Position numbers and translations under genes: made by a program. A stretch of 64,000 nucleotides of DNA from Micromonospora sp. WMMD882 (GTDB taxonomy: Bacteria; Actinomycetota; Actinomycetes; Mycobacteriales; Micromonosporaceae): positions 4,526,001-4,590,000 of the forward strand of contig NZ_CP114903.1 of the NCBI RefSeq assembly GCF_027497255.1, written 5' to 3'. Of this stretch, positions 1 to 64,000 are shown piece by piece (within the stretch, counting starts at the first letter, position 1; every line of letters begins with the position of its first letter). Below the pieces are notes generated by a model. The model saw only the letters and a program-made list of their open reading frames with translations. It made no database searches and was not told the origin of the DNA.

Positions 1-101
1 ACGCGGTCGTTCGGGTCGGCGTTGCGGTAGTACTCCACGCCCTGCACGAGGGACGAGGCGCAGTTACCCACACCGACGATGGCGACGCGGACGGAGCCCA
101 T
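1..101 (-). CDS. ino1: inositol-3-phosphate synthase, 5' part only
   Basis: Only the first 33 codons are inside the window; the gene continues to the left. The reverse-strand translation begins [20 protein letters not shown], which is the NAD-binding glycine-rich start typical of actinobacterial myo-inositol-1-phosphate synthase, followed by the conserved GVEYYRNAD. This enzyme converts glucose 6-phosphate to inositol 1-phosphate, the first step toward phosphatidylinositol and mycothiol. An AAGGAGG ribosome site lies a few bases upstream, just inside the end of the PadR gene. The two genes are therefore probably one operon, the arrangement also recalled at Rv0046c-Rv0047c. Confidence 0.93.
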
Positions 102-124
102 AGCGTCTGCCTCCTTCTTCTTCA

Positions 125-763
125 TCACGGCCGCTCTTTCCTGGACTCTCCAGGCGGAGGCGGACTGCTGTCTTCTCGTCGGCCGACGGCCGGCCCGCTG
201 GCGGGGGCCGTCGGGGGCCGGCCGGAGCGCTCGTTGGCGATGAGCTCCTCCAGCCAGCGAACCTCGCGCTCACAGGCGTCGAGGCCGTGGCGTTGAAGTT
301 CGAGGGTGTACGCGTCGAGGCGTTCGGCCGCCCGGGCCAGCACGTCGCGCAGGCCCTCCCGGCGTTCCTCGATCTTGCGTCGGCGACCCTCCAGGATCCG
401 TAGCCGGGTGGCCTGGTCGGTCCGGGCGAAGAACGCGAAGTGCACCCCGAAGCCGGTGTCGTCGTACGTCTCGGGGCCCGCCTGGGCGATCAGTTGGGCG
501 AAGCGCTCCTTGCCCTCCGCCGTGATCTTGTAGACCACCCGGCCGCGGCGGCTGGTGAGCGCGGGAACCTCCTCGGCGGTGGCCGGCGCCTCGTCAGCCT
601 CGGTGATCCACCCCGCTGCCTGGAGCCGGCGCAGCGTGGGGTAGAGCGAGCCGTAGCTGATCGCCGCCCGGATCGCCCCCAGCTTGGCGGTGAGCTCCTT
701 GCGCAGCTCGTAGCCGTGCATGGGGGATTCCTGGAGCAGGCCGAGGATGGCGAACTCGAGCAC
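125..763 (-). CDS. PadR family transcriptional regulator
   Basis: A 212-residue protein starting at GTG with a GAGAGG ribosome site. The N-terminus has the PadR winged helix: [16 protein letters not shown] and [13 protein letters not shown] later segment of about 90 residues ([17 protein letters not shown] onward) fits the C-terminal helical dimerisation region of PadR subfamily members with a VirR-like tail. The last 35 residues are Pro/Ser-rich and probably disordered. It ends about 20 bases before ino1 and points the same way, so it probably controls itself and inositol synthesis. A long palindrome lies 46 bases upstream of its start. The ligand is unknown. Confidence 0.93.
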
Positions 764-808
764 CGGTCATCCTCTCTGCTCCCCCGTGGACGCGGACCGG
801 TCGGTCGA

Positions 809-835
809 TGCGATGTATCGGACCGATACATCGCA
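809..835. promoter_or_regulatory. candidate PadR operator, 12-bp inverted repeat
   Basis: Arms TGCGATGTATCG and CGATACATCGCA are perfectly complementary around a GAC centre. The core contains ATGT and ACAT half-sites, the hallmark of PadR operators, although the spacing (11) is wider than the commonest 8. The site lies between the divergent PadR gene and the DUF5318 gene, so it could govern both. Binding itself is inference. Confidence 0.7.
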
Positions 836-929
836 CGTTAGCGCCTTCCGTTCATCTGGGCAAACCCCGATAAACAAGAGCGTGTCGTCACGGAACGTGA
901 GCGTTGTCGCCCCGTCGGGTCCGAGCGCG

Positions 930-942
930 TACCCTTTGCCGC
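930..942 (+). promoter_or_regulatory. leaderless promoter -10 element for the DUF5318 gene
   Basis: TACCCT at 930-935 is followed by seven bases and then the ATG at 943, with no Shine-Dalgarno sequence. A -10 box at this distance places transcription initiation at the start codon. A TTGTCG at 904-909 is a weak -35 candidate with a long spacer. Confidence 0.55.
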
Positions 943-1389
943 ATGCGTACGCAGCGCCAGGTCGTCGACTACTCGCTCCAGAAGCGGGCGGTGCTGCGCG
1001 AGGTCCTCTCCGGCCGGGTCGGCACGTACGACGTCTGCGACGCGTCGCCGTACCTCAAGAACGCCGCGCGGTTCCATGGCGAACCGACCGAGCAACGGTG
1101 TCCGATCTGCCGACGGGAGAACCTCACCCACGTCCACTACATTTACGGGGACGAACTCAGGCAGTCCGCCGGTCAGGCGCGCACCCGGGCCGAGTTGCCC
1201 GTGCTGGCGATGACACTGCGTGAGTTCCAGGTGTTCGTGGTGGAGGTGTGCCTCGGATGTGACTGGAACCATCTCGTCGAGCAGTTCCTGCTCGGCCGGG
1301 ACGGCCTGGTCACCGGCGCGGGCGACGGGCAGGAGCAGGACGCGGTCGGTGGCCCGACCGCGCGGCGGAGGCGAGAGGCGCAACGGTGA
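943..1389 (+). CDS. DUF5318 family protein
   Basis: A 148-residue protein. I chose the ATG at 943 (MRTQRQVVDYSLQKRA) because it matches the conserved start of actinobacterial DUF5318 proteins and has a leaderless -10 box before it. The middle carries CPICRRENLTHVHYIYGDEL and a second VCLGCDWNHL, giving two C-x2-C pairs that suggest a small zinc-bound fold. The C-terminal 25 residues are variable. It sits directly before the penicillin-binding protein, the same neighbourhood as Rv0049-ponA1. The function is unknown; a link to cell-wall synthesis rests on synteny alone. Confidence 0.85.
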   Translation: MRTQRQVVDYSLQKRAVLREVLSGRVGTYDVCDASPYLKNAARFHGEPTEQRCPICRRENLTHVHYIYGDELRQSAGQARTRAELPVLAMTLREFQVFVVEVCLGCDWNHLVEQFLLGRDGLVTGAGDGQEQDAVGGPTARRRREAQR

Positions 1390-1505
1390 CCGCGACGCCC
1401 TCGGCCGTCGCCGACCTGGTTCGAGCGGATGAACGGCGTGGCACAGCTCACGGCAAACCGGTGGTGGCGTACCCGCGTCCCACCGCGACCGGCAGGGTGT
1501 GAGGA

Positions 1506-4500
1506 ATGAACTCGTACGGCGATCCCAGTTCCCCGCGTGGGCGGGCCCGGATCCCGGGCTCGGACGGTGACCCCGGAGCGGGGGCGGACGACGCGTACCG
1601 CCGTCCCGCCGAGGACGACCGGGGAACCGGCTGGTCTTCCGGCTACGACGGGGCGACACCGGCCGGCCGGGCCACCCCGACACCCCGGGCGCCCGGCTCC
1701 AGCGGGCGCGCCTCGGTGGCCGGCTCGGCGTCCGTACCCCCCCGTGGTGGCATGGCGCCCCCGATCAGCCCGCCGCCGTCCGGCTCGGCCTCGGTCGGCC
1801 GGGCCGGCGCGGGGCGGGCCTCGGTGCCCGTTCCGCCGGCCGGTGGTGGTCGGGCCTCGGTGCCGGTCTCCCCGGCCGGCGGCCGGGCCCAGGTCGGCGG
1901 CGTCGGCCCCAGCGGTCGGGCGTCGGTCGGTGGTCAGCCGAGCGGTCGGGCGTCGGTCGGCGCAGGCTCCAGCGGTCGGGCGTCGGTCGGGGCGGCGTCC
2001 CCGGTGAGCCCCGCCGGGCGGGCCTCGGTCGGCGCGGCGTCCGTGGGGGCGGCTTCCGTCGGCGGGCCCGCCGGTCGGGCGACCGTGGCCCGGGCCAGCG
2101 TCTTCCCGCCCGGCGGCGCGGACCTCGACGGTCGTGGCCCCGGCGGGCCGACCGGCCCCGGCCGGCGGTCGCGGGCCAACCAGGACCCGGAGGGCCGTCG
2201 GCGGGCGAAGAAGCGCAAGCGGCTCAACCTGATCATCGCGAGTTTCGCGGTCTTCATCATGCTCGCCGGCATCGGCGTGGTCGGCTTCACCTACTACTCC
2301 GCGCAGGTCGTGCTCCCCAACAGCCTGCCGTTGCCGTTCGCGACGACCGTCTACACCAGCGACGGCAAGGGGCTCGTCGCGAAGCTCGGCAGCGAGAACC
2401 GCGAGTTCATCACGATCAACGACATCCCGCCGTACGTGCAGCGGGCGGTGGCCGCCGCCGAGGACCGCAACTTCTACGAGCACTCCGGCGTCGACTACAA
2501 GGGCATCGCCCGGGCCGCCTGGAACAACTTCACCGGCGGCACCAAGCAGGGCGCCTCGACGATCACCCAGCAGTACGCGCGTAACGCCTACGAGAACCTC
2601 AAGGACGACTCGTACGCCCGGAAGGTCAAGGAGGCGATCCTCGCCTCCAAGCTCAACGACCAGTACTCCAAAGACGAGATCATGCAGCACTACCTGAACA
2701 CGATCTACTTCGGTCGGGGCGCGTACGGGGTCGAGGCGGCGGCGAAGGCGTACTTCGGGAAGTCCGCGAAGAACCTCGACGTGGCGCAGGCCGCCGCGCT
2801 GGCCGGGGTGATCAAGCAGCCGCAGGCGAGCGACACCCACCCCGGGTACGACCCGACCAAGGGCCCGGAGGCCGCCCAGGCCGCCCAGGACCGGTGGAAC
2901 TACGTGATCGGCGGGATGGTCGAGGAGGGCTGGCTCAAGCCCGAGGAGCGACCGGCCGCCTTCCCGAAGATGAACCCGGAGAAGGCCAATGGCTTCGGCG
3001 TCGACTCGCCCCGGGGCAACGTGGTCAACTACGTCCGCCAGGAGATGGCCGGCTGGGGCCTGTGCACCGACACCGTGGAGCCGGTCGGCGAGAAGCCGAC
3101 CTGCGCCAAGCTGCTCCGCACCGGCGGCTTCCGGATCAGGACCACCATCGACAGCAGGATCCAGGCGTCGGCCGAGGTGGTGGCCCGGCAGAAGGCCAAG
3201 GACTCCGAGCTCAGCGACCAGCCTAAGAACCTGATGGCGGCGGTGGTCTCGATCGATCCGAAGACCGGCCGGGTGCTCGCCTACTACGGCGGTGAGAGCG
3301 GCGAGGACATCGACTACGCCGGCAAGAACACCGACAGCAGCGGCCGGCTCTACGGCGGTCACCCGCCGGGCTCGTCGTTCAAGGTCTACACCCTGGCCGC
3401 CGCGCTGGACGCCGGCATCTCGGTCAAGTCGCACTGGGACGCCAAGCCGTTCAAGCCGGAGGGCTTCGCGAACCCGGTGCAGAACGCCGGCCGGGACGTC
3501 AGCGCCAACGGCCGCTGCAACCGGTGGTGCACCCTGGACGAGTCGACAGTCGAGTCGTACAACGTGCCGTTCTACCACGTCAGCACGAAGGTCGGCCCCG
3601 ACAAGATCATCGACATCGCCAAGCGGGCCGGCATCACCACGATGTGGACCACCTCCGACAACCCGCCGAAGCCGGTCGACCTGACCAAGACCGATCCGAA
3701 GAAGGTCGCGCCGGAGCCGTTCTTCCACGTCGTCGGCTACGGCCAGTACCCGGTGACCGTGCTCGACCACGCCAACGGGCTCGCCACCCTGGCCAACGAG
3801 GGCAAGTACAACAAGGCCCACTTCGTGCTCAAGATGGAGAAACAGGACGAGGACACCGGCGAGTGGAAGACGGTTCCCGGCACCGGCGAGAACCTCGGCA
3901 AGGGCGGCCAGCAGTTGATCAAGCGGGAGGTGGCCCGTGAGGTCACGGCCGTGCTGAAGAAGATCCCCGGCAAGAACAGCCGGGCCCTCGACAACGGCCG
4001 GGACGCCGCCGGCAAGACCGGCACCTGGGAGTACGACAGCAAGGACAACGCGCACGCCTGGATGGTCGGCTACACCCCGCAGATCGCCACCGCGGTCTGG
4101 GTCGGCAGCAAGGATCCGAAGAAACCGCAGATCCTCGACAAGAACGGCAAGGACATCGGTGGTTCGGCGCTGCCCGGCGCGATCTGGGAGCGGTACATGA
4201 ACGCCGCGACCAAGGGCATGGAGAAGCGCTCCCTGCCGGACATCACCGGCGTCGGTGACGTCGACGCCGGCAACGGTGTCGAGCCGCCCCCGCCGCCGCC
4301 GGTCAACCCGCCGCCGGGCCAGAACCCGAACCCCAACCCGAACCCGCCCTGCCTCGACCCGCTGAACATCCTCTGCCGGGACAACCCGCCCGGCGGGCCC
4401 GGTGGCGGCAACCCGAACGACCCGAACACCCCGCCGCCCGCCGGGCCGGGCGGTCCGGGTGGGCCGGGCGGTGGTGGCGGGGGCGTGATCTCACCGTCGC

Positions 4501-4523
4501 CCCGGATCACCGACCGCGACTGA
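1506..4523 (+). CDS. ponA: class A penicillin-binding protein (transglycosylase/transpeptidase)
   Basis: A 1,005-residue bifunctional peptidoglycan synthase. The first 235 residues are cytoplasmic, disordered and full of GRASVG repeats, ending in a basic stretch before a single membrane helix (about 240-262). The GT51 domain follows with EDRNFYEHSG (about 319) and GASTITQQYARN (about 347). The transpeptidase domain has S623-x-x-K626 (GSSFK), SYN at 684-686 and KTGT at 837-840, so both active sites look complete. The C-terminal 90 residues are Pro/Gly/Asn-rich and extracellular. The start has an AGGG site eight bases upstream. Position after DUF5318 and before a GT87 protein matches M. tuberculosis ponA1. 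The low-complexity N-terminus is much longer than usual for the family. Confidence 0.96.
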   Translation: MNSYGDPSSPRGRARIPGSDGDPGAGADDAYRRPAEDDRGTGWSSGYDGATPAGRATPTPRAPGSSGRASVAGSASVPPRGGMAPPISPPPSGSASVGRAGAGRASVPVPPAGGGRASVPVSPAGGRAQVGGVGPSGRASVGGQPSGRASVGAGSSGRASVGAASPVSPAGRASVGAASVGAASVGGPAGRATVARASVFPPGGADLDGRGPGGPTGPGRRSRANQDPEGRRRAKKRKRLNLIIASFAVFIMLAGIGVVGFTYYSAQVVLPNSLPLPFATTVYTSDGKGLVAKLGSENREFITINDIPPYVQRAVAAAEDRNFYEHSGVDYKGIARAAWNNFTGGTKQGASTITQQYARNAYENLKDDSYARKVKEAILASKLNDQYSKDEIMQHYLNTIYFGRGAYGVEAAAKAYFGKSAKNLDVAQAAALAGVIKQPQASDTHPGYDPTKGPEAAQAAQDRWNYVIGGMVEEGWLKPEERPAAFPKMNPEKANGFGVDSPRGNVVNYVRQEMAGWGLCTDTVEPVGEKPTCAKLLRTGGFRIRTTIDSRIQASAEVVARQKAKDSELSDQPKNLMAAVVSIDPKTGRVLAYYGGESGEDIDYAGKNTDSSGRLYGGHPPGSSFKVYTLAAALDAGISVKSHWDAKPFKPEGFANPVQNAGRDVSANGRCNRWCTLDESTVESYNVPFYHVSTKVGPDKIIDIAKRAGITTMWTTSDNPPKPVDLTKTDPKKVAPEPFFHVVGYGQYPVTVLDHANGLATLANEGKYNKAHFVLKMEKQDEDTGEWKTVPGTGENLGKGGQQLIKREVAREVTAVLKKIPGKNSRALDNGRDAAGKTGTWEYDSKDNAHAWMVGYTPQIATAVWVGSKDPKKPQILDKNGKDIGGSALPGAIWERYMNAATKGMEKRSLPDITGVGDVDAGNGVEPPPPPPVNPPPGQNPNPNPNPPCLDPLNILCRDNPPGGPGGGNPNDPNTPPPAGPGGPGGPGGGGGGVISPSPRITDRD
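1701..2103 (+). repeat. degenerate GRASVG-coding repeats in the PBP N-terminus
   Basis: The hexapeptide (S)GRASVG and variants (GRASVP, AASVGA, GRATVA) recur more than ten times in this stretch. At the DNA level this is an imperfect array of ggtcgggcgtcggtcgg-like blocks. It encodes cytoplasmic, Arg-containing disordered sequence before the membrane helix. Confidence 0.8.
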
Positions 4524-4546
4524 CGCGCCAGCACGTCGCACCGCCC

Positions 4547-4575
4547 ACGGCGGCCGGATCACCTCCGGCCGCCGT
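4547..4575 (+). terminator. hairpin terminator after the PBP gene
   Basis: A perfect 12-bp stem, ACGGCGGCCGGA paired with TCCGGCCGCCGT, around a TCACC loop, 23 bases after the PBP stop codon. No U-tract follows, which is usual for actinobacterial terminators. Confidence 0.7.
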
Positions 4576-4653
4576 CGGCGTTTGCGGCCACCACGACGAA
4601 CGTCGCCGGACGGGCAGGACGGAACGCCCCCGGGTACGGCAGGATGCCTGGTT

Positions 4654-6150
4654 ATGAGCACGCAGGCGACCGCAGGCATCGACGACGCTGAGCGCAGCGA
4701 TCATCCGTCCCGCTCCGACGGGTTCGTCCGGGGAGCGTCCCAGCTCATCGGCGGTCCACTCGGCGACCACGCGGTCGCGGTGGACCAGCCGGCCGGCGGG
4801 GAGCGCCGGTTCTGGACGGCCGTCCGGATCGTGCTCGCCCTGGTCTGCCTCACCCTCGCCCTGCACTGGGTGCAGAAGTCGCCCTGCCAGGACGGCGCGT
4901 GGGCGAACAACGTCCAGTACACCCGGTTCTGCTACACCGACGTGCTGGCGCTCTACTACGCCGAGGGGCTGCACGAGGGGAAGGTCCCGTACCGGGACCA
5001 CCCGGTCGAGTACCCGGTGCTGACCGGCTACTTCATGGGCGTCCTCGGGTTGCCGGTGCACGCCCTCGGCGTCGACGACCCCGGCCTCAACCAGGCCCAG
5101 TGGTTCTACAACCTGAACGCCCTGGTGCTCGGCGCGCTGGCGGTGGCCACCGTCGCGGTGATCCTCGCCCTGCGCCGCCGACGACCCTGGGACGCCGCGC
5201 TGTTCGCCCTGGCCCCGGCGTTGCTGCTCACCGCCACCGTCAACTGGGACCTGCTCGCCGTCGGGCTCGGCGCGTTCGGGCTGTTCGCCTGGGCCAGGAA
5301 ACGCCCGGCCACCGCCGGCGTGCTGCTCGGTCTGGCCGGCGCGGCCAAGATGTGGCCACTGTTCATCCTCGGCCCGATCCTGGTGCTCGCCCTCCGGGCC
5401 GGCAAGGTACGCGCCGCCCTCACCGCCCTCGGCGCGGCGCTGGTGTCCCTGGTCGCGGTGAACCTGCCGGTCGCCATTCCCTACCGGGAGAGCTGGGACC
5501 GGTTCTTCGAGCTGAACAGCACCCGGCCCATCGACTGGGGCACCCTCTGGTACGTCGGGCGGTACCTCGACGGGAAGATCAACCCGGGCAGCGCCACCGA
5601 GCAGGGGCCGTTCGAGTGGCTGAACGCCAACATCCCCACCCTCAACTACCTCTCGTACGCGCTGTTCGGGCTGGCCTGCCTGGGGGTGGCCGCGCTGGCG
5701 CTGTTCGCCCCGCGCCGGCCGCGCCTGGCCCAGCTCGCCTTCCTGGTGGTGGCCGCCTTCCTGATCTTCAGCAAGGTTTGGTCGCAGCAGTTCGTCCTGT
5801 GGCTGCTGCCGCTGCTGGTGCTCGCCCGGCCGCGCTGGGGCGCGTTCCTCGCCTGGCAGTTCGCCGAGGTCGCCTACTTCGCCGCCTTCTACGGTGAGCT
5901 GCTCGGCTCGGCGACCGGTCGGCCGGTCTTCCCCGAGGGCGTCTTCGTGCTGGCCGCCACGTTGCGGCTGACCATGGTCGTGGTGCTCTGCGTGCTGATC
6001 GTCCGGGAGATCCTGCACCCGGAACGCGACCCGGTCCGGGCCACCTACCCCGACGACCCGGACGGCGGCCTGCTCGACGGCGCGTCGGACGCCCCCTGGC
6101 ACACCCGCTGGCGACAACGCCGCGCCCCCGTCCCCGAACCAACCACTTGA
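4654..6150 (+). CDS. GT87 (DUF2029) family polyprenol-phosphate-mannose-type glycosyltransferase
   Basis: A 498-residue polytopic membrane protein. The ATG at 4654 has an AGGA nine bases upstream; the longer open frame before it lacks conserved sequence. After a 50-residue soluble start come a first helix (RIVLALVCLTLALHWV), a large loop with YTDVLALYYAEGLHEGKVPYR and EYPVLTGYFMG, and about ten further helices. The acidic residue in the first loop, the EYP motif and KMWPLFILGP are typical of GT87 transferases, which use lipid-linked sugars such as polyprenyl-phosphomannose outside the membrane. Rv0051, in the equivalent place after ponA1, belongs to the same family. The acceptor is unknown; lipoglycan or cell-wall glycan is likely from context. 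Confidence 0.85.
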   Translation: MSTQATAGIDDAERSDHPSRSDGFVRGASQLIGGPLGDHAVAVDQPAGGERRFWTAVRIVLALVCLTLALHWVQKSPCQDGAWANNVQYTRFCYTDVLALYYAEGLHEGKVPYRDHPVEYPVLTGYFMGVLGLPVHALGVDDPGLNQAQWFYNLNALVLGALAVATVAVILALRRRRPWDAALFALAPALLLTATVNWDLLAVGLGAFGLFAWARKRPATAGVLLGLAGAAKMWPLFILGPILVLALRAGKVRAALTALGAALVSLVAVNLPVAIPYRESWDRFFELNSTRPIDWGTLWYVGRYLDGKINPGSATEQGPFEWLNANIPTLNYLSYALFGLACLGVAALALFAPRRPRLAQLAFLVVAAFLIFSKVWSQQFVLWLLPLLVLARPRWGAFLAWQFAEVAYFAAFYGELLGSATGRPVFPEGVFVLAATLRLTMVVVLCVLIVREILHPERDPVRATYPDDPDGGLLDGASDAPWHTRWRQRRAPVPEPTT

Positions 6151-6156
6151 TCCACT

Positions 6157-6212
6157 CGTTTCACGGAAACGGGGGTGTCCGCTGGGCGGGACACCCCCGT
6201 TTCCGTGAAACG
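6157..6212. terminator. bidirectional terminator: 24-bp perfect nested palindrome
   Basis: Left arm 6157-6180 and right arm 6189-6212 pair perfectly over 24 bp with an 8-base loop. Each arm begins or ends with CGTTTC-ACG-GAAACG or its complement, itself a small hairpin, so the element could also fold as a cruciform. It sits seven bases after one stop codon and 18 bases before the stop of the convergent gene. Confidence 0.8.
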
Positions 6213-6230
6213 GAGTCGGTCAGGCGGCGG

Positions 6231-8366
6231 TCAGAGGCGGTACACCACCGCGTCGCCGATCTCCTCCCGGCGGATACCGAGACCGTCCACGGGCAGGTCG
6301 ATGGTGGTCTCCCAGGGCGTACCGGCCACCTGCCCACGCGGAATCACCACCACCCGCACGCCCAGCCGACGCAGATGGTCGATGCTCGTCGGATCAGGGA
6401 AGGTCCGGGTCACCTCCCGGGTCTCGGCCAACCTCACCGGCGTGAAGCCACTGCCACCGTTCACCACGTCCTGGAACCTGGTGGTCGTCCACAACATCAC
6501 CGGCTGGTCGTTGCTCTGGCTGCTCGGCAGCACCAGCATCGGCCCGTCTACGGTCCGCATCGCGGTCGGCTGGGGCGGCACCACCGGATGCGGCGTGGTG
6601 TTCAACCCTTCCACGATCACCAGCAGCAACGGCAGCAGGGTGGCCGTACGCAGCCACGGGCCGGGCCACGGGGGGATCCGCTGGGCGGCGAGCTCACGTA
6701 CCCGCATCGCGAGGGCGGTCAACGCCCCGGCCGCCAGCAACCCGAGCAACAGCGTCGTCCAGATCATCAGCCGGCCCGGCGTCCGGATCCCGTCCCAACC
6801 GGGCAACGTCTCGAACAGCGGAACGTAGGTGAACGTGCCCCCGAAGAACCGGGTGCCCATCGCCAACACCATGCTGACCAGCACCCCGGCCAGCAACAGC
6901 AGCCGGTGCCGCAGCCGCCACACCGAGAAGAACAACCCACCGGCGGCCAACGCGTAGAGCACGAAACCCGGCAGCAGCGTCATCTCCGGATGCCAGGGCA
7001 GCACCGCCCGCGCCCCCTCGTGCAGGTCACCCCAGATCCGCGACTCACCCGGGGCGGTGAAGAAACCGGACGCCGGCGGCGAGTAGACCTCGATGTCGGC
7101 GATGCTGCGCCGGGCGTTCGGGTGCAGCTCCGCCACCTTGAAGTACGGGATCGCCAGCAGCCCGCCGGTCGCCGCGAAGACCAGACCGCCGATCACGTCG
7201 GTGACCAGCAGGCGGGCGCCGAACGGATGCCGTACCGGCCGGATCCGGTAACGCCGCACGTACCAGGTGACGACCGCGACGAGCACGACGCCACCCAGCA
7301 CGTACGCGAACGGCAGGCCGATGCCGAAGCCGAGACTGAGCTGCCAGGCGGCGACCAGCCAGCCGGCCAGCGCCCAACCGGCGCGCCGACGCTTCGGCCG
7401 GTAGCCGTACCGCAGCGACCAGCCGTGCCCCCGGGCCAGCATGGCCAACGCCAGCGGTATGCCCCCGTTGGAGATGATGTGCAGGTGCCCGGCCTGGGCC
7501 AGCAGCCACGGCGCGTACGCGAAACTCACCCCGGCCACCGCCGCGCCGATCCGGCCCGCGCCGAGCTGCCGGGCCAGCGCGTACGCCCCGAACGTGGCAA
7601 GCGCGTGCGCGAACACGAACAGGACGTTGTAGCGCAGCACGGCGACTTCCGGACCGCTGCCGAGCATCCCGGTCGGCGCGTAGCCGAGCAGACTGTCGGT
7701 GAACGCGTAACTCCACGACTCCGGGTAGAACGCGTTCGCCTGCCACAGGTTCCCCGGGTTGGTCAGCAGGCTGTGCCCGGCCCAGGAGAGCGCCCACGCC
7801 TGGAGGGTGGGATCGTAGATGTCCTGCGGGATCGTGTAGAGCGGGTAGCGCAGCGTCGGCCAGGTCAGCAGCACCGCCAGGACGACCGCGCCCAGCACGG
7901 CCAGCGTCCACTCGTGGACCAGGACCCGGCCGACCGACCGACCCACCCGACGCGCCCGCGTCGGCACCGTCTCCGGGGCCGGCCCGAACGCCTCCCACGG
8001 ATCACCGTCCGCCTTCGCGCCGTCGGCCTTCGTCGCGCCGTCGGCCTTCGTCACGCCGTCGGTCTCTTCGGCCTGTGCGTCCTTGCCGGTCTCCTCGGCC
8101 GCCTCGCCCGCCGCGGCCTCCCGGGTCTTCCCGCTATTCCCGGCCTCTCGGGCTTCGCGGCTCTTGTCGTCCGCCGGCGTGGCGGGGGTCTTGCCGGGCT
8201 CTCCGACGTCCCCGGCTGCGGCGCGCGCCGGCTTCTCGACGTCGTCGTCGGTCGGGCCAGGCGCGTCGACGCTGCCGGTCGGGTCCGGCTTCTCCACGCT
8301 GTCGGTCGGGTCCGGGGCCGACCGCTCGACGCCGGTATCCGTCGCGTCGGGCTTTCCGCCGCTCAT
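6231..8366 (-). CDS. polytopic membrane protein, GT-C glycosyltransferase-like
   Basis: A 711-residue protein. The first 140 residues are acidic, Ala/Asp/Thr-rich and probably cytoplasmic and disordered. Then come about ten membrane segments. The first extracellular loop has PQDIYDP followed by WALSWAGHSLL and FYPES, an arrangement of acidic residues like that of GT-C enzymes. The C-terminal 120 residues form a soluble domain (SIDHLRRLGVRVVVIPRG). It overlaps the end of the endonuclease IV gene by four bases (ATGA), so it is translationally coupled to it. I do not recognise a named family with certainty; uncharacterised sugar transferase or YfhO-like protein is the best guess. Confidence 0.8.
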   Translation of the reverse strand: MSGGKPDATDTGVERSAPDPTDSVEKPDPTGSVDAPGPTDDDVEKPARAAAGDVGEPGKTPATPADDKSREAREAGNSGKTREAAAGEAAEETGKDAQAEETDGVTKADGATKADGAKADGDPWEAFGPAPETVPTRARRVGRSVGRVLVHEWTLAVLGAVVLAVLLTWPTLRYPLYTIPQDIYDPTLQAWALSWAGHSLLTNPGNLWQANAFYPESWSYAFTDSLLGYAPTGMLGSGPEVAVLRYNVLFVFAHALATFGAYALARQLGAGRIGAAVAGVSFAYAPWLLAQAGHLHIISNGGIPLALAMLARGHGWSLRYGYRPKRRRAGWALAGWLVAAWQLSLGFGIGLPFAYVLGGVVLVAVVTWYVRRYRIRPVRHPFGARLLVTDVIGGLVFAATGGLLAIPYFKVAELHPNARRSIADIEVYSPPASGFFTAPGESRIWGDLHEGARAVLPWHPEMTLLPGFVLYALAAGGLFFSVWRLRHRLLLLAGVLVSMVLAMGTRFFGGTFTYVPLFETLPGWDGIRTPGRLMIWTTLLLGLLAAGALTALAMRVRELAAQRIPPWPGPWLRTATLLPLLLVIVEGLNTTPHPVVPPQPTAMRTVDGPMLVLPSSQSNDQPVMLWTTTRFQDVVNGGSGFTPVRLAETREVTRTFPDPTSIDHLRRLGVRVVVIPRGQVAGTPWETTIDLPVDGLGIRREEIGDAVVYRL

Positions 8367-9148
8367 GCCGCCGCACCAGCCAGGTGCTCACGGAGGAACG
8401 CGAGGTCCGCCCGTTGCCCGTCCGTCCCGCCGGGCGTCTCCACCACGACCGGCGCGTCGGCGGCCCGGATGACCGCCACCAGCAACTCGGGATCGATGGC
8501 GCCGGCGGCGAGGTTGTCGTGGCGGTCCCGGCCCGAGCCGAAGGCGTCCTTCGAGTTGTTGGCGTGCACCAGGTCGATCCGCCCGGTCACCGCCTTGACC
8601 CGGTCCACCAGGTCCAGCAGCTCCTCACCGCCGGCGTGGGCGTGGCAGGTGTCCAGACAGAAGCCGACGTCGTACCCGTCCAGCGCGTCCCACAGCCGCG
8701 CCAACGCGTCCAGGCGTCGGGCGCAGGCGTTGTCGCCACCAGCGGTGTTCTCGATCAGGACGGGCACCCCGAAGCCGCCCTGCTCGGCGGCGTACGCGAA
8801 GGTCTTGCGCCAGTTGTCGAAGCCCTTGGCCAGGTCGTCGCCCGCGTTGACGTGACCGCCGTGCACGATCAACCCGTGGGCGCCGATCCCGGCGGCTGCT
8901 CTGGCGTGCCCGAGCAGCAGCTTCCGGCTGGGGATCCGGATGCGGTTGTTCAGCGTCGCGACGTTGACCACGTACGGCGCGTGGACGTAGACGTCGACCG
9001 GCGCGGCGCGGAGGCGGTCCGCGTCCTCCCTCGGCGGGGGCGTCTTCCACCCCTGAGGGTCGGAGAGGAAGAACTGTACGGCGTCGGCGCTGCGGGCCGC
9101 CGCCTCCGCGAGCGGGTCGGCCGAGTCGACATGGGCTCCGATACGCAT
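8363..9148 (-). CDS. nfo: endonuclease IV (AP endonuclease), xylose-isomerase-like TIM barrel
   Basis: A 261-residue protein of usual length for Nfo. It cleaves the backbone 5' to abasic sites in base excision repair using three metal ions. Zinc-ligand motifs are in place: GAHVDS, YVHAPY, VHGGHV, IENTAGGDN, CLDTCHAHAGG, LVHANNSKD and the final VVETPGG. It resembles mycobacterial End closely. The ATG at 9148 has TAGGCT seven bases upstream and no ribosome site, so the mRNA is probably leaderless. It runs into the membrane protein gene by an ATGA overlap. Confidence 0.95.
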   Translation of the reverse strand: MRIGAHVDSADPLAEAAARSADAVQFFLSDPQGWKTPPPREDADRLRAAPVDVYVHAPYVVNVATLNNRIRIPSRKLLLGHARAAAGIGAHGLIVHGGHVNAGDDLAKGFDNWRKTFAYAAEQGGFGVPVLIENTAGGDNACARRLDALARLWDALDGYDVGFCLDTCHAHAGGEELLDLVDRVKAVTGRIDLVHANNSKDAFGSGRDRHDNLAAGAIDPELLVAVIRAADAPVVVETPGGTDGQRADLAFLREHLAGAAA

Positions 9149-9750
9149 GCAGGCGAGCCTACGTGGCGACCGGCGCGGTCGGGACGACAGCAACGCCCGC
9201 CTCCGGCGGGCGCCGCCGGGGCCACCTCGCATCGAGCTGCGTCGCGTCGACGGCGCGCGGAAGGTCTCTTTCCGTCGCCTCGCGTCACCCGCCGCCGGTG
9301 GTCTTCGTTCACCTGATGGGAGGCGCAGCGCCAGCGGTACGCGCCGGACGGGTCGCCAGCCGTTCGGCGCGGTCGGTCCGGCGGAAGCACGGACGGCTGG
9401 CGTGGCAGCCCGGTTGATTAGGGCATTTGTCGCAAGAGATGACAAGAGCTGTTGTAGCGTCAGGTAACAACACGATATAGCTCCGCGGGGCGCTCTCGAT
9501 CCAATCTCATCGGTGTGGTCGTTCCTCCCCAGGTCCCACCCAAAGAATGCGGACGGGGCGCCCCGCGGCCCAGTGGAGGGGCCCGCTGCCAGCGTCGACG
9601 ACGCCGGAAGCGGGCCCCGATCCCGTCTGCCGGCCCGCCGGCCCCGGCGCGCTCCGGCCAACGCCGGCATGATCGTCTCGACCGGGTATCCTGGTCCGGT
9701 TGTCCGTCGTCGGCCGGGTTCCCCCGGCGCTGTGACGGGCCACGACGCAG
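9149..9750. other. long intergenic region upstream of rpsF
   Basis: No convincing gene. A local AT-rich island (about 9415-9480) inside GC-rich DNA contains two inverted repeats, TTGTC/GACAA (9427-9431, 9441-9445) and GTTGT/ACAAC (9451-9455, 9467-9471), and a 10-bp-spaced direct repeat CAAGAG (9433-9438, 9443-9448). This is the most likely promoter and operator zone for the ribosomal-protein operon, which would then have a leader of some 330 bases. Confidence 0.45.
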
Positions 9751-9795
9751 ACCTCCTGCCACGGAAGGACCGTGGCCGCATAGCCCACAGGAGGT
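9751..9795 (+). promoter_or_regulatory. predicted S6:S18-type mRNA leader sequestering the rpsF ribosome site
   Basis: ACCTCCTG (9751-9758) is perfectly complementary to the rpsF Shine-Dalgarno region CAGGAGGT (9788-9795). Between them is a hairpin, CCACGG-AAGGA-CCGTGG (9759-9775), followed by CCG at 9776-9778 on the unpaired side. A long stem with a CCG-containing bulge next to a capped helix is the described shape of the S6:S18-binding leader found before rpsF in many bacteria. The pairing is seen directly; protein binding is inferred. Confidence 0.6.
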
Positions 9796-9804
9796 GAGCA
9801 CGTC

Positions 9805-10095
9805 TTGCGTCATTACGAGATCATGGTGATCCTCGACCCCAGCCTCGAGGAGCGCACCGTCGCCCCGTCGCTCGACACGTACCTGAACGTGATCCGGACC
9901 GCGGGTGGCTCGGTGGAGAAGACCGACGTGTGGGGCCGCCGGCGCCTCGCGTACGAGATCAACAAGAAGGCCGAAGGCATCTACGCCGTCATCGACCTGC
10001 AGGCGACGCCCGCAGCGGTGGCCGAGCTGGACCGTCAGCTGCGGCTCAACGAGTCCGTGCTGCGCACCAAGGTCATCCGGCCGGAGATGCGCTAA
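9805..10095 (+). CDS. rpsF: 30S ribosomal protein S6
   Basis: A 96-residue protein starting with TTG and preceded by AGGAGG at ten bases. The sequence begins (M)[15 protein letters not shown] and contains [19 protein letters not shown] and [11 protein letters not shown], all conserved in bacterial S6. S6 binds S18 and helix 22-23 of 16S rRNA in the platform of the small subunit. First gene of the rpsF-ssb-rpsR-rplI operon. The rare TTG start together with a sequestered ribosome site suggests deliberately adjustable translation. Confidence 0.97.
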
Positions 10096-10194
10096 GCATT
10101 CAACCCGGTTCGTCCGGATCAGCCTCGTCGGCTCCTTGTCATACGGCTCTGCGAGCCTGTGCAGTGAGACCGGCGAGTGTGCGAGGAGATGGTC

Positions 10195-10713
10195 ATGGCA
10201 GGAGACACCACCATCACGGTCATCGGCAACCTGACCGATGACCCCGAACTGCGTTTCACCCCCTCGGGTGCGGCGGTCGCCAAGTTCCGGGTCGCTTCCA
10301 CGCCCCGGTTCCTGGACAAGGCCTCCGGCGAGTGGAAGGACGGCGAGCCGTTGTTCCTCGCGTGCACCGTGTGGCGGCAGGTCGCCGAGCACGTCGCCGA
10401 GTCGCTCCAGCGGGGCGCCCGGGTGATCGTGTCCGGCCGGCTGCGGCAGCGGTCGTACGAGACCCGCGAGGGTGAGAAGCGCACCGTCATCGAGCTGGAG
10501 GTCGACGAGATCGGCCCGTCGCTGCGCTACGCCACGGCGAAGGTGCAGAAGATGTCCCGCTCCGGTGGCGGTGGCGGCGGCTTCGGTGGTGGTGGTGGCG
10601 GTGGTGGCCAGGGCGGCGGCGGAGGCAACTTCGACGACCCCTGGGCCTCGGCTGCCCCGACCCCCTCCCGCGCTGGATCCGGCGGCAACTTCGACGAGGA
10701 GCCCCCGTTCTAA
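10195..10713 (+). CDS. ssb: single-stranded DNA-binding protein
   Basis: A 172-residue SSB. The OB fold spans about residues 1-115 ([20 protein letters not shown], then [16 protein letters not shown] and [17 protein letters not shown]). A Gly-rich linker of about 40 residues leads to the acidic tip DEEPPF, which recruits repair and replication proteins. The ATG at 10195 was chosen because it has AGGAG six bases upstream; two ATGs nearer the start of the frame overlap that site. It sits between rpsF and rpsR as in most bacteria, coupling replication and translation genes. Confidence 0.97.
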
Positions 10714-10754
10714 TGGCGCCGAGCGCCCGCGATCGCAAACCAGGAGCACGAGCA

Positions 10755-10994
10755 ATGGCCAAGGCTGCGGCACTTCGCAAGCCGAAGAAGAAGGTGAACC
10801 CGCTCGACAAGGACGGGATCACCTACATCGACTACAAGGACACCGCGCTGCTGCGGAAGTTCATCTCCGACCGTGGCAAGATCCGCGCCCGGCGGGTGAC
10901 CGGTGTCACCTCGCAGCAGCAGCGCCAGATCGCCCGCGCGGTCAAGAACGCTCGTGAGATGGCTCTGCTGCCGTACACGGCCACCGCCCGCTGA
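10755..10994 (+). CDS. rpsR: 30S ribosomal protein S18
   Basis: A 79-residue basic protein beginning [17 protein letters not shown], with [20 protein letters not shown] and the conserved [22 protein letters not shown]. It forms the heterodimer with S6 in the 30S platform. The ATG at 10755 follows AGGAGC by eight bases. It has no Cys pair near the N-terminus, so it is the zinc-independent type; actinobacteria often carry a second, zinc-dependent S18 paralogue elsewhere. Confidence 0.96.
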
Positions 10995-11008
10995 GAGGAG
11001 GCACCGAA

Positions 11009-11458
11009 ATGAAGATCATCCTGACTCAGGAGGTGTCCGGTCTCGGTACTCCAGGCGACATCATCGAGGTCAAGGACGGCTACGGCCGTAACTACCTGCT
11101 TCCGCAGGGCTTCGCGATCGCCTGGAGCAAGGGTGCGGAGAAGCAGGTCACGGTCATCAAGCGGGCCCGTTCGGCCCGTGAGATCCGCGACCTCGGCCAC
11201 GCCACCGAGGTGAAGGGCCAGCTTGAGGGCCTCAAGGTCAACCTCAAGGCCCGTGCCGGTGACGGCGGTCGGCTCTTCGGCTCGGTCACCCCGGCCGAGA
11301 TCGTCGACGCCGTCAAGGCGGCCGGCGGCCCGGCCCTCGACCGGCGTCGGCTGGAGGTGCCCGGGCACATCAAGTCGCTCGGCACCTACCCGGTGCGGAT
11401 CAAGCTGCACCCCGAGGTCACGGCTACGTTCGACCTGAACGTGACCCAGAGCAAGTGA
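11009..11458 (+). CDS. rplI: 50S ribosomal protein L9
   Basis: A 149-residue L9 with the usual two lobes: the N-terminal rRNA-binding domain (MKIILTQEVSGLGTPGDIIEVKDGYGRNYLLP) and, after a long connecting helix, the C-terminal domain (LFGSVTPAEIVDAV to KLHPEVTATFDLNV). A GAGAGGAGG ribosome site lies just before the ATG, right after the rpsR stop. Last gene of the operon, followed by a strong hairpin. Confidence 0.97.
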   Translation: MKIILTQEVSGLGTPGDIIEVKDGYGRNYLLPQGFAIAWSKGAEKQVTVIKRARSAREIRDLGHATEVKGQLEGLKVNLKARAGDGGRLFGSVTPAEIVDAVKAAGGPALDRRRLEVPGHIKSLGTYPVRIKLHPEVTATFDLNVTQSK

Positions 11459-11464
11459 CACCGC

Positions 11465-11500
11465 CCGAAGGGCCCGCACCAGCCGGTGCGGGCCCTTCGG
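11465..11500. terminator. terminator between convergent rplI and the downstream leftward gene
   Basis: A perfect 16-bp GC-rich stem, CCGAAGGGCCCGCACC with its complement, around an AGCC loop, six bases after the rplI stop codon. Confidence 0.85.
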
Positions 11501-11571
11501 CGTACCGGCCGACCGCTCCGGGGTTTCTCCGTTACCTGGCCAGCGTGCCGGTGAGCTGACCGGAGGCGTCG

Positions 11572-13536
11572 TCAGCCGATCGGCTCGCCGGTCACCACAC
11601 TGATCAGCACGGTCGACAGGCCGCCGCCGACCACGGCGGACGCCAACGCCACCGACGCCGCCCGCCAGGTGGCGCCGACCCGCCGCAGCAGCAGCGCCAC
11701 CACCAGACTGGTGGCCAGCGCCAGCCCGAACCGTGGCCCCCCGGCGACGAACGACCCGATCGCGTGCGCCCGGGGCGAGTCGCACCCGCCTCCGCTGAGG
11801 TCGGTGACACAACCGGCCGGAGCCTGACCGCTCAGGGTCAGCAGCCAGCCGAACAGCGCCAGCGCCGGAAGCACGTAACAGACGGCCGTGTAGACCAGCG
11901 ACCGGACCGCTCCCCCCTGATCCGGATCGAGCAGATCGTCCTCGATCCGCCGGGCCCGTCGCCCGGCCGGCGCCGTCCGCGCCGCCGAGCCGCGATCCGT
12001 CCGGGTCGCAGCGGCCGGCGAACCAGCAACGGTCGGCGAGCCGGTGCCGGACGATCGACCCACCGGGACCGGACCGGGCTCCGCCCGACGACGGCCCGTC
12101 GTCGGATCAGGACGCGACCGGCGACCGCCCGACGTCTCGTCTGCCCCCGGATAGGGCTCCGGCCAGCCGGTCACCGCCGGGGACCGGGGCGCGGACGTCG
12201 GCGTCGCCATCCACCGGGGATCGTCACCGGCCAGCCGGGTGCCGGACCAGAACCCGTCGGGTCGCGGCCCCGGCCACCCTTCGGCGCCCGCGCCACCGTC
12301 CCGTCGGCCCAGCCCGGTGTCGTCCTCCCGACCCGTGCCGACCCACCCGGTGTCGTCCCACCTGCCGGTGTCGGTGAACCGGTCCCACTGACCGGTGTCG
12401 GTGAAGCCGTCCCACCGTCCGTTGCCGGTCGACCGGTCGGCCCCGTCCCAGACGTGCAGCCCGGACGCGTCCCACGGATCGACCGCCGTCGGCGGGAGAG
12501 CCGGCTCGGCCGAATCCTTCCGGCGTCGACCGCCGTCGCTGCCCCACCCGGACGGTTCGGGGGCGCGCCCCGGGTACCGGGACGGTCCGGCGTCGAGGCT
12601 CCGGTACCGGGACGCGTCGGCGTCGGGGTAGCCGTACCGGGACCCGTCGGTGTCTCCGTACCGGGACGGCGCTGGGCTGCGGCTCCGGTACCGGGACGGG
12701 CCACCGTCGGGATCGTCGTAACGGGGCGGCTCGGGGTCGTCGTACCAGGCGGAATCGGTGTCGGAGCCGTACCGGGACCCGTCCGGGTCGGGGTTACCGC
12801 GCCGAGGGGACGGACGGCGGGACGGCAGCCGGGCCGGGCGCTGGTCGTCGCCGGGCGACTCCGCCTCGCCCGACCAGACCACCCGACGTCGACCGGCTTC
12901 GGTGCTGGCCGGATCGGTTCTCTCCACCGCCCGGCGGCTGCCGACGTATCCCTCGTCGGTGACGGAACGCTCCACGGACCACCGCCGCCCGGTGTACGGG
13001 GAGCCGCCCATCCCGCTGGTCGGCGCCGACCCGGCTGCCCCGCTCGCCGGCCCGGCCTGGCTGGTGCCGCCGGTCGGGTCCTCGTGCCAGCGAGTCGTCT
13101 CGGTCACCCGCCGCCAGGTGTGTGTCGTCTCGGTGGCCCGCCAGCCGACATCGGCCCGAGGCGGTGTCCCGTCCCGGGAGCGTGTCCCGTCTCCGGGGGA
13201 GGTCTCGTCCCGGGGGAATGTCTCGTCGCCCGCCAGGCCGTCGTGCCGGTGCCGACCGCCCCCCGCGACGCCCCGGCGGCCGTCTCCCGTGACGCCCCGG
13301 CGGCCGTCCCTCTCGGTGGCTTGTCGGCCGGGCGACTCCGTTGCCCAGCGGGGCAGGTAGTCGTCGGTCGGCTGCTGCTGACCCCGTTCGGCGGCCCGCC
13401 GCCGGCTGCGCGTCCGGTAACTGTCGGGCGTGCGTGAGTACGGCTCGACCGTGCGGCCACCGGCGTCCTCCCAGGAGGAGGCCGCCAGGCGCTCGCGCGG
13501 GTCGGGTTCCCCGCGCTCCCAGTCCCGGAAACTCAC
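11572..13536 (-). CDS. hypothetical protein: long disordered region plus C-terminal membrane helices
   Basis: About 654 residues; not a recognised family. The first 520 residues are Arg/Ser/Gly/Pro/Asp-rich and made of short imperfect repeats (SRYR, DGSRYG, FTDTGRWD and similar). The C-terminal 130 residues have four likely membrane helices (VYTAVCYVLPALALFGWLL; FGLALATSLVVALLL; and two more) with a Cys pair in the first outer loop. GTG at 13536 (SFRDWERGEPDP) is my start; another GTG at 13581 would add 15 residues, and neither has a strong ribosome site. It faces dnaB across a regulatory region. Arg/Gly-rich cytoplasmic tails on small membrane anchors are common in actinobacterial envelope proteins, but no role can be assigned. 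Confidence 0.75.
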   Translation of the reverse strand: MSFRDWERGEPDPRERLAASSWEDAGGRTVEPYSRTPDSYRTRSRRRAAERGQQQPTDDYLPRWATESPGRQATERDGRRGVTGDGRRGVAGGGRHRHDGLAGDETFPRDETSPGDGTRSRDGTPPRADVGWRATETTHTWRRVTETTRWHEDPTGGTSQAGPASGAAGSAPTSGMGGSPYTGRRWSVERSVTDEGYVGSRRAVERTDPASTEAGRRRVVWSGEAESPGDDQRPARLPSRRPSPRRGNPDPDGSRYGSDTDSAWYDDPEPPRYDDPDGGPSRYRSRSPAPSRYGDTDGSRYGYPDADASRYRSLDAGPSRYPGRAPEPSGWGSDGGRRRKDSAEPALPPTAVDPWDASGLHVWDGADRSTGNGRWDGFTDTGQWDRFTDTGRWDDTGWVGTGREDDTGLGRRDGGAGAEGWPGPRPDGFWSGTRLAGDDPRWMATPTSAPRSPAVTGWPEPYPGADETSGGRRSRPDPTTGRRRAEPGPVPVGRSSGTGSPTVAGSPAAATRTDRGSAARTAPAGRRARRIEDDLLDPDQGGAVRSLVYTAVCYVLPALALFGWLLTLSGQAPAGCVTDLSGGGCDSPRAHAIGSFVAGGPRFGLALATSLVVALLLRRVGATWRAASVALASAVVGGGLSTVLISVVTGEPIG

Positions 13537-13644
13537 GGCCGGAGCGTGACCCTTCTCAGCCGGAAGCGCAATCGGCTGCACAGGTGTAAGTCGATGCTCG
13601 GAATACTACGGGACGACACGCCGCCCAACCCGGCAAGAAAATCT

Positions 13645-13761
13645 TCGTCCACAGCCTGTGTGGAGTGTTTCCCCAGGTCAGAGCCATTGTGAACTGGATT
13701 ACCCCAGAGTTTTCCACAAGTTGTGCACAGGCTACCCACACCCAGGGGCGCGCTGTCCACA
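13645..13761. promoter_or_regulatory. cluster of DnaA-box-like sequences upstream of dnaB
   Basis: Five 9-mers on the plus strand match TTNTCCACA with one or two changes: TCGTCCACA (13645), TTTTCCACA (13710), TTGTGCACA (13721), CTACCCACA (13732) and CTGTCCACA (13753). They occur within 117 bases of relatively AT-rich DNA, 165-280 bases before the dnaB start. This is compatible with DnaA control of dnaB or a DnaA titration site. Binding is inferred. Confidence 0.5.
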
Positions 13762-13926
13762 GGTTGTCCCAAGGCTCGTCCACCGGCCTGCTTGAGCCCG
13801 TCACCTCGGGTTCCGTATGGTTGGCCCCCAACCGGCCCACGATGGCCCCCGATCGCCGGGCCGGTCGGCAGCCAGCCGCCGCACCGGCGGCGTACCGGGC
13901 TGGACCCGACGCGGAGGGGGGAACCG

Positions 13927-16900
13927 GTGTCGGTCACCGACGACAGGCGGACAGAGCCACGGACGAACGGGCAGCCGCCCGCCCCGCGGGACGGTCAGTT
14001 CGACAAGACGCCGCCGCAGGACGTCGCCGCCGAGCAGTGCGTGCTCGGCGGGATGCTGCTCTCCAAGGACGCGATCGCCGACGTCGTGGAGATCCTCAAG
14101 ACGCCCGACTTCTACCGGCCCATCCACGCCACCATCTTCGACACCATCCTGGAGATCTACGGCCGGGGTGAGCCCGCCGACTCGATCACCGTCGCGGCGG
14201 CGCTCGCCGACTCCGGCGACCTGGTCCGGATCGGCGGGGCCCCCTACCTGCACACGTTGATCGCCAGCGTGCCGACCGCCGCGAACGCCGCCTACTACGC
14301 CCGGATCGTCGCCGAGCGGGCCGTGCTCCGACGGCTGGTCGAGGCCGGCACCCGGATCGTCCAGCTCGGCTACGGCACCGCGGCCGGCGGCAGCCGGGAC
14401 GTCGACGACATCGTCGACCTCGCCCAGCAGGCCGTCTACGACGTCACCGAGAAGCGGGTCAGCGAGGACTTCGCGATCCTGGCCGACATGCTCCAGCCGA
14501 CCCTCGACGAGATCGAGGCGGTGGGCGCGCAGGGCGGCGTGATGACCGGTGTCCCCACCGGCTTCTCCGACCTGGACCGGCTGCTGAACGGCCTGCACCC
14601 CGGCCAGTTGATCATTGTTGCCGGACGGCCCGGTCTCGGTAAGGCGCTGGCGCTCGACACCCCACTGCCCACCCCACAGGGGTGGACGACCATGGGCGAG
14701 GTAGAGGTCGGGGACCAGCTGCTCGCCGCCGACGGTACGCCGACCACGGTCACCGCCGCGTTCGAGGTCAGGCACGGTCGTCCCTGCTACGAGGTCGAGT
14801 TCTCCGACGGATCGACGATCGTGGCCGACGCGGAACACCTCTGGAAGACCACCACGCGGGCAAGCCGCCGACAGCGGGCCGAGGCCGGCCGGACCCACCA
14901 GTGGCCGACGCATCAGCGCAGAGTCGTGGCCCACGCCCGGCGCCTGTCCGACAGCGAGCCGGACAGTCTGGTGAGCTTCGGCGAGTTGGTCGGACTGGTC
15001 GGCGAGGACTTCCGCCACGTGCTGCATGTCGTGGCGCACCAGGTGGGGCCCGCCGGTGAGGTGATCCGCGAGTACGTGCGGGCCGGGAGGCCCTGGCGGC
15101 GGCGTATGCCGGCGTACTCCCGTCGGGACCTGCTCGCCGCGCTGCAACAGCGGGTCGAAAGACTGCGGAACGAGGGGAGGACAGCCGACCACGAGAGCGT
15201 CGTGACGACCGCACAGATCGCCGCGACACTCCGGGTCGGAGGGGACGACCGGCTCAACCACGCCGTGGAGAACGCGCGGCCACTGGCGCTTCCGCACCGT
15301 GACGATCTGTTGATTCCTCCGTACACGCTGGGAGCGTGGCTGGGGGACGGCACCTCGGCCGCCGCCGCGTTCACCACTGCCGACCTGGAGTTGGTCACCT
15401 ACATCGAGGCCGATGGTTTCGTGGTTCGACCGCTGGCCGCCCGGACGCGGTACTCGATCGGCTTGTCCCCGCCGGTCCCGCTGACCGCGCGGGACTGTGT
15501 GGTGTGCGGCAAGCAGTTCAGTCCACGCGGACCGAGTGTGTACACCTGTGGCCGTTCCTGCGGCGGGAAGTCCGGAGGACTGGTCGACCGCCGGGCAACG
15601 GCTGGATGCCGGTTCTGCGGCCGGGTCGTCCAGAGCAGTTGGAACGGCAGCCGTAGCTGTGCCGACTGCCGTCGCCGGTACGGGTCGTTCACCGGCCATC
15701 TGCGCGCCATCGGGGTGCTGGGGGACAAGCACATTCCGATGGCATACCTGCGCGCCTCCGAGCAGCAGCGGCGCCAGCTCCTCGCTGGCCTGCTCGACAC
15801 CGATGGCACAGTGACCCCCACCGGATCCGTCCAGTTCGGCGTCACCTCCCGTCGACTCGCCGAGGACGTGCGTGAGCTGGTGGTCAGCCTCGGCTACCGG
15901 TGCAGCATGACCACCAGGCGGGTGAAGGGCCGACGGGCCGACACGTCGGTCGCCCACGTCTTGAACTTCACGACCGATGACGACGTGTTCCGGCTGGAGC
16001 GTAAGCGCATCGCGCTCAAGGAACGGCGTGCGTGCGTAACCAGATCGGCACGCACCGGCTCGCGGTACATCGTCGACGTCCGGCCGGTCCCCAGCGTGCC
16101 GGTGCGGTGCGTGACCGTGGAGAATGACGAACACCTCTACCTGGCCGGGCGCTCGATGATCCCGACGCACAACAGCACGGCCTCTATGGATTTTGCCCGA
16201 AACGCCGCAATTCGGGCAAATCAAGCGGCGGCCATCTTCTCGCTGGAGATGAGCAAGGTCGAGATCGTCATGCGGCTGCTCTCGGCCGAGGCCCGGGTGC
16301 CGCTGCACGTGCTGCGCAGCGGGCAGCTCTCCGACGACGACTGGACCAAGCTCGCCCGCTGCATGGGTGAGATCAGCGAGGCGCCGCTTTTCGTCGACGA
16401 CACGCCGAGCATGAACCTGATGGAGATCCGGGCCAAGGCGCGGCGGCTCAAACAGCGGCACGACCTCAAGATGATCGTGGTCGACTACCTCCAGCTCATG
16501 ACCTCGCCGAAGCGGACGGAGAGCCGGCAGCAGGAGGTCGCGGACCTGTCCCGGGGCCTCAAGCTGCTCGCCAAGGAGGTCGAGTGCCCGGTCATCGCGG
16601 TGAGTCAGCTCAACCGTGGACCCGAGCAACGCACCGACAAGCGCCCCCAGTTGTCCGACTTGCGCGAGTCGGGCTGCCTGACCTCAGAAACAAGGTTGAT
16701 CCGCGCCGACAACAACTCGGAGGTGACCCTGGGAGAGCTTCTCGCTCACGGCGCGAAGGACATCCCAGTGTGGGCCCTGGACGAGAAGCTGCGGTACACC
16801 CCTCGCACGATGACACATGCCTTCCCGAGCGGGAACCGGGAGGTCTTCCGGATGACACTGGCCTCCGGCAAACAGATCGACGCCACCGCCAACCATCCGT

Positions 16901-18135
16901 TCCTCACCTTCGCCGGGTGGCTACCGCTCGGTGATCTGTCTGTCGGTGCCCGCGTCGCCGTCCCCCGGCACATTCCGCCGCCTCTTGCCGTGCGACCGTG
17001 GCCGGAGGCCGAAGTCGTGCTGCTGGCACATCTGCTGGGCGACGGGTCGTTCGTGCGTCGCCAGCCCATTCGTTACGCGACTGTGGACGAGTCGAACCTC
17101 GCGGCGGTCACTGAGGCTGCCAAACATTTCGGTATCTCGGCCGTTCGAGACGACTACGCGGCGGCTCGGGTGACCACCCTGCGCCTGCCGGCACCGTACC
17201 GACTGGCCAGGGGGCGCCGTAACCCCATCGCCGAATGGCTCGACTCACTGGGGCTTTTCGGTCTGCGATCGCATGAGAAGTTCGTTCCCCAAGCGGTGGC
17301 TGGCCTCCCCAAGGACCAGATCACCACGTTTCTGCGTCATCTCTGGGCAACCGACGGTTCGGTGACCGTCAAGAAGTCAGGTCGCGGGGGGAGGATTTAT
17401 TTCAGCTCGACCAGCCGGCGAATGCTGGAGGATGTGTCGCGGCTGCTGCTGAGGTACGGCATCAGCGCCCGGCTGAAGGCTGTCCCGGTGGCTCGCCACC
17501 GGCCTCAGTACACGCTCGACATCTCGGGCCGGGACGACCAACTCCGGTTCCTTCGGGAAATCGGGGTGCACGGCGCGCGGTCGAAAAATTGTGTGGACCT
17601 CATCGCCTCGTTGGAGGCATTGGAGAGCAACACCAACGTCGACACGGTGCCGCGTGAGGTGTGGACGCGTGTGCGGGAAATCCTGACCGAGCGGAAGATG
17701 AGCCACCGCGAGTTCGCTGCGGCGATCGGCACCCAGTTCTGCGGTAGCGCTCTGTGGAAGCGCTCGCCCAGCCGCTCCAGGCTTGCGAATATCGCTGCCG
17801 TCCTGGATGCCGCAGACCTTGACTTGCATGCCACCAATGACATTTTCTGGGATGAAATTGTATCGATCGAGTCGATCGGTCATCGTGATGTCTACGATGC
17901 CACGGTCATGGGTACGCACAACTTCATCGCCAACGGAATCGCCACGCACAATTCCATCGAGCAGGATGCGGATGTTGTAATACTTCTGCATCGGGACGAC
18001 TACTACGACAAGGAGTCACCGCGGGCCGGCGAGGCGGATTTTATTGTCGCCAAGCATCGGAACGGCCCCACCGACACCGTGACCGTCGCCGCCCAACTCC
18101 ACCTCTCCCGCTTCGTCGACATGGCCATCGTCTGA
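13927..18135 (+). CDS. dnaB: replicative DNA helicase DnaB, precursor with two inteins
   Basis: A 1,402-residue precursor. After removal of two inteins the mature helicase would be 466 residues, the normal size. The extein starts MSVTDDRRTEPRTNG and has the N-terminal domain (FDKTPPQDVAAEQCVLGGML), linker and RecA-like motor. The Walker A loop GRPGLGK|ST is interrupted by intein 1 (residues 240-749). Walker B is IVVDYLQLM, and the ESG|SIEQDAD site is interrupted by intein 2 (917-1342). GTG at 13927 is preceded by GGAGG at nine bases. DnaB is the 5'-3' helicase that opens the fork and recruits DnaG. Both insertions fall at sites essential for ATP hydrolysis, so the helicase depends on two successful splicing events. 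Mycobacterial dnaB genes also host inteins. Confidence 0.97.
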   Translation: MSVTDDRRTEPRTNGQPPAPRDGQFDKTPPQDVAAEQCVLGGMLLSKDAIADVVEILKTPDFYRPIHATIFDTILEIYGRGEPADSITVAAALADSGDLVRIGGAPYLHTLIASVPTAANAAYYARIVAERAVLRRLVEAGTRIVQLGYGTAAGGSRDVDDIVDLAQQAVYDVTEKRVSEDFAILADMLQPTLDEIEAVGAQGGVMTGVPTGFSDLDRLLNGLHPGQLIIVAGRPGLGKALALDTPLPTPQGWTTMGEVEVGDQLLAADGTPTTVTAAFEVRHGRPCYEVEFSDGSTIVADAEHLWKTTTRASRRQRAEAGRTHQWPTHQRRVVAHARRLSDSEPDSLVSFGELVGLVGEDFRHVLHVVAHQVGPAGEVIREYVRAGRPWRRRMPAYSRRDLLAALQQRVERLRNEGRTADHESVVTTAQIAATLRVGGDDRLNHAVENARPLALPHRDDLLIPPYTLGAWLGDGTSAAAAFTTADLELVTYIEADGFVVRPLAARTRYSIGLSPPVPLTARDCVVCGKQFSPRGPSVYTCGRSCGGKSGGLVDRRATAGCRFCGRVVQSSWNGSRSCADCRRRYGSFTGHLRAIGVLGDKHIPMAYLRASEQQRRQLLAGLLDTDGTVTPTGSVQFGVTSRRLAEDVRELVVSLGYRCSMTTRRVKGRRADTSVAHVLNFTTDDDVFRLERKRIALKERRACVTRSARTGSRYIVDVRPVPSVPVRCVTVENDEHLYLAGRSMIPTHNSTASMDFARNAAIRANQAAAIFSLEMSKVEIVMRLLSAEARVPLHVLRSGQLSDDDWTKLARCMGEISEAPLFVDDTPSMNLMEIRAKARRLKQRHDLKMIVVDYLQLMTSPKRTESRQQEVADLSRGLKLLAKEVECPVIAVSQLNRGPEQRTDKRPQLSDLRESGCLTSETRLIRADNNSEVTLGELLAHGAKDIPVWALDEKLRYTPRTMTHAFPSGNREVFRMTLASGKQIDATANHPFLTFAGWLPLGDLSVGARVAVPRHIPPPLAVRPWPEAEVVLLAHLLGDGSFVRRQPIRYATVDESNLAAVTEAAKHFGISAVRDDYAAARVTTLRLPAPYRLARGRRNPIAEWLDSLGLFGLRSHEKFVPQAVAGLPKDQITTFLRHLWATDGSVTVKKSGRGGRIYFSSTSRRMLEDVSRLLLRYGISARLKAVPVARHRPQYTLDISGRDDQLRFLREIGVHGARSKNCVDLIASLEALESNTNVDTVPREVWTRVREILTERKMSHREFAAAIGTQFCGSALWKRSPSRSRLANIAAVLDAADLDLHATNDIFWDEIVSIESIGHRDVYDATVMGTHNFIANGIATHNSIEQDADVVILLHRDDYYDKESPRAGEADFIVAKHRNGPTDTVTVAAQLHLSRFVDMAIV
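14644..16173 (+). mobile_element. DnaB intein 1: class 3 intein with LAGLIDADG endonuclease and zinc knuckles
   Basis: A 510-residue intein in the Walker A loop, after the catalytic Lys. It starts with Ala (ALALDTPLPTPQGW) instead of Cys or Ser, and ends MIPTHN before Ser+1. Trp67 in block B (AEHLW), Cys489 in block F (VRCVTV) and Thr508 in block G form the W-C-T triad that defines class 3 inteins, where the block F Cys makes the first branched ester. The endonuclease has two LAGLIDADG motifs (LGAWLGDGTS and LLAGLLDTDGTV). Between them lie two Cys clusters, CVVC/CGRSC and CRFC/CADC, resembling zinc knuckles. Splicing and endonuclease residues look intact. Confidence 0.92.
16174..16235 (+). 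other. codon-usage footprint after intein 1 (possible co-conversion tract)
   Basis: The first 20 extein codons after intein 1 use TCT, GAT, TTT, ATT, AAT, CAA and CGA, which are scarce elsewhere in dnaB. The stretch also includes a perfect 10-bp inverted repeat (TTTGCCCGAA at 16192-16201, TTCGGGCAAA at 16211-16220). Homing by gene conversion usually copies flanking DNA with the intein, which would explain it. Confidence 0.5.
16675..17952 (+). mobile_element. DnaB intein 2: class 1 intein with LAGLIDADG endonuclease and an HTH-like segment
   Basis: A 426-residue intein between LRESG and SIEQDAD, the same site as the Synechocystis DnaB split intein. It begins CLTSETRLI (Cys1), has block B ATANHPFLT (T-x-x-H), block F DVYDATVMGTHNFIANG and ends ATHN before Ser+1, a complete class 1 set. 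LAGLIDADG motifs are LLAHLLGDGSFV (about 117-128) and LRHLWATDGSV (about 219-230). Between the endonuclease and block F is a stretch (MSHREFAAAIGTQFCGSALW and beyond) that reads like an XRE-type helix-turn-helix, probably an extra DNA-binding module. Splicing residues look intact. Confidence 0.92.
17953..18062 (+). other. codon-usage footprint after intein 2 (possible co-conversion tract)
   Basis: The extein after intein 2 contains GAT, GTT, GTA, ATA, CTT, CAT, TTT and ATT codons in close succession (for example gatgttgtaatacttctg), while the final codons from about 18063 return to the normal G/C-ending pattern. This abrupt change is what a co-converted flank from a lower-GC donor would leave. 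Confidence 0.5.
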
Positions 18136-18158
18136 GGTAGCTGCGCTGACGTTACCCC

Positions 18159-19022
18159 TCAACGGTCCACCCCGAGCTGGCCCGCAGCCGCCGCGACCGT
18201 CTGGGCCAGCAGCACGGCGATGGTCATGGGGCCGACCCCGCCCGGCACCGGGGTGAGCAGACCGGCCTGGTCCCGGGCCGTGGTCGCGTCCACGTCGCCG
18301 ACCCCGCCCGGGTGGTAGCCGGCGTCGACCACCACCGCGCCGGGCTTGATGTGCGCGCCGGTGATGAGCCCCGGTCGACCGACCGCCGCCACCAGCACGT
18401 CCGCCTCCCTGGTGATCGACGCCAGGCCGACGGTCCGGGAGTGGCAGTACGTGACCGTGGCGTCTCGGGCCAGCAGCAGCATGCCGACCGGCCGACCCAG
18501 GATCGCGCTGCGCCCCACCACCACGGCGTGCTTTCCGGCCAGGTCCACCTGGTACTCGTCCAGCAGCCGGAGAATGCCGCCGGGCGTGCAGGACACGAAA
18601 CCGGGCAGCCCGAACGCCGTCGCGGCGAACGAGCGCGTGGTCACCCCGTCCACGTCCTTCTCCGGGGCGATCGCCTCGAACGCGGCCCGTTCGTCGAGGT
18701 GCGACCCGACCGGATGTTGGAGCAGGGTGCCGTGCACCGCCGGATCCCGGGACAGGGCGGCGACCGCGCCGACCAGCTCGTCGGTGGTGATCGACGCGGG
18801 CAGCGCGACGTGCCGGGAGTCGATGCCGGCCTGCGCGCAGCGGTTGCGCTTCATCCGGACGTACGTCACCGAGGCGGGATCGTCACCGACCAGCACCGTC
18901 GCCAGGCAGGGAGCGACGCCGGTACGTCGGCGGAGGTCGGCTGCCCGGGTGGACGCCGCCTCGATCGTGCGGCGGGCGAGGTCACGGCCGTCCATCAGCC
19001 GGGCCGGGGAACGTGGGGTCAT
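18159..19022 (-). CDS. folD: bifunctional methylenetetrahydrofolate dehydrogenase/cyclohydrolase
   Basis: A 287-residue FolD. It oxidises 5,10-methylene-THF to methenyl-THF and hydrolyses that to 10-formyl-THF. Visible motifs are YVRMK (catalytic Tyr and Lys), LLQHPVGSHLD (QxP variant), EKDVDGVT, the NADP-binding GRSAILGRPVGMLLL with ATVTYCHSRT, and PGGVGPMTIAVLL. ATG at 19022 (MTPRSPARLMDGRDLA) is the chosen start; the frame extends seven codons further. In most FolDs the motif is QLPLP, so LLQHPVG is a noticeable divergence, and this may be a second, specialised paralogue. It is convergent with dnaB, 23 bases away. Confidence 0.88.
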   Translation of the reverse strand: MTPRSPARLMDGRDLARRTIEAASTRAADLRRRTGVAPCLATVLVGDDPASVTYVRMKRNRCAQAGIDSRHVALPASITTDELVGAVAALSRDPAVHGTLLQHPVGSHLDERAAFEAIAPEKDVDGVTTRSFAATAFGLPGFVSCTPGGILRLLDEYQVDLAGKHAVVVGRSAILGRPVGMLLLARDATVTYCHSRTVGLASITREADVLVAAVGRPGLITGAHIKPGAVVVDAGYHPGGVGDVDATTARDQAGLLTPVPGGVGPMTIAVLLAQTVAAAAGQLGVDR

Positions 19023-19144
19023 GGGGGCACTCCGGAAGATCACGGGAGATGCCCAGGCGTACGGCGGCGACGAGTGTCAGACCGCTCCCCGGTGGTGCAC
19101 CACCCGAACGCCAGTCACGGCCCGTCCACACTGTACCCGCTGGA

Positions 19145-19828
19145 TCAGCCCAGCAGGGGAAACCGGTCGGCGGCCGGGCCCAGCTCGGTGTGGTCGGCGT
19201 CGCTGAGCGGGAGCCGTCCGGCGGCCTTGAGCAGGTGCTCGTCCCCGGTCCACCGGGCCGGTCGGACCACGTCGTCGCCGAGCAGGCCGTCCATCGTCGA
19301 CACGGTCACCGCGCGGGCCAGCGGGCCGGGGCCGGCCGCGTCGGGCAGGTCGACGATCAGGTCGAGGTGGTGCAACACCGCCTCGGTGGTCAAAGTGGCG
19401 AGGAAGTCCGCCACCCGCAGCACGTGCCCCTGGGTGGTCACGTACGCCGTCGGGTCGGCGGCGGCAGCCGCGCGTACCGCCGCCGGCGCGGTGTCGGACC
19501 AGAGCCGGACGATCCCGCCGGGCCGCTCGAAGGCGGCGGCGGAACGACGGATCCACCAGGCGTGCCGGTCGGCGACGCCGTCGGTGTCTCCGCCCGGGAA
19601 GGAGTGCCAGTAGCTGACCTGGTCGACGTCGGCGGGCCCGTCGGCGGGGCTGGCCAGCGTGACCAGGGCGCGCTGAGCGTCGCCGAGCACGTGCAGGAGC
19701 AGGTCGGCGACGAGCCAGCCCCGGCAGCGGGTGGGTCGTCGCAGGTCGCCGTCGTCGAGGTCGGCGACGACGGCGGTGATGCCCGCGTACGCCTGGGCGA
19801 GGGCCTCGGCCTGCCGGAGCTCGGTCAT
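19145..19828 (-). CDS. TIGR03083 / maleylpyruvate isomerase N-terminal domain protein (DinB-like)
   Basis: A 227-residue protein. The N-terminal four-helix bundle has TRCRGWLVADLLLHVLGDAQRAL, the W-x3-DLLxH region that supplies a metal-binding His in mycothiol-dependent isomerases and DinB-like proteins. A second His region is LTTEAVLHHLDLIVDLP. The C-terminal 60 residues match the small alpha/beta cap seen in this family. Members use mycothiol or bind metal, but most in actinobacteria have no known substrate. It lies downstream of the zinc-ribbon gene in a leftward run, separated by a 30-bp tandem repeat. Confidence 0.8.
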   Translation of the reverse strand: MTELRQAEALAQAYAGITAVVADLDDGDLRRPTRCRGWLVADLLLHVLGDAQRALVTLASPADGPADVDQVSYWHSFPGGDTDGVADRHAWWIRRSAAAFERPGGIVRLWSDTAPAAVRAAAAADPTAYVTTQGHVLRVADFLATLTTEAVLHHLDLIVDLPDAAGPGPLARAVTVSTMDGLLGDDVVRPARWTGDEHLLKAAGRLPLSDADHTELGPAADRFPLLG

Positions 19829-19856
19829 GCCGTCGAGGGTCGCACGCTGCACGCCC

Positions 19857-19916
19857 GGCGGGGCGGCGAGCAGCGCCAGGAACACCGGCGGGGCGGCGAG
19901 CAGCGCCAGGAACGCC
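19857..19916. repeat. 30-bp tandem duplication
   Basis: Two adjacent 30-bp copies, 19857-19886 and 19887-19916, differ at one base (AACACC versus AACGCC). They lie in the gap between two leftward genes. A recent slippage or duplication event is likely. Confidence 0.85.
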
Positions 19917-19973
19917 GGGCGTCGGGAGGGGACCGTCCCGCGCGCCCGGGACACGTCCCCTCCCGGCGCGCTG

Positions 19974-20396
19974 TCAGTCGAAGAGCTCGCCGAGGAAGCC
20001 GTGCTGCTTCTTCTTGCGGCGGTAGTGGCCGTGGTAGCCGTAGTGCTGCTGGTGGCCGCCGTACGCCGGAGCGTGGGTGGGCGGGTAGCCGGGCGGCGGC
20101 GGGGGCGGCGGCGGGGGAACCGCGCCGTACCCGGGCTGGTGGTGCGGGGCGGCGCCGGGCGGGGGCGGCGGCGGGGGCGCGTAACCGCCGGGCGGGGCGG
20201 GAGCGTGCGGCTGGCCGGGGACCTGCGGGGGCCCGGCGTTGTGCTGTTTGTTCCAGTTGGCCTCGGCCTCGAACAGCTTTTCGAGCTCGCCGCGGTCGAG
20301 GAAGATGCCACGGCATTCGCCGCACTGGTCGATGACGACGCCGCTGCGCTCGTACTGGCGCATGTCTCCGCGGCACTTGGGACAGATGAGCTGCAT
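19974..20396 (-). CDS. TFIIB-type zinc-ribbon protein with Pro/His/Tyr-rich tail
   Basis: A 140-residue protein. The first 45 residues form the zf-TFIIB fold: CPKCRGDMRQYERSGVVIDQ, then CGECRGIFLDRGELEKLFE, with two C-x2-C pairs that bind one zinc. The remainder is low complexity (poly-Pro runs, Gly-Tyr, His) ending in a basic RRKKKQHGFLGELFD. Proteins with this ribbon are common in bacteria and their role is not established; they resemble the YfgJ/YnzC style of small zinc-ribbon adaptors only in general form. It begins 29 bases after the phosphoribosyltransferase stop codon and probably shares its transcript. Confidence 0.85.
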   Translation of the reverse strand: MQLICPKCRGDMRQYERSGVVIDQCGECRGIFLDRGELEKLFEAEANWNKQHNAGPPQVPGQPHAPAPPGGYAPPPPPPPGAAPHHQPGYGAVPPPPPPPPPGYPPTHAPAYGGHQQHYGYHGHYRRKKKQHGFLGELFD

Positions 20397-20425
20397 CTCT
20401 CGACGGTACCCGGTGACTGTTGCAC

Positions 20426-21058
20426 TCAGGAGGCGGCGAGCGCGCCGGTCACCTCGTCGTCGGTGACCTCGTGGAAGTCGTCGTAGTAGCGGCTGACCGC
20501 GCCGAAGTCGGGTGGCCGCTGGGCGCAGACCACCTGGTCGGCTTCGGCGGCGAGCATCTCGTACGCCTCCGGGGAGCCGACCGGGACGGCGACCACCACC
20601 CGGCGTGCGCCGAGCCGTCGGGTGACCTGGACGGCGGCGCGGGCGGTGGCCCCGGTGGCGAGGCCGTCGTCGACGATGACGGTGGTGCGTCCGGCCAGGT
20701 CCAGCGGCGGCCGGCCGGCCCGGTAGAGCCGTTCCCGACGGTCGAGTTCGGCCTGTTCGCGTCGGGTGACCTCGGTGATGTCGGCGGGGTCGAGTCGGTC
20801 GGCGACCGGGTCGTTGCGCACCTGGACGCCGCCGGGGCCGAGCGCGCCGAAGGCGACCTCGGGCGCCCAGGGCATGCCGAGTTTGCGGACGACCAGCACG
20901 TCGAGGGGGGCGTCGAGGCGTCGGGCGATCACCTCGGCGACCGGCACGCCGCCCCGGACGAGGCCGAGCACCACCACGTCGGTGCGGTCGGTGAGCCCGG
21001 TCAGCCGGTCGGCGAGCATCGCGCCGGCCTCGGCGCGGTCACGGTAGGTGGTGGTCAT
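20426..21058 (-). CDS. phosphoribosyltransferase family protein
   Basis: A 210-residue type I phosphoribosyltransferase. The PRPP loop is TVIVDDGLATGATARAA, and the flexible-loop and hood regions are VLGLVRGGVPVAEVIARRL and the C-terminal YYDDFHEVTDDEV. This subfamily is often found next to or fused with dienelactone-hydrolase-like proteins and has no proven substrate. Its 5' end overlaps the upstream membrane-protein gene by 20 bases, so the two are translated as a unit. The ATG start is unambiguous. Confidence 0.88.
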   Translation of the reverse strand: MTTTYRDRAEAGAMLADRLTGLTDRTDVVVLGLVRGGVPVAEVIARRLDAPLDVLVVRKLGMPWAPEVAFGALGPGGVQVRNDPVADRLDPADITEVTRREQAELDRRERLYRAGRPPLDLAGRTTVIVDDGLATGATARAAVQVTRRLGARRVVVAVPVGSPEAYEMLAAEADQVVCAQRPPDFGAVSRYYDDFHEVTDDEVTGALAAS

Positions 21059-22535
21059 GCCTCAGGTCTACGCCTTCCCGGCCGGTTCCGCCGGGTACTT
21101 GCGGTGAAGAGGCGAGCCGGAGGGCGGGCGCCCAGACCAGCAGGGCGAGCGGGTAGAGGAGGTACCCGAAGCGGGTGGCGGGCATCAGGGCGATCGCGGC
21201 GAGCAGTCCGTACCCGCAGATCACGGCGCTGGTGGCGGCGGTGCGGGGTGGGCGGCGCAGGAGCCGGACGGTGATGGCGAGCCCGGCGACGACCAGCAGG
21301 GCGGCGGCGACGGCGCGGCCGGCGGGCAGGCCGGTGGCGATCAGGTGGCCCGGCAGCGGGGACTGTGCCGGGCTGGTGACGAGGCCCTGGCCGAGCGGGA
21401 AACGCAGCACGTTCTCGACCAGGGCGTCCCGGTCGACCAGCAGGGCGGGGAGCAGGGCGGCGGCGGGCAGGCCGAACGCGCCGACCGCGTACCGGCCGGT
21501 GGCGTGGCGGGCGCCCGCCCAGAAGAGCAGGACCAGGGCGACCGGCCAGGCGAGGAGCTTGAGCGCCCCGGCCAGGCCGACGGCGAGTCCGGCCCGACCG
21601 GGTCGGCCGGTGGCGGCGAGGGCGAGGGCGAGCAGGCAGAGCGCGAGTACGGGGAGGTCGTCGCCGCCGGTGGCGAGGGTGAGCGCGCAGACGGGCAGGA
21701 CGGTGGCGGCCTGGACGGCGCGGACCAGGGCGGCGTCGAGGGGGCGGCGGTGCTCGCCGGCGGGCGTGGACCCGGCCGCGTCGGCGCGACCGGCAACGGC
21801 GTCGGCGTGGGCGGGCGTGGCGTGGGCGGGCGTGGCGTGCGCGGGCGTGGCGTGGGCGGGCGTGGCGCGCAGCACGTGTACGGCGAGGGCCAGGGTGATC
21901 GCGGTGGCCAGGGCGAAGGCCAGGCGGGCGTCGGTCCACCAGGTGTCGAGGGCGGCCCGGGGCAGGCCGAACACCGCCATGCCCGGCTGGTACGGGGTGT
22001 AGCCGAGCAGTTGTTCGCCCGGCGGGAGGGCGGCGATCGCGTCCGGCCCGAGGTATGGGGTGCCGTCGTGGACGAGCCGGTCGCCGGAGCGCTCGACGAC
22101 GAGCACCTCTTCCTGGGCCCGGTCGGCGTGCCCGGCGGCACGTTGCACGGCCTGCCAGCCGAGCGGGAGCAGGGCGGTGGTGGCCCAGGTCAGGCCGGTG
22201 ACCGTCGCGCGGGCGGCGGTGCCGGCGAGCGGGGCGGCCGGGCGGCTGCGGCGGGCGAGGAGCTGCCCGGCGGCGAGCAGGGCGGCGACCAGGTAGCCGA
22301 CGGCGGCGACCGCGCCCCAGGCCCGGTGGGACGGCAGGGTGGAGGTGACGGCGGTGAGCGCGGCGAACGCGGCGGAGGTGGCGTAGAGGCCGAGGTCCAG
22401 GGGCAGGCCGCCGCCTCTGGTGTCGACGGCCCGCCAGACGCGCCGGGCCGGACCGGTGACCCGGGGCCGGGTCGGTGCGGCCGGCTCGGCGGGTGTGGGT
22501 GTCGGCGGGTGGTCCGGGTCGTCGGCTGCGGTCAC
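21039..22535 (-). CDS. polytopic membrane protein, GT87/DUF2029-like
   Basis: A 498-residue protein with about ten hydrophobic segments after a 35-residue Pro/Ala/Thr start. A loop contains TPYLGPDAIAALPPGEQLLGYT, followed by GMAVFGLPRA and later KLLAWPVALVLLFWAG, which resembles the K-x2-W-P region of GT87 transferases. The middle carries four ATPAH repeats. The GTG start overlaps the stop of the GGDEF-EAL gene (GTGA), and its end overlaps the phosphoribosyltransferase, so three genes form one tightly packed operon. A sugar-transfer role is plausible but not certain. Confidence 0.78.
   Translation of the reverse strand: MTAADDPDHPPTPTPAEPAAPTRPRVTGPARRVWRAVDTRGGGLPLDLGLYATSAAFAALTAVTSTLPSHRAWGAVAAVGYLVAALLAAGQLLARRSRPAAPLAGTAARATVTGLTWATTALLPLGWQAVQRAAGHADRAQEEVLVVERSGDRLVHDGTPYLGPDAIAALPPGEQLLGYTPYQPGMAVFGLPRAALDTWWTDARLAFALATAITLALAVHVLRATPAHATPAHATPAHATPAHADAVAGRADAAGSTPAGEHRRPLDAALVRAVQAATVLPVCALTLATGGDDLPVLALCLLALALAATGRPGRAGLAVGLAGALKLLAWPVALVLLFWAGARHATGRYAVGAFGLPAAALLPALLVDRDALVENVLRFPLGQGLVTSPAQSPLPGHLIATGLPAGRAVAAALLVVAGLAITVRLLRRPPRTAATSAVICGYGLLAAIALMPATRFGYLLYPLALLVWAPALRLASSPQVPGGTGREGVDLRHDHHLP
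21806..21865 (-). repeat. four 15-bp tandem repeats coding ATPAH
   Basis: Four consecutive copies of cgtgggcgggcgtgg (the third has one substitution) encode (ATPAH)x4 in a cytoplasmic or periplasmic loop of the membrane protein. Because the unit is five codons long, copy number can change without a frameshift. Confidence 0.9.
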
Positions 22536-25144
22536 GCCGGAAAGTGTGGCAGACGGTCCGTCCGGTTCCGGTGGTGCTGGCGGCGGCCGGGCGCGAGCCG
22601 GATGACCGCGCCGGCGTCGTGCAGGGGTGGGGCGAGGTGGCCGGGGCGACCGCCGGTCCCGCGACGCAGGGTGGCGAGGAACAGGTCGGCGGGCATCGGA
22701 CGGGCGAAGAGGTGCCCCTGCCCGGCGAGGCAGCCGAGCTCCCAGAGGGCACGGCGTTGCGGCTCGCTCTCCACGCCTTCGGCGACCACGTCGAGGTCGA
22801 GGCTGCGGCCGAGGTCGAGGGTGGACCGGATCACGGCGGCGGCCTCGGCCGAGGACTCCATGTCGGTGACGAAGGTCCGGTCGATCTTGATTTCGTGCAC
22901 CGGGATGCGGGAGAGCAGCGACAGCGAGGAGTAGCCGGTGCCGAAGTCGTCCAGCGCCAGCCGTACGCCCGCGTCGCGCAGGCGGCCGAGCACCCGGTCG
23001 ACGACGTCGAGTTGGCTGAGGGTGAGGTTTTCGGTGAGCTCCAGCATCAGCCGGTCGGGTGGCAGGTCGTGGGCGCGCAGCCGGGCCAGCACCGAGCCGG
23101 GGAAGCGGGCGTCGAGCAGGCTGCGCGGGGAGACGTTCACCGCGACGGGCAGGTCGAAGCCGGCCTCCCGCCAGCTCACCAGGGCGACGAGGGCCTGGTC
23201 GAGCACGGTGTCGGCGAACGCCGGGAGCAGGCCGGAGCGTTCCACCGTGCTGAGGAAGCGGCCCGGGTCGACGGTGCCGTTGGTGGGGTGGTGCCAGCGG
23301 GTAAGGGCCTCCGCGCTGACCACCTCGCCGGTGCCGAGGTCGACGATGGGTTGGAAGTCGACCGCGAACTCGTGGTCGGCGACGGCCCGGGGCAGGTCGC
23401 CGCCGAGGGTGAGCCGGCCGAGGTCGGCGGTGTCCCGGCCGGGGGTGTAGGAGGCGAGCCGCTGGGCGTTGCGTTTGGCCTGGTACATGGCGACGTCGGC
23501 GCGGCGCAGCAGTTCGGCCATGCCGCCGTGGGTGGGCGCGGTGGCGATGCCCCCGCTGGCTTCGACGCTGATCCGCATGCCGTCCAGGTCGAACGGCTCG
23601 TGCAGGACGGCGAGCAGGGACTCCGCGCGGTGCGCGGCCACGGCGGGGGCGGGCAGCCCGCGGAGCAGGACGGCGAACTCGTCACCGCCGAGCCGGGCGA
23701 CCAGGTCGTCGGCCTGTACGGCGTCGCGCAGCCGGGCGGCGACCTGCACCAGCACCCGGTCTCCGGCGGCGTGCCCGAGGGTGTCGTTGATCTCCTTGAA
23801 GTGGTTGAGGTCGATCAGGGCCAGCGCGGTGACGCCGTCGGCGTGTCGTTGTTCGAGCTGGGCGCTGCCCTGGTCGAGCAGGTGCCGGCGGTTGGCCAGG
23901 CCGGTCAGGGCGTCGTGGGTGGCGGCGTACGCGTGGTCGGCGGCGACCCGGGCCAGCTCGGCGTACGCCTGCGCGTTGCGGACCGCGGTGCACAGGGCGG
24001 AGGCGAAGGTACGCAGGGTGTACTGCTCGCGTTCGGAGAGGCGGACCGGGCCGCGGAACCGCAGGCGCAGCACGCCGACGTCGGGGCCCCGGTCGTGCCC
24101 TTCCAGGGGGATGGGGATGACCGAGCCGTCCACGGTGGGGGGGCCGCCGGCCGGGCCGTCGTAGCTGATCGTGCCGCTGCCGCCGCGTACGCTGCGTCCG
24201 CCGTCGCGCAGCTCGATCTCGACCTCGTCGGCGGAGAAGAGCTCGGCGGCCTGGGTGACGGCGGTGGTCAGCACCTTGTCCAGGTCGACCGAGTTGAGCG
24301 CGTCGGTGGTGCGGGCCAGCCGCTGCCACGCCTGCTGTTCGGTGCGGGTCTGGATGCGGTGCGAGTACGCCAGGTGCAGGCTCACCACGAGTGGTGGCAC
24401 GGCGAGCAGCAGGCGGGTGTCGGCCTGGATGATGACGAGGGTGGCCAGGGCCACCACGAACCGGACGGCGAAGCCGGTGAGCCGGAGGTCCAGGTTGCTG
24501 CGGAACTGCCGGGAGATGCGGGTGCCGGAGGCGAGCGCGATCACCGGGATGGCGAGGAGATCGTCGAGGAGAGCGGCGGCGAGGTAGGCGAGGGCGACGC
24601 CGACGACGAGCCCGGTGACCTCGGCGGGGGGCCACGACCAGCCCATGCTGACCAGGACGAGCCCGGCGGCCCCGGCGACCAGGACGTTCTTGCCGACGTT
24701 GAACGCCATCTTGATGGCGGGCAGTTTGACCGAGCCCAGGGCGACGCCGAGGCCGGTGCAGACGACCACCCAGGAAGTGGGGGCGATCGCCACTCCGATG
24801 ATGATTGCCGTTTCGTTCCAACTGATGGAATGCGTGGTCGAGCGGATGCGTACCCGTGCCTTCGTGGACGTGCTGACGAAAGTCGTGAACGTGAGCATCA
24901 CCAGCATTGCGACATCGTTGAGGGAGGTCGGCAGGCGGGTCGCGACCGCGATGGCGACCGCGGTCGTCTCGACCATGACGGCCAACACGACGACGAGACC
25001 GACAAGCAGTCGAAGCTGCCGATCGGTCTCATTGACGCGTCGCCTGAGAAGGGTCACAGTGCTTCCCCGGGGTTCGCTGGCTCGTGCAGCGTACCGCAGG
25101 GATTCTTCGCTTCCGCGGTCTAATTCACTCCCACTCGCTGCCAC
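22532..25144 (-). CDS. membrane-bound GGDEF-EAL protein (c-di-GMP synthesis and breakdown)
   Basis: An 870-residue protein. Residues 40-280 hold about eight membrane helices, an integral sensor. A GAF-like region follows (about 300-400). The GGDEF domain has an intact RLGGDEF (about 485), and the EAL domain has intact AEALTRW (about 610), ELTEN, LDDFGTGYSSL, KIDRTFV, AEGVE and QGHLFARP. Both activities are therefore possible, as in many hybrid regulators. GTG at 25144 has GGAG upstream; another GTG at 25057 (TLLRRRVNETDRQ), preceded by GGGGAAG, is an equally good start. It heads an operon with a membrane protein and a phosphoribosyltransferase. In actinomycetes c-di-GMP controls development through BldD. 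Confidence 0.93.
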   Translation of the reverse strand: MAASGSELDRGSEESLRYAARASEPRGSTVTLLRRRVNETDRQLRLLVGLVVVLAVMVETTAVAIAVATRLPTSLNDVAMLVMLTFTTFVSTSTKARVRIRSTTHSISWNETAIIIGVAIAPTSWVVVCTGLGVALGSVKLPAIKMAFNVGKNVLVAGAAGLVLVSMGWSWPPAEVTGLVVGVALAYLAAALLDDLLAIPVIALASGTRISRQFRSNLDLRLTGFAVRFVVALATLVIIQADTRLLLAVPPLVVSLHLAYSHRIQTRTEQQAWQRLARTTDALNSVDLDKVLTTAVTQAAELFSADEVEIELRDGGRSVRGGSGTISYDGPAGGPPTVDGSVIPIPLEGHDRGPDVGVLRLRFRGPVRLSEREQYTLRTFASALCTAVRNAQAYAELARVAADHAYAATHDALTGLANRRHLLDQGSAQLEQRHADGVTALALIDLNHFKEINDTLGHAAGDRVLVQVAARLRDAVQADDLVARLGGDEFAVLLRGLPAPAVAAHRAESLLAVLHEPFDLDGMRISVEASGGIATAPTHGGMAELLRRADVAMYQAKRNAQRLASYTPGRDTADLGRLTLGGDLPRAVADHEFAVDFQPIVDLGTGEVVSAEALTRWHHPTNGTVDPGRFLSTVERSGLLPAFADTVLDQALVALVSWREAGFDLPVAVNVSPRSLLDARFPGSVLARLRAHDLPPDRLMLELTENLTLSQLDVVDRVLGRLRDAGVRLALDDFGTGYSSLSLLSRIPVHEIKIDRTFVTDMESSAEAAAVIRSTLDLGRSLDLDVVAEGVESEPQRRALWELGCLAGQGHLFARPMPADLFLATLRRGTGGRPGHLAPPLHDAGAVIRLAPGRRQHHRNRTDRLPHFPA

Positions 25145-25667
25145 GCATGGCTCCGGCCCCTTCTTCCACCGGCACCGTCTCCGGCGCCCGCTCCGCTCGG
25201 TCTACCAGCAGCCTAGGGGACGGAATGGCAGGTTCGGTACGATAAATGTCGCTATATGCAACATTAGTTAAGAGTATGGCCTATTGTAACTATCCGTCCA
25301 ACCGTCCGATGCGGAGCGGGGCGATCTGCTTTCGCTCCGCATTCGCCGTGTCGCCCGGCGCTGCCGAATGGTCTCCGCGCATCCGGCCGACGGCCCGTCG
25401 GCGTGGCGTGTCCGGCGTGGACCGGAGCGTGCTCATTCCGTTCCCCTCCGATCCCGCTCCGCGCCGATCCTCACCGAATTGGTAGACGTACGGACAGTGG
25501 CGCGGGAGTTCCCCCTCGCCCCGCCCGGGCGTCTCGTGGTCACCGGTCCGGAATACCTGTCGGGCATCTTAGGGAATCGCAACCGGGCGGGTGGGGCAAT
25601 CGGCCGCCCGGACACCGGCCGTCGGCCCAGCGGGCGGCGGAGCCCCGCCCGGCGATAGGCTCGCCGG
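25145..25667. other. divergent intergenic region, GGDEF-EAL gene / moaC
   Basis: No gene is supported here. The stretch 25236-25300 is strikingly AT-rich for this genome (ataaatgtcgctatatgc, then ttagttaagagtatgg) and probably contains the promoter of the GGDEF-EAL gene and any operator. The moaC -10 box (TAGGCT) lies at 25656-25661. A 13-base match to a tRNA-Leu D-arm at 25476-25488 has no tRNA fold around it. Confidence 0.5.
25656..25667 (+). promoter_or_regulatory. leaderless promoter of moaC
   Basis: TAGGCT (25656-25661) is six bases before the GTG start at 25668, with no Shine-Dalgarno sequence in between. Confidence 0.6.
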
Positions 25668-26159
25668 GTGACCGAACCCGCGCAGTTGACGCACCTCGAC
25701 CAGGCGGGCGCGGCCCACATGGTCGACGTCTCGGCCAAGCCGGTCTCCGGTCGGCGGGCCGTGGCGGCCGGCCGGCTACGGACCACCCCCGAGGTGATCG
25801 GGCTGCTCCGCCGGGACGGGCTCCCCAAGGGCGACGCGCTCGCCGTCGGGCGGCTCGCCGGCATCATGGGCGCGAAGCGCACCCCCGAGCTGGTGCCGCT
25901 CTGCCACCCCATCGCGCTGCACAGCGTCACCGTCGACTTCGCGTTCACCGCCGACACGGTGGAGATCACCGCGACCACGAGGACCGCCGACCGGACCGGC
26001 GTCGAGATGGAGGCGCTCACCGCGGTCGCCACCGCCGGGCTCGCCCTGGTCGACATGGTCAAGGCCGTCGACCCGGCGGCGTCGATCGACGCGGTACGCG
26101 TACTCCGCAAGGAGGGCGGCCGTACCGGCGACTGGCAGCGGCCGGCGGACCGGCCGTGA
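25668..26159 (+). CDS. moaC: cyclic pyranopterin monophosphate synthase
   Basis: A 163-residue MoaC, which works with MoaA to convert GTP-derived 3',8-cyclo-GTP to cyclic pyranopterin phosphate, the first step of molybdenum cofactor synthesis. Conserved blocks are THLDQAGAAHMVDVSAKP, the KGD (LPKGDAL), GIMGAKRTPELVPLCHPI and TGVEMEALTAV followed by LVDMVKAVD. Usual length. First gene of a rightward moaC-mog-moeA-moaE operon; its stop overlaps the next start (GTGA). Confidence 0.96.
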   Translation: MTEPAQLTHLDQAGAAHMVDVSAKPVSGRRAVAAGRLRTTPEVIGLLRRDGLPKGDALAVGRLAGIMGAKRTPELVPLCHPIALHSVTVDFAFTADTVEITATTRTADRTGVEMEALTAVATAGLALVDMVKAVDPAASIDAVRVLRKEGGRTGDWQRPADRP

Positions 26160-26626
26160 TCCGGGCCCGGGTGATCGTGGCGTCCAACCGGGCCGCGGCC
26201 GGGGTCTACGCCGACACCAGCGGTCCCCTGCTCGTCGCCGGCCTGCGGGAACTGGGCTGCACGGTCGACGAACCGGTGGTGGTCGCCGACGGCGAGCCGG
26301 TCGGTCGGGCGCTGCGGGAGGCCGTCGCCGACCGCGTCGACGTGGTGCTGACCAGCGGCGGCACCGGCGTGACCCCCACCGACCGGACCCCGGACGTCAC
26401 CCGGGCCGTGCTCGACTACGAGATCCCCGGCATCGCCGAGGCGATCCGCGCGCACAGCCGGGCCACGGTCCCCACCGCGGCGCTGTCCCGGGGGCTGGCC
26501 GGGGTGGCGGGCCGGACGCTCGTGGTGAACCTGCCCGGCTCCACCGGCGGCGCCCGCGACGGGCTCGCGGTGCTCGAGCCGATCCTCGGCCACACCGTCG
26601 ACCAGCTACGCGGCGGCGACCACTGA
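26156..26626 (+). CDS. mog: molybdopterin adenylyltransferase (MogA/MoaB family)
   Basis: A 156-residue protein beginning at GTG 26156, which overlaps the moaC stop as GTGA. The fold motif LTSGGTGVTPTDRTPDVT binds molybdopterin, and VNLPGSTGGARDGL is the second conserved loop. It activates molybdopterin by adenylation before metal insertion by MoeA. MoaB and MogA are hard to separate by sequence alone; the role is the same in bacteria that have only one. The open frame extends far upstream, but that part only shadows moaC. Confidence 0.92.
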   Translation: MIRARVIVASNRAAAGVYADTSGPLLVAGLRELGCTVDEPVVVADGEPVGRALREAVADRVDVVLTSGGTGVTPTDRTPDVTRAVLDYEIPGIAEAIRAHSRATVPTAALSRGLAGVAGRTLVVNLPGSTGGARDGLAVLEPILGHTVDQLRGGDH

Positions 26627-26649
26627 CCCCGCCCGATAGGGTTGGCCGC

Positions 26650-27924
26650 GTGACTGTGCGGAGCGAGCCGACCGGGACCAGCGCCGCCGGGCAACCGGCC
26701 GCCGCGCCACCGCCGGCAGGCTGGGAGGAAGCCCGGGCCCGGGGGTACGCGGTCGGCTCGGCCGCCGCGCTCCCCGTCGTCGACCGGTCGCTGGCCGAAG
26801 CGGACGGACACACCCTCGCCGCGCCCCTGACCACCCGCACCGACCTGCCCGCCTTCCCGACCTCCAGCGTCGACGGCTGGGCGGTACGCGGCGCGGGCCC
26901 GTGGCGGGTCGTCGGCCGGGTGCTCGCCGGAGGCGCCCCGGACCCGCTGACCGGGGACGGCGTCACGGTCGAGATCGCCACCGGCGCGATGGTGCCCGAG
27001 GGGACCACCGCCATCCTGCGGGTCGAGGAGTCCGGCCGGACCGCCGACGGCCGGGTGACCGGCACGCCCCGACCCGCTCCGGAGTGGCGACTGCCCGGCG
27101 AGGAGGCCGCGGCCGGTGAGGAGCTGCTCCCGGCCGGCACCCCGGTCGACCCGGCGCTGATCGGGCTGGCCGCCTCCTGCGGTCACGACTCGCTCCCGGT
27201 CCGCCGGCCGCCCCGCGCGGCCCTGCTGGTCTTCGGCGACGAGCTGCTGACCACCGGCCCGCCGGGCGGCGGCCGGGTCCGCGACGCCCTCGGCCCGGCC
27301 GTGCCGGCCTGGCTGCGCCGGTACGGCTGCCAGGTGCGGCCGTCCGACGTGGTCGGCCCGGTCGCCGACACGCTCTCCGCGCACGTGAGCGCCCTCGGTC
27401 AGGCGTTGACCGGGGCCGACCTGGTCTGCACCACCGGCGGGACGATGCACGGGCCGGTCGACCACCTGCACCCGACGCTCCAGGCGCTCGGCGCGGACTA
27501 CGTGGTCAACACGGTCGCCGTCCGGCCCGGGTTCCCGATGCTGCTGGCCCGACTCGTCGGCGCCGACGGTCGGGCCCGGTTCGTGGCCGGGCTGCCCGGC
27601 AACCCGCAGTCGGCGATCGTCGCCCTGGTCTCGCTTGTCGCCCCGCTGCTGGCCGGGCTCCAGGGCCGGCCGATGCCGACGCTGCCGCAGGTCACGCTGG
27701 CCGAGCCGATCCGTGGCCGCGGGGACCACACCCACCTCGCCCTGGTCCGGCTCGACGCGACGGACGGCGCCGCCCGACCGGTCCGGCACGTCGGCTCGGC
27801 GATGCTGCGCGGTCTGGCCGGCGCCGACGGGTTCGCGGTGATCCGGCCGGGGACGAGCGGAGAGCCCGGGGCCCGGGTGCCGATGGTGCCGCTGCCCCTG
27901 CTGCCCGGGGAACGGACATGGTGA
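26650..27924 (+). CDS. moeA: molybdopterin molybdenumtransferase
   Basis: A 424-residue MoeA that inserts molybdate into adenylated molybdopterin. Recognisable parts are FPTSSVDGWAVRG (domain I), GDGVTVEIATGAMVPEGTTAILRVE (active-site loop), LLVFGDEL, the MPT-binding TTGGTMHGPVDH and FVAGLPGNPQSAIVAL. The C-terminal domain IV (GRGDHTHLALVRL) is complete. TAGGGT at 26637-26642, seven bases before the GTG, suggests an internal leaderless promoter in addition to read-through from moaC. Its end overlaps moaE by seven bases. Confidence 0.95.
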   Translation: MTVRSEPTGTSAAGQPAAAPPPAGWEEARARGYAVGSAAALPVVDRSLAEADGHTLAAPLTTRTDLPAFPTSSVDGWAVRGAGPWRVVGRVLAGGAPDPLTGDGVTVEIATGAMVPEGTTAILRVEESGRTADGRVTGTPRPAPEWRLPGEEAAAGEELLPAGTPVDPALIGLAASCGHDSLPVRRPPRAALLVFGDELLTTGPPGGGRVRDALGPAVPAWLRRYGCQVRPSDVVGPVADTLSAHVSALGQALTGADLVCTTGGTMHGPVDHLHPTLQALGADYVVNTVAVRPGFPMLLARLVGADGRARFVAGLPGNPQSAIVALVSLVAPLLAGLQGRPMPTLPQVTLAEPIRGRGDHTHLALVRLDATDGAARPVRHVGSAMLRGLAGADGFAVIRPGTSGEPGARVPMVPLPLLPGERTW

Positions 27925-28472
27925 ACCCGACCGCCGCCGTCCCAGCGGCGGACGTGCCGCCGGGGGCCGCCGCGACCGCCGTGCCGTCGGGCGTCGCCGT
28001 GCCGTCGGGCGTCGCCGCGACCGCCGTGCCGCCGGGGGCCGCCGCGACCGCCGTGCGGGTGGCGCGGGCCGAGGTGACCGTCGAGCCGCTCGACCTCGCC
28101 GGGCACGAGGCGGCGGTCGCCGACCGGCGGGCCGGGGCGGTGGTCTCCTTCCAGGGCGTGGTGCGCGACCACGACCACGGCCGGTCGGTCACCGCCCTGG
28201 AGTACGAGGGCCACCCCAGCGCCACCGAGGTGCTCCGGCAGGTCGCCGCCGAGGTGGCCGCCGACCCGGACGTGTACGCGGTGGCCGTCTCGCACCGGAT
28301 CGGCCCCCTGGCGATCGGTGACGTCGCCCTGGTCGCGGCGGTCAGCACGGCCCACCGTGCCGCCGCGTTCGCGGCCTGCGCCCGCCTGGTCGACGAGGTG
28401 AAGGCCCGGCTGCCGATCTGGAAACGGCAGGTCTTCGCCGACGGCGCCGAGGAGTGGGTCAACTGCCCGTGA
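27918..28472 (+). CDS. moaE: molybdopterin synthase catalytic subunit, with an unusual repeat-rich N-terminus
   Basis: A 184-residue protein; the MoaE core starts at about residue 48 (VARAEVTVEPLDLAGHEAAV) and has GAVVSFQGVVRDHDHGRSV, LEYEGHP, VAVSHRIGPLAIGD and the active-site region VDEVKARLPIWKRQVFADG (Lys residues that bind MoaD and precursor). MoaE with MoaD transfers sulfur to the pterin. The 47-residue N-terminal extension is Ala/Val/Pro-only and built from AATAVPxG repeats; a later internal start could exist. The moaD partner is not here but at 38397-38642. Confidence 0.93.
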   Translation: MVNPTAAVPAADVPPGAAATAVPSGVAVPSGVAATAVPPGAAATAVRVARAEVTVEPLDLAGHEAAVADRRAGAVVSFQGVVRDHDHGRSVTALEYEGHPSATEVLRQVAAEVAADPDVYAVAVSHRIGPLAIGDVALVAAVSTAHRAAAFAACARLVDEVKARLPIWKRQVFADGAEEWVNCP

Positions 28473-28488
28473 CCGGGCGGGCCCACGG

Positions 28489-29931
28489 TCAGCGTCGGCC
28501 GACCGCCTCCGGCCGGGCCGGACGCTCGGTGTAGAAGGCCGGCTCGGCGCCGGGCCGCCAGGGCAGCGCCGCCACCAGCACGATCAGCGCCAGGGCCAGC
28601 GAGTTCTCCATCAGCGCGCCGAACAGCCCGTCGGCGTAGTGCGACACCTCGGGAAGCTGGTGCTCGTACGGCCAGATGGGCGAGACCAGGAAGAGCAGGT
28701 AGAGCGCCACGGCGGCGGCCCCGTGCCGGAACCCGGTCATCGCCGGGTACCAGATGGGCGGCCGGAGCCCGTTGACGCCGGGCGGCCCCCCGTACGACGA
28801 TGCCGGCCCGGACCGCTGGACCAGGCCCCGGCTCGCCTCGCGCCGCCGGATCGCCGCGTCGGCCAGCACCACGATCGCCGGGATGACCCAGACCAGGTGG
28901 TGCGTCCACGAGATCGGGCTGATCACGTTGGTGGTGAGCCCGACGAGGGTGAACGCGGTCAGCTCGTCACCGTCGGCGCGGGCGTTCGCGGCCCGGGAGA
29001 GGCCCAGCGCGAGCATCAGCACCGCGAACGAGAACCAGAGCAGCCCGGGCGTCTCGATCGAGTCGTAGAGCCGGGCCAGCAGACCGGCCAGCGACTGGTT
29101 CGGCGTCATGTCGGCCGCGCCGACCCGTTCGGTCTGCCAGAGCACCTGGGTGAAGTAGGCGCGGGACTCCTCCCCGGCGACGGCGAACATGCCCAGGGAG
29201 ACGCCGGCGGCGGTGCCGGTGGCCGTCGCGGCGGCCCGCCACTGCCGGGTGATCAGCAGGTAGACGATGAACAGCGCCGGGGTGAGCTTGATCGAGGTGG
29301 CCAGCCCGATCCCCGCGCCGGCCCAGCCGCCGCCGTACACGAACCGGCGCAGCGGCCCGTCGTCGCGGCGGTACCGGGTGCCCCGACGGGACCGCCACCT
29401 CAGGCCGATCAGGTCCGCGGCGACCAGCGCGAAGAGCAGCAGGTTCACCTGGCCGTACCCGAGGGTCTCGCGGACCGGCTCGATGGCGACCGCGAGGGGC
29501 GCCGCGACCGCGACGACGAACCACAGGGGTTGACCGAGCCGGTCGACGATCGGTCGGAGCAGCGCGGCCAGCACCACGGTCAGCGCGGCCACGCTGCCGA
29601 GCGCGTTGAGCCAGCCGGCGGCCGGCACGGGCAGGTGCGCCATCGGCAGCATGACCAGCCCGGCGAACGGGGGGTAGGTGAACCCGAGGGTGGTCCGGGG
29701 GGCGACGAACTCGTACAGCTCGTTACCGGTGACCCACCAGACCATCGCCCCGTGGTAGATCTTCATGTCGAAGAAGTTGTACGGACGGCCGAACGCTCCG
29801 ACGGCGCTCCAGGCGGCGTAGACGGCGGCGGCCACGATGCCGAGGCGGATCGCCGTCCGGCGGTCGATGCCCCGGACCACCCGGCGCACGGGGGCGAAGC
29901 GGTCCGCCCGTCTCTCGACGGTCGCCGGCAT
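28489..29931 (-). CDS. GT87 family mannosyltransferase-like membrane protein
   Basis: A 480-residue polytopic protein. ATG at 29931 (MPATVERRADRFAPV) is preceded by a GGTGG-type site; the frame extends 38 codons further without support. The first loop has FFDMKIYHGAMVWWVTG with an Asp where PimE has its catalytic Asp, followed by FTYPPFAGLVMLPMA, then LGYGQVNLLLFAL and SIKLTPALFIVYLL. These are typical of actinobacterial alpha-1,2-mannosyltransferases that use polyprenyl-phosphomannose for PIM or lipoarabinomannan synthesis. It is convergent with moaE and unrelated to that operon. A TTGACA at 30052-30057 lies in the gap upstream. Confidence 0.87.
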   Translation of the reverse strand: MPATVERRADRFAPVRRVVRGIDRRTAIRLGIVAAAVYAAWSAVGAFGRPYNFFDMKIYHGAMVWWVTGNELYEFVAPRTTLGFTYPPFAGLVMLPMAHLPVPAAGWLNALGSVAALTVVLAALLRPIVDRLGQPLWFVVAVAAPLAVAIEPVRETLGYGQVNLLLFALVAADLIGLRWRSRRGTRYRRDDGPLRRFVYGGGWAGAGIGLATSIKLTPALFIVYLLITRQWRAAATATGTAAGVSLGMFAVAGEESRAYFTQVLWQTERVGAADMTPNQSLAGLLARLYDSIETPGLLWFSFAVLMLALGLSRAANARADGDELTAFTLVGLTTNVISPISWTHHLVWVIPAIVVLADAAIRRREASRGLVQRSGPASSYGGPPGVNGLRPPIWYPAMTGFRHGAAAVALYLLFLVSPIWPYEHQLPEVSHYADGLFGALMENSLALALIVLVAALPWRPGAEPAFYTERPARPEAVGRR

Positions 29932-30214
29932 GGCGTGGCCACCCCCGTACCAACTTCGTCCTATCCGTCCAGGTCCTGCACGGAGCCTAGAACGGTGCCT
30001 CACCTTGATGCCTCCCGCGTTACGTGACCGTGTCCGATCCCACACCAGTTTTTGACATTTCCACCGCGTTAACGCTTCGCGGGTGGTTCAGGGGATTAGC
30101 GGCCTTAGCGGGGGGTGAGGCCTTGGTTCGAGGAATGTCCGACCAGGTCAGTCGGGTTGTCGGCCGAGCGACCCGGCCGGGGAGCCGACCGGCCCGGCCA
30201 GGGCGCCGACCGGA

Positions 30215-30760
30215 TCAGCCGGGAAGTCGACGGGCCGCGGTCGCCGTCCGTACGGCGAGCCGGGTCTCCCGCCGGGCGGTCCGGACGGCACGTCGCACCG
30301 AACGTCGGGAGTGGCCGATCCGGTGCCCGGCCCGCCACCGGAGGCTGGGGCGGCCACCCGTGTCGGCGGCGGCCAGCAGCAGGCCGCCGATCAGCCCGAG
30401 ATTCTTCAGGAAGTGCACCTGGTGGCCGGCCCGGGCCGCCGGGTCGTCCTGCGCCCAGAACGGGTGACCGGCCAGGGTGGTCGGCACCAGCGACCCGGCG
30501 AGCAGCAACGACACCGGCCGGGTGGCGTGCCCGGTGGCCAGGAGCAGGCCGCCCACCACCTGCGCCGCCCCGTTGGCCCGGATCAGCGTCTCGGCGTCGC
30601 TGGGCAGGGTGGGCGCGGTCTGCTCCAGCAGCGGCGTGATCCGGTCGGTGACCGGCTTGGACTGCTCGACGTACCGACCGGGATCACGGAACTGGCGGAG
30701 CCCGCCGGTCACGAAGACGCCGCTCAGCAGGACTCGGGCGAGGGAGCGCAAGGGACTCAT
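30215..30760 (-). CDS. DoxX family membrane protein
   Basis: A 181-residue protein with four hydrophobic segments: LARVLLSGVFVTGGLRQF, a second in AAQVVGGLLLATGHA, RPVSLLLAGSLVPTTL and HFLKNLGLIGGLLLAAAD. The FxxxGxxxFxxP-like start and HxxFLKNLGLIGGLL are DoxX signatures. Actinobacterial DoxX proteins associate with superoxide dismutase and membrane thiol oxidation, but most are uncharacterised. The last 40 residues are a basic Arg-rich tail absent from short DoxX proteins. It is divergent from the acetyltransferase gene. Confidence 0.85.
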   Translation of the reverse strand: MSPLRSLARVLLSGVFVTGGLRQFRDPGRYVEQSKPVTDRITPLLEQTAPTLPSDAETLIRANGAAQVVGGLLLATGHATRPVSLLLAGSLVPTTLAGHPFWAQDDPAARAGHQVHFLKNLGLIGGLLLAAADTGGRPSLRWRAGHRIGHSRRSVRRAVRTARRETRLAVRTATAARRLPG

Positions 30761-30923
30761 GGGTCAGTCATACCCCGTCCCGGCAGGGATTATGGCTGCA
30801 ACCGTCGATCTGCCCGCCACCTCCGCCCCGGTCCGGGGCGGTCACGGCGGCCGGCGGCGCGCGACTCGCCGACCCGTCGCGCGCGTCCCGGGTGGACCCG
30901 GCGGGGCGGGTAACGTCCCGAGG

Positions 30924-31463
30924 ATGACCACGCTGCGGCTGCGACCCGAGGGGCCCGCCGACACCGAGCCGATCCGGCAGGTGCTCGCCGGGGCGTTCGC
31001 CCGCCCCGACCTCGCGGTCCCCCCGGAGGTCGGCCTGGTCGAGGAGTTGCGCGGCAGCGCCGCCTGGCTCCCCGAGCTGGCCATGGTCGCCGAGTACGGC
31101 GGTGAGCTGGCCGGCTACGCCCTGCTCACCCGGGTCCGGGTGAGCCCCGCGCAGTTTCCCGCGCTGGTGCTCGGGCCGGTCGCCGTGGCCCCGCACCGGC
31201 AACGGATCGGTCTGGGGACCTCCGTCGTGCAGGCCGCCCTGGAAGCCGCCACCGAGCTCGGCGAGCGGCTGGTCGTGGTGCTCGGCGACCCGGCTTTCTA
31301 CCGCCGGTTCGGGTTCGGCCCGGCGGACCGGGCGGGGCTGTCCAGCCCGTGGTCCGGGCTGGGGGAGCCGTGGCAGGCGTTGGTGCTGCCGCTGGCGGTG
31401 AGCGGCGCGGCGGAGCCGCCCCCGGGCGAGGTGGTCTTCCCGCCCCCGTGGTCCCGGGTCTGA
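30924..31463 (+). CDS. GNAT family N-acetyltransferase
   Basis: A 179-residue protein starting at ATG 30924 (TTLRLRPEGPADTEPIRQVL). The acetyl-CoA loop is AVAPHRQRIGLGTSVVQAAL, a QxxGxG/A variant, and the following VVVLGDPAFYRRFGF is the signature of the YhbS-like subfamily. TAACGT seven bases before the start suggests a leaderless message, although GAGG is also close by. The substrate is unknown. Confidence 0.9.
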   Translation: MTTLRLRPEGPADTEPIRQVLAGAFARPDLAVPPEVGLVEELRGSAAWLPELAMVAEYGGELAGYALLTRVRVSPAQFPALVLGPVAVAPHRQRIGLGTSVVQAALEAATELGERLVVVLGDPAFYRRFGFGPADRAGLSSPWSGLGEPWQALVLPLAVSGAAEPPPGEVVFPPPWSRV

Positions 31464-31491
31464 CCCCCGCGACCCGTCTGACCCCCCGGGC

Positions 31492-32745
31492 TCAGCCGGG
31501 CTGGGTGCGCAGGTACCGGCCGAAGTGCGGGACGGTGAAGGCGACCGTGCCCCGCTCACCGGAGTAGATCAGCCCCTTCTTGATCAGCGCGTCCCGGGCC
31601 GGCGAGAGGCTCGCCGGTTTCCGGTCCAGGGACCGGGCGATCTCGGCGGTCGGCACCGCGTCCAGGTCGTCCCGCGCCGCCCCGGGGTCGCCGTCGAGGC
31701 GGGACAGCGTCGCCATCGCCCGCATGTACTCCCGCTCGGCCGGGGTGGCCCGCTCGAAGCGGGAGCCGAAGAACCCCACCGCCAGCTCCGCCTCGGCCTC
31801 CGGGGCGGCCACCCGGACGTCGTCGGCGGTGACCGGCGAGCGGGGCGCGTTGTCCCAGGTGGCCTTCCCGTACGCCTGGACGAAGTACGGGTAGCCGCCG
31901 GAGGACTCGTACAGCAGGTCGAGCGCCTTCGACTCGTACTCGACGCCCTCCCGCGCGGCCGGCGCGCAGAGCGCCTGGTCGGCGGCGATCCGGTCCAGCC
32001 GGTCGATGCGCTGGTAACGGTAGAGCCGCTCGGAGTACGACTTGGCCGCGCTGAGCACCGCCGGCAGGTGGGGCAGCCCGGCGCCCACCACGATCAACGG
32101 CGCGCCGAGCTGCGACAGCTCGTGGCAGGCGGCACAGAGCGCGGAGACGTCCTCCGGGCCGAGATCCTGCATCTCGTCGATGAACACGGCGATGCCGGTG
32201 CCCACGTCGGCGGCCACGCTCGCCGCGTCGGTGAGCAGCTCGACCAGGTCGATCTCGATGTCCCCGGAGTCGGCCCGGCCGCTGCTCGCCGGCACGTCGA
32301 TGCCCGGCTGCCAGCGGTCCCGCAGGCGCGGGGCGGTCGTGCCCCGCCGCCCGTCGGCGCTCGCCGGGCCGCGCTGGGCGAACGCCCTGAGCACGCCGAG
32401 GAACGCGTCGATCCGGTCGGGCGCCCGGTGCCGGGAGGCCAGCTCGCGTACCGCCATGTGCAGGGCCGCCGCCACCGGCCGCCGCAACGACTGGTCCGGC
32501 CGGGCCTCGATCTTGCCGGTGCCCCACAGCCGGCCGATCGCCGCGGAACGCAGCGTGTTGAGCAGGACGGTCTTGCCCACCCCGCGCAGCCCGGTGAGCA
32601 TCAGACTGCGCTCCGGTCGCCCCCGGGCGATCCGCTCCAGCACCACGTCGAACACGTCGAGCTCCCGCCCCCGACCGGCCAGCTCGGGTGGGCGTTGCCC
32701 CGCGCCCGGGGCGTACGGGTTGCGGACGGGATCCACGTCTCGCAC
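31492..32745 (-). CDS. AAA ATPase, Orc1/Cdc6-like with C-terminal winged helix
   Basis: A 417-residue protein. The N-terminal PVRNPYAPGAGQRPPELAGR leads to Walker A GLRGVGKT (about residue 52-59); Walker B with sensor is AVFIDEMQDL. VVGAGLPHLPAVL and SYSERLYRYQRIDRL are found in the AAA_16 group of bacterial ATPases. The last 90 residues (FGSRFERATPAEREYMRAMA onward) read as a winged helix. Such proteins are widespread in actinobacteria, with suggested DNA-binding or STAND-like sensing roles. The upstream region contains a cluster of GTAG/CTAC palindromes, which it might bind. Confidence 0.87.
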   Translation of the reverse strand: MRDVDPVRNPYAPGAGQRPPELAGRGRELDVFDVVLERIARGRPERSLMLTGLRGVGKTVLLNTLRSAAIGRLWGTGKIEARPDQSLRRPVAAALHMAVRELASRHRAPDRIDAFLGVLRAFAQRGPASADGRRGTTAPRLRDRWQPGIDVPASSGRADSGDIEIDLVELLTDAASVAADVGTGIAVFIDEMQDLGPEDVSALCAACHELSQLGAPLIVVGAGLPHLPAVLSAAKSYSERLYRYQRIDRLDRIAADQALCAPAAREGVEYESKALDLLYESSGGYPYFVQAYGKATWDNAPRSPVTADDVRVAAPEAEAELAVGFFGSRFERATPAEREYMRAMATLSRLDGDPGAARDDLDAVPTAEIARSLDRKPASLSPARDALIKKGLIYSGERGTVAFTVPHFGRYLRTQPG

Positions 32746-32780
32746 CGTATCGGGCCGTCTAACGTGCCAGCTAGAAGTGG

Positions 32781-32863
32781 GTAGAGGAGGCTACCGGCGT
32801 GTCGTGTCGAGGCCCGTCTACGGCTTTCTAGCGTCCACCGTAGAGAGCTGTAGAAGCGGCTAC
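32781..32863. promoter_or_regulatory. cluster of GTAG-N6-CTAC palindromes upstream of the AAA ATPase gene
   Basis: GTAG-N6-CTAC occurs at 32781-32794 and again at 32850-32863 inside longer imperfect direct repeats (GTAGAGGAGGCTACCG and GTAGAAGCGGCTACCG). Between them is CTACGG-N14-CCGTAG (32818-32843). The first copy begins 36 bases from the ATPase start codon. The symmetry suggests an operator array. Confidence 0.55.
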
Positions 32864-32933
32864 CGCGTACGCCGCTCCGGCCCCGGCGGCCCGGCTCGGC
32901 GACCCGACGGCCCGGCCGGTCCGGTCGGCCCGG

Positions 32934-33737
32934 TCAGCGGAGCTTGAGGCAGAGCACGAAGTCGAGGGTGTCCAGCTCGCTGTTGTAGAAGTACCAGTCG
33001 GTGTACCCGTCGACCCGGGCGCACTTCGTCTCGGCGTCCTTCTCGCCGCTGGTCGCCCCGTCGAACCGCCGCAGCACCTCGTACGTCTTCGGCGCGCACC
33101 CGGTGATCAGCAGCTTCGGCCGCGCCCCGGCCGACGCCTCGTTGCGTACGCACTGCCCCACCTCGGCGAACCGGGGGTCGGCCGACGACTCGGGAGCGAG
33201 CGCGCTCGGCGAGACGTCCGCCGGCTCGTCGGGCGGCGCGGACGGCGGCGCGTCGGTCGGCGCGGGCGTCACCGACGGCAGGGCGGCGACCTCGTCCGGG
33301 GCCGTCTCGTCCGAGTTGGCCAGCCAGAACAGGCCCGCGCCACCGCCGAGCACCAGCACCACCAGCACGGCGAGCACCGCGACCGTCCGGCCCCGGCCGC
33401 GCCGACGCGGCGGGGGCGCGGCGGCCGGCTCGGGCCCGCCGAGGAACGCCGGAAGCTGACCGCCGGAAACCGGCGGACCGTATCCGTCCCGCCGCTCCGC
33501 CGGATACGGCCCACCCCGCCGGTACGGCTCCGCCGCCGGGTACGGCTCTCCGCCCCGGTACGGCTCTCCGCCCCGGTACGGGTCACCAGCCTGGTAAGGG
33601 TCGCGTTCCTGGTACGGGTGGCCGCTGCCGGCCGGCTCCGTCCAGCCACCCCGGTCGCGGGGCTGGTACGGCTGGTCCGGGCGTCGCCCGGACCACGGGT
33701 CCGGTCGGCCGGCCCCCGGCGGTCCGTGGTTCGCCAT
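32934..33737 (-). CDS. single-pass membrane protein with extracytoplasmic LppU/SCO3897-like domain
   Basis: A 267-residue protein starting at ATG 33737, with AGGAGG upstream. The first 115 residues are Pro/Tyr/Gly/Arg-rich (YRGGEPY repeats) and cytoplasmic. One helix (VAVLAVLVVLVLGGGAGLFWLA) is followed by a Pro/Ala/Ser linker and a C-terminal 80-residue domain with VGQCVRN, LLITGCAPKTYEVLRRFDG, KCAR and FVLCLKL. The four cysteines and their spacing match the LppU-like domain of actinobacterial envelope proteins, probably forming two disulfides. The function is unknown. Confidence 0.82.
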   Translation of the reverse strand: MANHGPPGAGRPDPWSGRRPDQPYQPRDRGGWTEPAGSGHPYQERDPYQAGDPYRGGEPYRGGEPYPAAEPYRRGGPYPAERRDGYGPPVSGGQLPAFLGGPEPAAAPPPRRRGRGRTVAVLAVLVVLVLGGGAGLFWLANSDETAPDEVAALPSVTPAPTDAPPSAPPDEPADVSPSALAPESSADPRFAEVGQCVRNEASAGARPKLLITGCAPKTYEVLRRFDGATSGEKDAETKCARVDGYTDWYFYNSELDTLDFVLCLKLR

Positions 33738-33857
33738 GCTCGCCTCCTGGCACGGGTCGTGAGGGCCGGGCGACCGGGGCGGACGCCGACGTGGGGTCAC
33801 CGTAGCGTGAACGACTGATCAGCTCACGGCTCGTGGCCGCGCGGGTCGCGACGGCCC

Positions 33858-36800
33858 TCACATCAGCCGTAGCTGCCGGTTCCTCGGGCGGGCCGGCTCC
33901 GCCGCGCCGAACCGTTCGAACAGTCCCGGATCGATCGCGTCCAGGAACGGCGACGGGCGGACCTCCCGTTCCGGCCCGTGCCGGGCGCGGCGGGCGGCGT
34001 GGCTGACGTAGAGCCGGTCCTGGGCGCGGGTCAGCCCGACGAAGAACAGCCGCCGCTCCTCGGCGACGTCGTCGTCGCTGGGCGTCGAGCCCGGCCAGCG
34101 CAACGGCAGCAGCCCGTCCTCGCAGCCGACCAGGAAGACCACCGGGAACTCCAACCCCTTCGCGGCGTGCAGGGTGAGCAGGGTGACCGCCTCGGCACGC
34201 GGGTCGAGCGCGTCCACCTCCGCGCCGGTGGCGAGCTGCGACAGGAACAGCGGCAGGTCGTCGCCGCAGCGTCGGGCCAGCGGGGTGAGCAGGTCGACCG
34301 CGGCCCGGACGTCCTCCGGGCGCACCGAGCCGGTGGCATCCAGGGTGGGCGCGGCGTACCGGTCGGCGAGGAGCTGCCCGACCAGCCGTACCCGGGCCGG
34401 CAGCCCGCCGTCGAGGCCGTCGGCGTGCCGCAGCTCGCGGGCGATCGCCGCCACGCCGGGCCGGTCCCGCAGCCGGTCGTGCGACCGCTTCTGCACCGGC
34501 ACGTTCGCCCGGCTCAGCGCGTCCAGGATCGGGGCGGCCTGGGCGTCGGTGCGGTACAGCACGGCGATGTCCGAGAAGGAGAGGGTGGTGCTGCGCCCGT
34601 CGATCCGTCCGGAGTCCAGCGACCGGTGGGAGAGGCCGCCGACCAGCTCGTCGACGGTGCGTACCACGAAGTCGGCCTCGTCGGCGACGGACGCCGCCGG
34701 GTACCGGCCGACCAGCGGGGCCTCCGGGTCGAGCCGGGCCGGATCCAACCGGCGGCCCCGGACCAGCGACGACGGCGCGATGGCCTGCGCCGCCGCGGCC
34801 AGGATCGGCGCCGACGAGCGGTAGTTGCGGTTCAGCCGGACGGGCCGCGCGTCGGTGAAGTCCTCGGCGAAACGCAGGAAGTACCCGACGTCCGCGCCCC
34901 GGAACGAGTAGATCGCCTGGTCCGGGTCGCCGATCGCGCAGAGGTTGCCGTCGGCCGGGCTGAGCAGCCGCAACAGCTCGTACTGGACCGCGTCGACGTC
35001 CTGGTACTCGTCCACGAAGATCCACCGCCAGCGGTCCCGGTACCGCTGGGTCAGCTTGCGGTCGGCGCGCAGCAGCCCCACCGGCAGGCTGAGCAGCTCG
35101 TCCAGGTCGACGAGCTGCTGCTTGCGCAGCAGCGCGGTGTAGGTGGCGATGTCGTCGCCGGCCTCCGCGCGGGCGGCGGCGCGCTCGACGTCGTCGGCGA
35201 TCCGGAAGTCCGGCGGCAGGCCGGCCGCCTCGGCGTTCTCCCGCAGGATCGCCAACCCGAGGGAGTGGAACGTGCCGACGGTGACGTCCTCGGCGACCGG
35301 CCCGAGCAGCCCGTCGAGGCGGTGCCGCAGCTCCTCGGCGGCCCGCCGGGTGAAGGTGATCGCCAGGCAGGTCTCCGGGAAGACGTTCAGCTCGGCGCAG
35401 AGGTACGCGATCCGGTGGGTCAGCGTCCGGGTCTTGCCGGTGCCCGGCCCGGCCACGATCAGCAGCGGACCGCCCGGCGCGGAGGCGGCCACCCGCTGCA
35501 TCGCGTCCAGCCGGTCCAGCAGGCCGGTGCCGACCTCCTCCATGCCGGCGAGCATCGGCTCGAACGGCTCGTGCGGCGACGGCGCGGCCGCGATCGGCGG
35601 GACGGGCGGCGGGGTCTCCCGGGTCGGCCGTCGCCTCGGCTCCGCCGCCGCCGGCTTCGTCCGGGCCGCCGGCTCCTTCCGGGTCACCCGCTGCTTCGGT
35701 ACGGGCACCTCGAACAACGCGTCGGCCTGCGGTTTCCCGGACGTACGCAGCTCGTCCGGGTCGAAGAGCGTGATCACGCCGTACTCGCCGTCGAAGCCCG
35801 GCACCCGGCGCACCTCGCCCCGGCGCAGCCGGCCGATGCCCTCGGCGAGCAGCTCCCCGCCGACCCGCGCGATCTCCGGCAGCGGGGTGCTGGTCAGGAT
35901 CTCCAGCTCCGGGCCGAGCCCGGCGACCAGGTCGTTCAGTTTCCCCTCGACCCGCTTCGACCGGGGGCCGACCTGGTTCAGCTCACCGAGGATCTCGGCC
36001 AGCGGCACCAGGTGGGTGACGTCGCGGGCCTGCGGCGGCCGGTGCCCCTCGGGCCGGTCGGCCAGCTCCTCGACCCGGCTGAGCACGCCCACGGTGAGCG
36101 GTTTCCCGCACTCCGGGCAGCGCCCGCCGGCTGCCCGGGTCCGCTCCGGGGACCAGCTCACCCCGCACAGCCGGTGTCCGTCGGCGTGGTACTTCCCCTC
36201 CTCCGGGAAGAACTCGATGGTGCCGGCCAGCCCGTCCCCGGTGCGCAGCGCCTCCCGGATGGCGAAGTAGTCCCGCCCGGTCGCGAAGACCGTGGCCTCC
36301 CGGGCCAGCGCCGGCGGCGAGTGGGCGTCCGAGTTGGACACGAGCTGGTACCCGTCCAGGCTGCCCACCCGCCAGTTCATCGCCGGGTCCGAGGAGAGCC
36401 CGGTCTCCACGGCGAAGATGTGCCCGGCCAGGTCGGCGTAACAGTCGGCGATCGCGTCGAAACCGGACTTCGAGCCCAGCGCCGAGAACCACGGCGTCCA
36501 GATGTGCGCCGGGACGAGGTAGCCGTCCGGGCTGGCCTCCAGGGTGATCTCCAACAGGTCCCGGGAGTCCAGGCCGAGGATCGGCCGACCGTCCGAGGCG
36601 ATGTTGCCGATCCGGGCGAGCGTGGCGTTGAACCGCTCGACCGCGTCCAGATCCGGCAGGTACACCAGATGGTGCACCTTACGGGTGCGGTCGTCCCGCT
36701 TGTAGATCGTGGAGATCTCCACGCTGAGCAGGTACCGGACCGGGTCGGCCTCGGCCGCGTCGGCCAGCCGGGACGGCAGCCGCCGGGCGATGTCCCGTTC

Positions 36801-37049
36801 CGCCTCCGGGCTGAGCCGGTACAGGCCCGGCTCGGCCGGACGCAGCGTCTCCCGCAGGTGGTCGTACCAGGCGGGGTGGGTGAAGTCGCCGGTGCCGAGC
36901 ACGCCGATGCCCTTACGCCGGGCCCACCAGCCGAGGTTCGGCAGGGTCAGGTCCCGGCTGCACGCCCGCGAGTACTTCGAGTGGATGTGCAGGTCCGCGA
37001 CGAACGGCGAGGGACCGCCGGAGGAGGGTACGGCGCTGAACAGGGGCAC
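33858..37049 (-). CDS. fusion of endonuclease Q-like PHP nuclease and UvrD/PcrA helicase
   Basis: A 1,063-residue protein. Residues 1-430 match TIGR00375/endonuclease Q: ADLHIHSKYSRACSRDLTL, GVLGTGDFTHPAWYDHL, LSVEISTIYKRDD, VPAHIWTPWF, SNSDAHSPPALARE, and a zinc ribbon GGRCPECGKPLTVGVLSRVE (about 300-320). EndoQ cuts DNA 5' to deoxyuridine, hypoxanthine or abasic sites. After a Pro/Arg linker (about 450-500) comes a full superfamily 1 helicase: AGPGTGKTRTLTHR (Walker A, Lys about 539), FVDEYQDVD (about 675), GDPDQAIYSFRGAD, NYRSS, LLTLHAAKGLEFPVV and VGLTRAQDRLYVSHA. GTG at 37049 follows AGGA at six bases; a GTG at 37064 is possible. All nuclease and helicase motifs look intact. Confidence 0.92.
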   Translation of the reverse strand: MPLFSAVPSSGGPSPFVADLHIHSKYSRACSRDLTLPNLGWWARRKGIGVLGTGDFTHPAWYDHLRETLRPAEPGLYRLSPEAERDIARRLPSRLADAAEADPVRYLLSVEISTIYKRDDRTRKVHHLVYLPDLDAVERFNATLARIGNIASDGRPILGLDSRDLLEITLEASPDGYLVPAHIWTPWFSALGSKSGFDAIADCYADLAGHIFAVETGLSSDPAMNWRVGSLDGYQLVSNSDAHSPPALAREATVFATGRDYFAIREALRTGDGLAGTIEFFPEEGKYHADGHRLCGVSWSPERTRAAGGRCPECGKPLTVGVLSRVEELADRPEGHRPPQARDVTHLVPLAEILGELNQVGPRSKRVEGKLNDLVAGLGPELEILTSTPLPEIARVGGELLAEGIGRLRRGEVRRVPGFDGEYGVITLFDPDELRTSGKPQADALFEVPVPKQRVTRKEPAARTKPAAAEPRRRPTRETPPPVPPIAAAPSPHEPFEPMLAGMEEVGTGLLDRLDAMQRVAASAPGGPLLIVAGPGTGKTRTLTHRIAYLCAELNVFPETCLAITFTRRAAEELRHRLDGLLGPVAEDVTVGTFHSLGLAILRENAEAAGLPPDFRIADDVERAAARAEAGDDIATYTALLRKQQLVDLDELLSLPVGLLRADRKLTQRYRDRWRWIFVDEYQDVDAVQYELLRLLSPADGNLCAIGDPDQAIYSFRGADVGYFLRFAEDFTDARPVRLNRNYRSSAPILAAAAQAIAPSSLVRGRRLDPARLDPEAPLVGRYPAASVADEADFVVRTVDELVGGLSHRSLDSGRIDGRSTTLSFSDIAVLYRTDAQAAPILDALSRANVPVQKRSHDRLRDRPGVAAIARELRHADGLDGGLPARVRLVGQLLADRYAAPTLDATGSVRPEDVRAAVDLLTPLARRCGDDLPLFLSQLATGAEVDALDPRAEAVTLLTLHAAKGLEFPVVFLVGCEDGLLPLRWPGSTPSDDDVAEERRLFFVGLTRAQDRLYVSHAARRARHGPEREVRPSPFLDAIDPGLFERFGAAEPARPRNRQLRLM

Positions 37050-37134
37050 GCCGCATCCTGTCACGCCCGCCCGGACCGCCTCCGCCCGCCACGCGCGAGC
37101 GTGACCTGCGCTATGTGGACCGGGCCGGGACGCG

Positions 37135-38382
37135 TCACGTCGAGCGGAGCTCGACGAGGGTGATCTGAGGCTCCGCGCCGACCCGCACCGGCGGGCCCCA
37201 GAAGCCGGCGCCGTTGGTCACGTAGACCTTCGTGCCGTCCACCTCGCCGAGCCCGGAGACCACCGGCTGCTGGAGCCGGACCGCCCAGTTGAACGGCACG
37301 ATCTGCCCGCCGTGGGTGTGCCCGGACAGTTGCAGGTCCACCCCGAACTTCGCCGCCTCGACCGCGGCCACCGGCTGGTGGGCCAGCAGCACCACCGGCC
37401 GGGACGGGTCCCGGTCGGCGAGCGCCGCCGCGTAGTCCGGGCCGGCGGCCAGCCCGACGCCGCCCTCCCCGGACGGGTCGTTCACCCCGGCCAGGTCCAG
37501 CGCGCCGCCCCTCGCGGCGATCTCCAGCCGCTCGTTCTGGAGCACCCGCAGGCCGAGCCGGTCCACCTCCTGCACCCACTCCTCCACGCCGGAGTAGTAC
37601 TCGTGGTTACCGGTGACGAAGAAGCTGCCGTACCGGGAACGCAGGTCCCGCAGCGGCGCGGCGGCCCCGCCCAACTCGGCGACCGTGCCGTCGACCAGGT
37701 CGCCCACCACCGCCACCAGGTCGGCGTCGAGCCGGTTGATGGCGGCCACGATCCGCTCGGTGTGCGCCCGGCCGCGCAGCGGACCCAGGTGGATGTCGGA
37801 GACGGTGGCGATGCGCAGGCCGTCCATGCCGCGGGGAAGCTTGGCGAGCGGGATCCGTACCCGGTCGAGCTGCGGCGGGCCGAGGGCGGTGCGGACGCCG
37901 TACCCGGTGAGGCCGGTGGCGGTGAGCCCGGCGAAGATGGCCGCGCCGCGGGCCAGCAGCAGCCGGCGGGCCGGGTCGTGGTCGGGCTGCCCGACCGCCT
38001 CGGCAGCCGGCGGGTCGGCGGCGCCGGCGCCCCCGACCAGGGCCGGCTCCGGCGCGGCGGCGGTCGGCTCGGCCGCGGCGACCCGGCGGCGCAGCGCCAG
38101 CCGGGCGGTCAGCATCGGCAGCTCCAGGGCGACCAGCACGACCAGCAGGTAGAACATCACCGCCAGCCAGAGGTAACCGGGCCAGGCCACCCAGTAGAGG
38201 CCGTTCTGGGTGGCCACCATGGTCGACGGAACGAGCACGGCGAGCACCCCGGCGCCGACCGCGCCGATCCGCCGCCAGCGGCCCGGCCGGGTGGTGTCCC
38301 GGACGAGCCGCTTCCACAGGTAGAAGTGGATCAGTCCGGTGATCAGCGCCAGGGTGCCCACGAAACCCAGGACCGCCAACAC
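37135..38382 (-). CDS. membrane-anchored metallophosphoesterase (YkuE-like)
   Basis: A 415-residue protein. Residues 1-95 carry three or four membrane helices, followed by a Pro/Ala linker, a Tat-like RRLLLARGAAIFAG segment with one more helix, then the calcineurin-like domain: SDIHLGPL, VVGDLVDG, VTGNHEYYSG, LLAHQP and GHTHGGQIVPFNW. These supply all the metal ligands. Bacillus YkuE acts on wall-lipid phosphates; whether this protein does is unknown. GTG start with AAGGAGG upstream. It is 14 bases downstream of moaD and probably in the same transcript. Confidence 0.9.
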   Translation of the reverse strand: MLAVLGFVGTLALITGLIHFYLWKRLVRDTTRPGRWRRIGAVGAGVLAVLVPSTMVATQNGLYWVAWPGYLWLAVMFYLLVVLVALELPMLTARLALRRRVAAAEPTAAAPEPALVGGAGAADPPAAEAVGQPDHDPARRLLLARGAAIFAGLTATGLTGYGVRTALGPPQLDRVRIPLAKLPRGMDGLRIATVSDIHLGPLRGRAHTERIVAAINRLDADLVAVVGDLVDGTVAELGGAAAPLRDLRSRYGSFFVTGNHEYYSGVEEWVQEVDRLGLRVLQNERLEIAARGGALDLAGVNDPSGEGGVGLAAGPDYAAALADRDPSRPVVLLAHQPVAAVEAAKFGVDLQLSGHTHGGQIVPFNWAVRLQQPVVSGLGEVDGTKVYVTNGAGFWGPPVRVGAEPQITLVELRST

Positions 38383-38396
38383 GTGATGTGCCTCCT

Positions 38397-38642
38397 TCAG
38401 CCCCCGGCGAACGGAGGCAGGACGTCGACCGTGACCCCGGCCGGCAGCAGCGCCCGACGATCATGGCAGGTCACCCCGTCGACCAGGAAACTCGCCGCCC
38501 GCAGCACCCGGGCCAGCGGGTCGCCGTGCCGCGCGGCCAGCTCGTCGAGCAGTTCGTCGAGCGTACGCCCGGCGGCGGCGCTCTCCTCGGCACGTCCGGC
38601 CGCGGCGCGGGCCCCCGCGAAGTAGCGGACGGTGAGCTCCAT
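38397..38642 (-). CDS. moaD: molybdopterin synthase sulfur carrier subunit
   Basis: An 81-residue ubiquitin-like protein: MELTVRYFAGARAAAG at the start, VDGVTCHDRRALLPAGVTV in the middle and PPFAGG at the end. The C-terminal Gly-Gly is adenylated and thiocarboxylated to deliver sulfur to MoaE. It lies one base after the moaA stop codon. Its partner moaE is about 10 kb away in the other Moco operon. Confidence 0.93.
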   Translation of the reverse strand: MELTVRYFAGARAAAGRAEESAAAGRTLDELLDELAARHGDPLARVLRAASFLVDGVTCHDRRALLPAGVTVDVLPPFAGG

Positions 38643-38643
38643 C

Positions 38644-39657
38644 TCAGCCCCCGATCGCGGACATCGGCCGGGCCGGCCGCAGGAACGTCGGATCGTCGAT
38701 GCCGTGCCCGGCCCGCTTGCCCCGGGTGGCCTGCTGCCAGCGCCGGGCCAGCTCGGCGTCGTCGGCCCCGCCGCGCAACGCCCCCCGCAGGTCCGACTCC
38801 TCGGTGGCGAAGAGGCAGTTGCGGATCTGCCCGTCGGCGGTGAGCCGGGTCCGGTCGCAGTCGCCGCAGAACGGCCGGGTGACGCTGGCGATCACGCCGA
38901 CCCGGGCCGGACCGCCGTCGACCAGCCAGGTCTCGGCGGGCGCGGCCCCCCGGTGGGCCGGATCGGGTACGAGCGCGAACGCGTCGCCGAGCGCGGTCAG
39001 GATCTCGTCGGCGGTGACCATGGCGGCGCGGTCCCAGCCGTGCTGGGCGTCCAGCGGCATCTGCTCGATGAACCGCAGCTCGTAGCCGTGCGCCAGGGCG
39101 AAGCGGAGCAGCGCGGGGGCCTCGTCGTCGTTGATCCCGCGCATCAGCACCGAGTTGACCTTGACGGGAGCGAGGCCGGCGGCCAGCGCCCCGGCCAGGC
39201 CGGCCAGCACGTCGGGCAGGCGCGGCCGGCGGGTCAACCGGGCGAACCGGTCGGGGTCCAGGGTGTCCAGGGACACGTTCACCCGGTCCAGACCGGCGGC
39301 GGCCAGGGCGGGGGCGACCCGGTCCAACCCGATGCCGTTGGTGGTCAGCGAGATGCGTGGCCGGGGCTCCAGCGCCGCCACGGCGGCCACGATCCGGGTC
39401 AGGCCGGGACGGATCAGCGGCTCGCCGCCGGTGAAGCGCACCTCGGTCACCCCGAGCCGCCGGACCGCCACCCCGACCAGCCGGACGATCTCGTCGTCGG
39501 TGAGCAGGTCGGGGCCGGCCAGCCAGGGCAGCCCCTCGGCCGGCATGCAGTAGGAGCAGCGCAGGTTGCACTTGTCGGTCAACGAGACACGCAGGTCCCG
39601 GGCGACGCGCCCGTACCGGTCGTCGAGGACCCCGGGGTGCGGTGGCGCTGCGCTCAT
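38644..39657 (-). CDS. moaA: GTP 3',8-cyclase (radical SAM)
   Basis: A 337-residue MoaA. The radical SAM cluster motif is CNLRCSYC, the SAM-binding motif FTGGEPLIR, and the second, GTP-binding cluster is provided by CGDCDRTRLTADGQIRNC. The extreme C-terminal Gly-Gly (AIGG), essential for activity, is present. It works with MoaC. Its ATG overlaps the stop of the upstream fructosamine-kinase-like gene (ATGA), and TAACGT six bases before the ATG indicates a second, leaderless start of transcription. Confidence 0.97.
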   Translation of the reverse strand: MSAAPPHPGVLDDRYGRVARDLRVSLTDKCNLRCSYCMPAEGLPWLAGPDLLTDDEIVRLVGVAVRRLGVTEVRFTGGEPLIRPGLTRIVAAVAALEPRPRISLTTNGIGLDRVAPALAAAGLDRVNVSLDTLDPDRFARLTRRPRLPDVLAGLAGALAAGLAPVKVNSVLMRGINDDEAPALLRFALAHGYELRFIEQMPLDAQHGWDRAAMVTADEILTALGDAFALVPDPAHRGAAPAETWLVDGGPARVGVIASVTRPFCGDCDRTRLTADGQIRNCLFATEESDLRGALRGGADDAELARRWQQATRGKRAGHGIDDPTFLRPARPMSAIGG

Positions 39658-40571
39658 CGCTCGACGTTAGCGCGACCGGACGCCGCCTCCAGCGCCTGCC
39701 GGGCCGTCCGGCCGACCGCCTCCCGCCAGCCCGCGCCGAACAGGGCGGTGTGCACCAGCATCAGATGGAGCTGGTGCACCGGGACCCGCGCCGCCCAGCC
39801 GTCGGCCAGCGGCCACGCCTCCCGGTAGGCGGCCAGCACCCGGTCCAGGTGCGGCACGCCGCCGAACAGCGCCAGTTGCGCCAGGTCGGTCTCCCGGTGG
39901 CCGCCGTGCGCCGCCGGGTCCACCAGCCAGGCCCGGCCGTCGATCCCCCACACCACGTTGCCGGGCCAGAGGTCACCGTGGACGCGGGCGGGCGGCTCGT
40001 CACCGCCGTACCCGCCGATGCCCGCGATCACCTGCTCGACCAGCGCGGTCTCCGTGGCGGTGAGCGCGCCGCCGTCGACCGAGCGGCGCAGGTACGGCGT
40101 CAGCCGACGCCGAACGAACCAGGTCGACCACGGCCCGGAGTCGGGGGTGTTGTCCTGCGGCAGCGCGCCGATGAACCCCGGCCAGTCGGCGCCGAACGCG
40201 GGCGCGCCGGCCCGGTGCAGGGCGGCCAGCTCGCGACCGAACCGCTCGGCGGCGGCGGGCGTCGGCTCGCCGGGCTCGATCCAGTCGAGCGCCAGCAGCT
40301 CCGGCAGCGCCACCAGCACCTCGGGTACGCCCACCGCGTCCGCCGCCCGCAGCCAGCGCAAGCCGGCCGCCTCGCTGGCGAAGAACCCTTCCGGCGCCGG
40401 CCGGTCCGACCCCTCCGGCCAGCTCTTGGCGAAGACCGAGTGACCGTCGTCCAGGGTCAGCCGGGCGGCGGCGCAGATGCTCCCCCCGGTGACCGGCGTC
40501 TCCCGGATCCGCTGGTGGGTCAGGAACGTCGGCAGGTGCGCCGGGTGCGCCCGCAGGTAGGCCAGATCCAT
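39654..40571 (-). CDS. fructosamine-3-kinase family protein
   Basis: A 305-residue protein of the aminoglycoside/FN3K kinase fold. Motifs are VFAKSWPEGSDRPAPEGFFASEAAGLRWL (ATP-binding Lys and the family-typical E-A-x-G-L), VHGDLWPGNVVW (catalytic HGD loop) and VDPAAHGGHRETDLAQLALFGG. FN3K and its bacterial relatives phosphorylate fructosamine adducts so that they fall off proteins. ATG 40571 has TACGTT six bases upstream, a leaderless arrangement. The ATGA overlap with moaA is unexpected: no functional link to molybdenum cofactor is known. Confidence 0.92.
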   Translation of the reverse strand: MDLAYLRAHPAHLPTFLTHQRIRETPVTGGSICAAARLTLDDGHSVFAKSWPEGSDRPAPEGFFASEAAGLRWLRAADAVGVPEVLVALPELLALDWIEPGEPTPAAAERFGRELAALHRAGAPAFGADWPGFIGALPQDNTPDSGPWSTWFVRRRLTPYLRRSVDGGALTATETALVEQVIAGIGGYGGDEPPARVHGDLWPGNVVWGIDGRAWLVDPAAHGGHRETDLAQLALFGGVPHLDRVLAAYREAWPLADGWAARVPVHQLHLMLVHTALFGAGWREAVGRTARQALEAASGRANVER

Positions 40572-40640
40572 GAGCGAAACGTAGCCGGTCGGCGGGGCGC
40601 GGTGGGCCCCGGCGCAGGTCCGGCGCGGGGTCCGGCGCGG

Positions 40641-40711
40641 TCCTGGCGCGGGCCTGGCGCGGCGGTGCGGGCCTGGCGCGGCGTTCGGGGCGGCGGTGCG
40701 GGCCTGGCGCG
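40641..40711. repeat. GC-rich 20-bp direct repeats between divergent genes
   Basis: GGCGGTGCGGGCCTGGCGCG occurs at 40661-40680 and 40692-40711, with further partial copies (GGCCTGGCGCGG) nearby. The region from 40572 to about 40760 has no supported gene. Confidence 0.75.
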
Positions 40712-40854
40712 ACGCCCGGTGTGGGCCCGATGCGGGCTGGTGTCCGCGGGTGTCTGCGGGCGCGGAGGAAAAAGGGCCGTACAGTGCGCACGGCACGCTG
40801 TCGAGCTGCCCCACCTGTGCGCCCATCCCCCTCGTGCGGCGCGCTAGATGTTTT

Positions 40855-40932
40855 TGCACACGGTGCAGGTTCGCGTTGACCTGCGCACGTCGTCCCGCCC
40901 CCTGTGGATGACAAGCATGTCCTCCACAGGGG
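40855..40932. promoter_or_regulatory. three consecutive palindromes upstream of the DUF4192 gene
   Basis: TGCAC-ACG-GTGCA (40855-40867), GCAGGT-N8-ACCTGC (40865-40884) and CCCCTGTGGA-N14-TCCACAGGGG (40899-40932), the last with an inner GACA/TGTC pair in its loop. All lie 36-114 bases before the ATG at 40969, inside a locally less GC-rich stretch. They could be operators or, for the last one, an mRNA leader hairpin. Confidence 0.55.
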
Positions 40933-40968
40933 CAGAAACCCGCCCCGGCCGCCGCGCACGCTGCCGAC

Positions 40969-42015
40969 ATGAACTCGACCGAACAGCCCCGGATCTCCGT
41001 CCGCTCACCGGCCGACCTCATCGCCGCCGTCCCGTACCTGCTCGGCTTCCACCCCGCCGACAGCCTGGTGGTGCTGGCCCTCCGGGGCCGACGGATCGTC
41101 TTCGCCGCCCGCGCCGACCTGCCGCCGTCGGGCGCCGACGCCGGGCCCGTCGCCCGCCACCTCACCGCCGTCATCCGCCGGCAGAGCGCCGAGGCGGCCA
41201 CGATCATCGGGTACGGTCCGGCGGCCCGGGTGACGGCCGCGGTGGACGCCCTCCGGCATGCGGTGGGCGAGACCAGCATCACCGTGGTGGACGCGCTGCG
41301 GGTCGGCGACGGCCGTTACTGGTCGTACGTGTGCGCCGATCCCGGGTGCTGCCCGCCCGAGGGCACCCCGTACGACGCAGCGGCCAGCCAGGTCACCGCC
41401 ACCGCTGTCTTCGCCGGGCAGGTCGCCCTGCCCGATCGCGCGGCGCTCACCGCGCGGGTGGCCCCGGTGACCGGCCCGGCCCGGGAGGCGATGCGGGCGG
41501 CGACCGCCCAGGCCCGGGCCCGCCTCGGTGAGCTGCTGCGGTCCGTCCCGCCCGAGGAGCTGAGCTCGGCGCGGGCGGTCACCCGCCCGGCCGGCGCGGC
41601 GCACCGGGCGGCGCTGGAGCAGACCCGGCGCGGGGAGCGGCTGAGCGACCAGGCCGTCGCCTGGCTGGGCGTGCTGCTGACCTTCCTGCCCGCCCGGGAC
41701 GACGTGTGGGAACGCACCGAGGGCGACGACGCGCACGTCGACCTCTGGACGGACGTGTTCCGCCGCAGCGAGCCGGAGCTCGTCGCCGCGCCCGGCAGCC
41801 TGCTCGCCTTCGCCGCCTTCCGGGCGGGGCAGGGGGCGCTGGCAGCGGTGGCCCTCGAGCGCGTGCTCGCCCGGCAGCCCGACTACTCGATGGCCCTGCT
41901 CCTGGACGACCTGCTCCGTCAGGCGGTGCCGCCGTCCCGCTTCACCGACTGGCCCACCCTGAACGACAAGCGCGCCACCCTGCCCCGCCGGGCCCGCCGC
42001 CACCGCCCCCGCTGA
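40969..42015 (+). CDS. DUF4192 domain protein
   Basis: A 348-residue protein. The N-terminal RISVRSPADLIAAVPYLLGFHPADSLVVLAL is the hallmark of DUF4192, and SYVCADPGCCPPEGTPYD follows with three clustered cysteines. The C-terminal half has RLSDQAVAWLGVLLTFLPARDDVWE and ARQPDYSMALLLDDLLRQAVPP. The family is confined to actinobacteria and its function is not known. It stands alone, with palindromes upstream. Confidence 0.92.
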   Translation: MNSTEQPRISVRSPADLIAAVPYLLGFHPADSLVVLALRGRRIVFAARADLPPSGADAGPVARHLTAVIRRQSAEAATIIGYGPAARVTAAVDALRHAVGETSITVVDALRVGDGRYWSYVCADPGCCPPEGTPYDAAASQVTATAVFAGQVALPDRAALTARVAPVTGPAREAMRAATAQARARLGELLRSVPPEELSSARAVTRPAGAAHRAALEQTRRGERLSDQAVAWLGVLLTFLPARDDVWERTEGDDAHVDLWTDVFRRSEPELVAAPGSLLAFAAFRAGQGALAAVALERVLARQPDYSMALLLDDLLRQAVPPSRFTDWPTLNDKRATLPRRARRHRPR

Positions 42016-42025
42016 CCCGGACGGC

Positions 42026-42217
42026 TCAGCTCCGGGTGGGGACGTCGGCGACGAAGGAGCGCCAGGCGGCCGGAGAGAAGGCCAGCGCCGGCCCACCCGG
42101 GTCCTTGGAATCCCGTACGCCGACGACGCCGGCAAGCTTGTCGGCAACCTCGACACAGTTCCCGCCGCTGGTGCCGCTACGAGTGGCTTTCCGCCAGTGC
42201 GCGCCGCTCAGGTCCAT
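42026..42217 (-). CDS. DUF397 domain protein
   Basis: A 63-residue protein: GAHWRKATRSGTSGGNCVEVAD, VGVRDSKDPGGPALAFSPAAWRSFV. This is the complete DUF397 fold, found with XRE-DUF5753 regulators throughout actinomycetes. In Streptomyces such pairs (for example scr2-scr1) influence antibiotic production and behave somewhat like toxin-antitoxin systems. Its start overlaps the end of the XRE gene by ten bases, so the two are coupled. Confidence 0.94.
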   Translation of the reverse strand: MDLSGAHWRKATRSGTSGGNCVEVADKLAGVVGVRDSKDPGGPALAFSPAAWRSFVADVPTRS

Positions 42218-43008
42218 TGATTCACCACTTCCTTGATCAGCTCCAGCGACTGCCGCCGTGACAGTGCCTCGTTACGAATGCTTTCCCACCGCTCGAAAAG
42301 CGTATCCAGGTCGGCCGTCCGGCACACGACATCGCCGCCGAGCTGGTTCTCGAGGTGGCCGACCCAACTTCCGTCCGCCAGGTGCGCCAGCGACAGCGGA
42401 CCTGACAGTCCAGCGTGTACACCGACGTCGGCTGGGACGACGTGAATGCTGATGTTCGGCCGCTCTGCGCATGTTACGAGGTGAAAGAGTTGATCCACCA
42501 TCAGTTTCTCGGCACCGTGACCCACTCGGCGGATGGCCCCTTCGTCGAGCACGACGATCAGTTGCGGAGGCGCTTCACGAGCCAGGATGGTCTGCCGTTC
42601 TAGTCGTCCCGTGGCCCGACGGCCCACCTCGTCCTCGGTGCGGCGGGGGTCGAGCCGGAGCACGGCACGGGCGTAGTTCTCGGTTTGCAGGATGCCGGGG
42701 ACGAGGTTGGGTTCGAAATAGCGGAGCTGGGTCGCGGCGCGTTCGGCGTCCAGCCAGGGAAGGAACCACGACGGAGCGCCGAGTTTCGTCACCATGCGTT
42801 CGAAGAGGCCGCCGTTGCCGAACGCGCGGTCCGCGCCCTTGATGAAGTCCATGGTCAACGCCCGGGCGCCGCTCTCCACCGCGCTCACGTGCGACGCGCT
42901 GAACCCGGCTCCACGGCCGAACGTCTCCTGCGTCATGCCGCCCGCGCCCCTGGCCCGGCGGATCTCGCCAACGATGAAGTCGGCGAGCGGACTCGGTACG
43001 TCGCCCAT
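42208..43008 (-). CDS. XRE family regulator with DUF5753 (Scr1/WhiJ-like)
   Basis: A 266-residue protein. Residues 8-65 are the helix-turn-helix (GEIRRARGAGGMTQETFGR, SHVSAVESGARALTMDFIKG). Residues 85-260 are DUF5753: LRYFEPNLVPGILQTENYARAVL, LIVVLDEGAIRRVG, ISIHVVPADVGVHAGLSGP and a final WESIRNEALSRRQSLELI. Members control morphological and antibiotic genes and occur with DUF397 partners. The gene has more A/T-ending codons than its neighbours, compatible with transfer. It is divergent from the repeat-protein gene at 43134. Confidence 0.94.
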   Translation of the reverse strand: MGDVPSPLADFIVGEIRRARGAGGMTQETFGRGAGFSASHVSAVESGARALTMDFIKGADRAFGNGGLFERMVTKLGAPSWFLPWLDAERAATQLRYFEPNLVPGILQTENYARAVLRLDPRRTEDEVGRRATGRLERQTILAREAPPQLIVVLDEGAIRRVGHGAEKLMVDQLFHLVTCAERPNISIHVVPADVGVHAGLSGPLSLAHLADGSWVGHLENQLGGDVVCRTADLDTLFERWESIRNEALSRRQSLELIKEVVNQWT

Positions 43009-43133
43009 GCGCGCCTCCCCGAAGTGAACATCAACTACTCACCGCGCCACAGGCCGGAGAGCTGGTCAGCCAGGCCTGCCCGGACACGTCCGGACCCTCC
43101 TCAACGTAGCCGACTCCACAGCAGAGTGTCACC

Positions 43134-43793
43134 ATGCCTCGACATGCCAAGCCTGTTCCGTTCGCTCCCAGACACCGGCCGGTGTTGCGGCGCTGGCGGT
43201 TGGCCTGCTCCTGCGGGCTGATCTCCTGGTGGCGTTGCCCCGACCGCCGTCACCCGACCCCGCTCGGCCCACTCGCCACAACTCCGACCGACCTCCCAAG
43301 CCGTGAACCCGGGCGTCCATGGCGTCGATGGCCTCAGAGATCCGCGTCCCGGCGGACGCCCGATCACCGTGCCGACGGGTGGTCCGATCGCCGTTCCGGC
43401 GGGTGGCCCGACCACCTTGCTGGCGGGCGGCCAGGTCACCGTTCCGGGTGGCGGCCTGATCACCAGGCGGGGCGGCAGCCAGATCACCGTGTCGGATGGC
43501 GGCTCGACCGCCGTTCCGGGTGGCGGCCCGCGCATCGTGTCGGGTGGCGGCCCGAGCGTCGGGAGGCCGGGCCCGAGCAGCAGCCACCCGATCGGGAACC
43601 ACGCCACCCCGACGAGACCGGACCGGAACCGTCGGGCATGCCGTACCCGACGAGCCCGATCGGGCCGTTCTCCCTGCCGTACCGTGGGGTGGCGCGCGGC
43701 CCGACGACCGACGCGACGCGGATCCTGTGGATCAACGCCGCCTGCCTGACCACCCCCGCCCAGCAACGCCGGGGCAACGGAGGCCGTTGGTGA
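43134..43793 (+). CDS. hypothetical protein with Cys motif and octapeptide (DHRxGWRP) repeats
   Basis: A 219-residue protein, not a named family. It begins MPRHAKPVPFAPRHRPVLRR and then has LACSCGL and WRCPDR, three Cys that could bind a metal. Residues 77-140 are eight tandem octapeptides of the form DHR(S/A/V)GWRP. The C-terminal 65 residues include GPFSLPYRGVARGPTTDATRILW. I accept it as coding because its stop overlaps the next start as GTGA and because the N-terminus does not look random. The 24-bp DNA repeats also read as repeats in another frame. It is divergent from the XRE regulator, so it may be that regulator's target. Confidence 0.55.
   Translation: MPRHAKPVPFAPRHRPVLRRWRLACSCGLISWWRCPDRRHPTPLGPLATTPTDLPSREPGRPWRRWPQRSASRRTPDHRADGWSDRRSGGWPDHLAGGRPGHRSGWRPDHQAGRQPDHRVGWRLDRRSGWRPAHRVGWRPERREAGPEQQPPDREPRHPDETGPEPSGMPYPTSPIGPFSLPYRGVARGPTTDATRILWINAACLTTPAQQRRGNGGRW
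43362..43553 (+). repeat. 24-bp tandem repeat, eight copies
   Basis: Eight contiguous 24-bp units (starting 43362, 43386, 43410, 43434, 43458, 43482, 43506 and 43530) with the consensus gatcaccgttccgggtggcg followed by a variable end. In the frame of the gene they encode octapeptides around DHRSGWRP; in the next frame they would encode xITVPGGG-like octapeptides. Confidence 0.85.
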
Positions 43794-44164
43794 CCCGCGC
43801 CGCCGATCCAGGGCGGGAACCCGCCGGCCGGGGCCACGTGGGCAGGGAGCACGTGGGCAGGGAGCACGCCGGCCCGGAAGACGTGGGCCCGGAAGTCGTG
43901 GTCAGGGAGCCCGCAGGCCGGAGCTACCCGGGTCGGAGCTACCCGGGCCGGGAGCACGCGGCGGCCCGGCCGTCGTGGCGGTGCTCCGGTTGCGGCGCGC
44001 CCTGGCCGTGCCAGCCGGCGAAGCTGGCGCTGCTCTCCGAGTACGGCACCGACCGCCTCGGCCTGCTGCTCTACCTCGCCACCCGCATGATCGACGCTGC
44101 CGGCGAGCTGCCCACCAGCGTCAACGTGGTCGAACGGTTCCTGGCCTGGGCCCGCCGGAAGTGA
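43790..44164 (+). CDS. hypothetical protein with CSGCGAPWPC motif
   Basis: A 124-residue protein. GTG at 43790 overlaps the previous stop (GTGA). The first 55 residues are imperfect repeats (GREHVGREH, GRSYPGRSYPGREH). The conserved core is SWRCSGCGAPWPCQPAKLALLSE, followed by LGLLLYLATRMIDAAGELPTS and RFLAWARRK. The C-x2-C-x4-C cluster suggests metal binding, and the helix afterwards looks like a compact alpha domain. I recall similar small proteins beside XRE-DUF397 loci in Micromonospora, sometimes labelled flavin reductase without clear basis. The function is unknown. Confidence 0.65.
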   Translation: MTRAADPGREPAGRGHVGREHVGREHAGPEDVGPEVVVREPAGRSYPGRSYPGREHAAARPSWRCSGCGAPWPCQPAKLALLSEYGTDRLGLLLYLATRMIDAAGELPTSVNVVERFLAWARRK

Positions 44165-44194
44165 CAAGCAGTACAAGCAGTACCAGCCCGAACC

Positions 44195-44371
44195 GGACCC
44201 TGGACGCCGACCCCGAACTCCGACGCCGACCCCGGGCTCCGACCGCCGCCCCGACCCCGGCCCCGGCCCCCGACCCCGACCTCGGCCCCGACCTCGGCCC
44301 CCGGCCCCGACCGCCGCCCCCCGGCCCCGGCCCCGACCTCGGCCCCCGACCCCCGACCCCCGACCCCGCTG
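44195..44371. repeat. C-rich (plus strand) low-complexity tract
   Basis: About 175 bases of GACCCCG/GGCCCC-type microsatellite, with almost no A or T and strong C over G bias on the plus strand. The minus strand has many runs of three to six G, so G-quadruplexes are possible there. It fills most of the gap between the Cys-protein gene and the GAP-family gene. Confidence 0.85.
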
Positions 44372-44419
44372 CCCCATATCTGGGGCAGCTCCAAAGGGAA
44401 CAGGTAGGCGTACCTACAC

Positions 44420-44442
44420 CCCCGGCGGAAGCGCCGCCGGGG
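44420..44442 (+). terminator. hairpin between the C-rich tract and the GAP-family gene
   Basis: CCCCGGCGG pairs with CCGCCGGGG around AAGCG. Just before it, GTAGG-CGTA-CCTAC (44404-44417) forms a second small palindrome. Either a terminator for the upstream pair or an operator. Confidence 0.45.
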
Positions 44443-44493
44443 CAGCGTCGGATACCCGCGCCCATCAGGTGCACGGCGAGAGATGATCAATGA

Positions 44494-45204
44494 ATGAATG
44501 TGGCGTCGCTTCTCTCGCTCGGTGGGCTCGCGTTGATCGACAGCACCAGCATCGGCACGTTGTTCATTCCGGTCTGGCTGTTGATGACGCCGGGACGGGT
44601 GGCCGCCGGGCGGATCCTCGCGTACCTCGGGGCGATCGCCGGCTTCTACTTCGTCCTCGGGCTGGTGCTGCTCCTCGGCGGGGCTCGGCTCGTCGAGCTG
44701 TTCGGCGGGGTGTGGGACAGCCCGCCGCTGTGGTGGGCGCAACTGGTGCTCGGCGTGGGGCTGTTCCTGCTCAGCTTCCGCTACGACGGCAAGCGCAGCG
44801 CCGGCAGCGACCGGCCACTCCGCTGGCGGGACCGGGCCACCAGCGGCCAGACGTCCGTTCGCTGGTTGGTGGGGTTGGCGGTGCTGGCGGCGCTCGCCGA
44901 GGTGGCGACGATGCTGCCGTACCTCGCGGCGCTCGGTCTGCTGGGCTCGGCTGACGTGGGCGTCGCGCCCTCGGTGCTCCTGCTCGCCGCGTACTGCCTG
45001 GTCATGGTGCTGCCGGCGGTGTCGTTGCTGGTGCTACGGATGGCCGGACCCGACTGGGTCGGTGCGCTGCTCGCCCGCCTGGACAACTGGATCACCCGGA
45101 AGGCGGGCAGCATCACCGGTTGGGTGCTCGGCATCGTCGGTTTCCTGCTGGCCTGGGACGCCGCCGCCCGGCTCGGGTTCGTCGAGCAACTGCTCAACCG
45201 GTGA
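44494..45204 (+). CDS. GAP family membrane protein (SfLAP/Sap-like)
   Basis: A 236-residue protein with six hydrophobic segments. It begins LLSLGGLALIDSTSIGTLFIPVWLL, the signature of the GAP/sulfolipid-1-addressing family, and continues with VLALGVGL-type helices and a long cytoplasmic loop (YDGKRSAGSDRPLRWRDRA). In mycobacteria the Sap relative takes part in sulfolipid and glycopeptidolipid export; elsewhere the family is related to LysE-type exporters. Two overlapping ATGs exist; 44494 is in frame and follows GAGAGA. It ends close to the convergent fdhD. Confidence 0.88.
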   Translation: MNVASLLSLGGLALIDSTSIGTLFIPVWLLMTPGRVAAGRILAYLGAIAGFYFVLGLVLLLGGARLVELFGGVWDSPPLWWAQLVLGVGLFLLSFRYDGKRSAGSDRPLRWRDRATSGQTSVRWLVGLAVLAALAEVATMLPYLAALGLLGSADVGVAPSVLLLAAYCLVMVLPAVSLLVLRMAGPDWVGALLARLDNWITRKAGSITGWVLGIVGFLLAWDAAARLGFVEQLLNR

Positions 45205-45241
45205 GCAGCCCCGACCAGCGACCCGTCAGGCCGTGACCTGG

Positions 45242-46087
45242 TCAGGCCGTGACCCGGTGCTCGCCGGCGTAGACGTTCATCGTGTCGCCCCGCAGGAAAC
45301 CGACCAGGGTCATCCCCGCCTCGACGGCCAGGTCGACGGCGAGGCTGCTGGGCGCGGACACCGCCGCCAGCAGGGGAATCCCTGCCATCCAGGCCTTCTG
45401 GGTCAGCTCGAAACTGGCCCGACCGGAGACCAACAGGACGTGCCCGGCCAGCGGCAGGCGGCGTTCCCGCACGGCCCAGCCGACCACCTTGTCCACCGCG
45501 TTGTGCCGGCCCACGTCCTCCCGCAGCACCGCCAGCTCACCGTCGACGGTGAACAGCCCGGCGGCGTGCAGCCCGCCGGTGCGGTCGAAACCACGCTGGG
45601 CGGCACGGAGGGTGTCCGGTAGGGCGGCGAGCACGTCGGCCGACGCCACGACCGGGTCGTCGGCGATCCGGTACGCCGACCGGGTACGCACCGAGTCGAT
45701 GCTCGCCTTGCCGCACACCCCGCACGAGCTGGTGGTGTAGAAGTTGCGGGCCGGGTCGGTGGCCGGCTCCGGCACCCCGGGGGCGAGCACCACGTCCACC
45801 ACGTTGTACGTGTTGGGGGTCTCCGCTCCGGCGCAGAGCTGGGCGGTTTGCACGTCGTCGGCCGACCGGACCAGCCCCTCGGTCAGCAGGAAACCGATCG
45901 CCAGGTCCAGGTCGTCACCGGGAGTCCGCATGGTCACCGCGAGCGGACGCCGCCGCCCCGGCCCGGCCGGGCCGACCCGGATCTCCAGCGGCTCCTCGAC
46001 GGAGAGGCTGTCCGGCCGGCGGACCGCCCGCCGGGCAGAGCCCAACTCGATACGGAGCACGCTACGTCGGTCAGTCGCCCGTCCCAT
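45242..46087 (-). CDS. fdhD: formate dehydrogenase accessory sulfurtransferase FdhD
   Basis: A 281-residue FdhD. It carries sulfur from IscS to the molybdenum cofactor of formate dehydrogenase. Key features are the [12 protein letters not shown] motif with the two catalytic cysteines, EEPLEIRV near the start, [36 protein letters not shown] and the cofactor-binding [16 protein letters not shown] 46087 was chosen over a long upstream extension of low complexity. The presence of fdhD implies at least one FdhA-type molybdoenzyme elsewhere in the genome. It is divergent from mobA, which completes the same cofactor. Confidence 0.96.
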
Positions 46088-46216
46088 ACCGCCATCCTGC
46101 CCCGGCCGCCCGGTCGCCGACCCGGGTAGGGGTCCCGCCCCGCCGGCCGGGCAGGGCCGGGCCCACGCTGCCCGACCCCGGGCGGGTGAAGACATCCGTC
46201 GGGTTACCGTGGCCGG

Positions 46217-46939
46217 GTGACCGGGTTCGCGGCGGTGGTGCTGACCGGCGGCGCGGCCCGCCGGCTGGGCGGGGTGGACAAGACGGGCCTGACCGTCGGA
46301 GGTCGCCCGATGCGGGACCGGGTGCTGGCCGCGGTGGCCGACGCGGCCCCCCGGATCGTGGTCGGCCCGGACGTCGTCGGCGTCCCGCCCGACGTCCGGA
46401 CGACCCGGGAGACGCCCGCCGGTGGCGGCCCGGCCGCAGCGATCGCCGCCGGCCTGGCCCTGCTCCCCACAACCCGGGCCAGCACCGGCCCGGCCGGACC
46501 ATCCGCTGCCAGCTCCGCCGCCGCCGGCCCGGCCCAACCGTCCGGGCCGGCTGTCGCCGCCGCCGGCCCGGCCCGGCCGTCCGACCCGGCTGCCGACACC
46601 GTCGCGCTGCTGGCCGGCGACCTGCCGTTGCTCACCCGGGACGCGGTGGCCGAGCTGCGTCGGGCGCTCGCCGCCGACCCGTCCGTGGACGGGGTCTGCT
46701 TTCTCGACGCCGACGGGCGACGGCAGCAGCTCTGCGGGGTGTGGCGGGTGCCGCCGCTGCGGGCGGCCGTCGACCGGCTCGCCGCCGAGCGGGGCGGGAC
46801 GCTGGCCGGGGCGTCCGTCCGGGCACTGCTGGCCGGACTTGGGGTGGGCGAACTGCGCTGGTCCGGTAGGGGTGCGCCGCCCTGGTTCGACTGTGACACT
46901 GACGAGGACGTACGCCGGGCGGAGGAGTGGACGCGATGA
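46217..46939 (+). CDS. mobA: molybdenum cofactor guanylyltransferase
   Basis: A 240-residue MobA, which makes bis-MGD cofactor from Mo-MPT and GTP. The nucleotide-binding start is [21 protein letters not shown]; further motifs are [19 protein letters not shown] and [15 protein letters not shown], the metal-binding Asp. Residues about 87-125 are an Ala/Gly/Pro/Ser insertion not present in typical MobA. TACCGT six bases before the GTG start indicates a leaderless message. Its stop overlaps the next gene by four bases (ATGA). Confidence 0.93.
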
Positions 46940-47190
46940 GCCGGATGGACGAGTGGGTGGCCGCGGCCTGCGCCGACCTCGATCTCGAGCCCGCCCAGGT
47001 GCCGGTGCCGGCCGTGCTGGACCTGGCCCGGGACGTCGCGCACAACGTGCTGCGTCCGGGCGCGCCGGTCACCGCGTACCTGCTGGGGTTGGCGGTCGGC
47101 CGGGGCGCGGACCCGGCGGCGACCGCCGCCCGCCTCGGTGAGCTGGCCCGGGGCTGGTCGGTGGAACCGGGTGGGGAGCAGCCCTCCTGA
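46936..47190 (+). CDS. DUF6457 domain protein
   Basis: An 84-residue protein, starting at the ATG that overlaps the mobA stop (ATGA). It has [19 protein letters not shown], then [30 protein letters not shown]. This small helical family is regularly found coupled to mobA in actinobacteria. Its function is unproven, but the conserved coupling points to the molybdenum cofactor; the helical shape recalls MobB- or XdhC-associated helper proteins only loosely. Confidence 0.85.
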
Positions 47191-47282
47191 GGGTGCCGGC
47201 GGCGGCCGTCCAGCTCAGCACGGTAGGGCGATTTGCGGTCTCCCCGGCGTGGGTAGGGTGGCCCTGACGGACGGAGGCGATC

Positions 47283-48392
47283 ATGACGGCAGACCACCCC
47301 CCGGCGCCGGCCGATGACCCGCCCGGCACCCTGCCGGAACAGCACGAGTCGATCCTGCTCGACGAGCCGAGCACCGCCGACCTGCGGGCCAAGGTGACCG
47401 AGGCGTGGCGGGAGTTCGCCCGGGCGCTGGCCGACCAGCTCCGTGACCTGCCGGCCGGCGCGCACGTCGAGCTGACCCTCGATCCGACCGCCTCCGGCAC
47501 CGGCGACGCGGTCTACTCGATAAGCGTGGACGTCGACGGCGAGGGCCGACTCTCCGCGCGGGCGGTCGGCAACGCCACCCTGCCCGAGGGCTACCGGCTG
47601 GACCGGGCGGCGGTGGCCGACATGATCGCGCTCGGCTGGTCACCCCCCGGGGTGGTGGAGGGGTCCGGCGAGCACTTCGGTCTGCTCGGCGTCGCCGGTG
47701 AGGCCACCCGCCTGGCGGCGGTCCTCTCCCGTACGCTGCGGGACGTCTACGGGGCGCCGCACCCGGCGTTCCTGGTCTACCTGGTGCACGACGCCGCCGG
47801 CGAGCCGTTGCCGGTCGCGCCGCTGGGCACCGCGCGCAGCGAGTTCGGGCCGGACCGGGACGTGGAGGCCGACCTCGACGAGGCGTTGGCCGCCGCCGCG
47901 ACCGCCTCGGACGGCGCGAGCGACGTCACGGCGTTGGCCGAGCAGGTCCGTACCGTCGTGTCCACCATGCTCCGGGCCGACTCCGACCAGCTCCAGGTCG
48001 ACTCGGACGGGGACATCAACATCCGGGCCGGGTCGGCGATGGTGTTCGTCCGGGTCCGCGACAACCCGCCCCTGGTCGACGTCTTCTCCCCGGTGCTCAC
48101 CGAGGTCGAGCCCACCGAGCGGCTCTACGTGAAGCTCTCCGAGCTGACCAACCGGATGCCGATCGGCCGGCTCTACTGCGCGGACGACACGGTCTGGGCG
48201 TCCATCCCGGTCTTCGGCCGCAACTTCCAGGCCACCCATCTGATGCTGGCCGTGCAGGTGATGACCGGCCTGGCCGACGAGCTGGACGACCGCCTGCACG
48301 GCGAGTTCGGCGGTAAGCGCTTCTTCGGTGAGGGTGACAAGCCGAGCCAGCGTGAGCAGGGCGGCGGCCACCGCACCGGGATGTACCTCTGA
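47283..48392 (+). CDS. YbjN / type III secretion chaperone-like domain protein
   Basis: A 369-residue protein. The N-terminal half (about 30-190) has repeating alpha/beta elements (HVELTLDPTASGTGDAVYSI, GVAGEATRLAAVLSRTLRDVYG). The C-terminal half (about 235-350) is YbjN-like: DINIRAGSAMVFVRVRDNPPLVDVF, LYVKLSELTNRMPIGRLY and FQATHLMLAVQVMTGLADELDD. Both halves appear related to the CesT/YbjN peptide-binding fold seen in many actinobacterial proteins. GGAGG precedes the ATG. The binding partner is unknown. Confidence 0.85.
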   Translation: MTADHPPAPADDPPGTLPEQHESILLDEPSTADLRAKVTEAWREFARALADQLRDLPAGAHVELTLDPTASGTGDAVYSISVDVDGEGRLSARAVGNATLPEGYRLDRAAVADMIALGWSPPGVVEGSGEHFGLLGVAGEATRLAAVLSRTLRDVYGAPHPAFLVYLVHDAAGEPLPVAPLGTARSEFGPDRDVEADLDEALAAAATASDGASDVTALAEQVRTVVSTMLRADSDQLQVDSDGDINIRAGSAMVFVRVRDNPPLVDVFSPVLTEVEPTERLYVKLSELTNRMPIGRLYCADDTVWASIPVFGRNFQATHLMLAVQVMTGLADELDDRLHGEFGGKRFFGEGDKPSQREQGGGHRTGMYL

Positions 48393-48409
48393 CCAGCCTG
48401 CCGGCTGGG

Positions 48410-48452
48410 GCGGGTGGGGCCCGGTAACCCCGAGAAACCGGGCCCCACCCGC
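48410..48452. terminator. bidirectional terminator between convergent genes
   Basis: A perfect 16-bp stem, GCGGGTGGGGCCCGGT with its complement, around an 11-base loop, 17 bases after one stop codon and 14 bases from the other. Confidence 0.85.
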
Positions 48453-48466
48453 GTGGGGAGGAGGGA

Positions 48467-50362
48467 TCAGGTCGTCGGGAGCCAGGCCCGGTCGGCGAGC
48501 GTGCCCGGATCGGTGGCCTTGAGGCCGGCGCCGGAGACGGTCCAGAGGGTGTCGCCGACCATCAGCGAACGTTCGATGCCCGCCCGACGCTCGTCCCCCG
48601 GGTGGGTGATCCGGCCGACCTCGGTGAGGGTCGTGCCGTCGGCGCGCAGCACCACCGCGCCCCGGCCGGCCCACTCGTGGGTGACGACCGGCAGCACCAG
48701 CAGCCCGGTCGCCGGCCAGTACAGGAGGGCCTTGGGGTCGTGGTCGGCCGTCGACCGGAGCTCCGGCTGGTCGTAGCGGGCGATCCGGGTCGGCTTCGCC
48801 GGGTCGGTGACGTCGAAGAGCGAGACCAGCAGGCCCTGCGCCCGGCCCCGCCGGTCGGCCTCCTGGCCCACGCCGAGCAGCCGTCCCCCGGCCAGCGGTT
48901 GCAGGTGCCGGGAGAAGCCGGTGATCTTCAGCTCGCCGGTGGTGCGGGGCGCGGTCGGGTCGCTCAGGTCCAGCGCGTAGAGCGGATCGGTCTGCCGGAA
49001 CGTGACCAGGTACGCCGCCGCGCCGAGGTAACGCACGGCGAAGATCTCCTCGTCGCGGCCCAGCCCGGTGACCGCCCCGACCCGGCGCATCTCCGGCCCG
49101 TCGGTACGCAGCACGTACACCCCGGAGCTCGTCTCCCCGCCCGTCCGACGGCTGCCGATGGTGGTGGCGACCCGCAGGTGCCCCTCCCACTCGGAGATCG
49201 CGTACTGGCTGACCAGGTACCCGGGGACGGTGCCGGAGGCGACGTACCGGGGGCGACCCGGCGCGGTCAGGTCGAAGCGGTGGATCTCGGTGCTCAGCGG
49301 TCGCCCGGCCAGGGACGCCACCGTGGTCCTGTCGACGGCCACGCCGAGGCGGTCGGCGACGTACAGGCTGCGGTCGGTGCCGTAGACGGTGTCGCCTTCC
49401 GCCACCACGCCGACCGGCTCGCCGTCGGTCAGCCCTCCGACGCCCAGGTCGAAGCTGAGCAGGCTCAGCACGGCCGAAGCGGAGTGCCCGTCGGGCCGGG
49501 AGAGCCGGTCGCAGGGCAACCGGCCGTCGTGTCGCGCGCCGCCGCCGTCGGTCCACTCGTACCGGGGCAGCCACGTCTCCACCGGGGTCTGGTCGATGGC
49601 CGCCCGGTTCGCGGTGATCCGCTCCTCGTCGGTGGCGTCCCGGTCGAGCGCGGGGAAGGCGACGTCCGGGTACGAGCGCACCACCACCCGGGCCGTGTCG
49701 CCGACCTTCCGCGCCTCGACCAGCTCACCCTCGATCCGGTACGTGCCGGTGACCCGGGGCGTGCCGGTCAGGTCGACCAGGAACAGTTTGGTCCCGCCGG
49801 CCAACGGTCCGGGCCGGGCGACGCGGTCGGCCGAGCGGCCGCCGGGCATGCCGTGCAGCCGGAGGAACACCACGGCCCGGTCGCCGTGCAGCAGCAGTCG
49901 CGCGCCCGTCCAGTCGCCCTCGGTGGCGTCCCTGCCCGGGCCGCCGGTGGTGTCGAGGGCCAGCGTCCCGGTGACGGCACGGCGGGCCGGGTCGACCACC
50001 CGCAGCGTGTCGTCGGTGAGCGTGACGATCCGCGTCCCGTCGGTCTTCACCTGGTCGGGCTCGTCGGCGGCGGCCTCGTGGTTGTTGGTGGTGGAGTGCT
50101 CGGGCGGAGCGGACGCGGTGCGGTAGACCTGGCCGGCGGCGCCCTCGGCGGAGACGACGTCCCGCAGTGATCCGGGCAGCCCGAACGGGTTGACCGACTT
50201 CTTGGCGGCGGCGCGCAGGTCGGCCAGGGCGTCGGCGCAGGAGTCGAAGGCGACCAGGCGCATGCCGACGGTCGGTTGGTCGGCGCGGTCCGGCTCGGGA
50301 GTTCCGGCGGTGCAGCCGGCCACCAGGGCGACGGCCGCGAGCGTGACGATTCCCCGTCTCAT
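48467..50362 (-). CDS. secreted lipoprotein with beta-propeller domain (Beta_propel family)
   Basis: A 631-residue protein. ATG 50362 gives a clean lipoprotein signal, MRRGIVTLAAVALVAGC, with lipobox LVAGC. The mature part begins with VAFDSCADALADLR and NNHEAAADEPDQVKTDG, both typical of the Beta_propel family, then blades such as YVASGTVPGYLVSQYAISEWEG and VRYLGAAAYLVTF. Family members are extracellular or membrane-attached with no known activity; archaeal and actinobacterial forms are common. The upstream frame extension does not form a signal peptide and was rejected. Confidence 0.9.
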   Translation of the reverse strand: MRRGIVTLAAVALVAGCTAGTPEPDRADQPTVGMRLVAFDSCADALADLRAAAKKSVNPFGLPGSLRDVVSAEGAAGQVYRTASAPPEHSTTNNHEAAADEPDQVKTDGTRIVTLTDDTLRVVDPARRAVTGTLALDTTGGPGRDATEGDWTGARLLLHGDRAVVFLRLHGMPGGRSADRVARPGPLAGGTKLFLVDLTGTPRVTGTYRIEGELVEARKVGDTARVVVRSYPDVAFPALDRDATDEERITANRAAIDQTPVETWLPRYEWTDGGGARHDGRLPCDRLSRPDGHSASAVLSLLSFDLGVGGLTDGEPVGVVAEGDTVYGTDRSLYVADRLGVAVDRTTVASLAGRPLSTEIHRFDLTAPGRPRYVASGTVPGYLVSQYAISEWEGHLRVATTIGSRRTGGETSSGVYVLRTDGPEMRRVGAVTGLGRDEEIFAVRYLGAAAYLVTFRQTDPLYALDLSDPTAPRTTGELKITGFSRHLQPLAGGRLLGVGQEADRRGRAQGLLVSLFDVTDPAKPTRIARYDQPELRSTADHDPKALLYWPATGLLVLPVVTHEWAGRGAVVLRADGTTLTEVGRITHPGDERRAGIERSLMVGDTLWTVSGAGLKATDPGTLADRAWLPTT

Positions 50363-50522
50363 GGCCCATCCGACGCGCCCGGCCCTGGTGGTGGTTCCCG
50401 GCCCCGGGTCGCTTTGTGCCCGGCGGCACCCCACGGGTCGAACGGCCCGGTCGTCGGTGGCCCGGCGTCTCGGGCCCGGGCGGGGAGAGCCCGGCCCGGC
50501 CCGGGAGGGCGTCGGCGGTCGG

Positions 50523-50981
50523 TCAGCGGGCGGACGGGCCGACGCCGGGCGACTCGACCAGGCGGGAGAGCACGATGGCGCTGCGGGTGGACGTCACGAA
50601 GGGTTCCGCGCGCAGCCGCTCCAGCGCCTGTTCGAGGTGGCCCATGTCGGCGGCCCGCAGGTGCACCAGGGCGTCCGCCTCGCCCGACACGGTGTACGCG
50701 CCCACCACCTCGGGGTGTCGCCGGGCGACCACGCCGATCTGCGCCGGGGTGGTCCGGCCGGCGCAGAACAGCTCCACGAACGCCTCGGTGGTCCAGCCGA
50801 CCGCCGCCGGGTCGACGACGGTCGTGAATCCCCTGATCACCCCGGTGGAGCGGAGCCGGTCGACCCGACGCTTGACGGCCGGGGCGGAGAGCGACACCCG
50901 GTTTCCGATCTCCGCATACGAGGCGCGGGCGTCGGCCACGAGCAACGCAATGATTCGCTGGTCAACAGCGTCCATCTGCAA
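50523..50981 (-). CDS. Lrp/AsnC family regulator
   Basis: A 152-residue protein. The helix-turn-helix is MDAVDQRIIALLVADARASYAEIGNRVSLS with APAVKRRVDRLRSTGVIRGF; the RAM/ACT-like effector domain follows (TVSGEADALVHLRAADMGHLE). I selected TTG 50981, seven bases after GAGGAG; the ATG two codons later is also possible. It is divergent from a dimethylarginine-hydrolase gene across 68 bases. Lrp proteins paired this way usually respond to an amino acid such as arginine, ornithine or lysine and control the neighbour. Confidence 0.93.
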   Translation of the reverse strand: MQMDAVDQRIIALLVADARASYAEIGNRVSLSAPAVKRRVDRLRSTGVIRGFTTVVDPAAVGWTTEAFVELFCAGRTTPAQIGVVARRHPEVVGAYTVSGEADALVHLRAADMGHLEQALERLRAEPFVTSTRSAIVLSRLVESPGVGPSAR

Positions 50982-51049
50982 CGTTTCGCTCCTCGAAAGC
51001 AATGGTCGTGGCTGTTATCGAGGTTCCACCGTACCTAATCTTGGTCATC
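50982..51049. promoter_or_regulatory. divergent Lrp / ddaH promoter region
   Basis: Only 68 bases separate the two starts. TAATCT (51036-51041) lies eight bases before the GTG of ddaH, a leaderless layout. The stretch is AT-rich for this genome, as expected for an Lrp-controlled promoter. No single clear palindrome is visible. Confidence 0.5.
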
Positions 51050-51874
51050 GTGAACCAGTGCCGAGTGCCGCGAAAGCGGACATATCTCATGTGCTCGCCG
51101 GAGCGTTTCGCGGTCGAGTACGCGATCAACCCGTGGATGGACGTGACCACGCCGGTTGACGCCGCGCTCGCGGTCAAGCAGTGGGACAAGCTGCGGGAGG
51201 CGCTGACCGGCCTCGGGCACACCGTGCACCTGCTGGCCCCGCAGGCCGGCCTGCCGGACATGGTCTACGCCGCCAACGGCGCCTTCGTGGTGGACGGCGC
51301 CGTCTACGGGGCGCGGTTCAAACACGAGCAGCGGGCCGCCGAGGCCGCCGCGCACCGCGCGTTCTACGAGGCGCAGGGCTGGCGCTTCGTCGCCCCGAAC
51401 GAGACGAACGAGGGCGAGGGCGACTTCGCGTACGTGCCGGAGGCGCACGGCGGGCTGATCCTCGCCGGGTACGGCTTCCGGACCGACCCGGCCGCCCACG
51501 CCGAGGCGCAGGAGGCGCTCGGCCGCCCGGTGATCTCGCTGCACCTGGTCGACCCGCGCTTCTACCACCTGGACGTCGCCCTGGCGGCGCTCGACGACAG
51601 CAACGTCGTCTACTTCCCGGGCGCGTTCTCCCACGCCAGCCAGCAGGTGCTCGCCCAGCTCTTCCCGGAGGCGGTGCTCGCGGACGACGCCGACGCGCTC
51701 GCCTTCGGGCTGAACCTGGTCAGCGACGGCGCGAACGTGGTGCTCAACAGCGAGGCGACCCGGCTGGCCGCGAGACTCAAGGCCGCCGGCTACACCCCGC
51801 TGCCGGTGGAGCTGACCGAGCTGAAGAAGGGCGGCGGCAGCGTGAAGTGCTGCGTCGCCGAGCTGCGCCCCTGA
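51050..51874 (+). CDS. ddaH: dimethylarginine dimethylaminohydrolase-like amidinotransferase-fold enzyme
   Basis: A 274-residue protein starting at GTG 51050 (NQCRVPRKRTYLMCSPERFAVEYAINPWM). Motifs are MCSPxxFxVxYxINPWM, LPDMVYAANGAFV, EGEGDFAYV, the catalytic-His-bearing HLVDPRFYHLDV and the terminal GGGSVKCCVAEL with the nucleophilic Cys. These belong to the guanidino-group-modifying superfamily; the hydrolases of this subgroup act on dimethylarginine or related guanidino compounds to give citrulline, and in some lineages the neighbours suggest ornithine or arginine breakdown. Divergent from an Lrp regulator. Substrate assignment is by family only. Confidence 0.88.
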   Translation: MNQCRVPRKRTYLMCSPERFAVEYAINPWMDVTTPVDAALAVKQWDKLREALTGLGHTVHLLAPQAGLPDMVYAANGAFVVDGAVYGARFKHEQRAAEAAAHRAFYEAQGWRFVAPNETNEGEGDFAYVPEAHGGLILAGYGFRTDPAAHAEAQEALGRPVISLHLVDPRFYHLDVALAALDDSNVVYFPGAFSHASQQVLAQLFPEAVLADDADALAFGLNLVSDGANVVLNSEATRLAARLKAAGYTPLPVELTELKKGGGSVKCCVAELRP

Positions 51875-51961
51875 CCGCGCTCAGCCGGGCGGCAGCCCCG
51901 CCCGAGCTGCGCCGGGGATGCCGCCCTGACCGTACTCGACCGGGGGCAGCCCCGACCGTGC

Positions 51962-53149
51962 TCAGCCGAGCGTGGCCAGCTCGCTGACCATGGCGTTGGC
52001 GAGCACCTGACCGTCGAGCTGGACCTTGCGCAGGTACCACTTCTGCTGCGGGGTGCGCGGCTGGTTGAACTGCCAGGGGCCACGGGGGCTGTCGATCTGG
52101 CCGACCTTGCCCAGCGCCAGGTTGACCTGCTGGGAGTTCGCCCCCGGCCCGGCCAGCCGGACCGCCTTGTCCAGCACCTGCGCGGCGTCGTACGACGCCA
52201 TCGCGTACGTGGTGGGCGAGGCGCTGTGCTTCTTGCGGTACGCGGCGGCGAACCGGCGGTTCGCCGCGTTGTTCAGGTCGGCGGAGTAGTTCAGCGAGGT
52301 CATGATGTTGGCCGCCTCGGCCGGCTTGATCTCGCTCAGCACCGAGCCCTCGGTCAGGAAACCGGGGCCGTAGATCGGGCCCCGGTAGCCGGCCCCGCGC
52401 AACTGCTTGATGAACTGCACGGCGGCCGGGCCGGCGTAGAAGCAGAACACCGCGTCCGGGTTGCGGCCCAGCGCCTGCTGGATGCCGGCGGCGAAGAAGG
52501 TGTTGTCCGGGTCGGTGGCGAAGCGGGTCCAGACGGGCTCGCCGGCCAGTCGCGGGTCGGACTCGCCGAACTCCTGGGTGAACCCCTTGATCACGTCCAG
52601 GCTGCCGACGTTCTCCGGGGCGACGATCACGATCCGGTCGTTGGCGGGCAGCCGCTGCTTGAGGTAGCGGCCCAACGCCCGGCCCGGCTCGTCCAGCACG
52701 TACGAGGTCCGCCAGATGTAGACGACGCTCTGCAGGGTGGCCGGTGAGGCGTTCGAACCGACCAGCGGCACCCGGGCCTGCTCGACGGTGTCCCGGATGC
52801 CGACCATCACCGAGGAGTTGACCACGCCGGTCAGCGCGAGCACGCCCTGCTGGAGCAGCCCGTCGACGGCGGCCTTTCCGCTGGTCGCGGTCTCCCCCTC
52901 GTCGACGGTGAGCAGCGTCACCGGCCGCTCGCCGAGGCGCTGGTCGTTGAGGTCGAGGAAGAGCTGGAAGCCGTTGACGATCTCGTCACCGATCGGCTTG
53001 TAGCCACCGGCCTGCGGCGCGATCAACCCGATCTTGATGGGGCTGCCCTGCTCCGGCGTTCCGTCACCGACGTCGGTGCCGCACGCGGCGGTCAGCCCCG
53101 TCGTCCCGACTGCCGCGGCCAACAGTTGGAGCGCCCGCCTGCGGTTCAT
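51962..53149 (-). CDS. branched-chain amino-acid-type ABC transporter substrate-binding lipoprotein
   Basis: A 395-residue lipoprotein; signal MNRRRALQLLAAAVGTTGL with lipobox LTAAC and a twin-Arg-like RRR start. The mature protein has the LivJ/Peripla_BP_6 fold: IKIGLIAPQAGGYKPIGDEI, LLTVDEGETATSGKAAVDGLL, VVNSSVMVGIRDTV, PLVGSNASPATL and NYSADLNNAANRRFAAAYRKKH. No permease or ATPase gene is adjacent, so it is an orphan binding protein that must use another system or act as a sensor. Ligand unknown. Confidence 0.9.
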   Translation of the reverse strand: MNRRRALQLLAAAVGTTGLTAACGTDVGDGTPEQGSPIKIGLIAPQAGGYKPIGDEIVNGFQLFLDLNDQRLGERPVTLLTVDEGETATSGKAAVDGLLQQGVLALTGVVNSSVMVGIRDTVEQARVPLVGSNASPATLQSVVYIWRTSYVLDEPGRALGRYLKQRLPANDRIVIVAPENVGSLDVIKGFTQEFGESDPRLAGEPVWTRFATDPDNTFFAAGIQQALGRNPDAVFCFYAGPAAVQFIKQLRGAGYRGPIYGPGFLTEGSVLSEIKPAEAANIMTSLNYSADLNNAANRRFAAAYRKKHSASPTTYAMASYDAAQVLDKAVRLAGPGANSQQVNLALGKVGQIDSPRGPWQFNQPRTPQQKWYLRKVQLDGQVLANAMVSELATLG

Positions 53150-53238
53150 CTGCTACACCAAGTTCCTTCCAAGAAGTCTTGCCTGGTCGATCGCAGTCCC
53201 TTCGGCGTTCTACTCCCTCCCCGACGCTGCGTCAATGG

Positions 53239-54036
53239 TCATTGATCTTGTTGTAATGATCCCAGCGCACGGGCCACGTGCGGCCAGGCCGACGAGAGCG
53301 GATCGATTAGCCCGAAATGCTCGCACTCGGGCAGCTCGACCAGCGTCACCGCAGCTCCGGCCGCCCGCGCGGCGGTGACGAACGACCTACTCAGCTCGAC
53401 CGGCACCTGCCGGTCCCGGCGCCCGTGCACGATCACCGTCGGTGTCCGGACCGGCACCGTCGTCGTCGGGTCGGCCGCCGCGTACCGGTCGGGCAGCTCC
53501 GCCGGGCCGCCGCCGAGCAGCGCGGCCACCGCCCCGTCGTCCAGATCCCGTCGGTACGCCTCGACAAGGTCCGCCACCGGGGCCAGCGCCACCACCCCGC
53601 CGACCGTCTCCGGAGCGACGGCGGCCACGTGCAGGGCCAGGTGCCCGCCGGCGGAGTGCCCGATCAGCAGCGGCGGCCCGGGCGCGACCAGGTCGGGCAG
53701 GGCCCGCGCCGCCAACGCCGGCAGCGCGGCCACCGCGTCCCGTACGTCGGTCAGCGTGCCCGGCCAGCCGCCGCCCGGCTGCCCGGTCCGGCGGTACTCC
53801 ACCTGTGCCACCGGGTGACCGAGCCCGGTCAGGCCCACCGCCAGCGGCCCGGTGTGCGTGCGGTCGTACCCGATCCGCCAGAAACCACCGTGCACCACCA
53901 CGACCAGCGGTCGGGGCGGCCCGGTGCGCTCCGGTCGACGCAGGTCGGCGATCTGGTCCGGGTGGTCGCCGTAGGCGACCGTGACGTCCGGGGCGGGCGC
54001 TGGGCGGGTCAGCACGTCCCGCGGATCGGCAGCCAT
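53239..54036 (-). CDS. alpha/beta hydrolase (HGGFW type)
   Basis: A 265-residue protein. VVVVHGGFWRIGYDRTHTGPL is the oxyanion-hole motif shared with kynurenine formamidases and carboxylesterases; GHSAGGHLALHVA carries the nucleophilic Ser; VIVHGRRDRQVPVELS the Asp region and ELPECEHFGLIDP the His. ATG 54036 has TAGCGT seven bases upstream, so probably leaderless. No tryptophan-degradation genes are nearby, so formamidase activity is not assumed. Confidence 0.9.
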   Translation of the reverse strand: MAADPRDVLTRPAPAPDVTVAYGDHPDQIADLRRPERTGPPRPLVVVVHGGFWRIGYDRTHTGPLAVGLTGLGHPVAQVEYRRTGQPGGGWPGTLTDVRDAVAALPALAARALPDLVAPGPPLLIGHSAGGHLALHVAAVAPETVGGVVALAPVADLVEAYRRDLDDGAVAALLGGGPAELPDRYAAADPTTTVPVRTPTVIVHGRRDRQVPVELSRSFVTAARAAGAAVTLVELPECEHFGLIDPLSSAWPHVARALGSLQQDQ

Positions 54037-54140
54037 ACCCGCGACGCTAGCCCGATCCCCGCCCGCCCGCCGTACCCCTTTCGCCACATCCGTGATCCGG
54101 GTCCGTCCGGGCCCGCGGACCCAACCGATCTCCTGGAAAC

Positions 54141-54238
54141 GGAGCCGGAGCCGGAGCCGGAGCCGGGGGCGGGGGCGGGAGTGGGGCCGGGGGCGGGAGC
54201 GGGAGCGGGGCCGGGGGCGGGGCCGGTGGGGCGGGGGA
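54141..54238. repeat. G-rich microsatellite tract upstream of bpa
   Basis: GGAGCC hexamers (54141-54165) pass into GGGGGCGGGAGC-type sequence with about ten runs of three or more G on the plus strand. Potential G-quadruplex-forming DNA, located 68 bases before the bpa start codon. Confidence 0.85.
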
Positions 54239-54305
54239 TGCTGGGATCAGGGTGGTCCTGGTCCCGGTGAGCGGTGGACCGGGCGCCTGGGTCAAGATGG
54301 GTGCC

Positions 54306-54884
54306 ATGACCGAAGCACGTGCAGAGAACGACGAGCCGGGCCGCGACGGCGCCGGTCACTCCGGCACCGTGGTGGTGGTCGGCCCGGACGGCCGCCCGGT
54401 GGGCACGGTGCAGACCGACGAGGCGCAGCAGGACGACCCGGCCCGCCTGGTCGAGCAGCCGGCCAAGGTGATGCGGATCGGCAGCATGATCAAACAGCTC
54501 CTGGAGGAGGTGAAGGCCGCTCCGCTGGACGAGGACAGCCGGCACCGGATGCGCGAGATCCACCAGCGGTCGATCGTCGAGCTGAAGGAGGGCCTGGCTC
54601 CCGAGCTGCGCGACGAGCTGGAACGCATCTCGCTGCCGTTCACCGAGGAGAAGGCCCCCAGCGAGGGTGAGCTGCGCATCGCCCACGCCCAGCTCGTCGG
54701 CTGGCTGGAGGGGCTGTTCCACGGCATCCAGGCGGCCCTGGTCGCCCAGCAGATGGCCGCCCGGGTGCAGCTCGAGCAGATGCGGTCCGGCCGGGCCGCG
54801 CTGCCCAGCGGTCCCGGGATGATCCCCGGCATGCCCGGCATGCCGCCCGCCGGTGAGGGCCACAACACCGGCCAGTACCTCTGA
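54306..54884 (+). CDS. bpa: bacterial proteasome activator
   Basis: A 192-residue protein. It has an N-terminal disordered stretch with VVVVGPDGRPVGTV, a central four-helix region (PARLVEQPAKVMRIGSMIKQ, MREIHQRSIVELKEGLAPEL, LRIAHAQLVGWLEGLFHGIQ) and ends TGQYL. The C-terminal GQYL is the signature by which Bpa docks onto the 20S proteasome alpha ring and opens its gate independently of ATP and Pup. Bpa occurs only in proteasome-bearing actinobacteria, so its presence implies prcBA elsewhere. ATG 54306 was chosen; an ATG nine bases upstream in frame is an alternative. Confidence 0.93.
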   Translation: MTEARAENDEPGRDGAGHSGTVVVVGPDGRPVGTVQTDEAQQDDPARLVEQPAKVMRIGSMIKQLLEEVKAAPLDEDSRHRMREIHQRSIVELKEGLAPELRDELERISLPFTEEKAPSEGELRIAHAQLVGWLEGLFHGIQAALVAQQMAARVQLEQMRSGRAALPSGPGMIPGMPGMPPAGEGHNTGQYL

Positions 54885-54897
54885 CCTTTCGCCCGAC

Positions 54898-54923
54898 CGG
54901 CCGCCGACCCGGGACGGCGGCCG
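54898..54923 (+). terminator. hairpin terminator after bpa
   Basis: CGGCCGCCG pairs with CGGCGGCCG over nine bases around ACCCGGGA, 14 bases after the bpa stop codon. Confidence 0.65.
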
Positions 54924-55035
54924 AGGGGAGAAACAGGTGGCGCGCCCGGTCCCCAGGCAGGAGCCGGGCGCTGCCCCGGTCAGCCGGGCGCTGCCCCGGG
55001 TCACCACGACGGCGGGGCGCCGCCTCAGGTCACGG

Positions 55036-56013
55036 TCACGGGCGGTCGAGGCCGTAGAGCCGGTCCAGGTACGCCGCCACGCCGTCCTCGGTGTGCGCCG
55101 AGGTGACCTCGTCGGCGATCGCCCGTACGGCGGGGTGCGCGTTGCCCACCGCGACCGCGCGGCCGGCCCAGGTCAGCATCGGCACGTCGTTCGGCATGTC
55201 GCCGAAGGCCAGCACCTCCGGCGCGGCGATCCCGAGCCGGGCGCAGTACCAGGCCAGCCCGGCCGCCTTGGTCACCCCGGAGGCGGACAGCTCCACCAGC
55301 CCCGAGCGCGACGAGTGGGTGGCCTCGGCCAGCCCGGCGACCACCTCCGCGACGACCTCGGTGAACAGGTCCGGATCCTGCTCGCCGGCCCGCACCAGCA
55401 GCTTCACCGCGGGCACGCCGAGCAGATCCTCCGGCGTGGTGACCGCCCGGATCAGCGCCGGGTCGGCCTCCCAGCGCAGCGGGAAGTGCGCCTCGTGCCG
55501 CATCTCGCGGCTGTCCACGACCTCGACGGCCAGACTCACCCCGGGCACCGCGGCACGCAGCCGGCGGGCCACCTCGGCGAGCAGCTCCGGGGCGAGCGGG
55601 TCGGCGCGCAGCACCTCGTCGGCCACCGGGTCGTAGACCACCGCCCCGTTCGCGCAGATCGCCGGCAGGGGAGCGTCGAGCTGGTCGTACACCACCTTCA
55701 GCCAGCGGATCGGACGGCCGGTGACCAGCACGACAGGTACGTCCGACGCGGTGAGCCGGGCCAGCGTCCGGGCGGTGTACGGGCTGACCGCCCGGTCCGG
55801 GCCGAGCAGCGTCCCGTCGAGATCGGTGGCGACCAGCCGGGGCCGCGCCCCGGCGGCGGCGACCGGCCCGGCGGCGACCGGCCCGGCGGCGACCGGCCCG
55901 GCGGCGACCGGCCCGGCGGCGACCGGCCCGGCGGCGACCGGCCCGGCGGCGACCGGCCGGGTGGTGACGGTGGCGGTGGGTACGACGGAAGGCGGGGGTG
56001 GGGTCAACTCCAT
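55036..56013 (-). CDS. HAD superfamily (Cof-type) hydrolase with VAAGP repeats
   Basis: A 325-residue protein. Residues 20-55 are a tandem VAAGP repeat. The Cof-type phosphatase follows: LVATDLDGTLLGPDRAVS (nucleophile Asp), VLVTGRPIRWLKVVY, PAVKLLVRAG with catalytic Lys, and FGDMPNDVPML. The cap is of the C2 type. ATG 56013 shares one base with the stop of the upstream homologue (TGATG), so the two phosphatases are made as a pair. Small sugar phosphates or flavin-related phosphates are usual substrates; not determined here. Confidence 0.92.
   Translation of the reverse strand: MELTPPPPSVVPTATVTTRPVAAGPVAAGPVAAGPVAAGPVAAGPVAAGPVAAAGARPRLVATDLDGTLLGPDRAVSPYTARTLARLTASDVPVVLVTGRPIRWLKVVYDQLDAPLPAICANGAVVYDPVADEVLRADPLAPELLAEVARRLRAAVPGVSLAVEVVDSREMRHEAHFPLRWEADPALIRAVTTPEDLLGVPAVKLLVRAGEQDPDLFTEVVAEVVAGLAEATHSSRSGLVELSASGVTKAAGLAWYCARLGIAAPEVLAFGDMPNDVPMLTWAGRAVAVGNAHPAVRAIADEVTSAHTEDGVAAYLDRLYGLDRP
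55861..55950 (-). repeat. six perfect 15-bp tandem repeats coding VAAGP
   Basis: Six identical copies of gaccggcccggcggc, plus a partial seventh, sit at the N-terminal coding end of the HAD hydrolase. Perfect identity points to recent expansion; the unit is a whole number of codons. Confidence 0.95.
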
Positions 56014-56834
56014 CAGCCGGAGAGTAGCCGGTCCAGGTACACCGCGACGCCGTCGTCGTCGTTGCGCAGGGTCACCTCGTCGGCGGCGGCCCGGACGGTC
56101 GGGTGGGCGTTGGCGACCGCCACCCGGGCCCAGCCGGCCCACGCGAACATCGGCAGGTCGTTCGGCATGTCCCCGAAGACCAGCACGTCGGCCGGGTCGA
56201 CGCCGAGCGCCTCCGTCACGACGGTGAGACCGCTGGACTTGTCCACCCCCGGTGGGGTGATCTCCACGAAGCCGAGCCCGGCCTGGGTGAAGGTGGCGAC
56301 CTCGGCCGGCACGATCCGCTGAGCCAGGTCGAGCAACTCGTCCACGTGGTGGTCCTGGGTCCGGGCGAACGCCTTGATCACGTCCTGCCCCAGGCACTCG
56401 GCGCGGGTCCGCGACTCGAACCGGTCCTGGTACGGCCAACTCGGGTGGTAGTCGCCCCAGAGCGGCGCGTCGTGGTCGTCCAGGGCCTCCACCATCACGG
56501 TCAGCGGGCCGGCCGCGGCCTCCAGGTCGGCGAGGATACCGGACAGCACGTCCGCGCCCAGCCGCTCGTCGCGGAGCACCACCGGGCCGGTCGGGTCGCT
56601 CTGGTCCACCACCCGGCCGCCGCCGGCCATCACCAGGTAGTCGGCGGCCCGGATGTCGTTGCGGGTCAGCTCGGTCAGGCGGGGGCCCCGGCCGGTCGCG
56701 CCGACGACCGGGATGCCGGCCGCCCGGACCCGGTCGAGCACCCCGTGGGTGTACGCGGAAACGGTGTCGTCGCTGCGGACGAGGGTGCCGTCGAGGTCGG
56801 TGGCGATGAGCTTGGGCAGACCTGGGCGGGGCAT
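56013..56834 (-). CDS. HAD superfamily (Cof-type) hydrolase
   Basis: A 273-residue homologue of its downstream neighbour without the repeat. Motifs are KLIATDLDGTLVRSDDTVS, VVGATGRGPRLTEL, an expanded cap with WGDYHPSWPYQDRFES, and VFGDMPNDLPMFAWAG. In the second motif the usual TGR is preceded by Ala rather than Val, which is normal variation. ATG 56834 is preceded by GGAGG. The pair probably arose by gene duplication and then diverged. Confidence 0.93.
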   Translation of the reverse strand: MPRPGLPKLIATDLDGTLVRSDDTVSAYTHGVLDRVRAAGIPVVGATGRGPRLTELTRNDIRAADYLVMAGGGRVVDQSDPTGPVVLRDERLGADVLSGILADLEAAAGPLTVMVEALDDHDAPLWGDYHPSWPYQDRFESRTRAECLGQDVIKAFARTQDHHVDELLDLAQRIVPAEVATFTQAGLGFVEITPPGVDKSSGLTVVTEALGVDPADVLVFGDMPNDLPMFAWAGWARVAVANAHPTVRAAADEVTLRNDDDGVAVYLDRLLSG

Positions 56835-56993
56835 CGTTCCTCCTTCACCCCCGCCGTCCGCGCCAGCAGATCTGGTCGTCGGAGCCTCGCCGTGCGTGAC
56901 GGCGGGCAGCAACCGTACCTCGCGCGTACCCGGGCGACCATGACTTTGCGGCGAATGGCCCGGCAACCCCGGGTGTCAGTCCGGGGGCCGGGG

Positions 56994-57803
56994 TCAGCGG
57001 CCGGGTGGCTGGTCCGGGCGGGCGAACGGGACGGACGGTTGCACGGTGAGCCCTTCCGGCGCGGGCGGCTCGTCCTCCGGTGTCCGGTCGTCCCGCCTCC
57101 GGCGGCGCCACCGCCGCTGCTCCGGGGCGACCGCCGCCGCCCCGCCCGACGCCGCGTCCCGGCCGGACGGCTCGCCGTCCTCCTCCGGCCCGTCGCCGTC
57201 CGGCGTGCGGGCTTCCTCCGCCGAGTCGGACGACCCGACCGTCGGGCCGGCCAGTCGCAGGGCCGAGCCGAGCAGCGCGACCGCCACGAACGCCATCACC
57301 AGGCCCCGCCCGTACTCGATCTCGAAACCGCTGTCGCTGGGGTAGTAGAGCGCGCTGCGACCGGAGTCGTCGAGCGAGAGCGTGGCGGCGACCAGCAGCG
57401 CGAGCAGCGCCACCGCGATGCCGGCGCCGGCCACCCGGGCGTTGGGCCGGGCGGCGCGGGTGCCGGCGAGCGCCACCGTGACCACGCCGGTCAGACCGAG
57501 CAGCCCGACCAGGTAGCCGACGCCGAACCCGCCCACCTCGCCCACCCCGCCCGGGACCCGGATGCTGCTCCCTTCCGGCCCGCTGTTCGGCACCGTCATG
57601 ACCACCCACTCGCCCAGCAGCGAGGCGAACGCGGCGGCGGCGCCCAGCCCGGCCAGCGCCCGGGGCAGCCGGGGATGACGGCGGACCCCGTCCAGCAGGC
57701 CGCCAACCCGTCGCGGCGCCGGCGACCCGGTCGGGCCCCACTCCAGGACGGCTGTGCCGTCCGACCGGTCGTCCTGACGGGGAACGGGCAGCTCCTGGGA
57801 CAT
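56994..57803 (-). CDS. membrane protein with four helices and charged C-terminus
   Basis: A 269-residue protein that I do not recognise. After 50 polar residues come four hydrophobic segments: ALAGLGAAAAFASLLGEWVV, GFGVGYLVGLLGLTGVVTVAL, RVAGAGIAVALLALLVAATL and GLVMAFVAVALLGSALRL. The outer loop before the last helix contains YYPSDSGFEIEYGRG. The last 85 residues are acidic then strongly basic (QRRWRRRRRDDRTPED). It is divergent from the OsmC gene. Confidence 0.82.
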   Translation of the reverse strand: MSQELPVPRQDDRSDGTAVLEWGPTGSPAPRRVGGLLDGVRRHPRLPRALAGLGAAAAFASLLGEWVVMTVPNSGPEGSSIRVPGGVGEVGGFGVGYLVGLLGLTGVVTVALAGTRAARPNARVAGAGIAVALLALLVAATLSLDDSGRSALYYPSDSGFEIEYGRGLVMAFVAVALLGSALRLAGPTVGSSDSAEEARTPDGDGPEEDGEPSGRDAASGGAAAVAPEQRRWRRRRRDDRTPEDEPPAPEGLTVQPSVPFARPDQPPGR

Positions 57804-57953
57804 CGGTCACCCTTCCGCGTTCGCGGGTCTGGTCGCATCATGACACGATCGGCAGCTCGGGGCCGGGAACGCCGGCTCCTCCGGACGTCGTCCACCGTAC
57901 GACCCGGGCCGGTCGGTCGGCGCGCGGCGCGATGGTCGGATAGCGTGCGGGGC

Positions 57954-58385
57954 ATGCCGATCCGAACCGCATCCGCACGCTGGCAGGGCAATCTGACCGA
58001 GGGCGCCGGGACGCTCCGCACCGGCCAGGGCGGGTATCAGGGCAACTACTCCTTCGCGTCCCGCTTCGAGGAGGGCCAGGGCACCAACCCCGAGGAGCTC
58101 GTCGGCGCGGCGCACGCCGCCTGCTTCTCGATGGCGCTCTCCAAGGCTCTCGCCGACGCCGGCACGCCCGGCACGTCCGTGGAGACCACGGCCAAGGTCC
58201 ACCTCGACAAGACCGACGCCGGGATGACCGTGACCCGGATCGACCTGGAGACCGTCGGCCAGGTGCCGGGCGTCGACGAGGCGACCTTCGTCGAGCTGGC
58301 CGAGGCCGCCAAGAAGAACTGCCCGATCTCCCGGCTGCTCTCCCCGGGCGCGGACATCAGCCTCACCGCCCGCCTGGCCTCCTGA
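57954..58385 (+). CDS. OsmC family peroxiredoxin-like protein
   Basis: A 143-residue protein. The two redox cysteines are in AHAACFSMALSKAL and KKNCPISRLL, with RFEEGQGTNPEELVGAAH before the first. OsmC reduces organic hydroperoxides, commonly with dihydrolipoamide as reductant. TAGCGT (57941-57946) lies seven bases before the ATG, so the message is probably leaderless. A strong hairpin follows the gene. Confidence 0.95.
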   Translation: MPIRTASARWQGNLTEGAGTLRTGQGGYQGNYSFASRFEEGQGTNPEELVGAAHAACFSMALSKALADAGTPGTSVETTAKVHLDKTDAGMTVTRIDLETVGQVPGVDEATFVELAEAAKKNCPISRLLSPGADISLTARLAS

Positions 58386-58399
58386 GCCTCCCGACCGCT

Positions 58400-58434
58400 A
58401 CCGCCCGGCGGGGCCGTGCGCCCCGCCGGGCGGT
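58400..58434 (+). terminator. terminator after osmC-like gene
   Basis: CCGCCCGGCGGGGC pairs perfectly with GCCCCGCCGGGCGG around CGTGC, extended by an A-T pair; 14 bases after the stop codon. Confidence 0.85.
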
Positions 58435-58510
58435 GTGATCCACCCACCCGGTACGGCCGTTCGCCGATCACGGTCGGCGGCGGGTCTGCGGGTCGGGCAG
58501 AATGGTGGGC

Positions 58511-58864
58511 GTGCCGGTCGAGATGAGCCGCGAACGCTTCGAGGAGCTGGTCGCCGACGCCCTCGACGAGGTGCCGGAGGAGCTGCTCCGCCTGATGAGC
58601 AACGTGGTCATCCTGGTGGAGGACGATTCGCCCCCCGGTGAGCCCGAGCTCCTCGGCCTCTACGAGGGGCACGCGCTGACCGAGCGCGGTTGGGGCTACG
58701 GCGGTGTCCTGCCCGATCGCATCCTGATCTACCGTCGGCCGATCCTGCGGATCTGCGACAGCGACGAGGACGTCGTCGACGAGGTCGCGGTGACCGTGGT
58801 GCACGAGATCGCCCACCACTTCGGCATCGACGACCACCGGCTGCACGAGCTGGGCTGGGGCTGA
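58511..58864 (+). CDS. minimal zincin metallopeptidase family protein
   Basis: A 117-residue protein with the zinc-binding HEIAHHFGIDDHRLHELGW: HExxH followed by a third ligand, the signature of the Zincin_1 family. The front half is a helix (RFEELVADALDEVPEELL) and a short strand region (NVVILVEDD). GTG 58511 is chosen because CAGAAT lies seven bases upstream, in the leaderless pattern seen for other genes here; ATG 58502 and ATG 58523 are alternatives. Peptidase activity of this small family is not established. Confidence 0.9.
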   Translation: MPVEMSRERFEELVADALDEVPEELLRLMSNVVILVEDDSPPGEPELLGLYEGHALTERGWGYGGVLPDRILIYRRPILRICDSDEDVVDEVAVTVVHEIAHHFGIDDHRLHELGWG

Positions 58865-58936
58865 CCGGCGGCTGCCACCGGTTTGCGCGGTTCGCCTACC
58901 CTCCGAGCAGACAGCCCCTCAATCAGGAGGAACCCG

Positions 58937-59659
58937 ATGCGCAGCGCGCTGTTCTCCGCGGAGAACCTGGAAAAGGAGTCCGCTCAGCCCGGCATGCGGC
59001 TGCAGAACTCCAAGATGTTGAAGATCGAGCTGAACGGCGAGGCGATGGCCCGGGTCGGCTCCATGGTGGCGTACCAGGGGCAGGTGCAGTTCCAGGCGCT
59101 CGGCTCCGGTGGTCTCGGCAAGTTCCTCAAGCAGAAGCTGACCGGCGAGGGCGTGCCGCTGATGAAGCTCACCGGCCGGGGTGACGTCTTCCTGGCCGAC
59201 TTCGCCAAGGACGTGCACATCATCGACCTCGAGCCGGGCGACGCGCTCTCCATCAACGGCTCCAGCGTGCTCGCCTTCGACTCCTCCCTCCAGTACGACA
59301 TCCGGATGGTCGGCGGCACCGGCATGGCCGCGTCCGGGCTGTTCAACTGCGTGTTCAGCGGCCACGGCCGGATCGCGATCACCACCAAGGGCACCCCGGT
59401 GGTGCTCAACGTCGACGCGCCCACGTACGTCGACCCGCAGGCCGCGGTGTGCTGGTCGGCCAGCCTCCAGACCGGCTACCACCGGGCCGAGCAGCTCGGC
59501 CTGGGCACCCTGCTCGGCCGCAGCACCGGCGAGGCGTTCACCATGAGCTTCGCCGGCCAGGGCTTCGTGGTCGTCCAGCCCTCCGAGGAGCCCCCGCTCC
59601 AGGGCAGCGGCGCCCAGCAGCAACAGCAGGGCGGCCTGCTCGGCAACCTGCTGAGCTGA
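58937..59659 (+). CDS. AIM24 family protein
   Basis: A 240-residue beta-helical protein: MRSALFSAENLEKESAQPGM, LKIELNGEAMARVGSMVAYQG, LTGRGDVFLADFAKDVHIIDL, FNCVFSGHGRIAITTKGTPVVLN and a C-terminal Gln-rich QQQQQ stretch ending GGLLGNLLS. ATG 58937 follows AGGAGG at six bases. AIM24-like proteins are abundant in actinobacteria and often carried as two to three paralogues; their function in bacteria is not known. Confidence 0.92.
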   Translation: MRSALFSAENLEKESAQPGMRLQNSKMLKIELNGEAMARVGSMVAYQGQVQFQALGSGGLGKFLKQKLTGEGVPLMKLTGRGDVFLADFAKDVHIIDLEPGDALSINGSSVLAFDSSLQYDIRMVGGTGMAASGLFNCVFSGHGRIAITTKGTPVVLNVDAPTYVDPQAAVCWSASLQTGYHRAEQLGLGTLLGRSTGEAFTMSFAGQGFVVVQPSEEPPLQGSGAQQQQQGGLLGNLLS

Positions 59660-59667
59660 CCGACGCC

Positions 59668-59695
59668 GGTGGGGTGGCATCCCGGCCGCCCCACC
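59668..59695. terminator. hairpin between convergent AIM24 and pheA genes
   Basis: GGTGGGGTGGC pairs with GCCGCCCCACC (one T-G wobble) around ATCCCG. Confidence 0.6.
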
Positions 59696-59740
59696 CGACG
59701 GCGGTCGGCCGGGCCCGCCGCACGCCGGCCGGCCCTGGCC

Positions 59741-60697
59741 TCAGGTCAGCTCGCCGGAGCGGAGCCGGGCCAGCCAGGCGGCGGCGTCGGAGTAGTCGAC
59801 GTCGGAGAGCCCCGCCGGGGCGGGCACCGGAGAGTCGCCGGGCGCGCCGCTCCAGCGGTGCCGGGGGTACGACCCGAGGAAGCGCACCTCGGCGCAGACC
59901 CGGTGCAGCCCCTGCAACGCCTCGCCGAGCCGGACGTCCGCCACGTGCCCGGCGCAGTCCAGGAAGAAGACGTACCGGCCGAGCGCCTCACCGGTCGGGC
60001 GGGACTCGATCCGGGTCAGGTTGACGCCGCGTACCGCCAGCTCCATCAGCACCGACAGCAGCGCGCCGACCCGGTCGTGGGCGATGTAGACGGCCAGCGA
60101 GGTGAGATCGTCGCCGGTCGGCGGGGGCGGGGGGCCGGGGCGGGACACCAGCGCGAACCGGGTCACCGCGTCCGCGTGGTCGGCGATCTTGTCGGCGAGG
60201 ACGGCCAGCCGGTGCCGGGCCGCCCCGATCGGCGCGCAGATCGCCGCGTCGTGCTCGCCGCTGGCCACCCCACCGGCGGCGGCCCCGTTGGACAGCACGT
60301 CCACCACCACCGCGTCCGGCAGGTGGGTGCGCAGCCAGTCACGGCACTGGGTGGACGCCTGCGGGTGGGCGGCCACCATCCGGATCTGGTCGAGCCGGGT
60401 GCCGGGCCGGGCGCCGAGGACGAACTCCACCGGCAGCACCACCTCTCGGGTGATCACCAGCGGCTCGCCCTCGGCCATCTCGTCGAGGGTCACCCCGACC
60501 GCCCCGCCGATGGAGTTCTCCAGGGGCACCAGGGCCGCGTCGGCGTCCCCCGCCCGTACGCTGTCCAGCGCCTCGCCGACGCTGCGCGCGGGCGTACGGG
60601 TGCCGTGCTCGGCGGCGGGCACGGTGCGCAGCGCCTGCTCGGCGAAGGTGCCCTCGGGGCCGAGGTACACGAAGCGGGTCGGTGGTGTTCCCGGCAT
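59741..60697 (-). CDS. pheA: prephenate dehydratase
   Basis: A 318-residue monofunctional PheA that converts prephenate to phenylpyruvate for phenylalanine synthesis. Motifs are RFVYLGPEGTFAEQAL, VPLENSIGGAVGVTLDEM, the catalytic TRF triplet in DAVTRFALVSRP, and the ACT domain with GVNLTRIESRPTGEALGRYVFFLD, whose ESRP binds Phe for feedback inhibition. ATG 60697 has TAGGCT seven bases upstream, a leaderless arrangement that overlaps the end of the lipoprotein gene. It extends past the ACT domain by about 30 residues. Confidence 0.96.
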   Translation of the reverse strand: MPGTPPTRFVYLGPEGTFAEQALRTVPAAEHGTRTPARSVGEALDSVRAGDADAALVPLENSIGGAVGVTLDEMAEGEPLVITREVVLPVEFVLGARPGTRLDQIRMVAAHPQASTQCRDWLRTHLPDAVVVDVLSNGAAAGGVASGEHDAAICAPIGAARHRLAVLADKIADHADAVTRFALVSRPGPPPPPTGDDLTSLAVYIAHDRVGALLSVLMELAVRGVNLTRIESRPTGEALGRYVFFLDCAGHVADVRLGEALQGLHRVCAEVRFLGSYPRHRWSGAPGDSPVPAPAGLSDVDYSDAAAWLARLRSGELT

Positions 60698-60702
60698 GCC
60701 GG

Positions 60703-61242
60703 TCAGCCTAGGGCACCCGGCAGGATTCCCGTGCCGTCACAGGCCAGCGTCCGGATCCCGGACGGCGCGCCGGTGCGCACCTCGATCGTGCAGACGTCCG
60801 TGCCGGCGGTGACCAGCTTCGGCGACGTCGGCCGGCCCCGGGTGACCACGGTCAGGTCCTCGTAGCCGGAGACCGCGAGGACGGTGTAGTGCCAGTCGTC
60901 GGCGCAGAGCGGGCCGGTGCGGACGGTGACCCGGCCACTGCCCGGTAGCACCCCCGCCGCGCCCCGGACCAGCCGGACGACGCGTTCCCCGGACGGGCCG
61001 TCGCGGCAGGGGACCGCCGTCGCGCCTGGGCTCGGGGCGCTCGGCGGCAGGGTGGGCGGCAGCGCCGGGGGCGTCGGCGTCGGGGACGCCGTGCCGCCCG
61101 GTGTGGGGGTGGCCGCCGGCGGGGTGGACGCCCCGGCGGACCGGTGCCGTAGCTCGGGTGGGGCCCCGCAGCCGCCGACGGGCAGCGCGACCAGCACGGT
61201 GAGCGCCAGCAGCCGGAGGCGCCTGGCACGGTACGGGGTCAC
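60703..61242 (-). CDS. lipoprotein of unknown function
   Basis: A 179-residue protein. GTG 61242, after GAGG at eight bases, gives a signal sequence TPYRARRLRLLALTVLVALP with lipobox-like VGGC. After a Pro/Thr/Ser linker (about 30-70) a 110-residue domain has CRDGPSGERVVRLVRGAAG, LCADDWHYTVLAVSGYEDLTVV and VCTIEVRTGAP. Four cysteines suggest two disulfides. Longer starts up to 61347 are open but unsupported. No known family. Confidence 0.8.
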   Translation of the reverse strand: MTPYRARRLRLLALTVLVALPVGGCGAPPELRHRSAGASTPPAATPTPGGTASPTPTPPALPPTLPPSAPSPGATAVPCRDGPSGERVVRLVRGAAGVLPGSGRVTVRTGPLCADDWHYTVLAVSGYEDLTVVTRGRPTSPKLVTAGTDVCTIEVRTGAPSGIRTLACDGTGILPGALG

Positions 61243-61324
61243 GGGCCGATCCTCGACATAGGTGGGCATCATTTCGACGGTGTCGACCGTGCCCATGGTA
61301 GGGCGCGTCACGCCCAGCGTGAAG

Positions 61325-61714
61325 TCACCCGGTGATCCGGTGCCCAACCTGGCGCAGGGCGGCCCCCGCCTCGACCAGCCGGACCGCCGGCACCAGTAGG
61401 TGGTCGGTGTCGTAGCTGGAGAAGGCGACCACGTTGACCCGGGCGTCGGCGAGCGGGCCGACCAGGGAGGCGAGCACCCCGGTCACGGCCAGCCCCAACG
61501 GCCCGACGACGCGCAGACACCGCCAGGCCGTCTCGACCGACACGTCACCGGGCACCCGGTCCGCCGGGCAGATCAGCGAGACGCCGTCGCTGGCCCAGCT
61601 CACCGAGACGACCTGCTGGGCGCCGAGGTCGCTCCAGACCGCGGCCGGGAGGGCGGCGTCGGCGGCCAGGCGGCACACCGCGTACTCCCCTGGCAGTAGA
61701 GCGATGTCGAGCAT
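61325..61714 (-). CDS. ACT domain protein
   Basis: A 129-residue protein with two ACT-like halves: MLDIALLPGEYAVCRLAAD, WSDLGAQQVVSVSWASDGVSLICP, then LRVVGPLGLAVTGVLASLVGPLADARVNVVAFSSYDTDHLLVPA. This is the small amino-acid-binding double-ACT family (CASTOR-like ACT_7) common in bacteria. TAAGGT six bases upstream of the ATG indicates a leaderless message. Closeness to pheA, also an ACT enzyme, is probably coincidental. Confidence 0.88.
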   Translation of the reverse strand: MLDIALLPGEYAVCRLAADAALPAAVWSDLGAQQVVSVSWASDGVSLICPADRVPGDVSVETAWRCLRVVGPLGLAVTGVLASLVGPLADARVNVVAFSSYDTDHLLVPAVRLVEAGAALRQVGHRITG

Positions 61715-61796
61715 GAGGGCACCTTACGGTGTCGGGGACGGCCGGCCCAGGCATCCCCGGCGCCCCCACGCCGGGCGGGACCGGGCGCGCCGGAGG

Positions 61797-62255
61797 TCAG
61801 ACTTCGGAGAAGAACGTGAGCGAGCCCGTGACGACGCCGTCGGCGGCGAGCACCGGCGTGGAGATGGCGTCCACGGTGGCGTCCGGGGTGTCCGCGGCGG
61901 CCTGCACCCGGAGCAGGCCGCGGGCGAGCCGGCCGGAGGAGAGCGCGAGCAGCGGGGGGATCTTGTCGACCTCCTGCTCGGTCAGCTCGCCCCGGTTCGC
62001 GGTGAAGTCGAGCAGGCGCAGCCCACCGTCGAGCAACGGCAACCCGACCAGCTCGTCGGGCGCGCCCAGGCAGAGCAGCTCACAGCCGGCCGCGGACACG
62101 GCGACGACCTTCGTCTCCAGGTCGATGAGCAGGCACGGCTCCAGGGCCCGGGAAACAGTGGTGGACCACTGCTCGAAGCCGTCGAACTCGGGCGCTGTCG
62201 ACGACTCCGCCGCCGGCGCGAAGACGTCCGAAAGCGAGAGTTCGACGTGGGCCAC
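61797..62255 (-). CDS. PAS-like sensory domain protein
   Basis: A 152-residue protein. GTG 62255 lies six bases after GGAGG. The core resembles a PAS fold: WSTTVSRALEPCLLIDLETKVVAVSAAGCELLC, LLDGGLRLLDFTANRGEL, and a final beta region VDAISTPVLAADGVVTGSLTFF. It has no output domain, so it would act through a partner, for example an anti-sigma or kinase protein. Two cysteines (about 56 and 75) might sense redox state. The assignment is moderate. Confidence 0.75.
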   Translation of the reverse strand: MAHVELSLSDVFAPAAESSTAPEFDGFEQWSTTVSRALEPCLLIDLETKVVAVSAAGCELLCLGAPDELVGLPLLDGGLRLLDFTANRGELTEQEVDKIPPLLALSSGRLARGLLRVQAAADTPDATVDAISTPVLAADGVVTGSLTFFSEV

Positions 62256-62423
62256 CGAGCCTCCTCTGTGCACCGCCGGGCTGTCCACGCTGGCCGGGCC
62301 TCTGCTCGTCGACAACCCGCGAGGCCACCGGACCGCAGGTGGCGCGGGGCGCCTGCCAGCGGATGACCGGCGACAACGCGGACCTGGCGGTGAGCTCCGG
62401 GCCGCGTGGCGTCGCCGGTGACG

Positions 62424-63164
62424 TTACCGGTGGTTGGCCCGCTTGTCAGCGGCCATTCGGCTGTCCTCGTACCACCGGTAGTCGGCGGCTGGACGGTACG
62501 TGCCGTCCATCCAGGTCGCGGGGTGCTGGGCGACCTGCGCGAGTTTCTCGGCGGTCGCCGGGCTGATCCGCGCGCCGCCGGCGACCAGCAGACGGTCGAG
62601 CTCCCGGTGGGTGGCCATGAGGATGTCCTTCGGCAGGCCGTAGACGCTGATGTCACCGGAGCCGACGAAGGCCAGCACCGGGGCCACCGGGATCGTCTTG
62701 CCCACCGCCTTGGTGAGGACCTTGCTGGCCCGCTTGGCGTCCCGGCGGGCGTCCGCGACGTACGGCGGGCGCTTGCCGTTGATCTGGACGACGTCCCCGG
62801 CGACGAGCACCCGGTTGCGCCCGTGGTCGACGATGCTGATCGCGAAGAGCCCGCTGGGGCCGATGGCGAGGAACCCGGCGCGGTCGTCGTGCCCCGAGCC
62901 GAGCAGCGCGTCCGACGGGTCGGCGCGCGGCCACTCGATCACGTGCCAGGCCGGCCCGAGGCTGTCGAGCTGGCCGAGCGCGCGGGCCCCGGCGGCCTCC
63001 ATCCGGCGGGCGCCGCGTTCCGCCCGGCGTCGACGGGCCCAGCCGAACGGCGACGGCCGGACCGGAGCGAGCGTTCCGGACGGCTCGTCCTGCGGCGGGT
63101 TGCCTCCGGTGGGCGGCAGTGCCCGACCGGCGGATACAGCTCGACGTGCGGGAAAGACAGACAT
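62424..63164 (-). CDS. NERD-like nuclease-related domain protein
   Basis: A 246-residue protein starting at ATG 63164, six bases after GGAGG. After 60 basic, Pro-rich residues comes a domain with ERGARRMEAAGARALGQLDSLG, HVIEWPRADPSDALLGSGHDDRAGFLAIGPSGLFAISIVDHGRNRV and VLAFVGSGDISVYGLP. The pattern of Asp/Gly loop followed by a hydrophobic strand resembles NERD, a restriction-endonuclease-like fold, but the catalytic D-E-x-K set is only partly recognisable. The last 60 residues contain TWMDGTYRPAADYRWYEDS. Confidence 0.75.
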   Translation of the reverse strand: MSVFPARRAVSAGRALPPTGGNPPQDEPSGTLAPVRPSPFGWARRRRAERGARRMEAAGARALGQLDSLGPAWHVIEWPRADPSDALLGSGHDDRAGFLAIGPSGLFAISIVDHGRNRVLVAGDVVQINGKRPPYVADARRDAKRASKVLTKAVGKTIPVAPVLAFVGSGDISVYGLPKDILMATHRELDRLLVAGGARISPATAEKLAQVAQHPATWMDGTYRPAADYRWYEDSRMAADKRANHR

Positions 63165-63260
63165 CGCGACCTCCGGCAAAAGGTCCCTCGAAGTTATGTC
63201 CTCACTACCCTACGTGGCTAGACCGGTGGGTCGGCAAGTCGAAGCACCGGAGTGAGTGCG

Positions 63261-63279
63261 GATGAATGCCGCATTCATC
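63261..63279. promoter_or_regulatory. ARG-box-like palindrome upstream of arcA
   Basis: GATGAATGC-C-GCATTCATC is a perfect 9-bp inverted repeat with a one-base centre, 49 bases before the arcA start. Its core TGAAT-N5-ATTCA resembles ArgR operators (TGAAT-N4-ATTCA) but with one extra central base. Confidence 0.55.
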
Positions 63280-63315
63280 GAGGCTTCTTTTCCCGGATGA
63301 CGCCAACACCTGGCC

Positions 63316-63327
63316 TAGGCTGCGTGG
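63316..63327 (+). promoter_or_regulatory. leaderless promoter of arcA
   Basis: TAGGCT (63316-63321) is six bases before the GTG start codon, with no ribosome site. Confidence 0.6.
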
Positions 63328-64000
63328 GTGACGCACTACGTGGACAGTGAGGTCGGTCGGCTCCGCACCGTGCTGCTGCACCGGCCCGGGCCCGAACTCG
63401 CGCGACTCACCCCCCGCAACAACGACTCCCTGCTGTTCGACGCAATCCCATGGGTGGGCCGGGCTCAGGAGGAGCACGACGCCTTCGCCGCCGCCCTGCG
63501 CGAACGCGGGGTGGAGGTGTTGTACCTCGCCACCCTACTGGCCGAGACGCTCGCCGTCGCCGAGGCCCGCGCCGAGTTGACCGACCAGGTGCTCCGGGAC
63601 CCCCGGCTCGGCGACACCCTCCGCCGCCGGGTCGCCGACCACCTGGCGTACCTCGATCCGGCCGGGCTGGCCGACGTGCTCGTCGCCGGCCTCGCCCACG
63701 ACGAGGTGCGGACCAGCGGGGACCGGCCCGGCGGGCTGGTCTACGCCCTGATGGACCGGCACGACTTCGTCATCGACCCGCTGCCGAACCTCCTCTTCAC
63801 CCGGGACTCTTCCCTCTGGATCCGGGACCGGGTCGGAGTGACCAGCCTGGCCATGCCGGCCCGGCGCAGGGAGACCAGCCTCACCCACGCCATCTACCGG
63901 CACCACCCGCGGTTCGCCGGCTCCGAGTCGATCTACCACCCCGGGCTCGAACACCTGGAGGGCGGCGACGTCCTCCTGCTCGCCCCCGGGGTGATCGCGG
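63328..64000 (+). CDS. arcA: arginine deiminase, 5' part only
   Basis: The first 224 codons are present; the gene runs off the right edge. The translation starts (M)THYVDSEVGRLRTVLLHRPG, then LTPRNNDSLLFDAIPWVGRA, EEHDAFAAALRERGVEVLYL, PNLLFTRDSSLWI and LEGGDVLLLAPGVIA, which are ADI motifs (substrate-binding Asp/Arg and the EGGD). ADI converts arginine to citrulline and ammonia. The catalytic Cys lies beyond the window. The preceding palindrome may link it to arginine control. Confidence 0.95.
   Translation, partial: MTHYVDSEVGRLRTVLLHRPGPELARLTPRNNDSLLFDAIPWVGRAQEEHDAFAAALRERGVEVLYLATLLAETLAVAEARAELTDQVLRDPRLGDTLRRRVADHLAYLDPAGLADVLVAGLAHDEVRTSGDRPGGLVYALMDRHDFVIDPLPNLLFTRDSSLWIRDRVGVTSLAMPARRRETSLTHAIYRHHPRFAGSESIYHPGLEHLEGGDVLLLAPGVIA

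Follow-up and report, generated by a model that had tools for sequence, protein, structure and literature searches.

Which task might a protein fulfil that carries an EndoQ-type nuclease and a UvrD-type helicase in one chain? Such a protein, 1063 amino acids long, is encoded on the minus strand (33858..37049, GTG start at 37049) of the window, the whole stretch of 64,000 nucleotides from Micromonospora sp. WMMD882 that was analysed here. A sequence-only reading had joined the two activities in this protein, and our analysis confirms the EndoQ-UvrD fusion as a real observation. We propose that it may act as a housekeeping enzyme of alternative-excision repair, which would be tethered to the sliding clamp and would "nick and peel" the lesion-carrying strand, and we assign this reading a probability of roughly 0.55. 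The parts list alone is read from the sequence and the predicted model; we infer nicking, peeling and clamp binding from what is known of the protein families.

Nuclease and helicase parts of the fusion

The N-terminal part (residues 14-437; 35739..37010, minus strand, as are all features of the fusion gene) has the EndoQ fold and comprises a PHP domain, a zinc ribbon and a C-terminal portion. Its PHP motif I, DLHIHS (residues 19-24; 36978..36995), is identical to D6-S11 of the Pyrococcus furiosus enzyme (PfuEndoQ). A HMMER alignment pairs H21, H23, D55, H126, H182, D241 and H243 with Pfu H8, H10, D42, H84, H139, D193 and H195, and none of these seven metal ligands or catalytic residues varies among the 50 rows of our fusion alignment A3. 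According to the accessible portion of PMC8307549, E76, H84 and H139 are essential in PfuEndoQ, and H139, G169 and S171 bar normal bases from the pocket. The fusion has all three base-pocket residues: besides H182, it carries G217 and S219, both invariant in A3, at the aligned positions of G169 and S171. The counterpart of Pfu E76 falls in an unaligned stretch and is probably E111. The metal ligands and catalytic residues are intact wherever they can be aligned to PfuEndoQ, as the sequence-only reading had held; loss of PHP residues relative to solved EndoQ structures, set beforehand as its refuting test, was looked for and not found. In two alphaproteobacterial assemblies outside A3 (L086, L089), the motif reads DVQIHS instead of DLHIHS, with Gln at the position of ligand H21, so that not every relative is intact.

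The zinc-ribbon ligands H292, C295, C311 and C314 (36108..36176) align with Pfu C249, C252, C268 and C271. They would form a putative His-Cys-Cys-Cys zinc site in which His, a residue that can bind zinc, replaces the first Cys, a pattern found in all 50 rows of A3. With 148.2 bits, the nuclease scores below the curated cut-off of 326.6 of the NCBIfam hypothetical equivalog TIGR00375, and we therefore class it with a diverged branch of EndoQ rather than among the TIGR00375 equivalogs. Such divergence could point to a nuclease devoid of lesion specificity, and thus to a general nicking helicase for recombination or plasmid-like processing. We consider this very improbable, given the invariance in A3 of H182, G217, S219 and the alignable ligands, and given that a bacterial enzyme, EndoQ of Bacillus pumilus, has the activity (cited in the available part of PMC6202378). 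By family resemblance, the nuclease would nick DNA on the 5' side of deaminated bases and of abasic sites.

The C-terminal part (residues 507-1051; 33897..35531) is a UvrD/PcrA-type SF1A helicase, as indicated by its fold and by motifs Q, I, II, III, IV, V and VI, which are near-invariant across the fusions in A3 and in a larger, 70-row alignment. In motif I (Walker A; GPGTGKT, residues 534-540; 35430..35450), G536, G538, K539 and T540 are invariant in A3. The 70-row alignment omits five fused loci that are cut by contig ends (L078, L087, L103, L108, L111) and four that the motif pattern missed, namely L051 and L083, which are in A3, and L086 and L089, which are not.

Compared with PcrA of the same genome, the helicase has a reduced 2B region (96 versus 177 amino acids), a shorter 1B region (58 versus 103) and a shorter stretch from motif VI to the C-terminus (60 versus 160). 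Among 50 fusions, the 2B region spans 71-129 and the 1B region 31-106 amino acids, which makes the small 2B a general feature and the short 1B not. The full-size 2B subdomain of a PcrA, UvrD or Rep orthologue is thus missing, and "complete", as the sequence-only reading described both fusion partners, overstates the helicase, although the joining of the two stands. Scores against the NCBIfam equivalogs lie below the cut-offs for PcrA (363.8 versus 911.2 bits), UvrD (302 versus 1144.45 bits) and Rep (286.3 versus 951.45 bits). A family insertion, GGLSHRSLDSGR (residues 804-815; 34605..34640; consensus GGxSFxSxDSGR), begins with G804 and G805, which are invariant in A3, and is missing from the aligned PcrA stretch. 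Rep, PcrA and UvrD monomers are held in check by their 2B subdomain; the small 2B of the fusion therefore suggests a less restrained motor. Whether a UvrD-type monomer is activated when its 2B shrinks could be examined in this fusion as a natural test case.

Between the two parts lies a linker that is predicted to be disordered (residues 438-506; 35532..35738) and whose sequence and length differ across the 70 fusion rows. In the predicted structure, pLDDT is below 50 for residues 437-507, the tail (1052-1063) is disordered, and the placement of the nuclease relative to the helicase is uncertain (pTM 0.57).

Distribution, gene context and origin

Is the fusion a peculiarity of this genome? In a protein search, the 7994 candidates with most words in common were scored, and all matched. 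The 120 matches listed, one of which is the window's own protein, are 1059-1085 amino acids long, and those with a species name all belong to Micromonospora. Their NCBI names vary between UvrD-helicase domain-containing, AAA family ATPase and TIGR00375 family protein, and partial homologues are called endonuclease Q family; the homologues are thus annotated already, but under shifting names. Most of those listed carry a precomputed PF27218 match, a family missing from the Pfam version searched here.

With one genome taken per species, at least 591 stretches encode a relative, of which the best 80 by similarity to this EndoQ were retained. Both parts share one frame in 78 of these best 80 of at least 591 loci, a share that is biased upward by the choice according to EndoQ similarity; of the other two, L080 runs into a contig end and L096 carries an unfused EndoQ. 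Titles and tree labels of the retained loci name ten phyla, Actinomycetota, Acidobacteriota, Planctomycetota, Pseudomonadota, Binatota, Myxococcota, Elusimicrobiota, Melainabacteria, Poribacteria and Chloroflexota, some of which may be wrong because many loci are metagenome assemblies. The fusion is widely conserved and not confined to this genome. When genomes were drawn evenly from the host phylum, 7 of 396, this one included, gave an EndoQ profile match, and nine, two of them marginally, matched TIGR00375. Within the Micromonosporaceae, 127 of 150 genomes have the gene (best frame 464-750 amino acids in seven and at least 979 in the rest), compared with 4 of 199 in a Streptomyces-like genus; except at inspected loci, fusion was judged in the phylum, family and genus draws by frame length only. 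The fusion gene is near-core in Micromonosporaceae and patchy elsewhere in the phylum.

Directly upstream lies a metallophosphoesterase gene (PF00149; 37135..38382, minus strand), which we regard as genomic context only. A relative of it holds the same place in 31 of the 32 Micromonosporaceae loci that have any neighbour match (L032-L061, L066 and L068), which also contain MoaA-like genes (29 loci) and an AAA ATPase gene (25 loci). Contig ends account for some of the gaps, and L057 is rearranged. The fusion gene is syntenic in this family. No conserved operon partner across phyla stood out among 37 diverse loci, where the largest neighbour clusters proved, from their coordinates, to be shadow frames of the fusion gene. 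Smaller clusters, such as an ABC-type ATPase in six loci and several genes common to L062, L064 and L076, we took to be local.

The patchy distribution outside Micromonosporaceae could also befit an anti-phage or anti-plasmid enzyme directed against DNA with uracil or other altered bases, all the more as a possible antiviral role of bacterial EndoQ is raised in a review and as PADLOC helicase models such as GajB match the fusion. These matches are, however, confined to the helicase and reflect the UvrD superfamily. Moreover, the gene is chromosomal, lies in a conserved order in Micromonosporaceae, where 127 of the 150 genomes have it, and gave no match on plasmids, phages or IMG/VR contigs, on which grounds we rejected a mobile or defence gene and regard an antiviral role as quite improbable.

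The sequence-only reading had further cast the fusion as an alternative to uracil-DNA glycosylase (UDG) repair. Known EndoQ does nick at uracil (PMC4357722, in the portion available), and a fusion that replaces UDG as the cell's route of uracil removal is conceivable in principle. UDG-superfamily proteins are, however, present in all 38 genomes tested, 37 of which carry the fusion and one, that of L096, an unfused EndoQ, and this genome alone has four matches. The GC content of the fused frames, which is below 45% in 9 of 78 and 32% at the lowest (among the best 80 of at least 591 loci), shows that AT-rich genomes carry the fusion as well. We therefore regard replacement of UDG as extremely improbable and abandon the special link to GC-rich genomes that had been suggested. 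Replacement of EndoV was likewise rejected; of 39 genomes, 21 gave an EndoV match, weak and partial in six, and this genome gave none. Loss of a separate PcrA is contradicted, since all 39 genomes tested have a PcrA-like match, above the cut-off in 22. In one metagenome assembly (G418), the best such match, 274 bits, lies in a frame of 1119 amino acids that is probably the fusion itself, and only fragments match otherwise.

How the fusion arose was addressed with a maximum-likelihood tree built from 91 rows of the EndoQ part. In it, a branch (support 100/99) sets 24 standalone sequences apart from a side with 59 fused rows, among which eight unfused ones are nested, and the same split (100/100) appears in a tree without two long rows. 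The standalone rows, 24 and 23 in the two trees, all come from one query and include neither Bacillus nor archaeal EndoQ; within this sample, the trees would be explained most simply by a single fusion, with splits or losses on three or four subsequent occasions. At L116, the nuclease and helicase frames are parted by just one stop codon within the linker, and the helicase frame still ends in QLKLM. No helicase frame was found within the 10-13 kb examined around L117, L118 and L119. Together with L096, these loci indicate that the nuclease can persist without the helicase. The multi-phylum spread and the apparent single origin in our sample had both escaped the sequence-only reading, as had the C-terminal motif described below.

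A clamp-binding-like C-terminus

The fusion ends in QLRLM (residues 1059-1063; 33861..33875), a beta-clamp-binding consensus at the end of the predicted disordered tail and thus an accessible QLxLF-like peptide. Scored as Q[LM]x[LF][FLIMV], the pattern stands at the very C-terminus in 63 of 73 complete fused frames and inside the last 25 residues in 66. Seven fusions lack it. One is L041, in which the frame is broken off and followed by a second helicase frame; the remaining six carry variants such as QPKLI, QQRLF or QMSFDF. Among other frames of at least 300 amino acids in the same loci, which take in spurious frames, the pattern was found at the end in 0 of 1071 and in the last 25 residues in 2 of 1071. 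Shuffling the last 40 residues gave a mean of 0.021 terminal motifs and at most one (1000 rounds). We infer from this placement that QLRLM may anchor the fusion protein to the sliding clamp DnaN.

The accessible text of PMC4858679 reports that the C-terminal PIP box of archaeal EndoQ binds PCNA and stimulates nicking, and also mentions clamp motifs in bacterial EndoQ, so that the idea of a clamp tether for EndoQ is not new. A clamp motif at the helicase end of fusions was not found described in our literature search. The unfused EndoQ of L120 has standalone relatives, and among the best 120 listed, 117 have a QxxLF-like form in their last nine residues; KQKTLF is the commonest ending, and the strict pattern fits 12 of the 120. 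A similar motif, QADALF (35712..35729), lies within the linker of the fusion. Such Q-x(2,3)-[LM]F forms (QETLF or close) occur there in 29 of 32 Micromonosporaceae rows and in 32 of 70 rows overall. Possibly, this motif is a relic of the former C-terminus of a standalone EndoQ, kept inside the chain after the fusion.

Proposed mechanism and relation to known systems

The polarities of the two parts are consistent with coupled nicking and strand displacement, which we consider the most natural model. UvrD-family motors move 3'-to-5'. The nick made by EndoQ 5' of a lesion has a 3'-OH and a 5'-phosphate (PMC4357722, as far as its text is available), which leaves the lesion on the downstream strand, at its 5' end. 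Exactly this strand would hence be displaced by a 3'-to-5' motor that runs along the opposite strand away from the 3'-OH. We envisage that the C-terminal peptide would tether the protein to DnaN, and that the EndoQ part would flip out a uracil, hypoxanthine or abasic residue and nick 5' of it, leaving a 3'-OH. The motor, as a monomer less restrained owing to its small 2B, might then load at the nick on the opposite strand and peel the lesion strand into a 5' flap, while a DNA polymerase would fill in, a flap nuclease trim and a ligase seal. The enzyme would act alongside UDG-initiated repair and not in its place.

UvrD-family motors also often displace proteins. The helicase could accordingly clear proteins, open the DNA to present lesions or move the nuclease along, and leave strand displacement to the polymerase. 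This would agree with the nuclease-only loci (L096, L117, L118, L119), in which the motor is dispensable for the role of the nuclease, and with the lack of a fixed arrangement of the two parts in the predicted model. The fusion is nevertheless retained, with near-invariant helicase motifs, in nearly all of the best 80 loci and across ten named phyla, a general motor is already available as a separate PcrA-like match in every genome tested, and the polarity of the helicase fits peeling of the lesion strand. We hence consider an accessory role of the motor unlikely and prefer the coupled nick-and-peel enzyme. A bolder and more tentative form, which we think possible but do not favour, is a one-chain bacterial excision pathway, anchored to the clamp, nicking and unwinding with a motor freed by its small 2B, that arose once and spread across phyla; in Micromonosporaceae, two motifs, one behind each enzyme part, might even grip the dimeric clamp.

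EndoQ is described, in those parts of the literature available, as mainly archaeal with few bacterial cases. Our data show that its relatives extend over many bacterial phyla; nearly all of the closest loci retained encode it joined to a motor, with a clamp-like tail. No experimental or functional study of the fusion was found in titles and abstract openings, where subscription literature is thinly covered, and the accessible portions of PMC4357722, PMC6202378, PMC11354406, PMC4858679 and PMC8307549 do not mention it. If the nick-and-peel reading is true, bacteria would possess an excision route that needs no glycosylase and unites nuclease, helicase and clamp tether in a single chain, and the events after the EndoQ nick would become testable.

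Compared with EndoQ of P. furiosus and Thermococcus kodakarensis (PDB 5zb8, 7k30-7k33), the fusion shows approximately 35% identity over aligned stretches, has His where the archaeal enzymes have Cys as first zinc ligand, adds a helicase of about 550 residues and carries a beta-clamp-like motif instead of a PIP box. Standalone bacterial EndoQ (TIGR00375; B. pumilus and B. subtilis, compared by literature only) has the same nuclease, lacks the helicase and bears its clamp motif directly behind the nuclease; the H-C-C-C zinc pattern is common to the fusion and the 120 listed standalone relatives of L120. From PcrA, UvrD and Rep, the fusion differs by a 2B region of about half the size, a short tail, the GGxSFxSxDSGR insertion and scores far below their equivalog cut-offs. 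AddAB, RecBCD and AdnAB, found as structural matches in a list that covers mostly the helicase part, likewise join a UvrD-type motor and a nuclease in one chain. Their nuclease is of the RecB type, is located at the C-terminus and processes double-strand ends; the fusion, unlike these systems, carries a PHP lesion endonuclease at its N-terminus.

EndoV across the searched genomes

A search with the EndoV profile PF04493 gave no match in the genome of Micromonospora sp. WMMD882, and the same search found one in 21 of 38 other genomes.

Natural variants of the nuclease and of the fusion

Two relatives from alphaproteobacterial assemblies (loci L086 and L089) carry DVQIHS in place of the DLHIHS that forms PHP motif I of the window protein, and one metal-ligand histidine is therefore a glutamine in these natural relatives. 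DLQIHS occurs in 2 of the 120 best-listed standalone EndoQ relatives of the L120 query. L120 itself (protein record P0242), a standalone EndoQ relative with the record name Candidatus Hakubella, has altered PHP motifs (FDYIHS and SCSDSHS), despite which its C-terminal QLSLL is retained. At a further locus, in a Streptomyces-like genome (L116:2834-6094), a single in-frame stop within the linker parts the nuclease frame from the helicase frame, the latter of which keeps its C-terminal QLKLM.

Names and labels of public records

Five nuclease-only proteins of 412-454 aa (P0244, P0254, P0333, P0338 and P0221) bear the public name 'DNA helicase UvrD', which was probably inherited from the fusions. 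The record of locus L082, entitled Rhodococcus rhodnii NRRL B-16535, belongs to a genome of 12.4 Mb and encodes an EndoQ near-identical to that of Kibdelosporangium (L081); this record may be mislabelled.

An insertion in the helicase part

The helicase part of the window fusion contains an insertion with a conserved GGxSFxSxDSGR (34605-34640, minus strand), which is without counterpart in the aligned stretch of PcrA.
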